Below are positions 1 through 64,000 of a DNA stretch of 64,000 nt, piece by piece. A model generated the notes under the pieces. The model was not told the DNA's origin. It did no database searches and saw nothing but the letters and a program-made list of their open reading frames with translations. Position 1 is the first letter of the stretch; each line of letters starts with the position of its first letter. The stretch comes from Labyrinthula sp. Ha (lineage: Eukaryota; Sar; Bigyra; Labyrinthulida; Labyrinthulaceae), in assembly GCA_015227615.1 (NCBI GenBank), contig JAALGZ010000037.1, positions 310,001-374,000 of the forward strand, given 5' to 3'. The position numbers and the translations under genes were made by a program.

Positions 1-2962
1 CAGCAATGTTATTGAGTTGCTTGAACAAATATAAGAACATATTTGTGGGTAAAATAGTTCTATAGCTTTGAGAAATTGAAAAATCCGGGAATATTATAGA
101 TCTGTTTAAATACAAAAATTTTGCCCAACTTGGGATTCCCAATTCTAATATATGTATGTATCTTAAACGGCATAAATTACTGGAATACTGCATGTCCTAT
201 ATCTGGCAAAATGCATCTCCAAGACAAAAAGGAAGACTAATGCTTATCTCCCTAACTAAATGAATTTTGTATCGATTTTGATCATCCTTTTTCTGAATGC
301 TCAATATCTAACTGAAACCTGAAATGAACTAGTTTCTGAAATACTTGTTCATCTAGAAGTAATTAATGTCAGTTCTAATGAGCCAAACCTTGCCTTGCAT
401 ACACGTATCTTAGAGAGAAAACCACAAACAAGATTTAAGAAATGGAGCAGAAACTTTAAGATATGTTAAAATGTTTAGATTTTTTTCAATCCAGCTCAAA
501 TAGCAAGTTCTCTTTATCGTAAGAGTCACACCAGTACTTCAACATAACCAGTATGAAATGTCTGAGATTGAATTTCTTCTACTGTAGCCTCAATATAAAC
601 ACACTTATCTTGAAAAACAAATATATTTCTTCGAAATAGTCAATGTGGTGGAAGTTTTCCTTTAGAAAAATATTAGCATTTCTTGAGAGATTGAAACATG
701 AAGATAAAGACAAGAGCAAAGAAAAGGTTTACAATATTTCATCGAAACTGCATCTATGTACAAGACAAATTAGTGTCCCTACAATATTAGTTCATCTTTG
801 GCATCAGCGCGTAACTTTTAGTTACTATATTCATATGGCACAAGGGGTATGTTCTTGGCTGATGTAGAAGTCGTAATGTGTATGAGACGAACTCTAAATA
901 ACTGGGCATTCACAATTTATCGACATATAGATAAGCTATGCTACATGATTAGTATTTAGTACAAATCATCCTCAATAGCGCGGAAATATTTGTCTTATTT
1001 TAGTGATTTTCAGTCGAGAGGTTATCTTTTTCCTGGGTTATTTACCTTCCTGGATAAGACATAAGCAGCAATGCACCGTGCAAAACCTTATATAATAAAC
1101 GCATGTATAGGCATTGAGTATCACATATATCCATTAAAAGCGTAGGTACTCTGTCATCGTGCTAAGACACTTATACGAAAAAGAAATTCTTCTCGCATAA
1201 TGCAAAGCCACAGATTAACTAAGTATTTTCAACCATGCCATGAATATAAGTTTTTCCATCTTAAAGTTGAAAAATGGCACTACTATGGAACTCTAAACTG
1301 AAATTATTATCTCCATACAAAAGCTACGATTATGTTTAAAAACTCTACAATCTCATTTATTTAAAAACGCGGAAAGTAGTATTATGAGTTCTATGATTCT
1401 TTAGGGTTGGTTATTAACTAGATAAGATTTCTATAATTGTGTTCTTTCAGTTTTTCGATCAATTACTTACTACCTGCAATTACTGTAGTTAGATAAAACT
1501 AGACAACAACACAATTTTTTCTCCAGAAACATAGTTGGAAAAAAACAAACAGATACTAATAAAACTCTGTTGATTGAACTACTTGCTCCTCAAATACACT
1601 AAAAGCTAAGTTAGATGTGGATACTACACGGATGACTAACTTCAAATTCACTGAATAGTTCAAAGCATACGAAAACATTAGAAGCGAATACTGGTCCTAA
1701 GGTAAATGAGAACCAAATGTTCAAGTTCCCCGTTGCGGTAGCTTTACTTAGACATTATTTATGACCTAATGACAAACATTTTCATTTTTCCAAGTCACCT
1801 ATCAACCATGAATGTAAGAATTTACTAGCGACCGTATGAGCCAAAGTTCTCTTGCCAACTAAGTTTCAAATAAGGATATTTTTTCAAATTAATCTTCATC
1901 TTGTGATGCTTATGTATTTAAGAGAAATATAGCTATCGCTGGAATTGAAAGTTATGGCCTACATCTGTTAATGTTTACATTAAGTTTTTATCTTTTAGAA
2001 GCTTCATGTAGATTATACGGCAAGTCAAACATTGCAGGAGTTTTTCCATCTAGAACACAATCAATGACTAAATCAGTAAACAAATGCTGTCTATGGTACA
2101 TTATTCTAGATTCATTTAAGCATTTAAGCTTGGAGCAAAAGTTACACACCATTTCTTTGTGCTGTTACCTCAATTTTAGGTCAATATGTGATAAAACTTT
2201 GGTCGAAATACTACTTGTTTCAACTAAAATAACCCATATGATTTTAATTCCATGATATATAAGCTGCACCCATATAAATAAATGGGTTTAAAGCCTACCC
2301 TTATTTAATATATTTTTTCAGTCCGTACTGGAAATGAATTCAAAGGTTTCCCATTCTTAGATTCTGTAAGCTCGGTGTTACCAAAAAAACACTACAGTCA
2401 AGACTAAACCCAAAACTATTGTTACCAAAATTAGATTATCTCAATTGAGATACAAGTTTTAAGGATTATCTTTCATATATTAATACTATCTAGTTTTCAA
2501 GTTTCCAGGTGGAGTCTGAATACTCGACTCTTTTGTTTCATTTATACTCTTGTACACTCATAGTAACCTAAGCAAAAATCCACAGTAAAAGACAATTTGA
2601 TGATAATATGCCTTAGTTAGGGAGAATATTTCCAATCTTGAGTCTTAAACTAAGTGTTTTCTGACTAGGATAATCTATCATCAGTCAAAATATGGATTCT
2701 TGTTTCGGTTTAGCCTGCAAAGATATATGATATGACTGCAGGATTTTCATATACCTTGATACAAGTAGAACAAAAATAGGGCTGCAATATTAAATTATAT
2801 ATAGTATTACCTTGAATCTAATCCTTTCTTCAAACCAGGACCGGAAAAAAGCATCAAGGCAACGAAAGTGTTCTGTTTATCCAGTTGAACAGTCAAACTC
2901 TAACGGAACGTTACCAGTAAAACATACACAAGGCCACGTGGCCCACGAGGAAAAGAAAAGGT
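1..2962. other. AT-rich stretch without a recognisable gene
   Basis: I see no supportable coding region here. Open frames are short (at most about 94 codons), lack family motifs and have no partner frame across plausible mini-introns. No tRNA-like A/B box pair was noticed. The last 20-30 bases hold the E-box/G-box palindrome listed separately. Confidence 0.5.
2932..2943. promoter_or_regulatory. 12-bp palindrome with CACGTG core just upstream of riboflavin kinase
   Basis: The perfect palindrome GGCCACGTGGCC lies 19 bp before the ATG of the riboflavin kinase gene. CACGTG is the classical E-box/G-box core bound by bHLH and bZIP factors in eukaryotes. A regulatory role here is inferred from position and symmetry only. 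It could instead lie in the 5' UTR. Confidence 0.35.
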
Positions 2963-3415
2963 ATGACAGAAAAACTCTTAAGCAAACCCATTATTCTCTC
3001 TGCAAACGTGATCAAGGGTTTTGGTCGAGGTGGAAAACTACTTAATTGTCCAACAGCTAATTTAGACCTATCAGAGCATCCAAAAGTTTTAGAAAATATT
3101 CCTTGTGGTGTCTATTATGGCTGGGCTAGACTCGAAGGAAAAACATACAAGACAGTTGCATCTATTGGATGGAATCCAACATTTGAGAATAAAGTGAAAA
3201 CTGTAGAACCTCATTTAATACATAACTTTACTCGGGACTTCTATGGAAAAACTTTAGATGTTATCTTTTGTGGATTCCTCAGAGATGAACTTAAATTTGA
3301 TGGTATAGAATCTCTTTCTAAACAAATTCAAAAGGATATTGTAGCAGCTAAAGTAGCATTAGATGAACCTAAAGCTCTATCTTTTTGTCAAAGTTTTTCG
3401 TCATTAATCGACTAA
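2963..3415 (+). CDS. riboflavin kinase (flavokinase)
   Basis: A 150-residue protein of the usual length for stand-alone eukaryotic riboflavin kinases (EC 2.7.1.26), which phosphorylate riboflavin with ATP to give FMN. The family signature runs the whole length. GFGRGGK and the CPTANL motif (residues about 19-32) form the nucleotide/riboflavin-binding loop and include the Thr-Asn pair. GVYYGWA follows, then SIGWNPTF. EPHLIHNF carries the conserved Glu/His, and DFYGKTLDV and GFLRDELKFD follow. There is no FAD synthetase domain, so it is the monofunctional eukaryotic type. The ATG at 2963 is chosen because it gives full family length and upstream codons in this frame do not continue the homology. 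It ends with TAA. The neighbour (4144-5079) is convergent. No intron is needed. Confidence 0.93.
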   Translation: MTEKLLSKPIILSANVIKGFGRGGKLLNCPTANLDLSEHPKVLENIPCGVYYGWARLEGKTYKTVASIGWNPTFENKVKTVEPHLIHNFTRDFYGKTLDVIFCGFLRDELKFDGIESLSKQIQKDIVAAKVALDEPKALSFCQSFSSLID

Positions 3416-4143
3416 GTTAGTGAGGTTTAGCTCAATGTTACATTACTGCTCATTTGTTAACCTAAAGAATAAAAAAACTTTGGGAGAAGGTCCATTCAGC
3501 AATGAAAACTAAAGCTGGAACTGAATCTTGTCAAAGAGTGTTCCTTAGTTAACAGGCTCTAAAAAAACTAAAGTCTTTAGAGTGTAATCCTAAGGGTTCA
3601 TTTTTCAAATTTGAGCGCCATTGTCGGTAAAAGACGTTTAAAAAATAAGTCTTAATAGATTGGGCTTATTTTTTTCTTAAGTATCAGGCTTTCCAGTAAC
3701 TTAAATCCGAAAAGTTTAATCTTAAGATATTTACCTTCTTGCTTTTGGTTTGTTATTTTTCTTGGTTTGGTGTTCAACTGGTTCTCATATGCTATAATTT
3801 TGGGCAAAATCCCCAAAAGCAATAAATGCAAGTTTTAGATCTGTAACGACCAGAATTTTGGCAAAGCTAGAATTTTACTCGTGTAGGACCAAATAAAAAA
3901 AACCATCAGGTTAAATAATAGTTTTTTCGACACATAATCTTTCAACAAGATTTTGGGTACTCAAACATAATTCACCCAAATTACAAATTTAAGCAAATAA
4001 GCGAGAAACTAGCAAACTCTATACTATTGCAAACAGCAAGGAAAAAACACAGGTGAGGAATACGAAAATATTCCTGCAGAGAGAAATTTCTAGCCTTTCA
4101 GAACGGAAATACTTTGTACAAAACACGCTCTGTTTGATATAAT
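3416..4143. other. convergent intergenic region
   Basis: This 728-bp gap separates the 3' ends of the riboflavin kinase gene and the opposite-strand hypothetical gene. It is AT-rich with T- and A-tracts suited to 3' UTRs and polyadenylation. I see no coding frame or RNA gene in it. Confidence 0.5.
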
Positions 4144-5079
4144 TCATGTTCGAAACATTAATGCAGCTTTTCTTATCTTGTCCAGTGTATCTTGTGGTAA
4201 AGCATATCCTGGTTCTTTGCTAATCGCATCCCTTGACTTTTGAATAATATCGTCAAAGTTTCTTTCCTTCCAGTTTACAAAACCTACTAGTCTTTTCAAC
4301 TTATGATCAATCGCTCTCTTCTTTCTTTTTACCCCCAAATAATTTGCTGCAAGGCAAATTATCTTCAACTCCTGTTGCACCAATGGTTCAACCAGATGCA
4401 AACATACAGATTCTTCTAATTTTGTCCACCTTTCACCAGAGGAAACATTTTCTAAGCCACTACCAATTGTAGCAAAATTTCCTTTGCCTAATTCTGACTC
4501 ATTTGCATTTAGTAGTCTTGACAAGTTGCTTAAATGTGAGGTGTTATACTCGTAATCAACTACGTTTTGGTTTGTTTCAGTTTTAACTCTTTTTGGGTAT
4601 ATTTCGGATTCGTGTTCTCTTGCCGCAGAATGCTTCCGCACAAAAGGGATTTTCGACTGCTCAAGCGATCTATCGTTTAGTAAGTCTTCTAGATTTTGCA
4701 AGCTCGGTTGATGGTGATGTGCAGTTGATCCAAACGCATTATTGCGAACGTTTAACCTCCCAAAGTTGCTTCCATAGTATCCAGGTGCTTGGAACGACGG
4801 TTGCACAGTAGGAAATTGCCAGTTGTGTATCGAGGAGAAGGAGAGGCTTGGGTTCGCATAAGGTTGCATAGAAGGATCTGTCAAGCTGTGCTCAGGAACA
4901 GCTGGCAAAACGAAATCACCGAGTTTTGATGATCCTCCAACTCGGTAGATGCTTCGACGATGTACTTGAGACGTAAGATCTGGGATCGTTGAAGTTAAGG
5001 CATCAGATGGAAATCCTTTCCCAGGAAAGGAGGATCCAAAAGGTAGCTCATTCTCACTTAAACTGTGCTTGTAATTCAT
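4144..5079 (-). CDS. hypothetical protein, possibly nuclear with a Myb/SANT-like C-terminus
   Basis: An uninterrupted 311-codon frame ending in TGA. The N-terminal two thirds is low in hydrophobic residues, rich in Ser/Asn/Pro/Gln and probably disordered. A basic patch (KRVK, about residue 165) could be a nuclear localisation signal. From about residue 215 the protein is ordered and helical. RWTKLEESVCLHLVEPLV resembles the first helix of a Myb/SANT repeat (Trp plus acidic helix), followed by a basic stretch (LGVKRKKRAIDHKLKRLVG) like a recognition helix. I do not recognise a named family, and the Myb/SANT idea is inference from this pattern only. The start codon follows a region rich in stops, and its leader is A/T-rich. 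It converges with the riboflavin kinase gene. Codon use is more balanced than in the flanking non-coding DNA, which supports a real gene. Confidence 0.7.
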   Translation of the reverse strand: MNYKHSLSENELPFGSSFPGKGFPSDALTSTIPDLTSQVHRRSIYRVGGSSKLGDFVLPAVPEHSLTDPSMQPYANPSLSFSSIHNWQFPTVQPSFQAPGYYGSNFGRLNVRNNAFGSTAHHHQPSLQNLEDLLNDRSLEQSKIPFVRKHSAAREHESEIYPKRVKTETNQNVVDYEYNTSHLSNLSRLLNANESELGKGNFATIGSGLENVSSGERWTKLEESVCLHLVEPLVQQELKIICLAANYLGVKRKKRAIDHKLKRLVGFVNWKERNFDDIIQKSRDAISKEPGYALPQDTLDKIRKAALMFRT

Positions 5080-8000
5080 TTCTACAAATTCTTACCAACA
5101 GTCGACTTTTATAATCTCCCCGTTTGCAGTTTTCGGCAACACGCGTCCAAATCTCAACTTTCACTAGTGAAAACAATGTTTCTATATCGCTACAAATCTA
5201 TTTAGATCTTTCTTTTTTCTACGTTTTTTTATCAACTTTTGATTTAGTTAAACAGATAGACGAGATTAGAGAATCGAAATGAATGCTTTTTTCGTTAGTT
5301 TTGGTAAATTATTTTATGTCGGAAAGAAGGCGAGTAAAAAACAGCCAATCAAATTGTGCTGAATTTCAGTGCAAATCCATATTGATCATTTTGTACGGTG
5401 TACTATGAAATACAGAAATATATAATTTATCGTTCTTAAAACTCATGATGTCATTACCCTATCGTATTCTTACCAGAATTAGTTTAAAAAAGTATTGGTT
5501 TGTTTGTAATAAGACACCGTATTCTTTCTTAAAACACTGGTGATGGTGAAGAAAAAAACTATGTTTTTCTTCTTAGGGTTGTGGATTTTGTGTAGATAAT
5601 GATGCAGTCTAAAGCTAAAAATAAGATACGTCGCTTTGGGTAGGAAGTTATTTTTCTAGTCCTTAACTAAGACGATGACTTCGTCGTTCTTGTTTTTCAG
5701 TTCCCGGAGTTAGAATCGGAGAAACCATAATAGTACAATAAGATCAAATAGAGGTTTAAGAAGTCAATTTACAGTATATTCCTCTTTAACCATTAATATG
5801 ATATCCACCTCTAACGTCAAAAAAAATAAAACAATAACATCAAGTTTAGAGGACAAGGTCCCCTCATTTGGTTAACACGCCTGTTTTATATATATATATA
5901 TATAGCTCTGATTATACTTTAAAGAGTTAAGACAATATCTTCAGAGTGTCTAGAAGAGCATTACACTATTTGAGGACACTCGTATATTGAATAGGCTAAA
6001 CTGGGCCCATAAACTAATAGCAAAACAGTAAGAATATGTCTTAGAAACCTTATAACTAGTTTTTTTTTAGTTTTTTTTATGTTCTTTTTTCAATCTATTT
6101 CAACACGCAGCCTTTGAGCAGGCAGGTTACAAAAACTATAAACCAAGTTCAGCATAGTTTGGACATTGTCACTTGTGATTCGAGTTATTATGTGTACATT
6201 AGAGAGAGTAATTAGCGATAATACTGATTTTAGAGAAGCAGCTACGATAGGGGTATGTAGCCAGATTTACTTTTAACAGTAGTTCGAGAAATATATTAAA
6301 AAATAGAAGCAAATACTAAAAAGAAAATGAATTTTAAGAAAAGTTGAAGGACCTAATAGCCATCAATATATAAGGCTACAACAAACTACAGTCTTTTTAA
6401 CGACCTTTGGGAGTTTTGCAGGGTCATTCTTAACTCCTCTCAAGCCTATATGTTGATATCTTGGTAGCTTTAGTTTCTTGCAAACCTCAGCTGAAGACAA
6501 GAGCACGCTCAACAGGGCTTGAATACTACTAAGACCTCTGCCAGAAGAGTTAATTTAGCTTTAAAGGCCTTTTATGAGTTAAACCAGTTACATAGAAATT
6601 GTCAGGAAAGCTCAGCAAAGGTTTAATGTCAAGACATTCTTTGAATCTCAGGCAACTAACAAGCACCTTTTTTGGAGTACAAAACTGTTGCCCAAAGTCG
6701 TTGCTTAATTGCTTACCTCCCTTCTTGCCATGACCATGTCTGCAACTCTCGATTTAAGATTTTTCCTAACCGGATCACTGCTAGGTATACAAATTCAGCG
6801 TGAACCTAAATAGTTGCTAACAGGGGTTAGTACTATTATTTGTGTTCAATCCTTCACCTTATAATTAACCAAAATCAGTGAAACGCTAATTAGAGCTGTT
6901 TTAAGCGTCTTTGATTTTGTTTTTCTTAAGAGCTATTTGACTGAATTTGCAGATTTCTCGATGGTGAAAGTAGAAACAGTGGACCCATAGTCTTGATATT
7001 ACTTCCTCTTCATAAGGTAACCCTGAAGATGAATATTTGGGTTACTTGAATAAAATAAAACTAGGTAGAAAAATGATCTGAAATAAAGTATTTGCACCTC
7101 CGAGGAATTAAGGACTACTTGGCTAAGCTCTACTTTCGTTAGACATTTTTCGCTTCTCTTAATAGAGCACCAAAACTTTTACTTAATTCAACAAGGATAA
7201 CTCTAGCTAACTAGACACAAGCCCTAGTATTTAAACTAAGTTGAAATTTGTCAATTTGTTTGGAGTCGTAACTCCCATATAGGTAGCAGTGTCATTATAT
7301 GTTTCATTGCTTAAGTCTTAGGCGAAATGTTGTTGTACAGTAGAGATCCCTGATTACGGAATCTTACGAACTGCAGACTTCATATTTCTATATAACGTTG
7401 TCAAGACTTATAGCTAAGCTCTAAATAAACTTAGCCACTCAAGCTACTCTATTACCTATCTACAATATCTATTTAAAGATCAAATATCTGTAGAGGGTTC
7501 GAATAAAGTCTTTTACATAAGGTGGAAATCAACTATCCTAATATAACCTGGAAAGAGATGTGTTAAGCGGAAGAAATTTGCAATTCTATAATAGTAACTG
7601 GACTACACCAAAACATGTTTTTTCAAAGGATATGCAAGAAATAAAATTACAGAAATATAAACTGAAAGCATCTATATTTGTATGAGACATGGAGGAACTA
7701 AATATCTGCTACTGGTGATGCTATCAGCAGGGGTTGACTGTTTTGTAAGAGCGTTATGTTTCGATACCCGTCGATGTAGATTTCAAATACAACTGATGAT
7801 ACCCGCGGTTTGAATACCCCGTGTTAAACTTAAGAAAGGTGAAAATGTAAAATGAGGTTCCTGTACTTGTTAAAGAAAAGCAATGGTGAAGCTATATACA
7901 CATTTATTGTGTAAGAACTTTCTTAGATCATGCCCAAGAGTTGACAAGGGTACTGAAAAACAAAGATCTAAGATAATTTCAGATCCAGTTAATTGAATTT

Positions 8001-11000
8001 CCAACAATCTAACTTTCAATTGCAGAGTAACATGTTAATAACTTGCATAAAATTTAGTTAACGTATCATTATACGGAGAAACAATATTTCTTAAAGAAAC
8101 AAAAAGAAATTATTTCTGTACATATACTAATTTTTTTAACCTTTAGACATAGAGCACCAAAAGAGTATAGTAGCTCCATCTGTTACTAAGAAACGAGTAT
8201 GAAAGGAGACTATGAATACGATCTCTGGATACAATGAAAAAACTTAGGAAGTATTCTTTTCATATTCATCAAGAGCACTCTACATGGAACCAAGAACCTT
8301 GAAGACAAAGGAGCTTGCATATATAAATAGGTTAGAGTCTATTTATTGCTTTCCTACACTCAAGAAACATGTATATGGTAGCAAGTAACATAGAATAAAA
8401 TAGATATGGATTGTGCGATAGAATTCTGTGTACCGAGATATTATCCTCTTTATATTGAGTACTGGGTAATGTAAGAATTCCTGTATGTAGCTGTAAAGCC
8501 TAGATCAACCATTAGCTCACATTTTATAACATCGTTCGACTCAATTACAGCGGAAGTTTCTTTTTCATGAATAATTAACGACATCTTCATGGGTCAGACA
8601 GCAGAGAGAATATTCTTGTTTAATAATGAAAGAAATTTGAACTAAGTACCTAATCACAGCAAAGGTTACGAAGCTATATGTATGGTTACTTGAGTGTGAT
8701 AACGTGTGACCACTCTCCACATATTTAAAAGTGTATTTGTGTATCTCAGTTATCTCTTAACGTTTATATCAGTATTTATATTTTACACTAATGACGTGGC
8801 AAAATCTCAAGTGTGTAATAAAACAAAACACTTACACGTGCATGTCCCAAAATATGGAAGAAAAAAATTCCATAATTATTATCCGGTTTAAGCTAATATA
8901 TATATATATGTACGGAAAGAAGCTTTAAAACCAGGCCAAAGTTATTAACTGGTCTTAACAACCACACGTAAAACTTTTCTGGCACTGTGAAATAGCGTAG
9001 GTAGTACCTCTGAGATATAGAAACGATAAATGAAGAACCTAGTGTGGGTTTTGAATCTAAGAAGAGGTGGTAATGTTAAAAAAATTAGGGTTCAAAAGCT
9101 TAACTGAATCTAGTTTCTTCAAACCATGCTATTTATCCCTGAAGCTTATCTTAAGAATGAACATCTGAGGCAAAATCCGATTTTTCGTTCATATGAATAT
9201 AACTTCTTTAATATTTACAAGAATTAGAGCACTGGCCTGATCCACATCACTTCCTTTCAAGTGCAGGTTCAGAAAAAATGGTTAACCTATGGAAATAGGC
9301 GAAACTATATTTAGATGTTATAAACACCTAATTTGATGTTACGCAGAGTAACACAGAGCAAGGGTATGATGTTTTTCTTTTTTATCTGATTGTTCTTCTT
9401 GTTCGACGCAGATGCGGATGTCTCTTTATTAGGGAGAGTTTAATAGAATGCGAAGACCAGTTTCTATGAACACTTTACAAGTTCCACTTGGTTCACATAT
9501 GCAAAATGTCAAAGCATTAACCACAACACATAGAAACTTTTTTTCTTAGTAAACTTCTAGGCGCTATGGAACTAGGCATCAGATTAGCTAAAAATTGATA
9601 AATAATAATTTATTACTGTTTTATTTCTAGTTATAACTAACAGAACTGTGTTTTTGTTTCTTTTCAAATTATGTTTATTCTATTTTGATATTATATTGTT
9701 TGTCGGTACAAGGTTTGGCCACATGGACTTGGATCAAGAGTAAAGAAAATCAGTTTGTACCGCACAAAAACCTTCAAAACCCAGCTCACATGGTCCAGTG
9801 GTACCTTAGTTTCGAGTTTTCACGGACCATATTTCCATTTCCACAGCTCTTTATAGTATGTCAAAATAAAAAAATGACTATTTTACTCAAGGCCACGGAA
9901 CCACACTTTGCAATGATAATTGAATATAAACTTCCAACCAAGTGGTATTGTCTATATTGATGTCTATGAATAAGGAAAATGTGCGGTTGAAAAATATATT
10001 GATGAATTATCAATATAGCAAATCCGGCCCCTATATAGAACGCCTAAACAATATTTAAATTTTACAAAGATACTATTCTATTTCAAAAGGAAATGTTATT
10101 GCAAAGCTTTAATCATCGGTAGAGTTTTATTAAGGCACTAGCTAAGTCCCTTAGAAGAAAACATCGACAGCAATAAGGATTCATATGCCTCGTGTAAAAA
10201 GTTGCTGAAAACCCCTTTTTCACAGATACATCGTTAAGAATCTATAAACGAGGCTACTGTCTATCTTTCTTGCTTGGTTATGATCTTAGCACTATCTAAA
10301 TCTTTGCGGAAAGGCCGATGCGGGTAGTAGCGTTTTCTTATTGTGCAAGAATTGCACTTTGCTAACTCTAGTGCCTGAAAAATAGCAATTTCTTTAACTA
10401 AAATTTAGTAGAACTACCTCATAACTTTCTTAATGGTTGATAGTTTAAGCAAAATGAGAATTTTTTAAGTTCATTATTTCTTATCATATCTATTCGGTTT
10501 GCCTTCTTTGCTGAGGCTTTCGTAATTGTGGCTGATAAACGAGCAGCATTAAAGTTCTTTTTGTCTTCAAATACTGAAACAAAAATTTATTGTTGGTCTG
10601 GTATCTCATTCCTAGGAGTTCATATTGGCTTTTTTAAACTTTCTACTTGTCTACTTCAAATAAAAAAATACAAACTAATCACCAATAGTTCTTCAAACAT
10701 GGTGGCTTGATATAGAAAACCTGTGTGAACTATAAGATATCTTTCATAGATAGGTAGTTTGCTACATTACTTCTGAAGCTAAATAAATATAATCCAAGCT
10801 ATTTAAAATATATTGATCTACTATTATTATTTGATTGAGGTAACAAAATATATCAGCGCTGTGGTTTCAGTGATACATGTCTGTTTACAGTTTCTTAGAT
10901 GAAATGGCCATCAATTGTTTCAATCTACCCAAGAACCCTATCCTCTTTCATTTCCCCACTTTTCAATCAAAATAATGTTATAATATGCTATTTATTCTTC

Positions 11001-14000
11001 TTAAGTGGTTGGTTTATTCCATGATCTTGAGCTTTGGAAATTAGAAAACATATTCTATTTGGTTATGACTAGGGATGTCCACCTGAAATGTGAAGAAAAT
11101 CTTTTGCGTTCTACCCCTTCTATAATCAAAGGAAGGTTGAGCATATGAACACTATTTTTGTTTTTCCACCAAGATTCACTATGGATCTACTTTGTTAAAA
11201 AAATCTCGGACATAAGTCTGTTGTGTTACCTGTTGCTTGCTTCAGGAGCATGAATCTGATTCCTTCTCGTAAAAGAAAACATACGTTTGAAAAATTGTCT
11301 TCTAGTCGTAGATAGAAGTTGTAAGAAAATTTCCCTGTTAATTTAAATTATATCACTCATTATTCATGAGTTTGTGTAAGTTTTTTGCCCAAAAGGCTAG
11401 CAACCATTAACAATTTTCGAGAGTATTTGATATCGAGCATTTGGTCCATTGTCTGTTTTTGAATGAACTTTGGAAAAAATAGTTAAAATCTAGATTCACT
11501 AGAATTCATGCTATTAAGATTATGGGTTGCTATATTTTAAGGTTGATACGACAAGTTCTCAAATTCATTTGAGAAACCTTCTTAGTGCTAGTTTTTACTT
11601 TCTATTATATCCCGCTCATCTAAACCAAGTTAGATAATACAAAAAACTCAAGGTTTGTATATTTTAAGAAATATACCTTATTCAAAGAAAAAGTTAATAT
11701 TTGTACTAATACACTTAATTGGAACACATGTCAGTATAAAAATATAACAAACTTTATAACAAGTTTTATTAAGGCTGGTTCTAATACAAATTCCACGCCA
11801 TAGAAAAAAATCAGCTTCCTACACGTACTATGTGTTCAGTTAACAAAATTGTCGCCTAATACATATTTCCTTAAGGAACTTTACCTAAATTAAACATAAA
11901 ATTGGTAAACAGTACTGATATCTATATATAAATGAATATGGGGAACATTACCAAGCATCAGCCAATGTACCAAAGTAAATAAATTTGAGCTGATCTTGAA
12001 GGCGACCAAGATAATATGTTGAACGAATAAACATACATATATTTTTGTTCAAATCATTATCTGAAATTTTCCTGAGAAATCAAACACTAGGTACAAGGGC
12101 TGCATTCTTCCTTCTAGAAGCAAAAAAGACAAATCTATTAGGTGCAAGTACTGCACAAACTTAGTTTATTATGTTATCACTCAATCCAAAATACCATAAG
12201 TTGTTCTATTTAATGTGTTTTTAGTTTTACTCAGTGTGTTATTTGAGATACGGAGAATCTTCGCAAAGTCGATATGAATTCAATATAGTTTTCAACTTTA
12301 CTAGGAAGAAGTAAATACAATGCTGTGACAATGACCTTTAGTATACAATTAATTGTATTCAAATCATGTTGATACCGCGCTACTTTCAAATTAGAAATCA
12401 TGGTTAGCTTTACGCTTAGAACATGGAAAAACACGAATTAAGGATTATATGTACTTAATAAAGAGTACTAACTATTGACAGTTCCAAAATATTTCTTGTC
12501 TGAAGACAAGGAATCCGCTCAAACAACGTTATTGCATCCGGGAGCACATTTTGTGACAAAAAAAGTTAAATCCTAAGACATAGTAAATATAATATTTTGG
12601 AACTAGTTACTTTTTTAGAATGTAGAAACTTGTTAAAAAATGCAGATATCCCAAGTATAGAACATTAGTAGTGATGGTGCGAGCATCGATATACATAGTC
12701 GGATCTAGGATAGGTTAAGAAGAAAGCCGTTTAGCTAGGCATCGAGTAAAACAAGTACCGCTTAAAGTTAATCTTACTTATTGCCAAGAAATCACAAAAC
12801 CTTAAATAGACTGACCCGTGGAAACTTGAGAAACCAAAACGAAAGAAATGGGATATTGAATCACAATTGTTGGTGTATTTGATAGCTCCAACCTCTGTAC
12901 TCTCTAAGCAGAACTGTAAATTTTAGTTTAAACACCCAAAGATTGTTAACCCAAAGATTCTGCAAAAATTGACTACATTTTTCTTGACTTTAATTTCCGT
13001 GACCCCAAATTCATTGATACTTTATTTATTGTTGTATTCTTCACTTGAATTCTAATGCCCTAGAAAGACGTTCCTGATTACTAAGAGTTACATTGAAAAT
13101 AAAGAATTGACAGAAAAAAGTCTTGATTATAGAGACGTATACGTGTTAGGAAATGGTTAAAAAGCTTTCTGGTCTATGATTTTTTAGTTTCTGACCGGTC
13201 AATTATGCGATTAGTTTAACCCTCTTTACTAATAAACTCCATACTCAAAAATTGAGTTCTCCCGAGTGTATGGATGTGTAAGATACGCAGAATATTGCAA
13301 TAAGAAACTATATTTTTAGCTCATAATTCCGAATTTCAACACCTAGAATCATATCTTGCTTCAAATTTTAATGTCGTGGAATCCAATAATTCAATCTGTT
13401 TTTTAAAACTTTTCATATTTAAGTGCTTCCGCACCTTCGAGAAAAAAACCCTGGGTTGCTTTTGAATGCTCAGTTTTAAGGACTGGGATTTAGGTAGAAC
13501 ATATTGCTTCTATTTACTGCCCGTAGATTTAATTGAAAAAAAAAAGATGCACTTTTCACCACCACAGTTTTCAATTTTTAATTGAGACCCATAGAATGCC
13601 AAAATTTTTTGGACAAAATTTTCATACCCTCATATAATCCTGGAAAATTATTTAACTCTCGCATTCCAAAATCTTTAAATTTTAACTGTTGCAAGAAGCA
13701 TTGCAAAGTGAATCATCAATGAGAATCAAATCTCTTTTTTTAGAGATTTTATGCGACATCGAGTGAGTTTAATTCAGTCTTGATACCGCATGTAGCAATA
13801 AATGTGGTATAAGGAATATAGTCAGGATCTCTGAGTGAACTATTACATAATTTAAGCTGAGAAAAGAAAGAAGAGTTAATTCAGGAGTATTTTAAGAGTT
13901 TTTAAGGAAATTACAAAGCCTCTGAATGATCATCCTTACTGTCATTCTATAACTTATGTCTGATATTTTCCACAACCCTTAGATTGGAAGAGAGGGTCCC

Positions 14001-14386
14001 TTTTCCAAATATTGTTTAGTTTCTCAATTAATGAAGATACACAGATATTTTTTATCGCAAGTTCACATGTCTCAATTCCTTATTCAACTTTTCTGATGCG
14101 CTTACTAATGATTAATAAGGATTTCTTTTAGGAGCTTTGAGGATCCTTAATAAGGAATTCATTGAGGACTTTGAGTTACATGACCGAGCTTTGAGAATTC
14201 TTACAACCTTTAAATGTTTATTTTTATTCAGTTTTGTTTTGAATTCTAAGTACCTCTACGAAGAATTTTTCTCAGTTGGCACCACTTGATCTTTGAAAAC
14301 ATCGGTACTTTTAAACGGAGTTGCTTTGTGAACCAATTGGAAATTTCCCAAAAACCATTGCATTTCTCAACACTTTATTCCTAAAC
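5080..14386. other. 9.3-kb stretch without a recognisable gene
   Basis: This is the longest region with no gene I can support. It is AT-rich with frequent stops in all frames, short (TA)n runs near 5888-5903 and 8896-8909, and many A/T homopolymers. The longest frames (9685-9960 plus strand, 12231-12434 minus strand) show no family motif. Because genes in this genome can be cut into exons of about 80 nt by mini-introns, a heavily split gene could still be hidden here. I looked for joined frames with GT...AG spacers and found none I could defend. Confidence 0.45.
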
Positions 14387-15267
14387 ATGAGCAAGAATAT
14401 TTTAAAGAGATTACAGCAGTTTACGTCCGCAAAGCACTGGGGACCAGATATCGGCGAAACTCCCAGATCAATCAGAGCTAAAAGGTATAGTTTTTGTTGC
14501 TGTTAATAGTTAGACGTATTTCATCCATTGGACATGAAAATGATGTCAATTCCACAGCTCAAACTCCAAAAAGAAGGAAAAAGAAGATTACTTATTCTGA
14601 AATGAAGAAAAAGATGTTAAATGATGAAGATACGTCTAAATATACGCTTAATACCCCAACAGAATCTCCCAGAAAATATTCCAAGAAATTAAGTTATACT
14701 GCTCGGAAAAGACGAGTCTTAGGAACTAGAAATTCAAAGAAACGAGAAAATAAAACAAAATCTTTTACTAAAGAGAAACTTCCAGAAGAAATAAAAAAGA
14801 GTTTGTTTATTGAAAAAGAGAATGAAAATGTAAATAAAGTAAATTTGCTCGTTGAGTTTGAAAAAGTTGAGTTAGAGAAAAAGTGTGAAGAAGATGAAGA
14901 AAGTGTTGTTTCTGAAGATTCGTTGACTAGGAGAGCCGAGGTTGAAATCAATAGTTTAGAGAAAATTGTTGAAAAAGAAATTGATGAGCTTGCTATTAGT
15001 TTTGCTGAGAAATTTCAGAATAAAGAATTAGCTCTTCTGGCTCAAAAACACTTTAAGAAAACTCAACATGAACTTTTAGGTTTTCTAGAAAATTGGAATG
15101 ATAAAAAAGAGATAGATCAGAAAACTATAAGGGCTGAGAATATGAAAAGCGAACAGGACAGTTATAATCTAAAAAAGCTTGAAGCAAAGCTTGAACTAAA
15201 GAAACTTAAAGTGGAAAGAGAAAGAGAAGAATTTTTACGTCGTTGTAGATTTCAAATGTTTTCATAA
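14387..15267 (+). CDS. basic coiled-coil protein, two exons (join 14387-14484, 14514-15267)
   Basis: Two frames join across a 29-nt GT...AG intron (14485-14513). The join restores one frame with an Arg codon split after its second base and gives 283 residues. An in-frame ATG 66 nt upstream (14321) is possible, but 14387 starts directly at the more protein-like sequence. The first half is very basic (PKRRKKK near the exon junction, then many Lys/Arg and Ser/Thr-Pro sites), suggesting a nuclear, phospho-regulated protein. The C-terminal half is a long Glu/Lys/Leu-rich coiled coil ending in KLKVEREREEFLRRCR. I recognise no family. Its 3' end lies 113 bp from the convergent stop codon of the PUFA synthase gene. 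An AATAAA at about 15344 could serve as its poly(A) signal. Without the intron the downstream frame would start in a poor context. Confidence 0.72.
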
Positions 15268-15380
15268 TTATGTTTTGTAATCTATTTGTAGAGACTTTGC
15301 ATATTCCTTAAAGGATAAGCCTTCTCAGTTGTAAAAATCTAATAATAAAAAGAATTATAAAATGAAATTAATTTTTACGA

Positions 15381-18300
15381 CTAGTTGAATCTAAGGCTAC
15401 TGTTTAAAGCAATAGAAGCCCTTCCTCTAACAATGACAGACTCTTCTACAATTTCAAATTTCAGCTTCCACACGTTTTCTTCAGATTTACTTTCCCTGTG
15501 TAAGTTTATGGTAACATTTTTGTAGCTACGTTTATTCACATACAAACTTCCAAATTCAACATCTTCTAGAGATACGGGTAAAGAAGCAACATCTCGCCCA
15601 CTTTTAGATAATACAAGACCACTTTGAAAAACAGCATCTAGAACAACATCTTCTACCGGGAACCTTTCACTTAAATTGACTTCCTCTTTAAAGATTCTTG
15701 CAGATAAGGAACTGCTGTCTTCCTTAACGATAATCTTAGTAATCGGTTGAAGTCCTTTTAAGTGAAACAAAGTTACTCCATCATATAAGTCTTCTGGAGT
15801 CATATCTTTTCCAGACTTGGTAATCGATAATTTCGGCGCGATATCTGCAGGGTTGGATGAACCAAGTTCAACTATTATCTTATAGCTTGGAACTTTTCTT
15901 CCATTAACTTGTTGCTTCATCTCTGCTTTAACCTTGATTGAATCTTTCGAGGCACTAAGTTCAGTAAGCTTAACAAAAGCATGAACTTGAGAAACATTTT
16001 GATCAAATGAAACACCTCGAAAAAGCTTCGCTTCATCAACTTTTCTAACATACCATCCAGGATAAACTCCCTGAACAGCTGTCAAGATTCTATTCACCAC
16101 AGATACGAAAGGGACAACCTCTTTTCCTTTTATCTTATGTGCTTTCAGTGAAGATTTCTTTGTGAAAAATATCGTCTGCTCTGAATTATTTGCGTCTAGT
16201 CTCTTATAAGGAATACTTGCCCAATTTCCAACAAGTACTTGTTTCTTCTCTCCTGCGTTTACAATTATCCTTGCTACTGTTGCAGCACCACTTTGACGAT
16301 CTATAATCTGAACACCACCCTCAATAAACTTCTTCTTCAATGCTGGTGTAACCATACCACCATCCCAAGGACCAAAATCAAAAGCTTGAGATACAGTAGC
16401 TCTTGGAGCATAAAAATATGCAAGTTTGTTTAACACTTCATTGGCTATCGAATAATCACTTTGGCCAACATTTCCAAAATATCCAGCCAGAGAAGAGAAT
16501 AAAACTAAGTTCTTGATCTCACAACCACTAGTTTGAAAACCAGAAGCTATATTGAAAAATCCATCAACTTTTGTACTATATACCGCGTTGAACTCTTCCA
16601 TAGTCTTTTGGATAATAAGTTTATCACGTAGAACACCAGAAGCATGGAACAACGAGTTCACTTTTACACCTTGAGAAGATAAATCTTTGAATAGTTTCTT
16701 CACTGCATCAGCGCTGGTGATATCACAGGAAACATATTCAACTTTGGTTGCATACTTTCCAATAGAAATAAGATTACTCTTGACTTCAAGAGTTCCTGCA
16801 ACAGAATTTATCAGTTTTCTAAGTTCACTTGGTCTTACTTTTTCTCCCTTGGATTTAAAATACGTGATAGCTGCCTTCTGAAGAACACTGGATTCAAAAC
16901 CTTCTACACCTTGAGCCCACTCTGGAACTTCTTTCAACTGGGATCTACCAATCAAATAAAAAGTTCCCCCATTTAATTCTTTTGCGAGTTCCGCAATACA
17001 TAGTGGTGTAATTCCTCTTCCTCCTCCAGCAACTAACCAAACATCTGAAGCGGATGGTTTTATTGATCTATCAGTATAAGAAGAGAGTCCAGTAACTTCA
17101 GGAGCATATCTTTGTCCCTCTGCATCGTAACAAACTTCTTTTCTGGTATAACTCGGATCACACAGTTCACTCAAAATAAGATCTGCTGCTTTAGCTGAAG
17201 AAATCCTATTACTAATGTCAACAGCGCGCAACTGAACCTGTGGCCATTCATGTGTAGCTGTCTTAACAAGTCCACATAGTCCGTAAATTTGCAGCTTCTT
17301 CAAGTCAGAGCCTTGTGCGAAATCATACCCCAAAGTTCCTTCATGAGAAAACGCAACTAGAACTTTCTTCAAGCTCTTTGTGGCATCCAAACCCATTTTC
17401 TTGAAAAGCATCAAAGTTTCTCCAAGAGATTCTTCTTTGACAGATGGAACTACGACAACAACATTTGGACCTGAGACGTAGCCACTTGATATGGTTGAAC
17501 TTGGAATTTTCTTCTTGAACTCAGCTGCTAGAGGTTCATTTCCTAGATCTACAATATGAATCTTTCCAAGAGATGATAACTCAGATGGCACAGCAAGACA
17601 ATTATCAATCTGAACAAGTTCAGGAACAGATAAGTTTAACCCGCTACTTACTTCCTCTCTAACTTCAAAATCAGTTGAGTCAAATTTATCTGCTGGGATT
17701 GCTGTTGGAACCTCAATTGGTTTTGAAACCTCAACAGAACCTTCTTTACTTCCTGGCGTCGAACCTAAAGTTTAAGACAGTTAAAGGTTAACTACCTTGT
17801 GACATCTCATTTTTCAATGCTTCTATAACTTCTCCAACTGTTCGAGTTCGACTTAATGCGTCTACATCTTTCGCCTCTACGTTAAGTTGATCTTGTACTT
17901 CCGACAAAATTTCTACTCTCTTGATAGAGTCTATACCAAGCTCTGTTTCAAGCTCCATATCAAGCTCAATCATATCCACTTCGTACCCAGTCTTTTCAGC
18001 TAAAACTTCTAGTACTACTTGCTCTGCCTTATTCAACAATCCAGAATCAACTGCAGGTGTACTACTACTTGCAACTGGGGCTGAGACTGGTGCAGAAGAA
18101 GCACCCATTTCCTTTTTCAAGGCGTCAATTACTTCACCTACTGTTCTGGTTCGACTCAAAGCATCAACATCCTTGGCTTCAACATTCAGTTGATCCTGAA
18201 CCTCAGAAAGAATTTCAACTCTCTTGATGGAGTCGATTCCTAATTCTGTTTCAAGTTCCATGTCTAACTCAATCATATCAACCTCATACCCAGTTTTCTC

Positions 18301-21300
18301 AGCCAAGACTTCTAGAACAACTTGCTCAGCCTTGTTAAGAAGAGAACTATCAACTGCTGGGCTTGAAGAAGCAGGAACAGGAGTGGAAGCGGCTACTGGA
18401 GCAGCGCTAGCTGGCACAGATCCCATTTCCTTTTTCAAAGCATCAATAACTTCTCCAACCGTTCGTGTTCGGCTAAGGGCATCAACATCCTTCGCTTCTA
18501 CATTCAGTTGATCCTGAACCTCAGAAAGAATTTCAACTCTCTTGATGGAGTCGATTCCTAATTCTGTTTCAAGTTCCATGTCTAACTCAATCATATCAAC
18601 CTCATACCCAGTTTTCTCAGCCAAGACTTCTAGAACAACTTGCTCAGCCTTGTTAAGAAGAGAACTATCAACTGCTGGGCTTGAAGAAGCAGGAACAGGA
18701 GTGGAAGCGGCTACTGGAGCAGCGCTAGCTGGCACAGATCCCATTTCCTTTTTCAAAGCATCAATAACTTCTCCAACCGTTCGTGTTCGGCTAAGGGCAT
18801 CAACATCCTTCGCTTCTACATTCAGTTGATCCTGAACCTCAGACAGAATTTCAACTCTCTTGATGGAGTCGATTCCTAATTCTGTTTCAAGTTCCATGTC
18901 TAACTCAATCATATCAACCTCATACCCAGTTTTCTCAGCCAAGACTTCTAGAACAACTTGCTCAGCCTTGTTAAGAAGAGAACTATCAACTGCTGGGCTT
19001 GAAGAAGCAGGAACAGGAGTGGAAGCGGCTACTGGAGCAGCGCTAGCTGGCACAGATCCCATTTCCTTTTTCAAAGCATCAATAACTTCTCCAACCGTTC
19101 GTGTTCGGCTAAGGGCATCAACATCCTTCGCTTCTACATTCAGTTGATCCTGAACCTCAGACAGAATTTCAACTCTCTTGATGGAGTCGATTCCTAATTC
19201 TGTTTCAAGTTCCATGTCTAACTCAATCATATCAACCTCATACCCAGTTTTCTCTGCCAAGACTTCTAGAACAACTTGCTCAGCCTTGTTAAGAAGAGAA
19301 CTATCAACTGCTGGGCTTGAAGAAGCAGGAACAGGAGTGGAAGCGGCTACTGGAGCAGCGCTAGCTGGCACAGATCCCATTTCCTTTTTCAAAGCATCAA
19401 TAACTTCTCCAACCGTTCGTGTTCGGCTAAGGGCATCAACATCCTTCGCTTCTACATTCAGTTGATCCTGAACCTCAGACAGAATTTCAACTCTCTTGAT
19501 GGAGTCGATTCCTAATTCTGTTTCAAGTTCCATGTCTAACTCAATCATATCAACCTCATACCCAGTTTTCTCGGCCAAGACTTCTAGAACAACTTGCTCA
19601 GCCTTGTTAAGAAGAGAACTATCAACTGCTGGGCTTGAAGAAGCAGGAACAGGAGTGGAAGCGGCTACTGGAGCAGCGCTAGCTGGCACAGATCCCATTT
19701 CCTTTTTCAAAGCATCAATAACTTCTCCAACCGTTCGTGTTCGGCTAAGGGCATCAACATCCTTCGCTTCTACATTCAGTTGATCCTGAACCTCAGAAAG
19801 AATTTCAACTCTCTTGATGGAGTCGATTCCTAATTCTGTTTCAAGTTCCATGTCTAACTCAATCATTTCTACTTCATACCCAGTTTTCTCAGCTAATACA
19901 GCTAGTACAACCTCTTCCGCCTTATTCAACAAAGCTGAATTAACTACGGGTGCTGTGGTGGTTGATGTTGGCGATGAGGTAGAGCTTGAGGAAGCCCCCA
20001 TTTCTTTTTTCAATGCATCAATCACTTCTCCAACGGTTCTGGTGCGACTAAGAGCATCTACATCTTTAGCCTCAACATTCAGTTGGTCTTGAACCTCAGA
20101 CAGAATTTCAACTCTCTTGATAGAATCAATTCCTAGTTCAGTTTCAAGTTCCATGTCTAACTCAATCATTTCTACTTCGTACCCAGTCTTTTCAGCCAAT
20201 ACCTCAAGAACAACCTGCTCAGCACGATTCAGAAGCCCTTGATCAATAACTTTGGCAGGTGTTACAGCTTTGGGTGCAGATTTTACCACATTAGCAGCAA
20301 CTGCATCCGTCTGAATTTCCCTTGGAATTCTCAGCTTAGCCTCACCAGCTTCGGAAAGATTTTCAAGCAGTCTATCATACTCGCCAAGCATTGACACGAT
20401 CATTTCACGATGTTTCTTTATAGCTGTAAGCTCAGCACTAGTTGATGTCAAATGTGAGCTAGTTTCCTCCTTGCTCTCTAACTTCTTTTCTAGTACACTT
20501 ACCTTTGACTTCAGCAAGTCAATTTCTTCTTCTCTGTTCTTAAGCTTTTGCTCAAACAACTCCTTATCTTTAGAGCTCACTGATGGAGATACTCCCTTGA
20601 GAAGCGACACAGTTCTTCCGTCGTTCATAATTCTTTCCCTCTCTTTGATTGTCTTAGAAGAAACATATGTTGAAGCTTTTAATCTCAGCTGAGTTTTCTT
20701 CTTCACACCCAAACCAGCAGCAACTTTGAATTTATTCACTTTAACCCATGGGTCAAAATTCTTAAACTCAACTCCAATTACTGCTAACTGCATGGCAGCT
20801 TCTCTTAGTTGAAGCTCGCTTCCAGCCTTGCCTCCTTTGCTGTTTACAGAGACAACAGAAACACCCTCTTTTCCTTTTAAGATACTTTCAACCAGTTTAC
20901 CAAGTGTATTCTTTGGTCCAAATTCAACAAATACACGAGCACCAGCATCATACATGTTTCTAATCTGCTCAGTGAACTTAACACTACTTTCCATGTGCTT
21001 TGAAAGGTTGGAGATAACTTCAGTAGGTGATGAAACTTGTTTTCCAGTTACATTAGAGTAGAACTTGCAACTTTTTCTTTGCGCAGAAGTTTTCTTTATT
21101 GAAACTGATAACTTGGTGTTTGCAGGCTTCATGTAAGGTGAATGGAAGGCATCTGCAACCTTCAACTCGACAACTTTGAACGTTGAAGAAAGTTTTCTTG
21201 CTTCTCTTTGAACTGCATCAGCTTCCCCAGTTAAAATAACCTGTTCAGGGGAGTTGAAGTTGGCTATCCAAACATTAGCTTCGGATGGTTTAACATCTTC

Positions 21301-23532
21301 AGCTCCTTTTCCAATTATAGCAAACATCTTTCCTGGCTTGGATCCAGTTGATGTCTCCATCAAATAAGCTCTTTGTGCTACAAGTTCAAATGCTGCGGAT
21401 TCAGATAAAACTCCAGAAGCTATGAGAGCAGAGAGCTCACCCAAAGAGTGTCCAGCATAGAAGCTTGCATTAAAATTAGCTTGCTTGAACACGTTGTAAG
21501 CTCCAAGACTAACAGCGACAGTCGATAATTGAGCGTTCTGAACAGAGCCTAAAGTCTTCGTCTGTTCTTCAAGAAGCTTTGTTTCGTTGTCATATGGTTT
21601 CCTAGGATAAAGTACCGATGATGCCCTAAGATCACATACTTTCTCACTAGATCTGTCGACCTTGTTTACTTCGGATCTAAATGTAGGCCAGTTCATAGCA
21701 ACCTCATCAAACATATGCAAATACTGACTACCCTGTCCACTAAACAAAGCAGCTAGTTTGCTATCAATGCCCACTTCTCCAGAGGATCTGTAGTATACCT
21801 GTTCTCTTGGTAGAACAAAGGAGGCAACCTCGGTAGACTTACTCAATCTAGTCAAAGCTGCATCCACCTTGGATTTTAGGTCAACGAAACTAGTAGATAC
21901 AAATCCAACTCTAGCAGCTGAAACCGGAACAACAATACTTACTCCATGTTTCTTCTCCAAATCGAGGATTGTGGTGTATTCCTTAGCTTCAACAGTAGTT
22001 GCCAAACTCTTCTTGATCTGAGTTAGTTCAGATACAAGCGCTTGAGCGGATCTTGCTCTTACAACAAAAATCTTTGGCACTTCATTAACTCTATATGGCT
22101 TCTCAACCTCTGCTTCTGCCTCAGTTAGAACTGCGTGATAATTCGCACCTCCAAATCCGAAAGAACTTACTCCAGCAATTCTAGCCTTGCCACCATCAGT
22201 AAACCAAGGCCTACTCTGGGTGTTAATGTAAATTGGCGAGTCTTGAATAAGTGTATTATCATACAATACAGGAGGAATCTTCACATTAATTGTTCCTGGT
22301 AGCGTTTTGTGCTTAAGAGCCATAATTACCTTAACCATACCTGCAAAACCTGCACATGCTTTCAAGTGCGCAATTTGACTCTTGATACTTCCAACAGCAA
22401 TTTGTTCTTCTTTAGCATCTGCTCCAGTAAAAACGTTCTTCAACGCGGTTAGTTCAATTCTATCTCCCACTGGGGTTCCTGTTCCGTGTCCTTCAATCAA
22501 AGAAACATCCTTAGGATCAACTCCAGCTTTCTCATAAGCTCTTCTAATCGCTAGTTCTTGACCAGACACGGTTGGAGAATAAATTCCAGATGCTTTTCCA
22601 TCACTGGAAGAAGCGACGCCATTAATAACACAGTGAATGTCGTCCCCGTCAGCCAATGCATCAGTGTATTTCTTTAAGACTAACATAACACTTCCTTCTC
22701 CAATTAACATCCCTTTAGTATTTTTGTCATAAGCGGTTAACGATTGATCAGTTGAAAAGACAGGTGTCTTACTAAAGGCCATATACATACCAATTGAGTT
22801 ATCGGTACAAGTTGCACCACAAATCATAGTTTTACAATTTCCATAAAGAATCTCGTCAATCGCAACCTTCAATGCAATCAAACTACTTGCACAAGCAGCA
22901 TCAACAACACAATTCATACCATCTAAATCGAAAACGTTTGTGCATCTTCCAGCAGTAACATTACCAAGAAATCCTGGAAAACTGTCTAATCTCCATTCTG
23001 GAAAGTTTGCTTTGAACTTTTCTACAGCAAGATCTACATCTTCCTTTGGTAGACCAATTTTAGACAAGACTTTTTCAACAACAGTATAATTCATACGTGA
23101 GTAGAACTCGTTTGAGGCTTTCTGTCCACCTCCAATCCCTAGAACAACACCAATATTCTTTTTCTTCTTTGGTGCTCCTTTCTTTTGATGCGAAAACGGA
23201 TCAATACCGGCGTCTTCCAAAGCTTCCTTAACTTTGAGGAGAGTCAATGTCTGGTTAGTATCAGCATCTTCAACTTGGAACATATTCATTCCAAACTCAC
23301 GTGCATCAAAGTTAAAGTCAGGGATAAATCCTCCCCTTTTACAATATATTTTATCTTTGGTGGTCTTCACTGGATCATAATACGCAGTGACATCCACTCT
23401 ATCACTTGGCAAATCAGAGAGAGTATCCAAACCTTCTTTGATAGTTTCCCAACAACTGTTGATATTTTCTCCGCCTGGTAAGATCGCAGAGACCCCAATT
23501 ACAGCAATTCTCTTATCAACGTTTTCTGACAT
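15381..23532 (-). CDS. pfaA: polyunsaturated fatty acid synthase subunit A (KS-MAT-8xACP-KR-DH-like), join complement(15381-17764, 17796-23532)
   Basis: A 2706-residue iterative type I PKS/FAS-like subunit that builds long-chain PUFAs from malonyl units with partner subunits. The ketosynthase (about 1-450) has the active Cys in DAACASS (about 212) and His in GHGTGT and IAHLKA. The malonyl-CoA acyltransferase has GHSLGE (about 694). A charged coiled coil (about 990-1070) precedes eight acyl carrier domains (about 1095-1914), each with LGIDSIKRVE carrying the phosphopantetheine Ser. They are joined by Ala/Pro/Ser linkers. A ketoreductase follows with AGGGRGIT (about 2159), FSSLAG and DYSIAN. 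The C-terminal 200-300 residues look like a hot-dog DH-like region without an obvious catalytic motif. A 31-nt GT...AG intron (17765-17795) after the last ACP contains an in-frame stop. Removing it joins the two frames exactly. Eight ACPs fit the eukaryotic OrfA type. Subunits B and C are not in the window. Confidence 0.93.
17765..17795 (-). other. 31-nt spliceosomal mini-intron in the PUFA synthase gene
   Basis: On the minus strand it starts GTAGTTAACC and ends AAACTTTAG. It lies between the eighth ACP and the linker to the KR domain. Read through, it gives a stop seven codons after the ACP. Removed, a Gly codon is restored and the frame runs on through a Pro/Val/Glu linker into the KR domain. 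Confidence 0.88.
17850..20235 (-). repeat. tandem ACP-coding repeat array (8 units; five nearly identical 318-bp units)
   Basis: Eight ACP units lie in tandem inside the PUFA synthase gene. Units 3 to 7, repeating at exactly 318 bp (same site near 18224, 18542, 18860, 19178, 19496, 19814), encode identical protein including the linker. At DNA level they differ only at a few silent bases, such as the third position before the lysine-rich core (gaaag/gacag) and Ser/Ala codon wobble. The outer units (1, 2 and 8) have different linkers and more silent changes. The pattern is that of recent unequal crossing-over or gene conversion. Confidence 0.93.
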
Positions 23533-23934
23533 CTTTTTCTTTAGTTTTGTTTTGTTTTAACCGCTAGTATTTATATTACGTCTGCGTCTAATGCAACGGT
23601 CGACGTGGTGCCCATGACGCCGATGTAATGTTACGATATTGATGAAATTTTGGGTGATTCTCAATTGAATCTTTGCGACGTAGTTTTAAACCATAAGTGC
23701 GTTCGTAAGAGAGTGCAGTTATTTACCACTATTATATAGATTTGCGGAAGGTAAGATAAAGTAGATTTACTTTAAGTGAATATGTTGTATTCATTCTTAT
23801 TATTTATTGAATTTAAAGATATATTCTTAATCCAGTCAAAAGATAGAATATGCTAGCAAGAACTTCATACCAATATTATTATTTATTCTACCCATGAATA
23901 AAATATATTTATATCTACAACTTCGCGGGTTAAC
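23533..23934 (-). promoter_or_regulatory. PUFA synthase upstream region with ACGT-core cluster
   Basis: This 402-bp gap lies between the stop of the LVIVD-propeller gene and the start of PUFA synthase. Both genes are on the minus strand. Close to the start codon is an A-rich leader (AAAACAAAACAAAA on the minus strand). About 70-95 bp upstream there is a GC-richer patch with a GACGTGG (23602-23608) and TGACG-type half-site (about 23615), and another ACGT core near 23680. These resemble bZIP/G-box sites. Promoter function is inferred from position only. A similar AAACAAAACA leader precedes the neighbouring gene's ATG. Confidence 0.35.
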
Positions 23935-25857
23935 TTAGATTGTAAGCTTTTCAGTTGAAACGATTGCATCTACTTTTTGAGCTTTCTCCAATTTTTTCTC
24001 AACATCTGCTCCTGAACCTTTCGATTTGCTCCTAGAATTCCAAAGAACCTGTACCGCCGCTAAAACAAAAACAACTAGCAGAAATAAAACCACAAAAGTT
24101 AGTGCGGCTTCCAATACTAAACCCTCTTCTTTTGCAGAGGACATATCTGTTAGTGAATCCGTAGAAATTTCAACTTTGGGAATACAAAGCTCGCAAGTAA
24201 CAGGACATAATTCCCTTATAAAGGCTAATGAACAGTCTTTTTCAAGATCTACACACTCCAAAGGTCCTCCAATAACAACTGATTCCATTCCAGTTGGGAC
24301 AGTATCCTCACAAACTATTGGCGCCGAAGTTGGTAGTAATGTTGGAGCAGATGTAACAGTAGGTGGCGTAGGTGCAGTTGGAACAATTGTTGGAGAATTC
24401 GTTTCTACGAGCTCAGTATACAATATTTCATCTCTTGGTCTAAGTATAAATAAACCTCTTTCTATAGTTGATACAGCAATATTTCCACTTGGATGCATAT
24501 AGTTACTCCAAATTCCTACAGGTTCATTTCCTTCAATATCTGGCGAGGTGTCAAAAAAACCTGCTTCTGAAACATCTGGTGTACCTTGAAGATCCAATAT
24601 TCTAAGTCCAGCAGCATAGTTTGATAAGTACATGAATCTATTACTTATTGCTGGGGAAGAGTAGTTTCCTTCTTCATATGGGGGAGATCCACCCCATCCT
24701 TTGGCATGTATTGCACCCCAGTTGTACAAATTATGGTCAATTGATACATCTCTATGTGTATAATTTGCTCCAAAAACAGGATTTCTTAAGTCTGATACAT
24801 CTACAATATATGTAGTGGTTCTGTTCACAACCTCTTGATACTCATCGAGTTCATCATTCAAGAAAACCCACCTCATGTCTGCCGTTAGCCAACCTTGATG
24901 AGTATAACTTGCAGTTGGATATCCTGTTCTAGATATCCTTTGTATATTTTGTTTATCTGTAACATCGTGAATCGTCAAGGTATCTTCATTATATCCAAAA
25001 AGTATTTCTCTACCAGTAAACCTTTCATCCGGTCCATCATATATCACAATCTGCGCGTCATGAGTATATCCATCATCATCAATACAAGCTTCAAACACAG
25101 GATTAAGCGGATCAGGTTCCAAGTTCAATACATATGGACCTCCTTTACACTTTGTACTTCCAACTGTATATGCATATCCTGTCTCTGTATTCACAGCTAT
25201 ATTATGTGACCGCCCATGTCCTCCATCAACACTATCTGGCTTCATTTCAAAAGGAAACTTTTCTTCTGGAATATCTCTTAGACGGCTAAGATCAAATACT
25301 TGAATTCCATATGTTTTATCAAACTCAGTATCTAAAGATCTATCTTTTACAACATAAGCAGTATTTTTATATACTTTTACATCTGCCCATTGTTCTTTTG
25401 AGCTTGGATTTGGTGCTACAGCAACTTTGATAGGATTTTCTGGATCAGTAGTATCAATAATCCACATTCCGTTATCTACAGTAAGCAGAGTATATTCCTT
25501 TCCTGTCTCTGTATCTTCCCATCCCCAGATATCAGATCCAGAAAATGTTCCTCCTTCAAAATCAATATTCATATCTGTCAGTGGAATGAAAGATTTAAAA
25601 TCCACATCTTTACAAGGAAAAGCTTCTCCGTTAATAAAAACTACTCCAGCAACATCTGCTGTATTGTTGCATGTCTGTGGTGAAAAGGAGGCTTCAAGAT
25701 CTGCTTTTGGAAGTTCTCCAGCATTTATTTTTTCTTTCCAGTAGTTTATCTTCTTATTCATGAGAAACTGTCCATTGAGGCTCATTAGACTATTTCCTGC
25801 TTGGACAGACAAGAAACTTGAAGCAGCCAGTGTGCTCAGCAAAAGACTTTTCTTCAT
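23935..25857 (-). CDS. secreted/membrane-anchored LVIVD-type beta-propeller protein with ShKT-like module
   Basis: A 640-residue protein. Residues 1-20 are a signal peptide (hydrophobic LLLSTLAASSFLS, then VQA). Residues about 60-480 match the 'choice-of-anchor B' LVIVD propeller family: SDIWGWED, LLTVDNGMWIIDTTDPENP, then ADVKVYKNTAYVV, GHGRSHNIAVN, THDAQIVIYDGPD, TYIVDVSDLRNPVF and LRILDLQG are typical blades. A Pro/Thr-rich stalk (about 497-523) follows. Next is a small six-cysteine module ending CPVTCELC (about 524-566), whose spacing resembles ShKT folds common in protist and animal extracellular proteins. A membrane helix (about 585-610) and a basic tail end the protein. It is thus a type I membrane protein with its propeller outside the cell or in the lumen. 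The ligand is unknown. It is an uninterrupted frame ending in TAA, lying directly upstream of the PUFA synthase gene on the same strand. Shared regulation is possible but not shown. Confidence 0.85.
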   Translation of the reverse strand: MKKSLLLSTLAASSFLSVQAGNSLMSLNGQFLMNKKINYWKEKINAGELPKADLEASFSPQTCNNTADVAGVVFINGEAFPCKDVDFKSFIPLTDMNIDFEGGTFSGSDIWGWEDTETGKEYTLLTVDNGMWIIDTTDPENPIKVAVAPNPSSKEQWADVKVYKNTAYVVKDRSLDTEFDKTYGIQVFDLSRLRDIPEEKFPFEMKPDSVDGGHGRSHNIAVNTETGYAYTVGSTKCKGGPYVLNLEPDPLNPVFEACIDDDGYTHDAQIVIYDGPDERFTGREILFGYNEDTLTIHDVTDKQNIQRISRTGYPTASYTHQGWLTADMRWVFLNDELDEYQEVVNRTTTYIVDVSDLRNPVFGANYTHRDVSIDHNLYNWGAIHAKGWGGSPPYEEGNYSSPAISNRFMYLSNYAAGLRILDLQGTPDVSEAGFFDTSPDIEGNEPVGIWSNYMHPSGNIAVSTIERGLFILRPRDEILYTELVETNSPTIVPTAPTPPTVTSAPTLLPTSAPIVCEDTVPTGMESVVIGGPLECVDLEKDCSLAFIRELCPVTCELCIPKVEISTDSLTDMSSAKEEGLVLEAALTFVVLFLLVVFVLAAVQVLWNSRSKSKGSGADVEKKLEKAQKVDAIVSTEKLTI

Positions 25858-26206
25858 TATTGTTTTGTTTAAGGGTGGAATATTATTTTGCTTTATAAGT
25901 ATCTATGAATACCCATGTAATAGAAAACTTCAGTAAGTTTAAGTACGGGAATAAGAATATGTTTTTCATAGTTGTTGATGAAGATCTATTCAAGGACATT
26001 TTGTTATTTATCGGAAAAAAGATATATCTAGTGATGTACCATTAATAAAAATGAAATATTGCTGTTACTGTTCTGGAACAAGTATTGTAGGTCTTTGATC
26101 ATGTATTTGAATGGAATAGCACTGCTGTGGATTTATGTTGACAGTCCTCGGACCGGTGTGGATTCCTCTTTATATGAAATCGTTGAAATAGGTTTTGGTA
26201 TCAATA

Positions 26207-26230
26207 TAACGTTACATTATTGTAACGTTA
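26207..26230. repeat. 24-bp perfect inverted repeat with TAACGTTACA arms
   Basis: The arms TAACGTTACA and TGTAACGTTA are exactly complementary around a 4-nt TTAT spacer. The same AACGTTACATTA sequence recurs at the left end of duplicated segment copy 1 (about 30012). Related AACGTTAA motifs occur near 37230, 55225 and 59460. Confidence 0.8.
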
Positions 26231-26458
26231 AGAATTAAATGATTACCAAATCAAATAATGCGAGATTTTTTACGTTAAGTCTTATATCATAATGATAAGT
26301 TTGTACAAATATTTGTTATGTAATGAGATTTTATGCTAGGTATCCATTCTTATGCTTGAAATCCACAAAGAACTAGTTATATAATAGTTAAGAGTTAAAG
26401 AAAGTTCAATAGATCTTTAGAAAACTCGCTATATTCTATTATTATTTATGCGGGTATT

Positions 26459-26542
26459 AGATTTTAAGGTTTATTATATGCAAAAGAAAAGATAAAGATT
26501 TTAAGGTTTATTATATGCAAAAGAAAAGATAAAGATTTTAAG
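26459..26542. repeat. 37-bp tandem duplication (2.3 copies)
   Basis: A 37-bp unit beginning AGATTTTAAGG is repeated exactly at 26459-26495 and 26496-26532, followed by ten bases of a third copy. The absence of differences indicates a recent slippage event. Confidence 0.95.
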
Positions 26543-29207
26543 CTGGGGCAACAATTATACGGGAAAATTGCCACAAAATGTGTAAGGCTCAGCTAAACGC
26601 TATTTTAAGAAAAATAAAATATGCCATTTGACATTTCTGTTGTTTACTAAAAGGTTATAGGACATAAGAAAGTGAAAAAAAAATATTTATACTCAAGCTA
26701 AGCAGGATTATAAACTTAAACATCACTAAAAAGCATAGGACATAAACATTCGATTCACCAAAGGTAAATTTTAAACGGATAACATGGTGTTCTTGATCCA
26801 ACTATAACCCAAAGCCAACATAAATAAAGCAACCTAATATAATATAGATGTCACCGTTAGGTTCTATAACCCCAATCCAAATAATATATTTTATAATAGT
26901 ATATAGGAAAATCCTCAAGGTCTTTTTTTTTCCTCGTCAATGTATCGTGCTCATTTTTTTTGGAACTAGGTTGTTCAGACTGAATAATTATCACAACAAC
27001 ATGTCTAAGACTTTCTGAAATATGTTTAATTGTTGACCACTAGAAGCTACTCTGCTACTTTGGTCTTATAAACTAAGCTTATGCTCTAAGCAAAATATTT
27101 ATAGTCACTTAATTCTTCTTTTTTGAAACAGCAAGAAATAAACTCCAGTGTCTCATATTAGTATTAAGTTGTTTCGGACTCATGTCTCACAATTGGGTGG
27201 TCAAAACGTTTGAACTCAGCTAGTGTAATATTTACCAAGGTATTCTAAAACTTTTATTTTGCTTGGGTTCAAATAGAGTTGAGAGCATTGTTACAGAAAG
27301 ATAACGAAGCGCTATTTCAAGCCAAGATTTAATAGTTAAGGTTCCAAGTATACCATAGTGTTGTGTCGTATTGGCTATTATCGGGTGGTTCTAATTGTGT
27401 CACCGATCATTTTTCAGATTTTAGTATAACGCTCTAAAAACTTAAACCAGACTTTTAGCTTGTTCAGAAAACTCCTGCAGATATATTGCAATCTGATATT
27501 AATTCTAGACAATACCAAAATTTATTTGATATTTCTTACAACAAGAAAAACATGATTCATAATAATGAAGTGAATAGTATTTGCTCCTTTTCTTCGAAAC
27601 CCCTGAAATGCCATGTTATAAGTTACGAGACGATGCACATTCAGAAAACATTTTCAAGCTCAATTTATACCAGAATATTTGGTAAGCAAGAGTAGTGTTA
27701 ACCAGAAAATGGCTATTCTAAAGGGTCCTTCTTACAATGTTTCTGATTTTCAGAAATCATACATTCAACCTAGCCTCAGAGCAAAATAGTCTATAGATGA
27801 ATTTATTCTCTGCAAGTTTTTGCAAATTGCTAGAAATGATTGTTACCGTAATTTTTGCTTTAGGCAGCTCTAACTCATATGGAACGTTGAGTGGTAAATT
27901 CTTAATAGAGCCTTACGAAGGCTCTCACATATTAGGAAGAAAAGTCGATATTTGGAATAAACTCTATTTTCATTTAATTGATGCAAAGTCTCTAGAAATT
28001 ATCGTTGATATGACAAAGATGCGTCTCTAATTAAATTAACTGGTATATTAGGCTTTAAAAAACCGTTTTATGATTGGAGTACTCTTTAGCAGATTCCTAA
28101 GAGTATCCCTTTGCCTATATCACAGAAACTTTGGGAAAGGACACTGTTCAGGATCCAATATTTCTAAATCAGCAAAGTTATACAGCCTAACTCTGCGAAA
28201 CAATTATAATCGGTAGAAAACCTAAATATTGGGGACTTACTATACCCTCTTGCTACAAAACCATAAACAATTCCCTATTATTCACAGCTACAATTAACTC
28301 AGTTCAACAACTTGGTATCTAGTTGAACCTTGAAATAGTCGAAACGGAATTGTGCTATAAGCTCATGTCCAAATTTTTTGAGACGAAATAACTGTTTTTA
28401 AATGCTTTTGGTATTTTATATACAAGTTACTCTCATGTTAATGATGGTTTTGTAAGGATAAATGAGTTTTTTGCACCTGTTAATATTTTCCCCTGTAAGA
28501 ATAATCAGTTACAGAAGTGAGACTCATAATTTAAATTGTCTCTAAGCCTCTTTTTATGAAAATATCTGCATTATCTTTATTTCCCAAATTTTTAAAGATA
28601 GAAAATTGGTATTTACTGTTTTGACGGCCTACATAACTTAACATTTGATTCAGAGATTTATCTTCTTCTACTGCAAAGAGAATAATCTCTTGACGCTACA
28701 AAAATTTTCTAGGGAATCCAGGTACATTTCATTTATCCCGTCTCAAACTCCTTGATTAAGACTTATCTATCTTGTTTCATACCTTAACTAGTGATGGCTA
28801 TAAAGGCACTGGCAAAGTTAAGCCTTCGTAGAAGCACTCCGGCAATTGGCCCATGTTTCTTCTTAATGCAGGAGCACTCAGTTTTTTGCTCAGATATATG
28901 AACTTTTTACTTCTTGTTTTTTTTCAATTTTTATTTGATTCGAGAAACTCCAACACACAGAGAAAACCCAGTTGCCCAAAATTTTGTGTTCTTGAATGAA
29001 GTATATTCCTCTAACGTTATTCTTTTACTAACGCTAAAACAATACTTCTTGATGCGTGAAATAGCCAAATATACCGTTAATTCAATTTAACGTTACTACT
29101 CTGCTGATACCGATGGCTGTTTTTGTGCTTGACTATATAAACTATTGAGCCCGTTCTAGGATCATTGTCCATGTTTCAGTTGTTGATATGAACATATTAT
29201 AGGACAA

Positions 29208-29245
29208 CCAAGAATCTCGATAGAAACTATTCTCGAGACTCTTGG
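29208..29245. repeat. hairpin with 13-bp arms
   Basis: CCAAGAATCTCGA and TCGAGACTCTTGG form an inverted repeat with one mismatch around a 12-nt loop. It could fold as a hairpin or be the end of a small element. Nothing else identifies it. Confidence 0.6.
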
Positions 29246-29755
29246 TTCTGCTAATTTTACAATTCCCTATTCTTTTTCTCGAACTGAAAATGAACCAATC
29301 TCTCTAGATAGTAGATTCTTGTGTCATTTTGTTTCCAAGCTCTGCCGACAAAAATATATCCCTATTATGTTGATAAAAACGAAAGAAAATATTAAATAAG
29401 TATAATATCTTACAAATTATTCAAGTAAGAACGTTGCTCTACTAAAAAGTTACTTTTTTTCCTCAAAGCAAGAGTTATTCTAGTGATATAAAGCCCATAC
29501 AAGAAATATTTATAGGAGACAAACTCAGGAAGTGTTGTTAACTAACACAGAAACACATAAGCTCTCCAAAAAAAACGAGAATTGATACTAAATATCGAGT
29601 TAGCGTCAAACGGGACAAAACAAAAAAACTCACAGAAAACCCAGTCCCGGTATTTTTATTGGTATCACTAGGTTTTAGTTCAGTTGCTGAGGACTAGGCC
29701 CTGAGTTTGACGTTATATTCAATATTTGGCCCATTTCTCGTAAACCGGGCAATAG

Positions 29756-29875
29756 GCGTGTTTATCGAGATAACAAAAGCCTCTCGAAAAGGATTTTACC
29801 TAAATATTTGTTTTGCGAGATAACGAGAGAACTCTTCTCGAGAAACTCTTGTAAAAACTCTCTCGTTAAACACGC
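29756..29875. repeat. 120-bp MITE-like inverted-repeat element
   Basis: The outer 15 bp, GCGTGTTTATCGAGA and TCTCGTTAAACACGC, are inverted copies with one mismatch. The interior (TCTCG and CGAGA runs) is partly self-complementary, so the whole could fold into a long imperfect hairpin. This looks like a miniature inverted-repeat element. I could not find a convincing target-site duplication. Confidence 0.45.
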
Positions 29876-30574
29876 TTACTCTCAATATAACCAATAAGTG
29901 AAACAAATGACATTATTTTATAAGATATTCTTTATCAAGGACTGGTTAGGATGTTTCTTGAACTCTCATTTACTTCTGAGGAGGTACTGTAAATAGGATT
30001 TCTTAACGCAACGTTACATTACTATAGTTAACGTAAAATTAACGTTATTCACGAGAAGCATGGTAAGTAACGGTAAGTATCAGTATTTTTGGGCAATTCA
30101 ACAACCACCAAAATTTCTCTTCCTGGTTAAAGTCAAAACCAAACAAGTCCACAAAAACACCTTGTGTTAACAAAAAAGGTGTTGCAAAGAAAAATAAGGG
30201 TAGTTTTCAAACATGAACAAAGAATAAGTTGCTCGTTGAAGCTCCTAAACTAGCTCTCTTCTACTTGTTAGAGATCTTGCTTAACTGAACTGTCTGGGGT
30301 ACGTGTTTGTTTATGAAGAGAAATGATTTGATTAGGCAAACAGAAAAAGACTGCCCATCTAAGCTAAAATGATGTTAAAGCAATTTTTCTTGAATACCAT
30401 TTTAGATCATTCCCTGCTAAATTTTCTAAAAGATGTACAATTATTATTGGTGTTGGTTAGAAAACTAATAAAAACCATGAAAATTATATTCAATAGTTAA
30501 GAAAATAAGAAACCCTGCGCTAACAGGGTAAAGTATTTTAAAAAATTAACTTTAATTTACTATTATAATCTCCT

Positions 30575-30778
30575 CTATTCTCTTGGTTTCATCCCCATCT
30601 TGAAGGTTTCATCCGTCATATTTTCTTTCCCCAAATGTTCCTTCAAACCATCAACTCTCATATATTCAAGTCCATTTTCCTGATCAACCTGAACAAATAG
30701 TCTCGTCTTATCAAATTCCCAACTATGATTAGTCCTTTTCTTCTTGTAGAAGTATTTTAGTATTTCAGATGACTTTTT
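30575..30778 (-). pseudogene. conserved minus-strand coding remnant, copy 1
   Basis: On the minus strand about 67 codons read as protein-like sequence (KKSSEILKYFYKKKRTN, then an acidic stretch ending in a stop). The second copy of the duplication keeps the matching frame at 55897-56068 (KKASGILKYFYKKKRTN, then FDKTKVFD). In both copies a stop codon sits just upstream, so no full gene remains. The shared, alignable frame argues it was once coding. I do not recognise the family, though a decayed transposon gene is plausible. Confidence 0.45.
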
Positions 30779-31526
30779 CCATCACATAAATTAATTGTTC
30801 CGAGAAATTGGGGTGTTGAATGGCTTAAATGGTACATTTTCTTATTCAATCTGTCATGAAACTTTTTAGCAGCAGCCTTCTATTACTTGATCTGCTATTT
30901 TGCAACCCCAGCGGCACTTTTAGAAAAGAACTTGCATAGTAAAACCAAGTTATTTTACACGCAACCATACATAAGTTCTTTGGTAAAGTATCAGTATTCT
31001 TCTTAACATAACCCCCAATATCCAAACTTCTAAAGAAGATCACCTAAAATATAAGAACTATAAAAGAATATTTCAGAAAACTCTGGATTTTTCTTTTCCT
31101 CATTCAGGCAAAGGTCTTTTAAATTTCATTGTTCAAATTGAAGATATTGGAAAGAAACGAAGAACTTACACCAAAGCTATATATAACAAATAGGAAAGTG
31201 TTGAGATTTTGATGGCTTCTTATAGCCTGGGAGAACTAAGAGGAAATGCTTCTTGTTGAAAGAGGTCATTTCTTGGAATATGGTTATTGAAGGCTAGCCT
31301 TCCAAAGGTCACTTAACTTCATTGGATGAATTGTCTCATTGGTTTATCTAAATACCCAAAAAATAAAAAGGCAAGGCTATTACAAATTTAAATAAAAAGT
31401 AAAGTAATTGTGTTATGTAGCTACACAAACGTAATATAATTTGTTTTATATCAATTATGAAAATCATGAGGGGGGGTATTTAGATGTATTCAAGCAAGGA
31501 AAAAGATAATAGAAAGAGGTTTTTCC

Positions 31527-31710
31527 GATATATGAAAACAAATTCAATTCAAAAAATTGAACAGGAAAGCAGAAACTAGTTGTTCCTATATATGAAATCT
31601 GCTTTCCCTGAAACAATTAGAAAAAAATTAGTTATTTCTATATATGAAAGCTCATTCTTTTCAGGAAGTCGAACACGAAGGCAGTTGCGATACCTGCTCT
31701 ATATATGAAA
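31527..31710. repeat. degenerate tandem repeat around TATATATGAAA
   Basis: Four copies of TATATGAAA at about 31531, 31591, 31643 and 31704 (spacing 60, 52 and 61 bp) are embedded in related sequence with GAACAGGAAA/GAAACAATT-like surroundings. It is an imperfect minisatellite inside the insertion. Confidence 0.6.
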
Positions 31711-32142
31711 GCTCAATCTCTTGAAGAAACCAAACAGGAAACATTTGTGAAATCTCAGTTTTTCAAAAAAAGAAGGGGTGGATTTATACGTGCTGAAAAT
31801 CCACACGGGGTTAGGGTTACCCTTTTTAAAGAATAGGTAGCCATTGACTATGTACATGAGAAAACAGGCATCCAAACATATTTTGAGAAACAAAAAAGAA
31901 GAGACATATTATGCAAAAAAAAGACCACAAATGCACATGCAACAATAACAAAAAAAACAAACACCCCATTTTAAAAAATTATTAAAAAATCAGGAAACAA
32001 AACATTTAAGAAACGAACTGATATATGGTACCAGAAATGGTTGCACTGAAAGTTACTCACGAGACAAGATCCAGCAATAAGGGTAACGGAAGTGAATATT
32101 ATTATAAAACTCCCTAGGAAAGCCCAAAGTACAGATATATTA

Positions 32143-33480
32143 TTAGAAAATGTATTTAGTGGTTAAAGTTAAACTACTATGGCTTTTCTCAACTTTTTCT
32201 TTCCTTCCTATTTTTCTCTTTCTTGGAGAAAATATCGTCGAACCAGATTGCTGGGAAAGCGACATATCCACATCGGAAAGTTTCCTATCGATTTTCGGTC
32301 TCCAGGCGTTTTTCATCCATACGATGTAGCATGCACCTTTCTCCATCCTTCATCAATGCTGTGATGAGCTTCTTTACATAGTTTTTTGCAGGCTGATTGC
32401 AACATCCAGCACCTGACACCTAGGTTCTTAGGCACTAACAGATCCTTGAAGTCAGGTACCTTAACATTGAAGTTCAAATTATCATCTTCTGATATTTCTG
32501 TTCTTCCCAACTCTTTCAATGCTACGACTAACAATGGATGGTTCTCAAAACACCATCTGGCAAGTAAATATATTCTCTGAATATATTGTACTTGCAATTT
32601 AATACAATCACGAGCGAAATGCCTATACGGGAGGTTTAAGTTTGTTCAGCAAGCGCATGTAGAACACATAATGATGTTGTCATCAACTCTTTCAATGGGC
32701 AACCCAAAACTTCTTGACTCACGGTTCATCTTCCCCACAACCAACTAGGTTTTGTCACCTCAATCAAATGAGATGAAGCAGTCATGAACCTTCTTCAACT
32801 CTACTGTCAATTTTTTACTTCATCCAAAACATCACCTCCTTCAACAACAAGTTTTTTTTTACTTTTTGCAATTTTGACCTGGTCTAGTCTTCAACTTGTT
32901 TATCATACTAGAAGAAAAGTTGATTAAGGGTCCATCTTTTTTGCTTCAGGGAGAGCTTACTTCTTCCTTTTAACTTAGAATGAAATCCTTCAACAAGTTG
33001 GGCTGAAACAGGTTCAAAAGCCAAGTTGCTCTTAACAAAAGTCCAGTACATGGATTTTTGTTTTCTTGAACATTTCTTAAGAATATTTCCTGCTAATGGT
33101 CTTGAAACTTTCTCATTACATTATACATCTCTTCTTCAAATTGACTCTCAGAACCTAGATCTTCATGCAGTAGCTCTTTAAGAGAATTCATGAACGTCTT
33201 AAACTCAACACCCACGATGTCCTTTGGCTGCAGATTAAAAGCAAGAGGAAATGTACTCTACGCAGTAAACATGAGCCACTTCAAGATCCTGGTCTGACTT
33301 TGACAGAGCTAGTGACTTAATGGACATGGTTATCTTCATGTGCTTCAGCTTAAGGTCTTTGAGGTCTCTTTTTGCATCCACGTTATTTTTGGTTTGTACT
33401 AGACTGCAATCGAAGATTAATGTTTTCTTGAAATAATCAACACCACGGGAATCATCGGCACAAGGATTTATTTGAAGAGT
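32143..33480 (-). pseudogene. decayed transposase-like coding remnant
   Basis: On the minus strand several frames give protein-like stretches broken by stops and frameshifts. About 33230-33460 reads ADDSRGVDYFKKTLIFDCS then many Lys/Asp residues. About 32940-33080 reads MYWTFVKSNLAFEPVSAQL then VEGFHSKLKGR. 32313-32597 and 32143-32346 give two overlapping open frames of 94 and 67 codons. The order and orientation continue from the intact N-terminal frame at 33826-34212. The Trp-...-Phe-His-Lys-Leu-Lys pattern recalls transposase domains, but I cannot name the family with confidence. It is certainly not an intact gene. Confidence 0.45.
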
Positions 33481-33825
33481 TCATGGGTCTTTTCGATCGA
33501 AACTGAGTCGGAGTACAGACCAACTAATTATTTTTGTAATTTAGCTTAAGAACTTAATCTTTTTATCGATGATCATCCATTCTCTTCATTAGCAAAATAC
33601 ATTTCAATTATTTATCCTTCGCTAAACTCTGTTGAACAGTCTTTACTAAAATCTACACGTTAGTGTCTTCAGAGTTTCTACCTTCAGTTCAAAATATTTT
33701 AATTCGTGTTTAACTAAAAATATCTCAAGGTACACACCGAAGCTCGCAATGTGATGCAAATTCAACACTTACCAAGCCGCTACCAGCTAATTCTAAGTAC
33801 CTTGCCATTTTTAGCTGATTTCCTC

Positions 33826-34212
33826 TTAGATCAGATCGGAACATTCTTCCTTTGGATCCAATTTAACTTTATGTCCTAGCTGTTTAAGGTTCTTATTTTG
33901 GAAGAATAACTTTGCTAGATTTAGATCACACTCAACGTTTAGCCCAAAAGCACAAGTAGGTGAAGAAATACATTGAACATTACATCTTCTTAGCATTCCC
34001 TTGTTAAAACAAAACATTCTTTTGGTGTCTTCCTCAGAGAACCTGTGTGATGAGGCTCTTTTGTATCTAAATCTGTTCGCAGCGACGGTGCTAAGTACTT
34101 CAAATAAATTTTCTGGTATTAAAGCTCTCAATACGGCCCACTCATAATTTGGAACCGTTTGGCTCTGTGGTTGGGAGTCAAGTTCCTCTGTTTTGACTGA
34201 CTTTGTGCCCAT
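33826..34212 (-). pseudogene. N-terminal part of a transposase-like protein with possible Cys/His DNA-binding domain
   Basis: A 128-codon open frame whose start is followed by an acidic/Gln-rich leader. A region then reads FRYKRASSHRFSEEDTKRMFCFN with later cysteines (RRCNVQCISSPTCAFG). This arrangement of aromatic, basic, Cys and His residues recalls the small zinc-binding DNA-recognition domains (FLYWCH/WRKY-GCM1-like) at the N-terminus of some Mutator-like transposases. That comparison is inference. The frame stops at 33826 and the rest of the protein is found only as broken remnants downstream, so I treat it as the surviving first part of a dead transposon gene inside the insertion. Confidence 0.4.
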
Positions 34213-34335
34213 TTCATTTCGTGTCTTTTCCTTTTCTTACAAATTTTGGGCCATGTGGCCTAAAATCCGCCTGTTTTCTTAGTGGAATGGTCTTCCAAAG
34301 GCTAGTCTTCCAAAACCCGACTCCCTGTTTCTTAA

Positions 34336-37300
34336 TCTTTTGGTTTTATTACGCTTAGGGTGATGTGGTATTGAGTTAATTTGATTATAGAAGAAACATG
34401 AAAATATCAAAAGTAGAAACGTTTTAAATAAGTCAAACATAGAGGTAAAATATATAAATAACGCCGTTAGTAATTTAGTTTTCCTCACTTTAAAGTAATA
34501 CTAATAGAGTTTTGTAAAGCTAAGATGGAATTGTTCAACTTATTTAAATAAAAATATCACTTTGTTGCCATAAATACGGTAGAAAATGACCAGAATCGAA
34601 TTTTTCTCAAGAACTAAAAGAGTGGATCTTCTGAAGCATATTTAAATTTTTTTTATCCTAATTAATATGTATTCTTAAAAACTTTATCATATGTTAAAGT
34701 TTAAAAAACATGTATTTTTATATAAATATTTGCAATAATATGATAAAGATTTATATAATTAATGCCAATAAATGCTTCAATGTTTATTTTTTTCATTCTA
34801 AGTTATTGAAAACATGTCTTAGATAAGATTAGCTTTATTATTTTTTATATCCATCCCGTTAGAAGTTCAGTTTTGACTATTTTGAAGTTGAGTTTGCAGT
34901 AAAGTTAAATTAAGCGAAATACCTATTGCTGAGATTAATAGGGAAGTTTTGGGAGTTTCCTCGAGAAATACTTGGAGGTAGCCTAAGTCATAAATACCTC
35001 TGGGGGACTAACATTTCTCAGGATGTCTTGCTACTTGGTATCACCCATTCAGGAACATTTGGCAGTTAAGGGTATCTTTCTTAAGAGTTTCTGAGATCTT
35101 AGAAATAGGATACATTGCTAAGAAACCCATAAAGAATATTCCAATTCTCAACAAAATTGTATTTAGACCTAAATTATCCACTTCTTTCAAATACTGAGGT
35201 CTGTTTGGGCTCTGAACGAGTATTTCTTGAGGTATTACATGGATTGAAGTTTATAAGAACAGCATTTTACCCCAATATCGACTTTCCTTCAAAGAAACAT
35301 TAAAAATATTCTAAAATACAGAATTAAAGGTTACAAATCGTGTTTTTTAGTTGTTTTGTGATTCCTAGTACAAAAATTTATAGGATTATAGGAAAACTGA
35401 GTGATTTCGTATTTTCAGATGTGCAGATTTTCAACATTTGACTTTTCTGTGTGAAATTTATTTCAGTTAAAATTAACTAGAGAAGAAACATCCTGAGAAA
35501 TAAATTTAAAAGTCAGGTATACTAAATTTTTAGGGCTCGGGAAGAAGTAGATCATCTAAAGTGTTGTTCTTCGTGATGTTAGGTTTGAATGTGTATTTTT
35601 TTTAAGATCTGTAAACTTAGTTAAACGAACCCTTAAAATTAGTCTTTATTAGGGTTTAAAGTACTCATCCTTATCAAATACCTTGACAAGACACATGATT
35701 GGAAAAAATTTTTAATGTGAAACTCATTGTGGGTGTTAATATTATATTTGTGGAAGATTTCGTGACAAAAACTAACAAATACTATATGTGTAATTTTCAG
35801 TAATTATGTTTTCTTTATACTTAATATTATTTTAATCCTATAAATATCTATGTGAGTAAGCACTTGGTTAAGTTTGCAATATGTTTTGAGTTTTGTAGCG
35901 GAGTTGAAAAGGCATCGTTGATTATATGGCCATTATACTGCATTTGTGAAAGAATCGTTGATAGAGTTTCGAACACCCCGTAATAACCATAAAAAACTCT
36001 TATCAATTACAAGGTTTAGTTTAAACATAAGAACTAACATTGACAATTTACAGAGGTGGTATAATATATTTTTTCATTGTTTTCTGGTCAATATAAAATG
36101 AATGAGCTATATTTTGGTGATATTTGGTACTGTACATAATATCAACCATTTTAAAGCTTTTAGAATCATATAAAAACAGAGAGTTATTTCAAAGAGCCTC
36201 TAGAAACTATTTTTTCAATTCATAACTCAGAAAATTTGCGAGGAAAATGATTTGTGAATATTTGGTAATCTACCAAGAATATAGGAAGCCTTGAAAAGAA
36301 TAGAAACATCTCTTCCTGTGTCTAAATATAGAAAATTTAAAAGCAGCTTAATAGATGCACTTTTTAAATAGATTTAACTAGTTACAATAGTACTTTACAT
36401 ATAATTTGAGCAATATTCAAAGAAACAAAAATATCCCTAGAAAATAGATTGTTTCTCGGAAATAGAAAAATTTGTTCTCTAAGCATAGTATATCTTAGTA
36501 AAGAAGAGAAAAACACTACGAAACATAGGGAATCAAGATTTATAGTAACTTTGTATTTTATTTGGTTTAAAATGATTAAATGTAGACTCAGAAATATTAA
36601 CTTTTCTATCGCAAATATTGATATATGAAGTCTTGCTTTGATTTTCGGATATTAGACCGTACAAAATTATGATTAACTTTATAAAAAAATAAATTCTATT
36701 TCAGGGGTAGCTGGGAAAGTAGAATATCATTCCGAAGGTGTAATCTGAGTTTTCTGAAAAAAGGTTGAAGCGAAGATACGTTCATTTTTATTTGATGATT
36801 GTGAAAAAAATTCGCTATGGCAAAGGAATTGTCTTTATTTTTTCAGTTGTATTTTCTATCAGAGAGTACAACTAGTTCCTTAACATTGTCTAAAAAGATC
36901 TTTGAATATTTTGCTACTCTCTAAGAGCTCATTTAGAGCTTAGGTTGAGTTAATTTCAAGGGTAAAGTTAGTAGTCATGAGAAGATTTGCATATAGAATA
37001 GCTTCCAAATGATGTTGATTCTTTGTTTAATTTGCATCTGATTCAGTTTTTCCTTCAATTTTATTCTTTTAGAAAAATAATATAAATATAATATATTATA
37101 AAGATATAATTTAGAACAAAATATTTAATTGTTAAAAGATTTTGAAAACATCAAAAAATATCGTGAATATCGTTATATAATAACTTCCGTAAAATTCAGT
37201 ATCCGTTAAGAATTCCTTTACCAATAGTTAACGTTAAGCTCAATAAGAAAAAACTAATAATCATTTTATTAGTTTTAATTTAGTATATTTTTATATTTTG

Positions 37301-37364
37301 AACTAATTAATCGAAAAAGTTTCAGTAAAATAATAATTTGTGTCAAAAAAGAACAAAAACAAAT
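34336..37364. other. upstream region of ROCO gene 1 (duplicated)
   Basis: Non-coding DNA shared with 56575-59592. Up to about 36115 the two copies are clearly related but diverged. From about 36118 to 37250 they are nearly identical, including A/T runs. AACGTTA-type motifs occur at about 37170-37235. I see no gene. Confidence 0.6.
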
Positions 37365-39900
37365 ATGAAATATGATGAAAAATATATTCTAAAACTATAT
37401 GAAGAAAGGGAGGAAACCAATTTATTTCGGATTAAGTGGTATATATTTTCAATTTGATTAATATAAGGTCGAAAAAAGACAAAAAAGAGTCAGAAATGTT
37501 CAACAAGGCAATCAAAACTTTTCTCCAAAGTATAGAAGTAAATGAGGAGATAACTACGTTAAAGTAAGATATTTCCTTCTCAAAGAATATAGGTTTTCTT
37601 ATTGTCCACTTTTTGTTGTGAAAGAAGAGTTTGAAAGGTTATTAAGTTTATTTCCAGCAGTTGAATACTTGGGGTATTTTTTGTTCTTATTTTAAGATAG
37701 GTTTTATTGGTGTTCTATAAATGGTGATAACTTTAAAATACTCTCTAAACCAAAAATATTTCCTATGTTGAATAGGATAAAGTATTTTCTTATTATTTTC
37801 TTACTATAGTTTTTATTCGTGTAAAATAATATCTTTTAAGTCTTTTGATATGTTTATAAGCAAGAGAACAAGAGTTGAAAACTGGTGGTATATTTTTCTT
37901 CTATTTCATATTTAGGTTTTGGAATAATAAATTTACTGCAACTGAGTTATCAAGTATTTTTCAAACACTATCAGAAAATAATAATATGAAATACTTAAAG
38001 TAAACAAAACTTTTAGTTAAACTTTAGTGTTTGGGAGTCGACGAATTATAAAGAATATCAAGAGAAAAAAACAATAATTGGAGGTGTGAAAAATTTGCTG
38101 GTGGGAAGTCCTTCTCTTTGCTATTTTAAGTTATGTTGTTTATTTTATTTATTTTTTAGTTTTGACTTATTTGATATTAAAGATTTTGAAACAGCTTTGA
38201 TAAAACTAGTTGAAAAACATCCTTCACTTTTATATTTGGAAACAAGAAATAACAATATAAAAAATAAAAAAAATATTTATGTTATGCTTCAATCTATGTT
38301 ACAAAAAAGATATGATCAAAAACTCTATTTGAACGAACTTCAACTATTATTTATGGGTGATGGTAAAACTGGAAAAACTTCAACAATAAGAAGTTTATGT
38401 AAAAAAAGATTTATAAATAATATTTCTTCAACTTTAGTTTTAGAAGATACAAATATTTTTGAAATAAACGAACATAATTTAAAACCTCTCACTAAATATG
38501 AACTCAGTGTTCAAAGAGTGAAAAACGTTCTTGCTATTAAATATTATACTTCTCAGAAACTTGGAAATACATCAAAATACAATCTTCCTTTTGAAAAAGA
38601 ACTTTTGGAAAGAACTGTTCAAGATGAAGAATTTCTAAAACTGTTTACATGGGATAATAGCTCTGATTTTAAATCAAACAACCCTTTCTATCGTGTTTCT
38701 GATTTTGGAGGTCAAGAAGTTTTTTCTTCTCTTCATCATTTATTTATGAATCCAAATGCAGTTTATGTCCTTGTCTTTAACTTAGCAAAACAAAATAACA
38801 AAGATATGAATAGACTTAAATTCTGGTTAAAAAGTGTTGTCAAAAATGCTCCAAGAGCACCTATTATTTTAATTGGAACTTGTTTAAAACTATTTCTTAG
38901 GAAAAATAAGAAGGAAGAACTAGAAAAAACTGAATTGAAAGTCTTTAAACTTGTTTCTGAAACTTTTACTGATTTTCAGGTACCAAAAAATGAGAAGATT
39001 AGTTTTTTTCCTATTGAGAATTCAAATCCTTCTTCGAAAACTATATATGAGATACATGAAAAACTTAAGAGCTTTGCAACAAAAGATTCATTTTTTACCA
39101 ACTATGTTTCAGCTGAGTTAAGTTTACCTTGTGTTTGGATTTTATTCTTGGATAATTGTAGAGAAGAATCAAATTATATAAGTGTGAAAAACTTCAAGAA
39201 TAAAGGAAAAGTTTGTAACTTTACTGAAGAAAATTTAGATGATATGCTTGATATTTATTCAAGAGCAGGAATTATTTTCTACCATAAAAACCTTGAGTTA
39301 TCTGAAGAAACTAATTTTATATTTTTTGCACCTTCCTATATAGCTCAAGCTTTAGGAAGCTTTATTCGGGATTCAAGTCTTCATCAACTTGCTTTTAGGT
39401 TGAATTCAGAGATTTTTCCTGAATATAGAAAATATATTGATTTTGGAATAATAAGAAAAACTTTATTCAATGTCCTTCTCAAAAAATATACTAAAGAAGA
39501 AAGAGAATATGTTTTAAAAGTTGCTTTAAGTAGTATGATTTTATTAAAATATGATGAAAAAGCAGAAAGTTTTATTGTTCCAGAATTAATTCCTGTTTTA
39601 AAAGATAGGAGAATTAGACCTTCAAAAGATACTGAAGACTATATGGAATTTGAAGAACCTATTAGCTTGATAATGTTCTTAAATGCAGTTTTTGTATATA
39701 AAAATGAACATCAGCCAAAAGATATTTTGTTATATCGATATTTTGCAAGATTTATTTTCAATCCTGACAAGATTGTTGATATGTTTTTACTAAGTGAAAA
39801 AAAACTTGGTTTAAAATTAGTAAAGAAGACTTGGGTACAAAAAAGTATGGATATATTAAACACAACATTCAACGATAAGTTGTCTTCTGACATGGTTTAG
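37365..39900 (+). CDS. ROCO protein 1 (LRR-Roc-COR), eight exons
   Basis: Exons: 37365-37438, 37468-37563, 37593-37673, 37701-37781, 37810-37887, 37916-37999, 38028-38129, 38160-39900. Seven GT...AG introns of 27-30 nt, all phase 2, restore one frame of 778 residues from an ATG. Exons 3-6 (26-28 codons each) and exon 7 each encode one leucine-rich-repeat-like unit, opening F-x-x-C/N. A Roc GTPase domain follows: P-loop GDGKTGKTS (about 265-273) and switch II DFGGQE (about 380). The G4 position reads LIGTCLK where Roc proteins have a THxD-type motif. A COR domain (about 520-710: LPCVWILFLDN, IYSRAGIIFYH, FAPSYIAQ) ends the recognisable part, and no kinase domain is present. ROCO proteins are intracellular GTPase switches, usually dimeric through COR. 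The seventh intron is in frame and stop-free, so retention would add ten hydrophobic residues (788 in total). It is intact and its paralogue has the identical exon plan. Confidence 0.85.
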
Positions 39901-40310
39901 TTTGAGTATTGTTAATTTTATTCATTTGAGCAACAATTAAATTGAAAAATCTGTTTTGTATTGTTTCTATGGTTTGAGTTTGTTTACTGATCTTATGTAA
40001 TAAGTATTTGTATTTCAGATTTAGCTCATAATACAAGGATATTTAATCTTTAAGCATATGAACAGAAAAAAAAGTGGAGAATGGAAATTTGCAACTATAC
40101 TAGCTATTTACGGCTGAAAATCCACAAAGTGTATTTTTTCAATTGAGGTCTAGGTTCGGAGCAGAAGCGAGGCGGAGACGGTTAATAGGACTGAGACTAA
40201 GAATCCTTAGGCTCGAGATAAATACATTGTTTAAGACTCTAGTAACGTTTCAACTGTACTATCTTTTCTTTCTTGTTTTGTGTGCAATTTTTCCCACTTA
40301 TATGAGATTC
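39901..40310 (+). other. 3' flank of ROCO gene 1
   Basis: This shared 3' flank (matching 62129-62538) includes the stop-proximal T/A-rich sequence. A GC-richer block at about 40144-40215 is almost identical in both copies and gives an Arg-rich reading frame by chance composition. It ends where the transposon's terminal repeat begins. Confidence 0.55.
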
Positions 40311-40360
40311 TTGGGTGTTACTTTTGTTACACGCGTGTAATTTACACTCGCTAATTCATT

Positions 40361-42042
40361 AAGGTTTAGGTTTAGGTTTTAAGGGAGTTAATTGGGCCTA
40401 CTGACCTAACCCTATGGCGGGGATCTAACTACCAATAAGAGCTACGTACTATTGTGCTATTTTGCTATTCTATTATGTTCCGTTATGCTTCCTTAATCTC
40501 ATTGGTATTTGACAGAATCCTCTGAAGCTGGTTGGTCAAATTATCATCTCTTGATCATTTCCATTATTTCCCAAAATCCTATCTTTTCTGATACAATCCA
40601 CAATCAAATTAACAGAAGACAAATCATGCAAAATGTAAAGATAATGTCACGTGTGCTCAGTTCAAGCTGTTGAAGCCTTTCTCGTTGGAGTTTTACCGCG
40701 ATATGGCTTTCTGTTATGTTCCTGTTCAAGATTTTCACGGCTTTGTTCATTTTTATCTGGATTCTGCATTTAGGATGGCCTGTTTTTATCTTATGATGGT
40801 TTTTGGACGACCCAATGTATGTTTCAAGTTGTTTGAAGATAATTGAAGGTGATTTAAGTTCGGGAGGTTGAAGGGGAGTATAGATGGTGAAGTTTCTCGC
40901 TGCTTTCAGGATGTTTTCTTCATTTTCCAGAGATTTTGTTTCTTGCAGTTGAGGTTATCGATGGTCTTAGTGAGTGCTGGGGGGCCTCCTTTGAGCTGAC
41001 TTATGCTGTTTTCGTGTTATTCTATAGATTGGCTGTTCGTTATTTTTGATCCAGGTGAAGGATGTTGATATTTTTGTCAGGATGGGAGAATTTCGTTTAT
41101 TTGCTCCAGAAGCTGAATATAGTCCATTGGGTTCATTCATCTTCCTCCAGCTGTTATTCTCGACATTTCTCTTAATGCTTTAGGTGATATTCTAGTTGTT
41201 GGGTTTCCTGTGGGTTGATTGTGGATGTTGTATCTTGGTCGAAGGATGGGTGTTGTTGGTCTTCTTCTCATGTCCCGGTTCCTGCTCATATTCAAGTCCA
41301 AGTCTGCGCTCCTGTTCAAGTCCAAGTTCGTGTTCATGTTCCTGCTCGTGTCCAAGTTCCTGTTCAAGTGCTGGTTCGTGTCCAAGTGTTCTTCTGGTTC
41401 CTGGCTTCTTGTGCAGTTTGAAGGTTGGCTCTCATTTTCAGGGAGGTGGGTAAAGTGGGATGGTGATGGGTCCTCAGGAGGCACTGTATCTTCTCCTAGT
41501 AATGCAAGTGCTTCATAGTCGTATATAGGTTTTGCTGTTGGTGGTGGTGATGGGTTTTGAAGTTGGTATTCTCTCAACGCTGTCAGTTCCTTGTCTATGA
41601 TGTCTTTTGCTGTGGATTTATGGGTTTCTTGACGCTTTTTTATTATATTGACAAGATCCAAGTCGTCTTCTTCTAGTTGAAAGTCAAAGCTGTCGATTCT
41701 ATCTATGGTTCTTTTCAGCCTTCTTGATATCTTTGTTAAGGCTTTTGTTATCTTTACATTGGACGGCCAGTTTTCTACATTATATATGGTTGGAGCTAAT
41801 ATTAGTGCTCTTCCCAGGTTGATTCTTTTTTTCCTTTGGATGTTTAAGGAAGATAATATGTCTCTGAACCTGTTGATGTGACTGTGAGCTTCATTTAACT
41901 TCTTGGAAATAGCGTCAGCATTAATACCTTGTGAATCAAAGATAGCGCCAAGATATTTGTACTTTGTCACAGCTTCAATTGTTTCTCCTGCTACTGCAAC
42001 GTTGTTTGTTTTGGGTTGGATTTTGTCGTGTATGATCGTTCT
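40361..42042 (-). mobile_element. 5'-truncated LINE in the left terminal repeat, flanked by 13-bp target-site duplication
   Basis: A 1.68-kb LINE 3' fragment on the minus strand is bracketed by perfect 13-bp direct repeats TCGCTAATTCATT (40348-40360 and 42043-42055). Its 3' end is a (CCTAAA)-type tail (minus strand AAACCTAAACCT). It contains the C-terminal part of the reverse transcriptase protein. The 5' truncation and target-site duplication are classic products of target-primed reverse transcription. Confidence 0.88.
41137..42042 (-). pseudogene. LINE reverse-transcriptase C-terminal fragment
   Basis: A minus-strand frame open from the truncation point. It reads VAVAGETIEAVTKYKYLGAI, then FDSQG, FRDILSSLNI, and LILAPTIYNVENWP. 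It is clearly homologous to the C-terminal part of the larger LINE's polyprotein (MKYLGAILNSTG and MVLAPGIYNLGNWP near 44766-44963). The final 100 residues are Asn/Leu/Asp/Arg repeats encoded by a small minisatellite (about 41270-41400) and are low-complexity. It lacks the endonuclease and RT catalytic core, so it cannot be a functional element by itself. Confidence 0.85.
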
Positions 42043-42146
42043 TCGCTAATTCATTGGCCCAATTTTGAGATGGCCAATTATGCCATACTAAATTCATAAA
42101 GCACAATCCAACAAAATTTTGGGCGCGAAGCAAGAAAAACAGTTAA

Positions 42147-43274
42147 ATGTCCTTGCTTCAACGGAGCTGCTTGACTTCGACCTCCACGGAGGGCCTAGAG
42201 TGTGCGAGCCAGCGCGAACAGAGACTACTTGTAGTTTCTCTGAACGTAGGTGGTCTTACTACAACAAAACTTAACCTTTTAGGAGAAAAAACTCAACAAC
42301 TGTCAATTTTGATGTTGCAAGAGTTACATGTAAATGGCAACAAGATGTTGATGGGAAAGGTGAAAGTCAGCAGCAGCAAAGGTAAGTGGTTCTTCTCTAA
42401 ACCGCCTACTGGAGCTGTAGCCGTAGCGACCTACTTGGCAGAAGAACTTGCTTGCAACGTCTCTACAGTTCAAAGTACTAGCGACAGGATCCTGAAAGTA
42501 GTTCTCCAAGGTACCGGAAAGAAAAAGGTTAGTGTGGTGAACTGCTACGCTCCACATTGTGGATTGGGCAGGGAAGCCTACAGAGATTTCCTGAAAGAAC
42601 TGAGCGGATTAACAAAGAATTTGAACAAAAGAAGGATACTACTTCTAGGTGGAGACTTTAATGCTCAAGTGAGTAGAACCGCGCTGAAGAAGGAAGGGAA
42701 GTTGGGGTTCTCAAGAAAAAGTAATGCGAATGGAAAGCTGCTGGAGGGTTGGTTAAAACTTAAAGGGTACTCAATTGTTAATCACAGCCATGTAACTGGG
42801 AAGAAGGGAGCGAAAAAACATGGAACATTCTACTCCCAATATGATAATACGAAGATATCAGAAATTGACTTCTTCATCACCAACAAACCAGAAAGAATTT
42901 ACCTATTCAAACCAAGACGAGACATCAGTAACTGGATCTGGCAGAAAGAGAAGTTTGACCACGTTGCTATTATGGTGGAGCTGAGGAAATTCCAAAGAGG
43001 AAATAAAAGATGGGAAAAAACGCCCCAGAGAGATCTCTCTAAACTTCTTTCAAATGGGCAACTGGCACAACAACTGGATCATGGCATCACTCTGGAACTC
43101 CAGAAATTAAAAGAGGAAGAAAGAGATTACGAAGCCTTGACACAGATCGTTCCTAAGCTGGTAGAAGAACTTTTACCTGAGCAGTGTAACAAAACGGTAG
43201 AACAAAGAACATCCGATCAAACACGAGAACTGCTACGAAGGAAAACTCACTCTGTGATACATCAACAGTGGTAG
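42147..43274 (+). pseudogene. LINE APE-type endonuclease domain
   Basis: A 375-codon frame. From about residue 28 it follows the exonuclease-endonuclease-phosphatase fold used by LINE endonucleases to nick target DNA: VVSLNVGGLTTTK (metal-binding Asn), LMLQELH (catalytic Glu), VVNCYAPH, LLLGGDFNAQVSR (the GDFN motif), KISEIDFFITNK and KFDHVAIMVEL (catalytic Asp-His). The catalytic set looks complete. The frame ends with TAG at 43272 while the reverse transcriptase continues in another frame, so either an indel or programmed frameshifting separates them. An indel is more likely given the nonsense codons downstream. It lies within the interior of the DNA-transposon-like element. Confidence 0.88.
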
Positions 43275-44965
43275 AAAGAAAGAAGCTCACCAACGCGATA
43301 AAAATAAGTGCAAGGAAGAACAAAGGGAACTGGTATATGGAAACTGCTGGAAAAATACAGTTCTTGTTTGAGAAGAACCACACAAGGGAAGTATACGCAC
43401 TGCTGAATCTAGTAAAACCAACAGCTAAAACCTATGCCCGGGTCACTAAAGATGACAAAGGAAATAAAGTAGATACGTGCCAGAGGTTGAAATTACTCAG
43501 TGACTATATAGCCAGTCAACAACTTCCACCAATACCAAAAATACACTTGACTCAAGATGAAAGGGTGCATTACTGTAGACCAATATATGAACCGGTTCCA
43601 GAAGAACACATAAACTCAAATCCTCCGCTAATGGATGAAGTCATAGCATGCATAAAACAGCTAAAGAAAAATCAAGCCACAGGTGTTGATTGCATCAATA
43701 ATGAAGTGCTGAAAGCATCACCAGCAGTCCACAATATCTTGCTAAGAGAAATCTAAGAGCTCTTCAGGAAACCCACGTTAAGTCAAAGGATGAAGAAACT
43801 GTTCTGCCTTGGGAAAATCATTCATATCTACAAACAAAAGGGAGAAAAGAATTCACCAGGATCATACAGGCCCATAGCACTCTTGAACACAACTTTCAAA
43901 CTGACAATGAAGATAATCCATAACTGTCTTCAACCAATAACCAATAAGTTACCTTCCTAGCAGGCAGGTTTCAGGTCAGGGCACTCCACAACAAACAAGA
44001 TTGAAATCCTAAACAATATTGTGAAGAAAAAACTGCTGCAGAACACAAAACTGAAACTTCTCTTCATTGACTTTCAAAAGCTTTATGACTTGGTTAACCA
44101 TGACTTCATACAACTCTCATTGAAAGAGCATGGAGTACCTAGCAAACTCAGGAAACTAATCCGGGTATTATATAAAAACTCTACAGTCAAAGTCTCAGAT
44201 GGGAAACATATGTCCAAAACGGTACACTTGAGAAGAGGATTACTCCAAAGAGACTCACTTTCTCCTGCTATATTCATACTGGTGCTCAATTCTACAATAA
44301 AAAGGATAAATAAAAATACCTTGGCAAATGTAGAAGTAGCAGGAAACATCTTTAACTACCTAGCTTTTGCGGATGACTTGGTTGCACTCTGTGAAAATAA
44401 CAACCAAATAAGTTCATTCATTGAACAACTTTACAAACTGGAATCCCTCTCTGGCCTAAGAATAAACTTAAGTAAAACAAAAATACTATTAACAAACGAA
44501 GGATATTCTTTGACAGGGCAGATACCAGATAAAACTATAAATAAATTCATTACTAACTTCTTCTGTGAAAAGTGCCAAAGATACTTCCATCGAGAGAAGT
44601 CTCTAAAGGCACACCTTAAAAGTCGTTTCTGCGATGGGACTTTAATTCGGAGAAGAGCAGGAACGTTAGCTGTCAAAGATACCAAATATATTATTCAAAA
44701 GATGCTGCAACCAGTTGCTGAACCAATATCAGTGTTAGGAGAAGAAGTTCAACCAGTAAGGGAAATGAAGTATTTAGGTGCGATCCTTAACTCCACTGGA
44801 ATAGCGCAAGAACGTGTGCTGTACAACCTGGACAAGCACGAAGCAAGACTTATTAAATACAGGGACATACTCTCCTGCAATACCCTGACCAGAAAAATAA
44901 AGAGACAACTTGCACGCAGCATGGTCTTAGCTCCTGGAATATACAACCTCGGCAACTGGCCATAA
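43268..44965 (+). pseudogene. LINE reverse transcriptase with C-terminal C2H2 zinc-finger-like motif, two nonsense codons
   Basis: One frame from 43268 to 44965 with in-frame TAA (43754-43756) and TAG (43958-43960). RT motifs in order: KKNQATGVDCINNEVLK (motif 0-like); HIYKQKGEKNSPGSYRPIAL (motif 1); QAGFRSGHST (motif 2); LLFIDFQKLYDLVNH (motif A, the catalytic Asp); RRGLLQRDSLSPAIFI (motif B); and LAFADDLVAL (the FADD catalytic motif, about 44366). After the thumb comes FCEKCQRYFHREKSLKAHLK then RFC, a C2H2-type zinc-finger-like segment. KYLGAILNSTG and LAPGIYNLGNWP then match the minus-strand copy. Further coding sequence, frame-shifted, continues to about 45790. In family terms it is an APE-LINE, perhaps the L1/Tx1 group, but the clade needs a phylogeny. 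Confidence 0.88.
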
Positions 44966-46205
44966 ACAATGATATAAAAAAGAAGTTGAAGTTTTTGACA
45001 AGCAAAATATACTCCATCTTGAACAACGTGCCAATTCAATAATATAGGTTCTGTGAAGGCGACTTGGACATCCAAAAGATCTTACTTGAACAGAGAAGAA
45101 AATATGTAGAGGCGAATGATGTAACAGCTGACAAACACGTTCATAATCTTCGATAAATTGGAATAAACAACCATCTAGAACCGAAAAATCCAAAATATTT
45201 ATCTCCGACTGAAGCATGCCGGAAACTTGGACTAGAAGAGGATGAAGATATCGATCCTTTGCCGCCCATCCAGGATCCACCAAGCCACGGACCACCCCAA
45301 CCAATATGCTTAAGGGGAACCTAGAACGTACCGGGCACAGGATCAAGAGCACCAAGCAAAAAAAACTATCTGGAACAAGCAGCGAGATACCGTGGATCTA
45401 CAACAGCTAGAATAAACCCTTTGACCCATGTACGTGAACTTCTTGGACTCACTGGAACATTCTGAACCTGGAATCCGAACATTTAGCAACTGCATCAAAC
45501 AAAATATTACAACCACAACCAATAAAGAGAACACAACCCCTTCTCTCTCAAGATACAGCCTGAATGAACCTCCCGACCTCCATAACTCCATCCCAACCCA
45601 GAACATCCAAAAAACCAAAACACTCAATATCCACATCCCGATCCTGGAACCAGCTGGAACCTTCAAGATACACCTCCCTGAGACCCCTATCAGTCAAAGA
45701 ACACAAAAACTCACCCTATGTAGCCTTGGATCGACCAAGCTAAAACCCCGATGCAATGCAATGACCCTTAGACCCCACTTCACCACCTTCTAGATGAAAT
45801 CAGCTCAAATCGTTTCAAATCTTGTTCAAACATCCATCATAAGTGTCTTTGCAACCCTCAGGAACGTTACTAACATTTTCTATCGTCTGCTTCGGCCTCC
45901 TGGGCTCGGCGGATAAAGATTTCAATCTTTTTGCAATTTTGATTGATTTAGGATTGAGATTTTGGGAAATCAAAATTTTGGAAAATCAAGTATAAATAAT
46001 CTAGAGTAATGCAACATTGGGCGAATGAAATCAGGTATCCTGGACAACTGACCAATAAGAACCAGAGAAAAGGACAAGATATTGATAGTAACAAGAAGCA
46101 TAGTAAGTGGTATAACGGAACCTCGATAGGTTAAGAGTGTAGTATGTACCAGGGTCGTAGAAGGTTAGGCCACTAGGTCCATTTAATCCTTAATTAACTA
46201 ACTAA

Positions 46206-47558
46206 TGACATTTGTGATTTCAGGATTTCAAATTTGGGCCATATAACCATAAAACATACTTTACGAAAATTTGGAGGTAGCGGAGTTGAAAAGTGGGCCA
46301 TTTGACCGAAAATTGGAAAAAAAACAAAAAAGGAAAAAATGCAAAAAAAAATTGGGAACGGTATTCAGAACCTACTTGAAAACGAAAAGAGCACAGAAAA
46401 CTCTTCAAAAAACAATAGAGATAGAAATATAAATACATTTTTAAGTTGCTACGGAAAACGAGATGCTTTTGCACCTTTCAACGGTTGTAAACGGTTGCTT
46501 CAAGTGGTTCAAAAGTACATCAGTATTTTTTACTTCAGAAATTATAATTTTAAACTTTAGTATTTTAAACATAACGGGAAAATATTGTAATGCCATTGTA
46601 GCAATTGATCCTTTGTTTCTATTTTCTCGTAAATATAAATTCAAGGGTTAGCTTATTTTTTTTAATATATTTCTATTTTCTTATAATTTGACGAAATATA
46701 AAGGAGACTGGGAACAAAATGAAGTGTACTAGAAGATATAAAATAAAAGTTAAAAGTTAAAAAACATTAAAATGTGAAGTTTCATTACCCTTGCGTAGCG
46801 AGGAGCCTTACATGCTCCCCGCGTCTTTAAAAATGGCCCCCATTACTCGTCCCTCCCTCCCCACTCTGCCCTCGATGAAGATGAGGATGTATATAAATCT
46901 TTTTCCATAGGTTGAATACAGGAAGTTGAAAATATATCTGAACGTTAATAAATATATATGTTAACTGACATAATTATAAATTTAAGACAAATGATTTTGA
47001 AAACTGAAATTCAGAAAATTTAAATTTTTGTTAAAATTAAAATTTAAAAATTAAATGGGTTGATACTCTAATCTAGGTGCAGTTTTTTCTTTCTGAAAGT
47101 TTCATGATTTATTATCTTCGTATTCTTTTCATAATCTTTATTTAAATAATCGTTTTCACTCTAGTTTTTCACAGTCTTTCAACAATATTCTGTTTCATAT
47201 TCTTTTCATAAACTTTATTTTTCATATTCTGTCCATAATCTTTTGTTCCGCATTCTTTTCAAAATCTTCTTTTTCATATTCTTTTCATAAAATTAATTTT
47301 CATATTCTGTTCATAATCTTCTGTTTTGTATTCTTTTCAAACTCTTTTTTTCATATTCTTTTCATAATCTTCTTTTTCATATTCTTTTTCATTTGACTTC
47401 ATATTGTTCTTCGTTTGCTTTTATTCAAACCTAAGAAATAAAAAAAAGAATAAAACTTTTTCACAACGAGTGAGAGGCACTGCATGCCTCTCAAAGCTTT
47501 TTTAAACCTCTCTTGGAGGTTGCGATCCTTTGATTGTCTTTTCATCTGCATTTCTTGA
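46206..47558. other. interior of the DNA-transposon-like element
   Basis: No supportable gene. It contains two GC-richer hairpin patches (about 46790-46870 and 47465-47530, with arms such as GAGAGGCA/TGCCTCTC) that resemble one another in layout, and the minisatellite listed next. Function unknown. Confidence 0.4.
47119..47410. repeat. minisatellite with core TTCATATTCTTTTCATAATCTT
   Basis: About ten imperfect copies of a T-rich unit built on TTCATATTCTTTTCATAATC occur with variable spacing (about 24-35 bp). The best copies are near 47194, 47272, 47351 and 47377. The variation among copies indicates an old array. Confidence 0.8.
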
Positions 47559-47626
47559 TTGTTGGATTGTGCTTTCTAAATTTACTATGCCATAATTAGC
47601 CATTTCAAAATGGAGCCAATAGATTG

Positions 47627-48863
47627 CTAAATTTTGGGCTTGTGAAGACAACGTCAAGGACGAAGCTAAAATACAAAGTTTTCAGAGTAGCGACCTTTAT
47701 ACTCCTTCAAAAGAAGTCCCAGGGGCTGCGAGCCGACTGAAGAACTTTTCCAAGTTGGTGAATGTGAATGTTGGTGGTCTAACTGCCTTTAAGTGCAGCT
47801 CGTACTAAAACTTAAAATTACAGCGAATGGTGAACGTCAGCCCGGCTTCAAGAAGGTAGTTTTTTCAAAACTGTATGAAGAATGCGAAGGACGTAGCGAC
47901 TTCCCTGTATGAGGCACTTGCTGGTCAAGTAACAAACACGTGCGCAAGAAGCGACAGGATCCTGAAACTGGTTGCCTGGAAAATGGTGTTGTATATAAAT
48001 TGCCCTGGATGAAAATACAGAAAACTATTATCGTTTAGAAAAGATACGACAATAAACAAGATAACCATAGATAATACAGAGAAACGCCGCTTGTACAAGA
48101 AATCAAGAGTCGCCAGTGGATACAGCTCATCCAACAACGAACCCAGAAACACCAGCAAGATACCAAGGGAGTAAGCAAAAGCCAAACAGGACAGGAAAAT
48201 ATACCTAAACTTCCAGATAATAAAGCCAGGATACCAGCTGACCACATAGTCCAAGAGAAACTCCAGAGAAAAGGTCAAGGTAAGATGCCACAGCTGGAAC
48301 ACTGAAAAGAAAATGAAACACTCCTTCAAATCTGTAGAACCACCATCAAATTACATGCTCAAACTTTTCACAGAACTCCAAATGACAGCAGCAGAATACA
48401 ACACAGCTCCGTCCAAGCGTCTCCCCAACATAGCCAAGATTGGGCTACAAATTCCCACCTTCAACACAGCTCCTCAAAATGTCAGATTTCGCTCCAAAAA
48501 CAGAGCAATATCACTCCAAGAGACAACAAGACCACGACAAAGCAGGGAATACATAGTAGAACAGATCGGTGGTGCAGAACAGCCAGATCAAGCTTCTTCT
48601 CCCTCAATTGCACAATTTTTTCAAATTTTGTTTTGTATTTTGGGCAATTTAGCAACGACCAAATCCAGGCAATCAGGTTCAAGGATCCTTGACGTTAAAC
48701 CAATTGAAATACAAATAATGTTGGAAACTAACAGTATATTCGATAGCGAGTCGTTAGTAGAGATTAATACATAGAGTAGGTAGCTTTTATTGGTAGTTAG
48801 ATCCCCGCTGTAGGGTTAGGCCAGTAGGCCCAATTAAATCCCTTAAAACCTAAACCTAAACCT
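47627..48863 (+). mobile_element. internally deleted LINE in the right terminal repeat, flanked by 9-bp target-site duplication
   Basis: Direct repeats AATAGATTG (47618-47626 and 48864-48872) flank a 1.24-kb LINE remnant. Its 5' part matches the full element (AAATTTTGGGC, GTTGGTGGTC and AGCGACAGGATCCTGAAA near 47950, compare 42480). After a deletion come 3' sequences ending GGGTTAGGCCAGTAGGCCC and a tail AAAACCTAAACCTAAACCT. An open frame at 48313-48774 is part of the decayed 3' coding tail. It lies at the same place in the right terminal repeat as the minus-strand LINE does in the left. Confidence 0.85.
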
Positions 48864-48912
48864 AATAGATTGGTGCGTGTAAATTACACGTATGTAAAAA
48901 ATGTAATATCCG

Positions 48913-50189
48913 TAAGATTTTACTGCTCAATGTCAATTTCGACGAATTGATAATTAGTACTTGGCTTAACTTGCCTTCGTTTGAACAATAAATTCTTACA
49001 TTATGATGAACTAGTTTAGAAATTTTTGTCAAATACAACAGCACTTCCGGGAAGACTTGATAATTTCAATAGATGTTTGAAAAAGTTAAGCTTAAGCTTT
49101 GTATCGTTTCTACTCTCGTATTACTTAATAAGGGACTAAATGGGAACCCAGGTAGCTCTTTACTGGAAGTTAATAAAAAGCTGAACAGGAGGCGTAGTGT
49201 TTTATGAATTAGAAAAGAATTTTAAAACTTACTGGTGAGATAATTACACCATGACAAAAAACCTATTTATGTCCCTTGAAAAGTTTAGTAGAGAATATTC
49301 TCCTTACTTAGGAAAGGATAATCGTTGAAGTTTTCTGCTTATAAATTGGTTCGCAAATATAGTTTTTTGGTTAATACAGCCTTCTCAGGTTAAATACTTC
49401 TTTATAATTTACATTCTATAGTTTTACATCTGCCCTGCCGCCACCGTATTAGAAACCAAAATGGATCTTTATGAGAACCATCGACTTGATTTTTCTCCAT
49501 TTCCTTCGAGATGTAGAAAAACTAGGGAGTTGAATTTCGAGATCTCAAAGCCACGCTCCCTGTGGTATTTTGCCTAATAACTAAAAAATGTACTTTTACA
49601 TAACACCTAAAAATATTTTGGTTTTTTTTTTATAGTTCCATTTCGTTTTTACACCTTTATTCCAGCCAATGAGGGTTTCTAAATGAAGTTTATTTAAACT
49701 TTCTGAAGGGAGCTAACCCCAGAAAGTAGGCTTTATATCTGTATATGTACTATTGGCACTTGTAACTCTTGTAATGCTAAGAATATGGTTAACATCAATA
49801 ATCGGTCTACTACGTTTACTGGCAATTTTTCGCTTGATAGTTTTATTTTCTAAGGAAGAATTTGTTTCTTGTTTTATATTATATTTTTAAATTTGCTCTA
49901 AGAGGCATTGGTTTTATAACTTTAAAGAACTTTATAAGTTTAGTCAACTTTCGATCTTTGTATTCTTGGATATATATTATTGTTATCCCATAATAACTTT
50001 GTAACAACTCTGTGTAAGTTTATTATCTCACAATTTAAAATCCCCAAATATTATTAATATACACATAATATTCATTACCTTATTTAACATTATATAGAGG
50101 TCTTCTCTTTACAGTTCCTGTTTTCTACACAGTTCGTATTTACCGAAGATGTTTCTCCTTAAACACTTCAAACCCAGAACAGAATAAAA
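48913..50189. other. intergenic region, nothing recognised
   Basis: AT-rich sequence without a supportable gene, right of the transposon. Homology to copy 2 of the segmental duplication does not resume here. Confidence 0.45.
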
Positions 50190-50675
50190 GCTGGGTTAAA
50201 ATCGAACATGATCTTAACATTGAATACTTGTATAGATCGTGTAGAAATTGGCTTTGAAGAATGATGTTGCATATCGCGCTGCACACAGGCTTTCCCTGAT
50301 CGTCTCTCTCGCAACCAATGCATTGACGGCTGTGATAGAGCATGCACTATAAGCGATCCTTGCGAGGATTTTTCTTTTCGTTTCGTGATTGGAATTTCTG
50401 TGAGTATAGATGATATCAATAAATGCTGTGTGATACATCCATAGGATTCAGACGACTTTTACCTTGTACCTTTAGGTGATGTGGACAGTTGTGCTAGTAT
50501 AACTGTCACAGCTTTAGATCAGACTTCATCACACACTATGAACCCAACAGTTTTCCCTCCTCGATTTTCTACCGAGCCAAATCCCCTTCTTTCAAGTAAT
50601 GAAAAAGTTGTTTTACTATTATATCTTGTAGTTTTTCTTGCTCTATTCGATTTATATTCGTTTTTCCAGGTATAA
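50190..50675 (+). CDS. possible cysteine-rich type I membrane protein (uncertain gene model)
   Basis: The region is less AT-rich than its surroundings, and one frame reads protein-like: QCIDGCDRACTISDPCEDF then a Ser/Thr/Pro stalk (TMNPTVFPPRFSTEPNP). A transmembrane helix (VVLLLYLVVFLALFDLY) and a short tail end at 50675. Two in-frame stops break it. The second disappears if a 45-nt segment starting GTGAGT (50400-50444) is spliced out, which keeps the frame. The first (about 50263) would need a 48-nt intron ending CACACAG (near 50288). Both are longer than the 27-31 nt introns elsewhere, so a decaying pseudogene is an equal alternative. A stalk plus membrane helix at the C-terminus resembles the LVIVD protein's layout. 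Confidence 0.3.
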
Positions 50676-50902
50676 AAAGGAAATCGAGATGCGAAATCGC
50701 TAAAAGGTCTGTGATATTTTCTTGTGACACTAATTTCATTCCTATTCCAACTTCTTAGAACTCAGATATTAAAGGGTAAGACTCGTTTCTTTTTACAGAT
50801 AGGCTTCTTTATATCAGTGAAAAAAAGAAATTGTTTGTTCATTATAAATTAATATCTTCAATTCTGCAATTGTAAGTTTTAAAATATAAGGATAAAATCA
50901 AA

Positions 50903-51553
50903 TTAATTTGTTAGAAATATAAGTCTTGTACGAATTCCCGCACTAATACGCTGATATCTTGGTTCTGGAAGCTTTGGATTTTGAATAAAAGCTTTATCCA
51001 AAAGTGAACGCGCAGATGGAATAATATTTAAGCACAAGCTCGGTAGCGTTTTAATCTTCCCACACCTGCAAAGAAATTGGGATAAGGATTTACTTCCTGC
51101 TTGATTGCATTTTACATGTTTAGCTTGAAAATGAAGCTTCTCGAGATGTAAATTATGTTGAGTTGCTTGTATGTAACATAAAAATATATCTATATCTCTT
51201 TCTTCAATAAAATTACCAATAAATTCAAAACTAATAATCCTTAGTGAAAATATATTATTTTCAAGAAGTCTACCATTAAAAATTGATCTACAAAGTTGCT
51301 GTGTTTTCTGTATTTACAAGTTTCCCAAGTTCAAAGCTACTTTATTCTGATTTTCATTGTTAAATAAATGCAATCCACTCATACAGTCACTAACTGTATA
51401 ACTAGTTCCAAAATAGTTTAGTTCAAAACTCTTAGTTTTAAAATATTTGAAATCCTCAAAATTGCTTATAGTTACTATGATTCTTAAGTCTTGCCTAATA
51501 GAATGTAGCGTTGAACATAAACTTAACCAGGTAAACAGCTTCAAGATTTTCAT
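50903..51553 (-). pseudogene. LRR-like protein, paralogue with one nonsense codon
   Basis: On the minus strand a frame from an ATG at 51553 runs to a stop at 50903, interrupted only by one TAA (51314-51316). It is alignable throughout with 52547-53227. VALNLGNL(stop)IQKTQQLC matches MALNLGKFHIQKRNKLC; SIFNGRLLENNIF matches SLFIGRLLRNEYF; and LHLEKLHFQAKHVKC matches LYLRKISFQTAHVRC. The Leu/Ile spacing suggests a leucine-rich repeat-like fold. The single nonsense codon sits where the paralogue has His. No mini-intron of the usual size removes it and keeps the frame, so it appears recently inactivated. Confidence 0.6.
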
Positions 51554-52546
51554 CTCTTCCAGAATACTTTAGTAAGAAATAAATTTTATTTTTGAAAATG
51601 GGTTTATGTTTTTAAAGTTAGTTATTTCTAAGTCAAGCTTGACGAAAACTTTTCACAGTTATTCTTCTGTCATATTCTTTTTAATTTTAAGGATCTCAGA
51701 TCAGGCTGATGGGGGGTTTCCATACTATGTAACTTCTTCTCTTGGTAAACCCTTAATATCCTCAATATTTTCTACTTGCTTATATCTTATTATACAATAC
51801 TCATTTGAAAAGTATATAACTATGATGGCTCCTTTTACCATTTTTGTTTGGTAGTTTTTTGTTTATTTGAATCTTGTTCCGTTTTTCTAATATGTCCAAA
51901 ATAGTATTTTATAGAAAAGAAACTTAGATAAAAAACGAAAGGTAAACGAATATTATGATTTAAAGAAAGGATTTTCTTACTGTTTCAAGAGACAAATGAA
52001 ACAAGTTTTAAGAACACAACACTATTAGTGTTGAATATATCTGCCGTCTTCATGTCAAACCTTTAACTAAACCCATTTCGCATGTTTTGAGTTCTTTACA
52101 TACTTCATTTACAGCTTGATTTATTAGCTTAGAGTAGTGAAATACATTTTTCTTTTTCAAAAGTTGCAAAATTGTATAAGAATGTTTTACAGACTCGAAC
52201 GTACAAGTAGTAGGGAAATAATGAATAAGATAGTTTCTATTATTAAACTCTCATAAGTTCTTGTTCAATTTCGTTTTTCTGTTTTTATGAAAATTTAAAA
52301 TTGTGAGGAATCTTTGCCATTTTCAAAGATCCTAAATATACGTATATTTAAATTATAATAGCGTTCTTTTGGTCTTGGGAGTGTTTCATTTAGAGTAAAA
52401 GCTCTATCTATCATTGTTGAGAAGATAGAAAAGTTTTTTTATTATTTTTATTTTTATATTAAAGTCTGGTTGGTATTCTGTCTTAGTACTTGTAGTACGT
52501 GAGTATCAACCTACTTAAGCAACTCAAGTGACACTACTCAGTACAA
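51554..52546. other. spacer between LRR-like paralogues
   Basis: About 1 kb of AT-rich DNA with no supportable gene. A plus-strand frame of 82 codons (51606-51854) has no recognisable motif and is unlikely to be real. Confidence 0.45.
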
Positions 52547-53557
52547 CTAACTATTCCATCTTACTTTAACAATCATCGAATGAGAAGATCTATGAATGTT
52601 TTGATATAGATTTGGTAAATCTTCAATATTCAAACACTTGGTTAGCAAGCATCCGAGTAATTTGCCACCAGCTCGACCACATCTTACATGAGCAGTTTGA
52701 AAACTAATTTTTCTTAGGTACAAATGAAGTTGAATTTCATCAAGGTAACATAAAACTTTGTCCACATCACTTTCTTTAACAAAACTACCAGTAAGCTCCA
52801 ATCTCCTAATCTTTGGCAAAAAATATTCATTTCTAAGAAGTCTCCCAATAAATAGTGAACAACATAACTTATTTCTTTTCTGGATATGAAATTTTCCTAA
52901 ATTCAAAGCCATTTGTTTTTCATTCTCGTTAAATGAACTCAAGTATTTTCTACAATCTCCAGTAGAGGAACTGGTTGCAAAACAGTTTAACTCAATAATT
53001 TCTCCACAAACTTTTTCAAAGGCTTTTAATTTACAAATACTAAATAATTTCTTCATAGGTAGACTGATATGATTAATTGAAGTAATTTCACTTATCTTCG
53101 TGAGCAGAAAGAGGATAATTGTTTCATTGAGAAAACTTTGGTGGTCTATAAACATTACTCGTTTTTCTGGATACTTTCTTCTAAAAGTGTTTATTTGAAG
53201 CTGAAGCATGGTGAATAATGTATACAAAAGATTCTTTGTTATCTATTTTTGAACTTTGAACGTTTTAGATACTTCTGCTTTTCTTTTAAAGAATTCATCA
53301 GGTTCAACTTGTGATAAACACTTGATATATAAAATATCTCTTACACTTTCATCTCTAATTAGACAGCAGTCTCTCCTAAAGTATATTACAAGAACGATCT
53401 CTGGCGAATCATGCACTTTGGTAAGGTTGTTTTGGGTGTATTTTGTACACTTTACGTGTTTAGTTTTTTGCTTTGTCCAAAAGGATATTCTGTTATAATA
53501 GATAACTTGTATTAAATAGAACAAAATATATAAAATGAGTGATTTGCAAAGGTTCAA
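52547..53557 (-). CDS. LRR-like protein of unknown function, two exons (join complement(52547-53242, 53273-53557)), 5' end unresolved
   Basis: Two frames join across a 30-nt GT...AG intron (53243-53272) that contains the in-frame stop. The joined frame reads DEFFKRKAE|ITKNLLYTLF and gives at least 326 residues. No ATG lies in the first exon, so the true start is in an unseen upstream exon or the 5' part is lost. Regular Leu/Ile/Cys spacing (IIELNCFA, RLELTGSF, LYLRKISF, NIEDLPNL) suggests a leucine-rich repeat or RNI-like fold. I recognise no catalytic motif and no named family. A degenerate paralogue follows about 1 kb downstream on the same strand. The pair therefore looks like a small local gene family. 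Confidence 0.55.
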
Positions 53558-53818
53558 ACTTTATTTGTTCCCTTAACAATAGTTTAGAAAATAAAGTTTG
53601 GGTAGTTTGTTTTCAACTTATCGTGTAACAAGCTCATTAGAAAATACTATTCTCTTCAAGCTTTTTGCTTCTAGGTAGAGAGTTTAGAAGCAAATAGTTA
53701 TTTGGTTTAGCATAATGATACAGTAGACTTAAAGATTATGACGCAAAAGTAAGAAAGATGGACTCTTGGGCAAGTGAGAATTTCCTTTTCACTAGGTTAA
53801 ATATTAACTTTGAAGAAC

Positions 53819-54753
53819 TTACAACGAGGGAGTAATATTTACTACATCACAGTTTACTATATCAGCTTGGGCATCCCCTTCACAAGGTCTTGAATCTAAG
53901 ACCATAGTAAAAACTGGACAGGGGCAGTTATTTAAAGCCCCAGGTCTATCAGAGCACTCTAGTATAGGATTACCATTTTCCATAACAACATTTCTGTTGC
54001 TGCACCTTGCATACTGGGTAGTACTTATACATATGCCAGCATTTATGTTATCATCTCCATCAGCATCGACCAAAGGTTGCTTAGAGCAAAGCTCCTCCAG
54101 TCTTGCTATTATTCCTTCTTCCTCTGTAGTTGGATAAAACGTAGGATTCTGTGTCGGAAATGAAGTTGGAACTGCTGTTGGAGGAGAAAATGATCCTGAA
54201 TTATTCGCACCCTGTTCTGCTGAAACATCAGCTCCATCAGAATCCATGACAAGAAACATAGCAAGACCAACACTTCCAATAACCAAGAACACAAGTAAAA
54301 TAAAAACACGTCCAGTTTTCTTCAAGACCTTCCTCCTTTGTTCACGCTTCTCTTCCAAAGCTTCTTGTTGTTTCTGCTCTTCATAGATCCTTTGTGGTTC
54401 CTTTGACACAACATTGAAAGTTTCATTCCTTTCGTTTTGTTCATCTCTTTGTTGCAGTGCCATTTTAAACTGCTGAGATTGGTCAGTTGCTCTGTAGCTC
54501 ATCAAGGCCTTTCTTTTAACGTCTTCCCGTTGAAGAGTATCAACTAAAAGTTATACCAAAATAAGATCTTACCTGAATGTAAGGAAGCTCGTTGATTTAT
54601 CTGATCCACTTCAAACCCAAGAACCTTAGTTGATAAAGTTCCAAGAGAGGAAGGAACAGATTCTAAATCATCTTCACCGACCGCAACTAACGAAGCAGCC
54701 TCCAATAAATCAACTTGTTTTGGTTTTGGGGCACGGGGTCCGGGATATCTCAT
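53819..54753 (-). CDS. single-pass (type II-like) membrane protein, two exons (join complement(53819-54543, 54573-54753))
   Basis: A 29-nt GT...AG intron (54544-54572) joins two frames into 301 residues. The junction reads ASLHS|VDTLQREDVK. Residues 1-138 are charged and helical (QQRDEQNERNETF, EEQKQQEALEEKREQRRKV, a coiled coil ending in KKTGR). They are followed by one membrane helix (about 140-160, VFILLVFLVIGSVGLAMFLV). With no signal peptide and positive charges before the helix, the N-terminus should be cytosolic. Outside are a Pro/Thr stalk (about 180-200; PTSFPTQNPTFYPT) and an 85-residue ectodomain with seven cysteines (LCSKQP, GICIST, RCSN, LECSDR, NCPCP, RPCEGD, VNCDV contain most). 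No family recognised. The Pro-Thr stalk style is shared with the LVIVD protein and the uncertain gene at 50.2-50.7 kb. Confidence 0.8.
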
Positions 54754-55218
54754 TCAGCTCGGGTCTTCGCACAACTATCTTTATGTAAATCTACTTATAA
54801 TCCTTTGTTCGTCGTTTTTTTTTTATTGTTTTGTTGTAACTTTTTGTACTGGAATGGTTCTGTGTAATGTCATGGTGTTACCTGGTATGGATAATTCTGG
54901 AATCGCTCTATAACAGTGGAGGCTTTGTAAGTTTACTTTTTGTCTTCTATTTGCATTAGTTTCTTGATGGTTCTAGTTGGAATAAAGTCGCCTATCGGAT
55001 AATGATTAACGTTAGGGTCCATTCCGATTCTGTCGAAAACAGTTATTGTTAAATAGATGCCTGAAATTGCCCTTAAACAGAATTAATGGAATAGTAGAAT
55101 GAAACACGATTTGTACCGGTTGGTTTCCGGTATTTCGTGATAAACCCCAATATACAAGATCTGTCTAGGAATTATCTTCAAACTGTTTGGCCTTTATTCG
55201 AATTTGGGGTCTTTAACG
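54754..55218. other. intergenic region 5' of the type II membrane protein gene
   Basis: This 465-bp AT-rich stretch includes the presumed promoter of the minus-strand gene and ends at the left boundary of duplicated segment copy 2. An AACGTTAGGG occurs at about 55008. No gene is seen. Confidence 0.45.
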
Positions 55219-55896
55219 GTACGGAATTTACGATAGTTAACGTTAATTTTCCGCTAACTTTGCTTACCGTTATTACCGTTAAGCACAATTTCAACTTTTT
55301 CTTTTACCGTTATTACCGTAAAATCAACGGTAATTCTGCTAAGCAAGCTAATTAACGGTACGTACTGGTATATTTTTGAGAAATTCAACAAACACCAAAT
55401 CTTATCTTTCTGTTCAAAGTCAAAACCAAACAAGTCCAGAAAACCCCTTGTGCGAACAAAAAAGGCAGTGCAAAGAGAATTAAAAGCAGGTTTCAAACAA
55501 GAAGAAGGGTAATTTGCTCCTCGAAGGCTCAAAACTATCTGTCTTCTACTTGATGGAGATTTTGGTGAGCTGCAATGTCTGGGAGAAGTGTTTGAGTGAG
55601 AGGGGAAAAGCTAAAATTAACTCAAAGTAGAGGAAATCGGCGAGATGAACTAAAATGACACTAGAGAAATGTTTTTTAATCATGATTCTAGTTTTTTGTG
55701 TGTTAAATCTTCAAAAAGAGGAAAAAAATTTTATTAGTGTTGGACAGAAAACAAGTTAAAAATACAAAAAAATATTTTTTAATAGTTAAAAAGGGATAAA
55801 AACTGCGCTAACAGGTTACAGAACCAAAAAAAACTAATTCCATAACTTTTCCTACAACCTCATCCACTCTCTGGCGTTCATCCTCATCATAAAAGT

Positions 55897-56068
55897 TTAG
55901 TCAAAAATGTTCTCTTTCCCCAACAGTTCCTTCAAACCATCAGCTCTCATTTCTTCAAGTTCATTTTCCCACTCAGCAGGATCAAATACTTTCGTCTTAT
56001 CAAATTTCAAACAAGCATTAGTCCTCTTCTTCTTGTAGAAGTATTTTAGTATTCCTGATGCCTTTTTC
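55897..56068 (-). pseudogene. conserved minus-strand coding remnant, copy 2
   Basis: This is the partner of 30575-30778. On the minus strand it reads KKASGILKYFYKKKRTN, FDKTKVFD, then an acidic helix-like stretch (NELEEMRADGLKELLGKEN) and a stop. A stop just upstream and the divergence from copy 1 indicate a remnant. Origin unknown. Confidence 0.45.
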
Positions 56069-56574
56069 TATCGTTCAATTTATTTGTTCTGACAAACAGG
56101 GGTGTTGAATGGTTTAAATGGTCCATTAGTTTATTCAAGCTGTGCTACAACTTTCTTCCAAGAGTCTACTTACAGTTCTCCTGTTGTCCCACAACTCCAA
56201 CGCGACAATTAGGAAAAATTTGCATAGTAAATCCAAGGTGTTTTTACCCACAACTATTCACAGGTTCTCTAGTGAAGTATTAGTATGGTTCTCGTAAAAG
56301 CCTTCAATATTTTAGTTTCTTAGTAGCATCACCTAAAGTATGAATACTACAAGACAATATGCCAGAAAACTCTGAATTTTTTTCTTTTCCTCATTCAAGC
56401 AAAGACCTTTCAAAATTTCATCATTCAACTTGAAGATACTGGAAGGAAGTGAAGAGCTTACGCCAAAAAGAGATATCTCAAGTAGCGACGTATTGAGGTT
56501 TCTATGATTTCTCATAGTCTGGAAGGACTAAGCGGAAATGCTTCTTATTTAAGGCGATCCTTTGCTGGTTTTTG

Positions 56575-59500
56575 GTTTTATTGGCTTGAGGGTAATGTAA
56601 GATTGAGTTTATTGGAGTATAAGAGTAAAATCAAGATGTCAAAAAGTAGGAGAGTTTTCAAATAGGCTGAAATTAAAGTTAGAACACATAAATAGGACCG
56701 TTAAAATTTTATGTTTTTTCTCTTTAAAATTATATCAAATACGCTCTAGAAAAAGAAGAATGTATTTAACTTTGCAAAACAAAAATACCACTTTTTTTTC
56801 CATAAATACGTCAGAAAAACTACCACAATTTTACTTTTTTCAAAATCAAAAAACTTAGATCTTCCCTAAATTATACTGGCCTTCCCCATACCAATTTTTA
56901 TGTATTCGTAAGCATGCTATCATATGTAAAAGTTAAAAAAACATGCATTTTTATATAAGGTTTTGCAATAATATGATAGAGATTTGTATAATTAAAAACA
57001 ATAAAAGTTCCAAACTCTATTCTTCTTCTTTATAAGCTACTTTAAATAGGTCTTAGATAAGGTTTAAACTCAATTTTGTGGTTATTGAGCAATTAAAAGC
57101 TCTGTCTTGGTTATTTTAAAGTTGATTTTATAGTAAAATTTAACAAAGGCAAATAACTATTGTAGAGATTAACAGGGAAGTTCTTGGAGTTTCCTCAAGG
57201 AAAACTCGGAGGTACCATAAATCATCAATACCTCTAGGTGACTACCATTTCTCAGGATTTTTTGTCACTTGGTATCACCCATTTAGGAATATTTGACATT
57301 TAAGTGTATCCTTTTTTACAGTCTCTGAGATCTTAGAAATAGGATACATAGTTAGGAAGTCTATGCAAAATACCCCAATTCTCAAAGAAACTTACTTCTA
57401 GACCTAAATTCACCTTTTTTTGACTGATGAGGTTTGTTTAAGGTCTAGACGAGTATTTTCTGAGGTATTGCATGGATTGAAGTTTAGAAAAACAGCATTT
57501 TAGCCCAAGACCTACTTTTCTTAAAAAAGTATTAAAAATACCCTAAAACACAGAATTAAAAGTTACAGGCCATGTTTTTTAGTTGTTGGGGGATCCTTAG
57601 TATAGAAATTTGCAGGATTATAGCAAAACTGAGTGATTTCGTAATTTGAGGTGTGCAGATTTTTAACATTTGACTTTTCTGAGTGAGGTTTAGCTCAGTT
57701 ACAATTGACTAGATAAGAAATATCCTGGTAAAGGGTTTTAGAAGCTAGGTATAGTGAATCCTTGCGGTCTGAGAAGAATCAGCTTATTTATAGAGTTGTT
57801 TTTCATGATGTTACGTTTAAATATATGTTTTTAGAGATCTCAAAACTTAGTGAAAAGGAACCTTAAAACTAACCTTTATTAGGGTTTGAAATACTCATCC
57901 TTATCAGATATTATAAAAATGCATGATTGAAAATATTTTCTCAATGAAAACATGTTTTGACTGTAATTATGTATTTGTGGAAGATTTTGTGACAAAAACT
58001 AAGAAATACTATATGCGTTGTTTACCATAATCATCACTTTTTGATGCTTTATATTGTTCTTACCCTCTAAATTCTTTCGTTAGAAAGTGATATGTTCAGT
58101 TTTCAATATATTTTGAGCTTTTTAGAGGCCTTAACAAGGTATTTTTGATTTTATTGCCAATATACAGCATTTTTCAAAAAAACGTTGATAAAGTTTTCAA
58201 CACCCCGCAATAACAAAAACAATGAAACGCCATTGTATACTATTAGATGTAAATTGAATATAAAACCCAACCTTGACATTCAGAAGAGGTGGTTTAGCAT
58301 GTTTCTTCATCGTTTTCTGGCTGATATGAAAGGAAAAAGCTATATTTTGGTGTTATTTGGTGCTGTACATAATATCAACCATTTTAAAGCTTTTAAAATC
58401 ATATAAAAACAGAGAGTTATTTCAAAGAGCCTCTAGAAACTATGTTTTCAATTTATAACTCAGAAAATTTGCGAGGAAAAAGCTTTGTGAATATTTGGTA
58501 ATCTACCAAGAATATAGGAAGCCCTGAAAAGAATAGAAACATCTCTTCCTGTGTCTAAATATAGAAAAATTAAAAGCAGCTTAATGGATGCACTTTTTTA
58601 AATAGATATAACTAGTTACAATAGTGCTTTACATATAATTTGAGCAATATTCAAAGAAACAAAAATATCCCTAGAAAATAGATTGTTTCTCGGAAATAGA
58701 AAAATTTGTTCTCTAAGCATAGTATATTTTAGTAAAGAAGAGAAAAAAACTACGAAACTTAGGGAATCAAGATTTATAGTAACTTTGTATTTTATTTGGT
58801 TTAAAATGATTAAATGTAGACTCAGAAATATTAACTTTTATGTCGCAAATATTGATATATGAAGTCTTGCTTTGATTTTCGGATATTAGACCGTACAAAA
58901 TTATAATTAACTTTATAAAAAAAATAAACTCTATTTCAGAGGTAGCTGGGAAAGTAAAATATCATTCCGAAGGTGTAATCTGAGTTTTCTGAAAAAAGGT
59001 TGAAGCGAAGATACGTTCATTTTTATTTGATGATTGTGAAAAAAATTTGCCATGCGTAAGGTATTTTCTCAGTTGCACTTTCTCTCAGAGAGTACAACTA
59101 GTTTCTTAACATTGTTTAGAAAAGATTTTCGAGTATTTTGCTACTCTCTAGGAACTCAGTTTGAGCTGAGATGGAGATAATTTCAAAGGTAAGGGCAGTA
59201 GTCATGAGATGATTTTCATATCAAATAACTTGCAAATTATGTTGATTCTTTGTTTAATTTGAATCTGATTTAACTTTGGCTTTAATTTTATTCTTTTAGA
59301 AAAAGAATATAAATATAATATATTATAAAGATATAATTTAGAACAAAATATTTAAATGTTAAAAGATTTTGGAAAAACAAAAAGATATCGTGAATATCGT
59401 TGTAAACGTAATTTCCGTAAAATTCAGTATCCGTTAAGAATTCCTTTACCAATAGTTAACGTTAAGTTCAATAAGAAAAAACTAATAATTATTTTATTGG

Positions 59501-59592
59501 TTTTAATTTAGTATATTTTCATATTTTAAACTAATTAATCGAAAAAGTTTCAGTAAAAAAAAATTTTGTGTCAAAAAAGAACAAAAATAAAG
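56575..59592. other. upstream region of ROCO gene 2 (duplicated)
   Basis: Non-coding counterpart of 34336-37364. The part from about 58360 to 59480 is almost identical to 36118-37250, whereas the part before it is visibly more diverged. No gene is seen. Confidence 0.6.
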
Positions 59593-62128
59593 ATGATATT
59601 TGATGAAGAATCTATACTAAAACAATATGAAGAAAGGTGGAGAAGCTATGAATTTAAGATTGAGTGGTATACATTATCAATTTGATTATTATAAGGTCAA
59701 ATAAAGACAAAAAAGAGTCAGAAAAGTTCAACAAGGCAATCAAAACTTTTCTCCAAAGTATGAAAGTGAATAAGAAGATAACTAGGTTAAAGTAAGATAT
59801 TTCCTTCTCAAAGAATATAGGTTTTATCGTTGTCCACTTTTTGTTGTGAAAGAAGAATTTGAAAGGTTATTAAATTTATTTCCAGCAGTTGATTACTTGG
59901 GGTATTTTTTGTCCTTATTTTAAGATAGGTTTTTTTACTGTTCAATAAATGGTGATAATTTTAATATACTTTCTAAACCAAAAATATTTCCTAACTTAAA
60001 ACAGATATCGTACTTTCTTATTATTTACTTACTATAGTCTTTGGTTTTGTAAAATAATATCTTTTGAGTCTTTTGATATGTTTATAAGAAAGAGAACAAA
60101 AGTAGAATACTGGTGGTATATTTTTCTTCTATTTCATATTTAGGTTTGGAGATAATGAATTTACTGCAACTGAGTTATCAAGTATTTTTCAAACACTATC
60201 AGAAAATAATAATATGAAATACTTAAAGTAAACCAACCTTTTATTTAAACTTTAGTGTTTGGGAGTTGACGAATTATAAAGAATATCAAGAGAAAAAAAC
60301 AATAATTGGAGGTGTGAAAAATTTGCTTCTGGGAAGTCCTTCTCTTTGCTATTTTGGGTTATTTTGTTTATTTTATTTATTCTTTAGTTTTGGCTTATTT
60401 GATATTAAAGATTTTGAAACAGCTTTGATAATACTAGTTGAAAAACATCCTTCACTTTTATATTTGAAAACAAGAAACAAAAAGATAAAAAATAAAAAAA
60501 ATATTTATGTTATGCTTCAATCTATGTTACAAAAAAGATATGATCAAAAACTCTCTTTGAACGAACTTCAACTATTATTTATGGGTGATGGTAAAACTGG
60601 AAAAACTTCAACCATAAGAAGTTTATGTAAAAAAAGATTTATAAACAATATTTCTTCTACTTTGGTTTTAGAAGATACAAATATTTTTGAAATCAAAGAA
60701 GACAGACTAAAACCACTCACTAAATATGAACTTAGTGTACAGAGAGTGAAAAACGTTCTTGCTATTGAATATGATTTTGTTAATCAAGTAGAAAAACTCT
60801 CCAAATACAATCTTCCTTTTGAAAAAGAACTTTTGGAAAGAGCTGTTCAAGATGAAGAGTTTTTAACACTATTTACGAGAGATGGGGACACTGATTATAA
60901 ATCAAGCAACCCTTTCTATCGTGTTTCTGATTTTGGAGGTCAAGAAGTTTTTTCTTCTCTTCATCATTTATTTATGAATCCAAATGCAGTTTATGTTCTT
61001 GTATTTAACTTAACAAAAATAAATAACAAAGATATGAATAGACTTAAGTTCTGGTTAAAAAGTGTTGTCAAAAATGCTCCAAGAGCACCTATTATTTTAA
61101 TTGGAACTTATTTAAAACTATTTCTTAGGAAAAATAAAAAAGAAGAGCTAGAAAAAACTGAATTGAAAGTCTTTAAACTTGTTTCTGAAACTTTTGCTGA
61201 TTTTCAGGTACCAAAAAATGAGAAGATTAGTTTTTTTCCTATTGAGAATTCAAATCCTTCTTCTAAAACTCTTTCTGAGATACATGAAAAACTTAAGAGC
61301 TTTGCAAAAAAAGATACATTTTTTACCAATTATGTTTCAACTGAGTTAAGTTTACCTTGTGTTTGGGTTTTATTCTTGGATAATTGTAGAGAAGAATCAA
61401 ATTATACAAGTTTGAAAAAGTTCAAGAATAAAGGAAAACTTTGTAACTTTTCAGAAGAAGATATTGAAAATATGCTGCAGATCTATTCAAGAGCAGGAAT
61501 TATTTTCTACCACAATAATCTTGAGTTATCTGAAGAAGCCAATTTTATATTTTTTGCACCTTCCTATATAGCTCAAGCTTTAGGAAGCTTTATTCGGGAT
61601 TCAAATCTTCATCAACTTGCTTTTAGGTTGAATTCTGAGATTTTTCCTGAATATAGAAAATATATTGATTTTGGAATAATAAGAAAAACTTTATTCAATG
61701 TCCTTCTCAAAAAATATACTAAAGAAGAAAGAGAATATGTTTTAAAAGTTGCTTTAAGTAGTATGATTTTATTAAAATATGATAAAAAAGCAGAAAGTTT
61801 TATTGTTCCAGAATTGATTCCTATATTAAAAGATAGCAGAATTAGACCTTCAAAAGATACTGAAGACTATATGGAATTTGAAAAACCAATTAGCTTGATA
61901 ATGTTCTTAAAGGCAGTTTTTGTATATAAAATTGAACATCAGCCAAAAGATATTTTGTTGTATCGATATTTTGCAAGATTTATTTTCAATCCTGACAGGG
62001 TTGTTGATATGTTTTTACTAAGTGAAAAAAAACTTGGTTTAAAATTAGTAAAGAAGACTTGGGTACAAAAAAGTATGGATATATTAAACACAACATTCAA
62101 CGATAAGTTGTCTTCTGACATGGTTTAG
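59593..62128 (+). CDS. ROCO protein 2 (LRR-Roc-COR), eight exons
   Basis: Exons: 59593-59666, 59696-59791, 59821-59901, 59929-60009, 60038-60115, 60144-60227, 60256-60357, 60388-62128. Exon and intron lengths are identical to ROCO 1 at every position, giving 778 residues. LRR-like exons 3-7 are followed by Roc (P-loop GDGKTGKTS, switch II DFGGQE) and COR. The G4 site reads LIGTYLK, again with Lys where Roc proteins carry the guanine-contacting Asp. The Roc-COR part is highly similar to copy 1 apart from a short variable stretch (EYDFVNQVEKLSK against KYYTSQKLGNTSK). The LRR exons differ much more, especially in the two residues after the first aromatic of each repeat (FYR/FSY, FFY/FYW, LWF/FYS, FGD/FWN). 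It has no kinase domain. Both copies being intact suggests both are used. Confidence 0.85.
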
Positions 62129-64000
62129 TTTGAGTATTGTTAATTTTATTCATTTGAGCAACAATCAAATTGAAAAATCTGTTTTATATTGTTTCTATGG
62201 TTTGAGTTTATTTACTGATCTTATGTAATAAATATTTGTATCTCAAGTATAGCTCATAATACAAGGATATTTAATCTTTAAGCATATGAACAGAAAAAAA
62301 AGTGGAGAATGGAAGTTTGCAACTATACTAGCTATTTACGGCTGAAAATCCACAAAATGTATTTTTTCAATTGAGGTCTAGGTTCGGAGCAGAAGCGAGG
62401 CGGAGACGGTTAATAGGACTGAGACTAAGAATCCTTAGGCTCCAGATAAATACATTGCTTAAGAGTCTAGTAATGTTTCAACTGTACTATCCTTTCTTTT
62501 TTGTTTCTTGTGCAATTTTTCCCATTAATATGAGATTCCCCTTTCAGACATTCCCAAAACAATTGGACATTCTTCTAACTTCACCATTCAAAAAAATGCT
62601 AAAATTTGAGTTTTTGAATCCGAGGCTGCACTTTATGCTTTGAGAGCGTAGGGCCACTTATACAAGGTAAGACCTTAATTACATATAATGATCTATCAGG
62701 GTAGTCAAATCCATTTAACCTTCCAAATTTTCTGCAGGGACTTTACTCTTTGTTAAGACTCTAGTTCTCAGTAGCTAGATAGTAGCTGACAAAATAGCTA
62801 CTATACTGGTTGACTTTTGGGAAGTCACAAAACGTAGCAGAGTGGTAAATGGTAGTAAATAATAACAGAGGTAACACAGTTCTTAAGAGGAAAAGAGCTC
62901 TGAATAGTATAGTAATAATTGCCACGAAGGAAACCATCTTACATTTAAGAACTCTATTAGCCTAGATGTGCATACTCTTAACTGTTTAAAAGAGGAAACA
63001 TAGCTACAGAGGCTGAGCCAATCAAATTAAAAAGAGCTTTCAACCACAAAGGTACCTATATCTTTCTAATGTAACCTGATAAAGTTGAAGTACAAATACA
63101 GATGTTAAGTTGGATTTAGCTTAGATTATTCTTTTGAAGTCAATAAATGAAATTATAAGTTTTTTTTTAGTTGCTCAACTTACTTTAAAGCTACTCATCC
63201 AGCATAATGTGAGGTGAACGTCTTAGATATGCACTCTCTATAGTGCCATATGCACAAACTACTTAGTATTTTCGATTTGATTATAGGAATGAAAATGGTG
63301 TTTTCAGCAAGCTATATACATTTCCAATATTTATTTCAATTGGATAGAAAACATTATGTATCTGTTCTTTCACTCCTAACCTGGATAATTAGTCATATAT
63401 TGAATGAGAAAATAGTATTCATTCTTCTTATGACTAATTTTGCATGGCTTGTTTCAACTCAGGGAAAACTACAATAGGATGCTCTTTTTCAATAGTTTCA
63501 TTCCGGTATGTAAACAGAAGAAAACTGTGTTTATTTTTTGCTATTTAGAGAACAATGGGGCTACCTCGATGGCAAATACTTGCACTTAGAAGGAAAGATA
63601 AGCAACTCGAGAAATACTCTTCAGTAATTTTTTTTAGGTAAATCGCTTTCTGCATCAATTGCTGCTTGCTATTGTATCAAAATAGATTAATAGGTATTAA
63701 ATTGAATTAATTCATCCTTTTCCCTTTCAATTAATATGTATATGTTTATCTATTGGAACCGCACGGAAAGTACTATCTATTAGCTATGCTTTCCTAGTGC
63801 AAGCTTTATGAAGTCAATTCAGCAGTTTTTTCATACTTTTTAGATGAACCAGAAATGTGTTTTATCTGTCTAATAACCTTTCGCTAAAGTATGATGTTGG
63901 TCTAAATTTGTACCATTAACTCAATTATACGTGTACTAAATTACACATACTTCAGCTAAGCATCATTCTTAGTTGTAGCGGTTCCTTAATACAGGGCAAA
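62129..64000. other. 3' flank of ROCO gene 2 and terminal intergenic region
   Basis: Up to 62538 this is the duplicated 3' flank. Beyond it I see no homology to the rest of the window and no supportable gene. A plus-strand frame at 63250-63477 (75 codons, hydrophobic) has no motif or intron partner that I could defend. Confidence 0.45.

Follow-up and report, generated by a model that had tools for sequence, protein, structure and literature searches.

A window of 64,000 nucleotides of Labyrinthula sp. Ha (contig JAALGZ010000037.1, positions 310,001 to 374,000 of the forward strand; positions below count from the first letter of this whole stretch) carries two ROCO paralogues, here copies a and b, whose LRR exons differ more than the introns between them. 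The question raised by this locus is whether such a pattern reflects diversifying selection on an exposed binding surface, as the original prediction held, and what kind of gene family the two copies represent. The selection on the exposed LRR face found its support in 15 paralogues and site models, not in the two copies alone. In our assessment, copies a and b are quite likely to be intact members of a very large LRR-ROCO family, with a strand face under diversifying selection, that would form a repertoire of intracellular recognition receptors.

Copy a (37365-39900) and copy b (59593-62128) each consist of eight exons and seven phase-2 introns of 27-30 nt, with no indels between them:

59593-59666, + strand: copy b exon 1, with start codon, N-terminal cap and first β-strand; frame and GT-AG limits kept across paralogues
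59696-59791, + strand: copy b exon 2, from the paralogue alignment
59821-59901, + strand: copy b exon 3 (LRR), from the paralogue alignment
59929-60009, + strand: copy b exon 4 (LRR), from the paralogue alignment
60038-60115, + strand: copy b exon 5 (LRR), its donor being the GT that lies 3 nt past the first GT
60144-60227, + strand: copy b exon 6 (LRR), from the paralogue alignment
60256-60357, + strand: copy b exon 7 (LRR), its residues found in MAKER model P0001 too
60388-62128, + strand: copy b exon 8, with last LRR, Roc GTPase and COR domains, from Pfam
37365-37999, + strand: copy a exons 1-6 and introns 1-5, laid out as in copy b without indels, at an offset of 22228
38028-38129, + strand: copy a exon 7, placed by the offset from copy b
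38160-39900, + strand: copy a exon 8, with last LRR, Roc and COR

Each LRR spans a phase-2 mini-intron that splits a codon in the middle of a β-strand, and an exon thus begins with the end of one strand and finishes with the start of another. The exon limits first proposed are not contradicted by the genomic evidence: GT..AG occurs at 172 of 175 intron positions in 25 related loci aligned to copy b (exceptions in L018, L025 and L032), and six MAKER family proteins from EukProt (P0053, P0039, P0031, P0029, P0023 and P0079) all mapped to their own DNA by an exact path. At the exon 5 donor, the downstream site reads GT in 25 of 25 loci, while the upstream site is GA or CT in several copies. In the mapped proteins, the middle exons measure 78-81, 75 and 84 nt and most mini-introns are in phase 2, the last intron being in phase 1 in five of the six; P0039 and P0023 read through the first two introns, and P0079 combines a shorter exon 1 with an additional, eighth intron. 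The gene of P0001 is probably transcribed, since its MAKER quality string gives 0.5 in the field that we take to be the fraction of splice sites confirmed by ESTs. The 15 copies used as intact are all open over at least 771 codons, and 12 of them end at the same last codon (L012, L016 and L017 stop seven codons earlier). At least seven of the 25 loci are disrupted or cut; L030 has a 305-nt insert inside exon 2, possibly a mobile element. The 60 nt upstream of the start codon (59533-59592) show a diversity of 0.042, below that of introns (0.065) and downstream DNA (0.140), which perhaps indicates a shared promoter under constraint, or conversion.

These proteins are ROCOs in that a Roc GTPase domain is followed by COR. 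In copy b exon 8, Pfam scores Roc at 56.4 bits (cut-off 27) and COR-A at 33.2 bits, below its cut-off of 35.3. The Roc domains of ROCO proteins are marked by a P-loop, GxxxxGKT/S, and by DxGGQ; both are present, and G269, G274, K275, T276, S277, D387, G389, G390 and Q391 are invariant in a 33-sequence alignment. Many ROCOs also have an Asp in the G4 motif, for guanine specificity. This Asp is missing in all five family members compared (IGTYLR, IGTFLN, IGTYLK or IGTCLK), whereas two outside ROCO homologues keep it (IGTHVD, VGTYRD). We do not treat the G4 Asp as a requirement for ROCO membership; judging by segments such as IGTYLKLF of copy b, the nucleotide specificity of the family Roc domain may have changed.

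Because Pfam detects no LRR in the family proteins scanned, the fold was predicted by modelling. The model of P0077, built with 31 family sequences, has a mean pLDDT of 76.5 (LRR blocks 72-94), with strands at 20-24, 58-62, 85-89, 112-116 and 137-141 and three more alternating with helices; these repeated β-strand/helix units carry LxxLxLxx(N/C)xL, as in an LRR solenoid. Its LRR half aligns with ribonuclease inhibitor and NOD2 and its other half with Roco2 and LRRK2. Searched as a whole with Foldseek, it finds LRRK1, LRRK2 and a Chlorobium Roco protein, at low whole-length TM-scores of about 0.3. The predicted fold and the LRR-Roc-COR architecture resemble those of the PDB entries of LRRK2 and Chlorobium Roco; as differences, Pfam finds no kinase domain in the five family proteins scanned, and the five members compared lack the G4 Asp.

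Between the two copies, exons 1-6 (494 nt) carry 61 differences, with 17 in the 74 nt of exon 1, and the seven introns (199 nt) carry 11 (3, 0, 1, 2, 0, 3 and 2), introns 2 and 5 being identical; the hand counts that drew attention to the locus were exact in both respects. The figure of about nine silent changes also agrees with ours, nine codons differing silently and 40 in residue. Nine silent changes out of 61 are not striking in themselves, because in this AT-rich reading frame, with its few silent sites, about 13.6 would be expected if all sense changes were free. For exons 1-6, counting puts omega at 1.00 and likelihood at 0.91, values not distinguishable from 1, against 0.22-0.39 in Roc-COR. 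A codon alignment thus does not bring omega well below 1, the outcome that would have spoken against selection, and at 0.9-1.0 the dN/dS of two copies was rejected as proof of diversifying selection.

The contrast between introns and exons was likewise right in direction but cannot carry the case for selection. In all 105 pairs of intact copies, the intron cores have diverged less than the LRR part has in dN, so introns are indeed more conserved than the coding sequence beside them. As a neutral yardstick, however, introns are rough and only partly sound, because whole introns have diverged less than counted LRR dS in 103 of the 105 pairs, yet their mean diversity of 0.065 (0.083 for the pairwise core) is close to that of four-fold sites of unchanged residues (0.066 at 11 sites in LRR, 0.10 at 50 sites in Roc). 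Depending on how it is measured, intron divergence equals the silent rate or falls below it.

The selection analysis used the 15 intact copies among the 25 related loci, in 105 pairs. Left out were L018 (a near-duplicate of L017), L013 (at a contig end), L032 and L033 (distant), and L019, L025, L028, L029, L030 and L031 (cut or disrupted). Averaged over all pairs, dN and dS are 0.153 and 0.142 in the LRR part and 0.068 and 0.175 in Roc-COR, with dN above dS in 67 of 105 and 0 of 105 pairs, respectively. Custom-written site models of the Goldman-Yang type, with F3x4 frequencies and branch proportions from M0, gave an M0 omega of 0.91 for the LRR part and 0.24 for Roc-COR (codons 251-768); the Roc-COR part is conserved, as had been claimed. 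For LRR codons 1-235, 2dlnL was 328 (M1a/M2a), 360 (M7/M8) and 316 (M8a/M8), with an omega of 8.7 on 13.4% of codons. The corresponding values for Roc-COR were 42, 63 and 39, a small signal on 2.7% of codons; sites there with P>0.95 for positive selection are codons 366, 509, 637, 682, 688, 691 and 766 of copy b.

The variability of the LRR part is concentrated in a small set of codons, termed x, at -2, 0, +2 and +3 around the codon split by each of introns 2-7 (24 codons). Based on the variability profile, site models and pN/pS counting, the hypervariable strands of copy b are as follows:

59784-59830, + strand: codons 55, 57, 59 and 60, with 57 split by intron 2
59894-59938, + strand: codons 82, 84, 86 and 87, with 84 split by intron 3
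60002-60047, + strand: codons 109, 111, 113 and 114, with 111 split by intron 4
60108-60153, + strand: codons 135, 137, 139 and 140, with 137 split by intron 5
60220-60265, + strand: codons 163, 165 and 167, with 165 split by intron 6
60350-60397, + strand: codons 199 and 201, with 199 split by intron 7

In a second subfamily, S2, whose numbering is common with the P0077 model, the x positions of the repeats named above are strand residues 1, 3 and 5 and the next one; by LRR geometry and the alternation along a strand, we infer that their side chains face the concave side of the predicted solenoid.

At x codons, pN is 0.464 and pS 0.206, a ratio of 2.25 [1.59-3.62], against 0.085 and 0.114, or 0.74 [0.53-1.07], at other LRR codons and 0.064 and 0.155, or 0.42, in Roc-COR. 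In 20,000 random draws of 24 LRR codons, no set matches the variability of the x set, and moving the x set by 1-6 codons in either direction leaves a pN of only 0.07-0.35. The x signatures of the 15 copies are all distinct, two copies differing on average at 17.2 of the 24 residues (range 1-22). The x positions are enriched in tyrosine, tryptophan, aspartate and arginine, an enrichment typical of protein-binding faces. The N-terminal cap (codons 16-31) is also variable, with a ratio of 1.80 [0.98-4.66]. Even between copies a and b alone, the residue has changed at 12 of 18 x codons and 20 of 131 codons elsewhere (Fisher p 1e-5), with eight of 16 changed in the cap region. In the site models, 24 LRR codons reach P>0.95, of which 19 are x positions. 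When the synonymous rate was left free by site, six codons remained above 0.95 (x positions 57, 87, 163 and 201; cap sites 18 and 35) and 12 above 0.9, so that claims on single sites are weaker than the pooled test.

The x set follows from the repeat layout, but the variability profile was already known when the rule was drawn up, so that its test in this first subfamily is not blind. Two further subfamilies, S2 and S3, to which the rule was applied unchanged, are the cleaner tests; their 20 loci were among 75 places found by one genome search, and one of 11 S2 loci (L056) and two of nine S3 loci (L052 and L054) were dropped for stops or gaps. The x ratio is 1.56 [1.08-2.40] in S2, against 0.57 for other LRR codons and 0.49 for Roc-COR, and 2.09 [1.44-3.49] in S3, against 0.70 and 0.53; M7/M8 2dlnL is 111 and 143, and in neither subfamily was any of 5,000 random codon sets as variable as x. 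Single sites with P>0.95 fall at x positions in four of 14 cases in S2 and seven of 19 in S3. Among the ten S2 copies kept, an intron without GT-AG limits occurs in four (L039, L044, L055 and L057); restricting the test to the remaining six yields 1.69 [1.20-2.81]. The clustering of changes on the exposed repeat face, proposed from two copies, thus recurs in all three subfamilies, the side-chain direction being that suggested by strand alternation. An omega above 1 is found at the exposed positions, while the further expectation that it would hold for the LRR exons as a whole is not borne out (M0 0.91).

These results provide good support for diversifying selection on x residues between paralogues, purifying selection generally prevailing at the other LRR residues and in the GTPase module. 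Of the reasons for selection on the strand face, recognition of varying ligands is the most probable, with defence as one of several possible uses. The x residues would lie along the concave side of the solenoid and bind ligands that vary, and binding would be read out by the conserved Roc-COR switch; a variable ligand-binding face joined to a conserved switch would make the family a repertoire of intracellular receptors that sense pathogens, prey or self and non-self. By analogy with known systems, a receptor or immune function may be proposed. The ligands may instead be non-microbial, the selection being real and serving to tell self from non-self in mating or cell fusion, or to tell food types apart, a possibility that we take seriously while leaning against it. 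The data give a diversifying face and are silent on what it binds, and Pfam adds no domain beyond Roc-COR that would hint at a ligand or role; defence is favored only by analogy with NLRs and brown-algal ROCOs, and nothing in the data separates the two readings.

It is very improbable that the pattern arose by local hypermutation or retroelement-templated mutagenesis at exon starts, with selection only purging broken copies. Variation is indeed tightly focused on the few bases flanking each intron. By counting, pS reaches 0.206 at x codons against 0.114 in the rest of the LRR part, although pS averages paths through multi-change codons, and x codons show greater diversity at their third positions (0.283 against 0.112), although many such changes alter the residue. 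Against this, x codons show no excess of silent differences given the same residue, which argues against local hypermutation: they number 30 of 618 at x, 1,072 of 15,404 at other LRR codons and 4,191 of 45,926 in Roc-COR, and in S2 20 of 387 at x and 455 of 5,102 elsewhere, S3 alone leaning slightly the other way (11 of 128 at x, 162 of 2,369 at other LRR codons). Moreover, the F codon between two hypervariable codons has a diversity of only 0.06, 0.02 and 0.00 where neighboring positions reach 0.5-0.65, the last eight intron bases remain at 0-0.09, and there is no adenine bias, since 76% of variable x sites and 73% of those elsewhere include A as a state.

Recombination between the paralogues is intense. 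The PHI z is -21.9 (434 informative sites, 200 permutations), and incompatibility between sites increases with distance, from 0.35 for pairs less than 30 nt apart to 0.60 for those more than 1 kb apart. L015 and L023 differ by 0-1 changes per 100 nt over about 2 kb upstream and exon 1, and mostly by 3-15 per 100 nt beginning with exon 2. In the pair L013 and L023, about 500 nt, roughly exons 1-4, carry 9-15 differences per 100 nt, the preceding 800 nt carry 0-6 and the sequence thereafter 0-1; by exon the differences are 12, 15, 10, 15, 3, 0 and 1, with 0 in 569 in exon 8, and assembly effects are possible in this mosaic because L013 ends at a contig end. The copies are recombinant mosaics, in which exchange between paralogues reassorts LRR segments. 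Exchange takes place between equivalent exons, exon order and number being kept, and no LRR exon was gained or lost among the 25 loci aligned to copy b (an alignment anchored on b, in which L025 has no matching exon 1).

Such exchange could in principle produce a dN/dS signal as an artefact of analysing recombining paralogues on one tree. A deliberately wrong tree with shuffled tips raised 2dlnL for the whole LRR part to as much as 480-484, and a wrong tree therefore inflates the M7/M8 statistic here; a value of 299 on the Roc-COR tree was set aside because the M0 fit (omega 0.10) looked unconverged. We nevertheless find the artefact scarcely credible, as pairwise counting uses no tree, four overlapping LRR segments each on its own tree still give 2dlnL of 97, 118, 152 and 169, and simulations with no omega above 1 reach at most 1.0 (ten runs on one tree) and 2.4 (ten runs with eight shuffled-tip segments). 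Relaxed constraint or pseudogenization of the LRR exons, beside introns that stayed alike by chance, would fit the whole-LRR omega near 1 (0.91) and the several broken copies, but is just as hard to believe given that most core L/F/C/I positions are nearly fixed beside variable neighbors (less clearly in the last two repeats), that the x ratio of 2.25 exceeds neutrality while other LRR codons stay at 0.74 (upper bound 1.07), and that 15 copies remain open.

Protein searches of the genome (50.8 Mb, 153 contigs) with four family queries found at least 143 distinct loci on 55 contigs, broken loci included. This number is a lower bound because only part of the matches of three queries entered the union (all 75 of the first, and the new-looking 57 of 82, 23 entries from 75 and 9 of 65 of the others). 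Among 120 protein matches listed, 114 bear MAKER names of EukProt and look like one proteome; the other six are 24-29% identical. No telomere-like repeat was seen in the first or last 120 bases of eight contig-end stretches near copies. Our paper search found no literature on ROCO in Labyrinthulomycetes, which are relatives of brown algae within the stramenopiles.

Several other features accompany the copies. On the - strand at 15381-23532, one ORF contains by Pfam KS, AT and eight ACP domains and the next a KR domain, presumably the PUFA synthase subunit A layout of labyrinthulomycetes. Predicted proteins at 23935-25857 and 53819-54505 (- strand) have PT-rich spacers (PTxxPT) near a hydrophobic segment, the first of them with no Pfam match. 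Actin-family matches in the genome number 57, including three of equal score about 7.6 kb apart on one contig (C24). Non-LTR-like retroelement fragments (41137-44965; RVT_1 at 44021-44962) start at most about 1.3 kb from where copy a ends; in the text of PMC6564038 available to us, Tetrahymena LRR genes are likewise reported beside a LINE.

The closest known system is that of the brown-algal LRR-ROCO genes, of which the present family is a variant. As described in the accessible part of PMC11378527 (citing Zambounis 2012), LRR-ROCO genes of Ectocarpus, Saccharina and other brown algae are candidate immune receptors with 72-bp phase-2 exons of one LRR each and positively selected sites 14, 16, 18 and 19 on the concave face. 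The two systems share the LRR-ROC-COR order, individual LRRs on separate phase-2 exons, pseudogenes among the copies and four equally spaced selected sites (14, 16, 18 and 19 there; -2, 0, +2 and +3 here, where the concave side is that suggested by LRR geometry). They differ, as far as that part of the paper goes, in repeat length (about 27 residues in exons of 78-84 nt, ribonuclease inhibitor-like in the model, here; 23 residues in 72-bp exons there), in the introns of 27-30 nt found here, and in gene number (at least 143 loci here; 9-47 ROCO genes per species there, and at most four in the other SAR species that it lists, Schizochytrium aggregatum included). Exon number is constant in the aligned subfamily here, whereas repeat number is shuffled there; variable LRR number was tested and did not occur in the subfamily, and the family is therefore not placed in the exon-shuffling class.

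The 90-bp-exon LRR genes of Tetrahymena are comparable in being numerous genes of a protist with uniform exon size, strong phase-2 bias and ectopic recombination; by contrast, in the portion of PMC6564038 at hand their exon arrays are of exactly 90 bp, most are under purifying selection by Ka/Ks, and they are not described as ROCO.

In plant NLRs, animal NOD-like receptors and lamprey VLRs, diversifying selection acts on exposed LRR strand residues, as it does here. Their switch is NB-ARC or NACHT, or is absent; here it is Roc-COR, and no somatic assembly is claimed.

We tentatively propose, with confidence a little short of even, that a probably single-celled protist holds a germline repertoire of more than 100 LRR-ROCO receptors shaped by an arms race on ligand-facing residues and by exon-scale gene conversion. 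If so, this would be an NLR-like recognition system with a Roc-COR switch, arisen separately from that of brown algae or shared with it. It has been suggested, in the accessible text of PMC11378527, that large ROCO repertoires accompany multicellularity. Since a probably single-celled genome has at least 143 loci and the same spacing of selected sites, such receptor repertoires would not be tied to it. Candidate ligand-contact residues can also be read from the sequence as 24 positions in the subfamily, with many natural variants on a constant signaling body, which makes it testable what single-celled eukaryotes recognize with LRR-ROCO repertoires.
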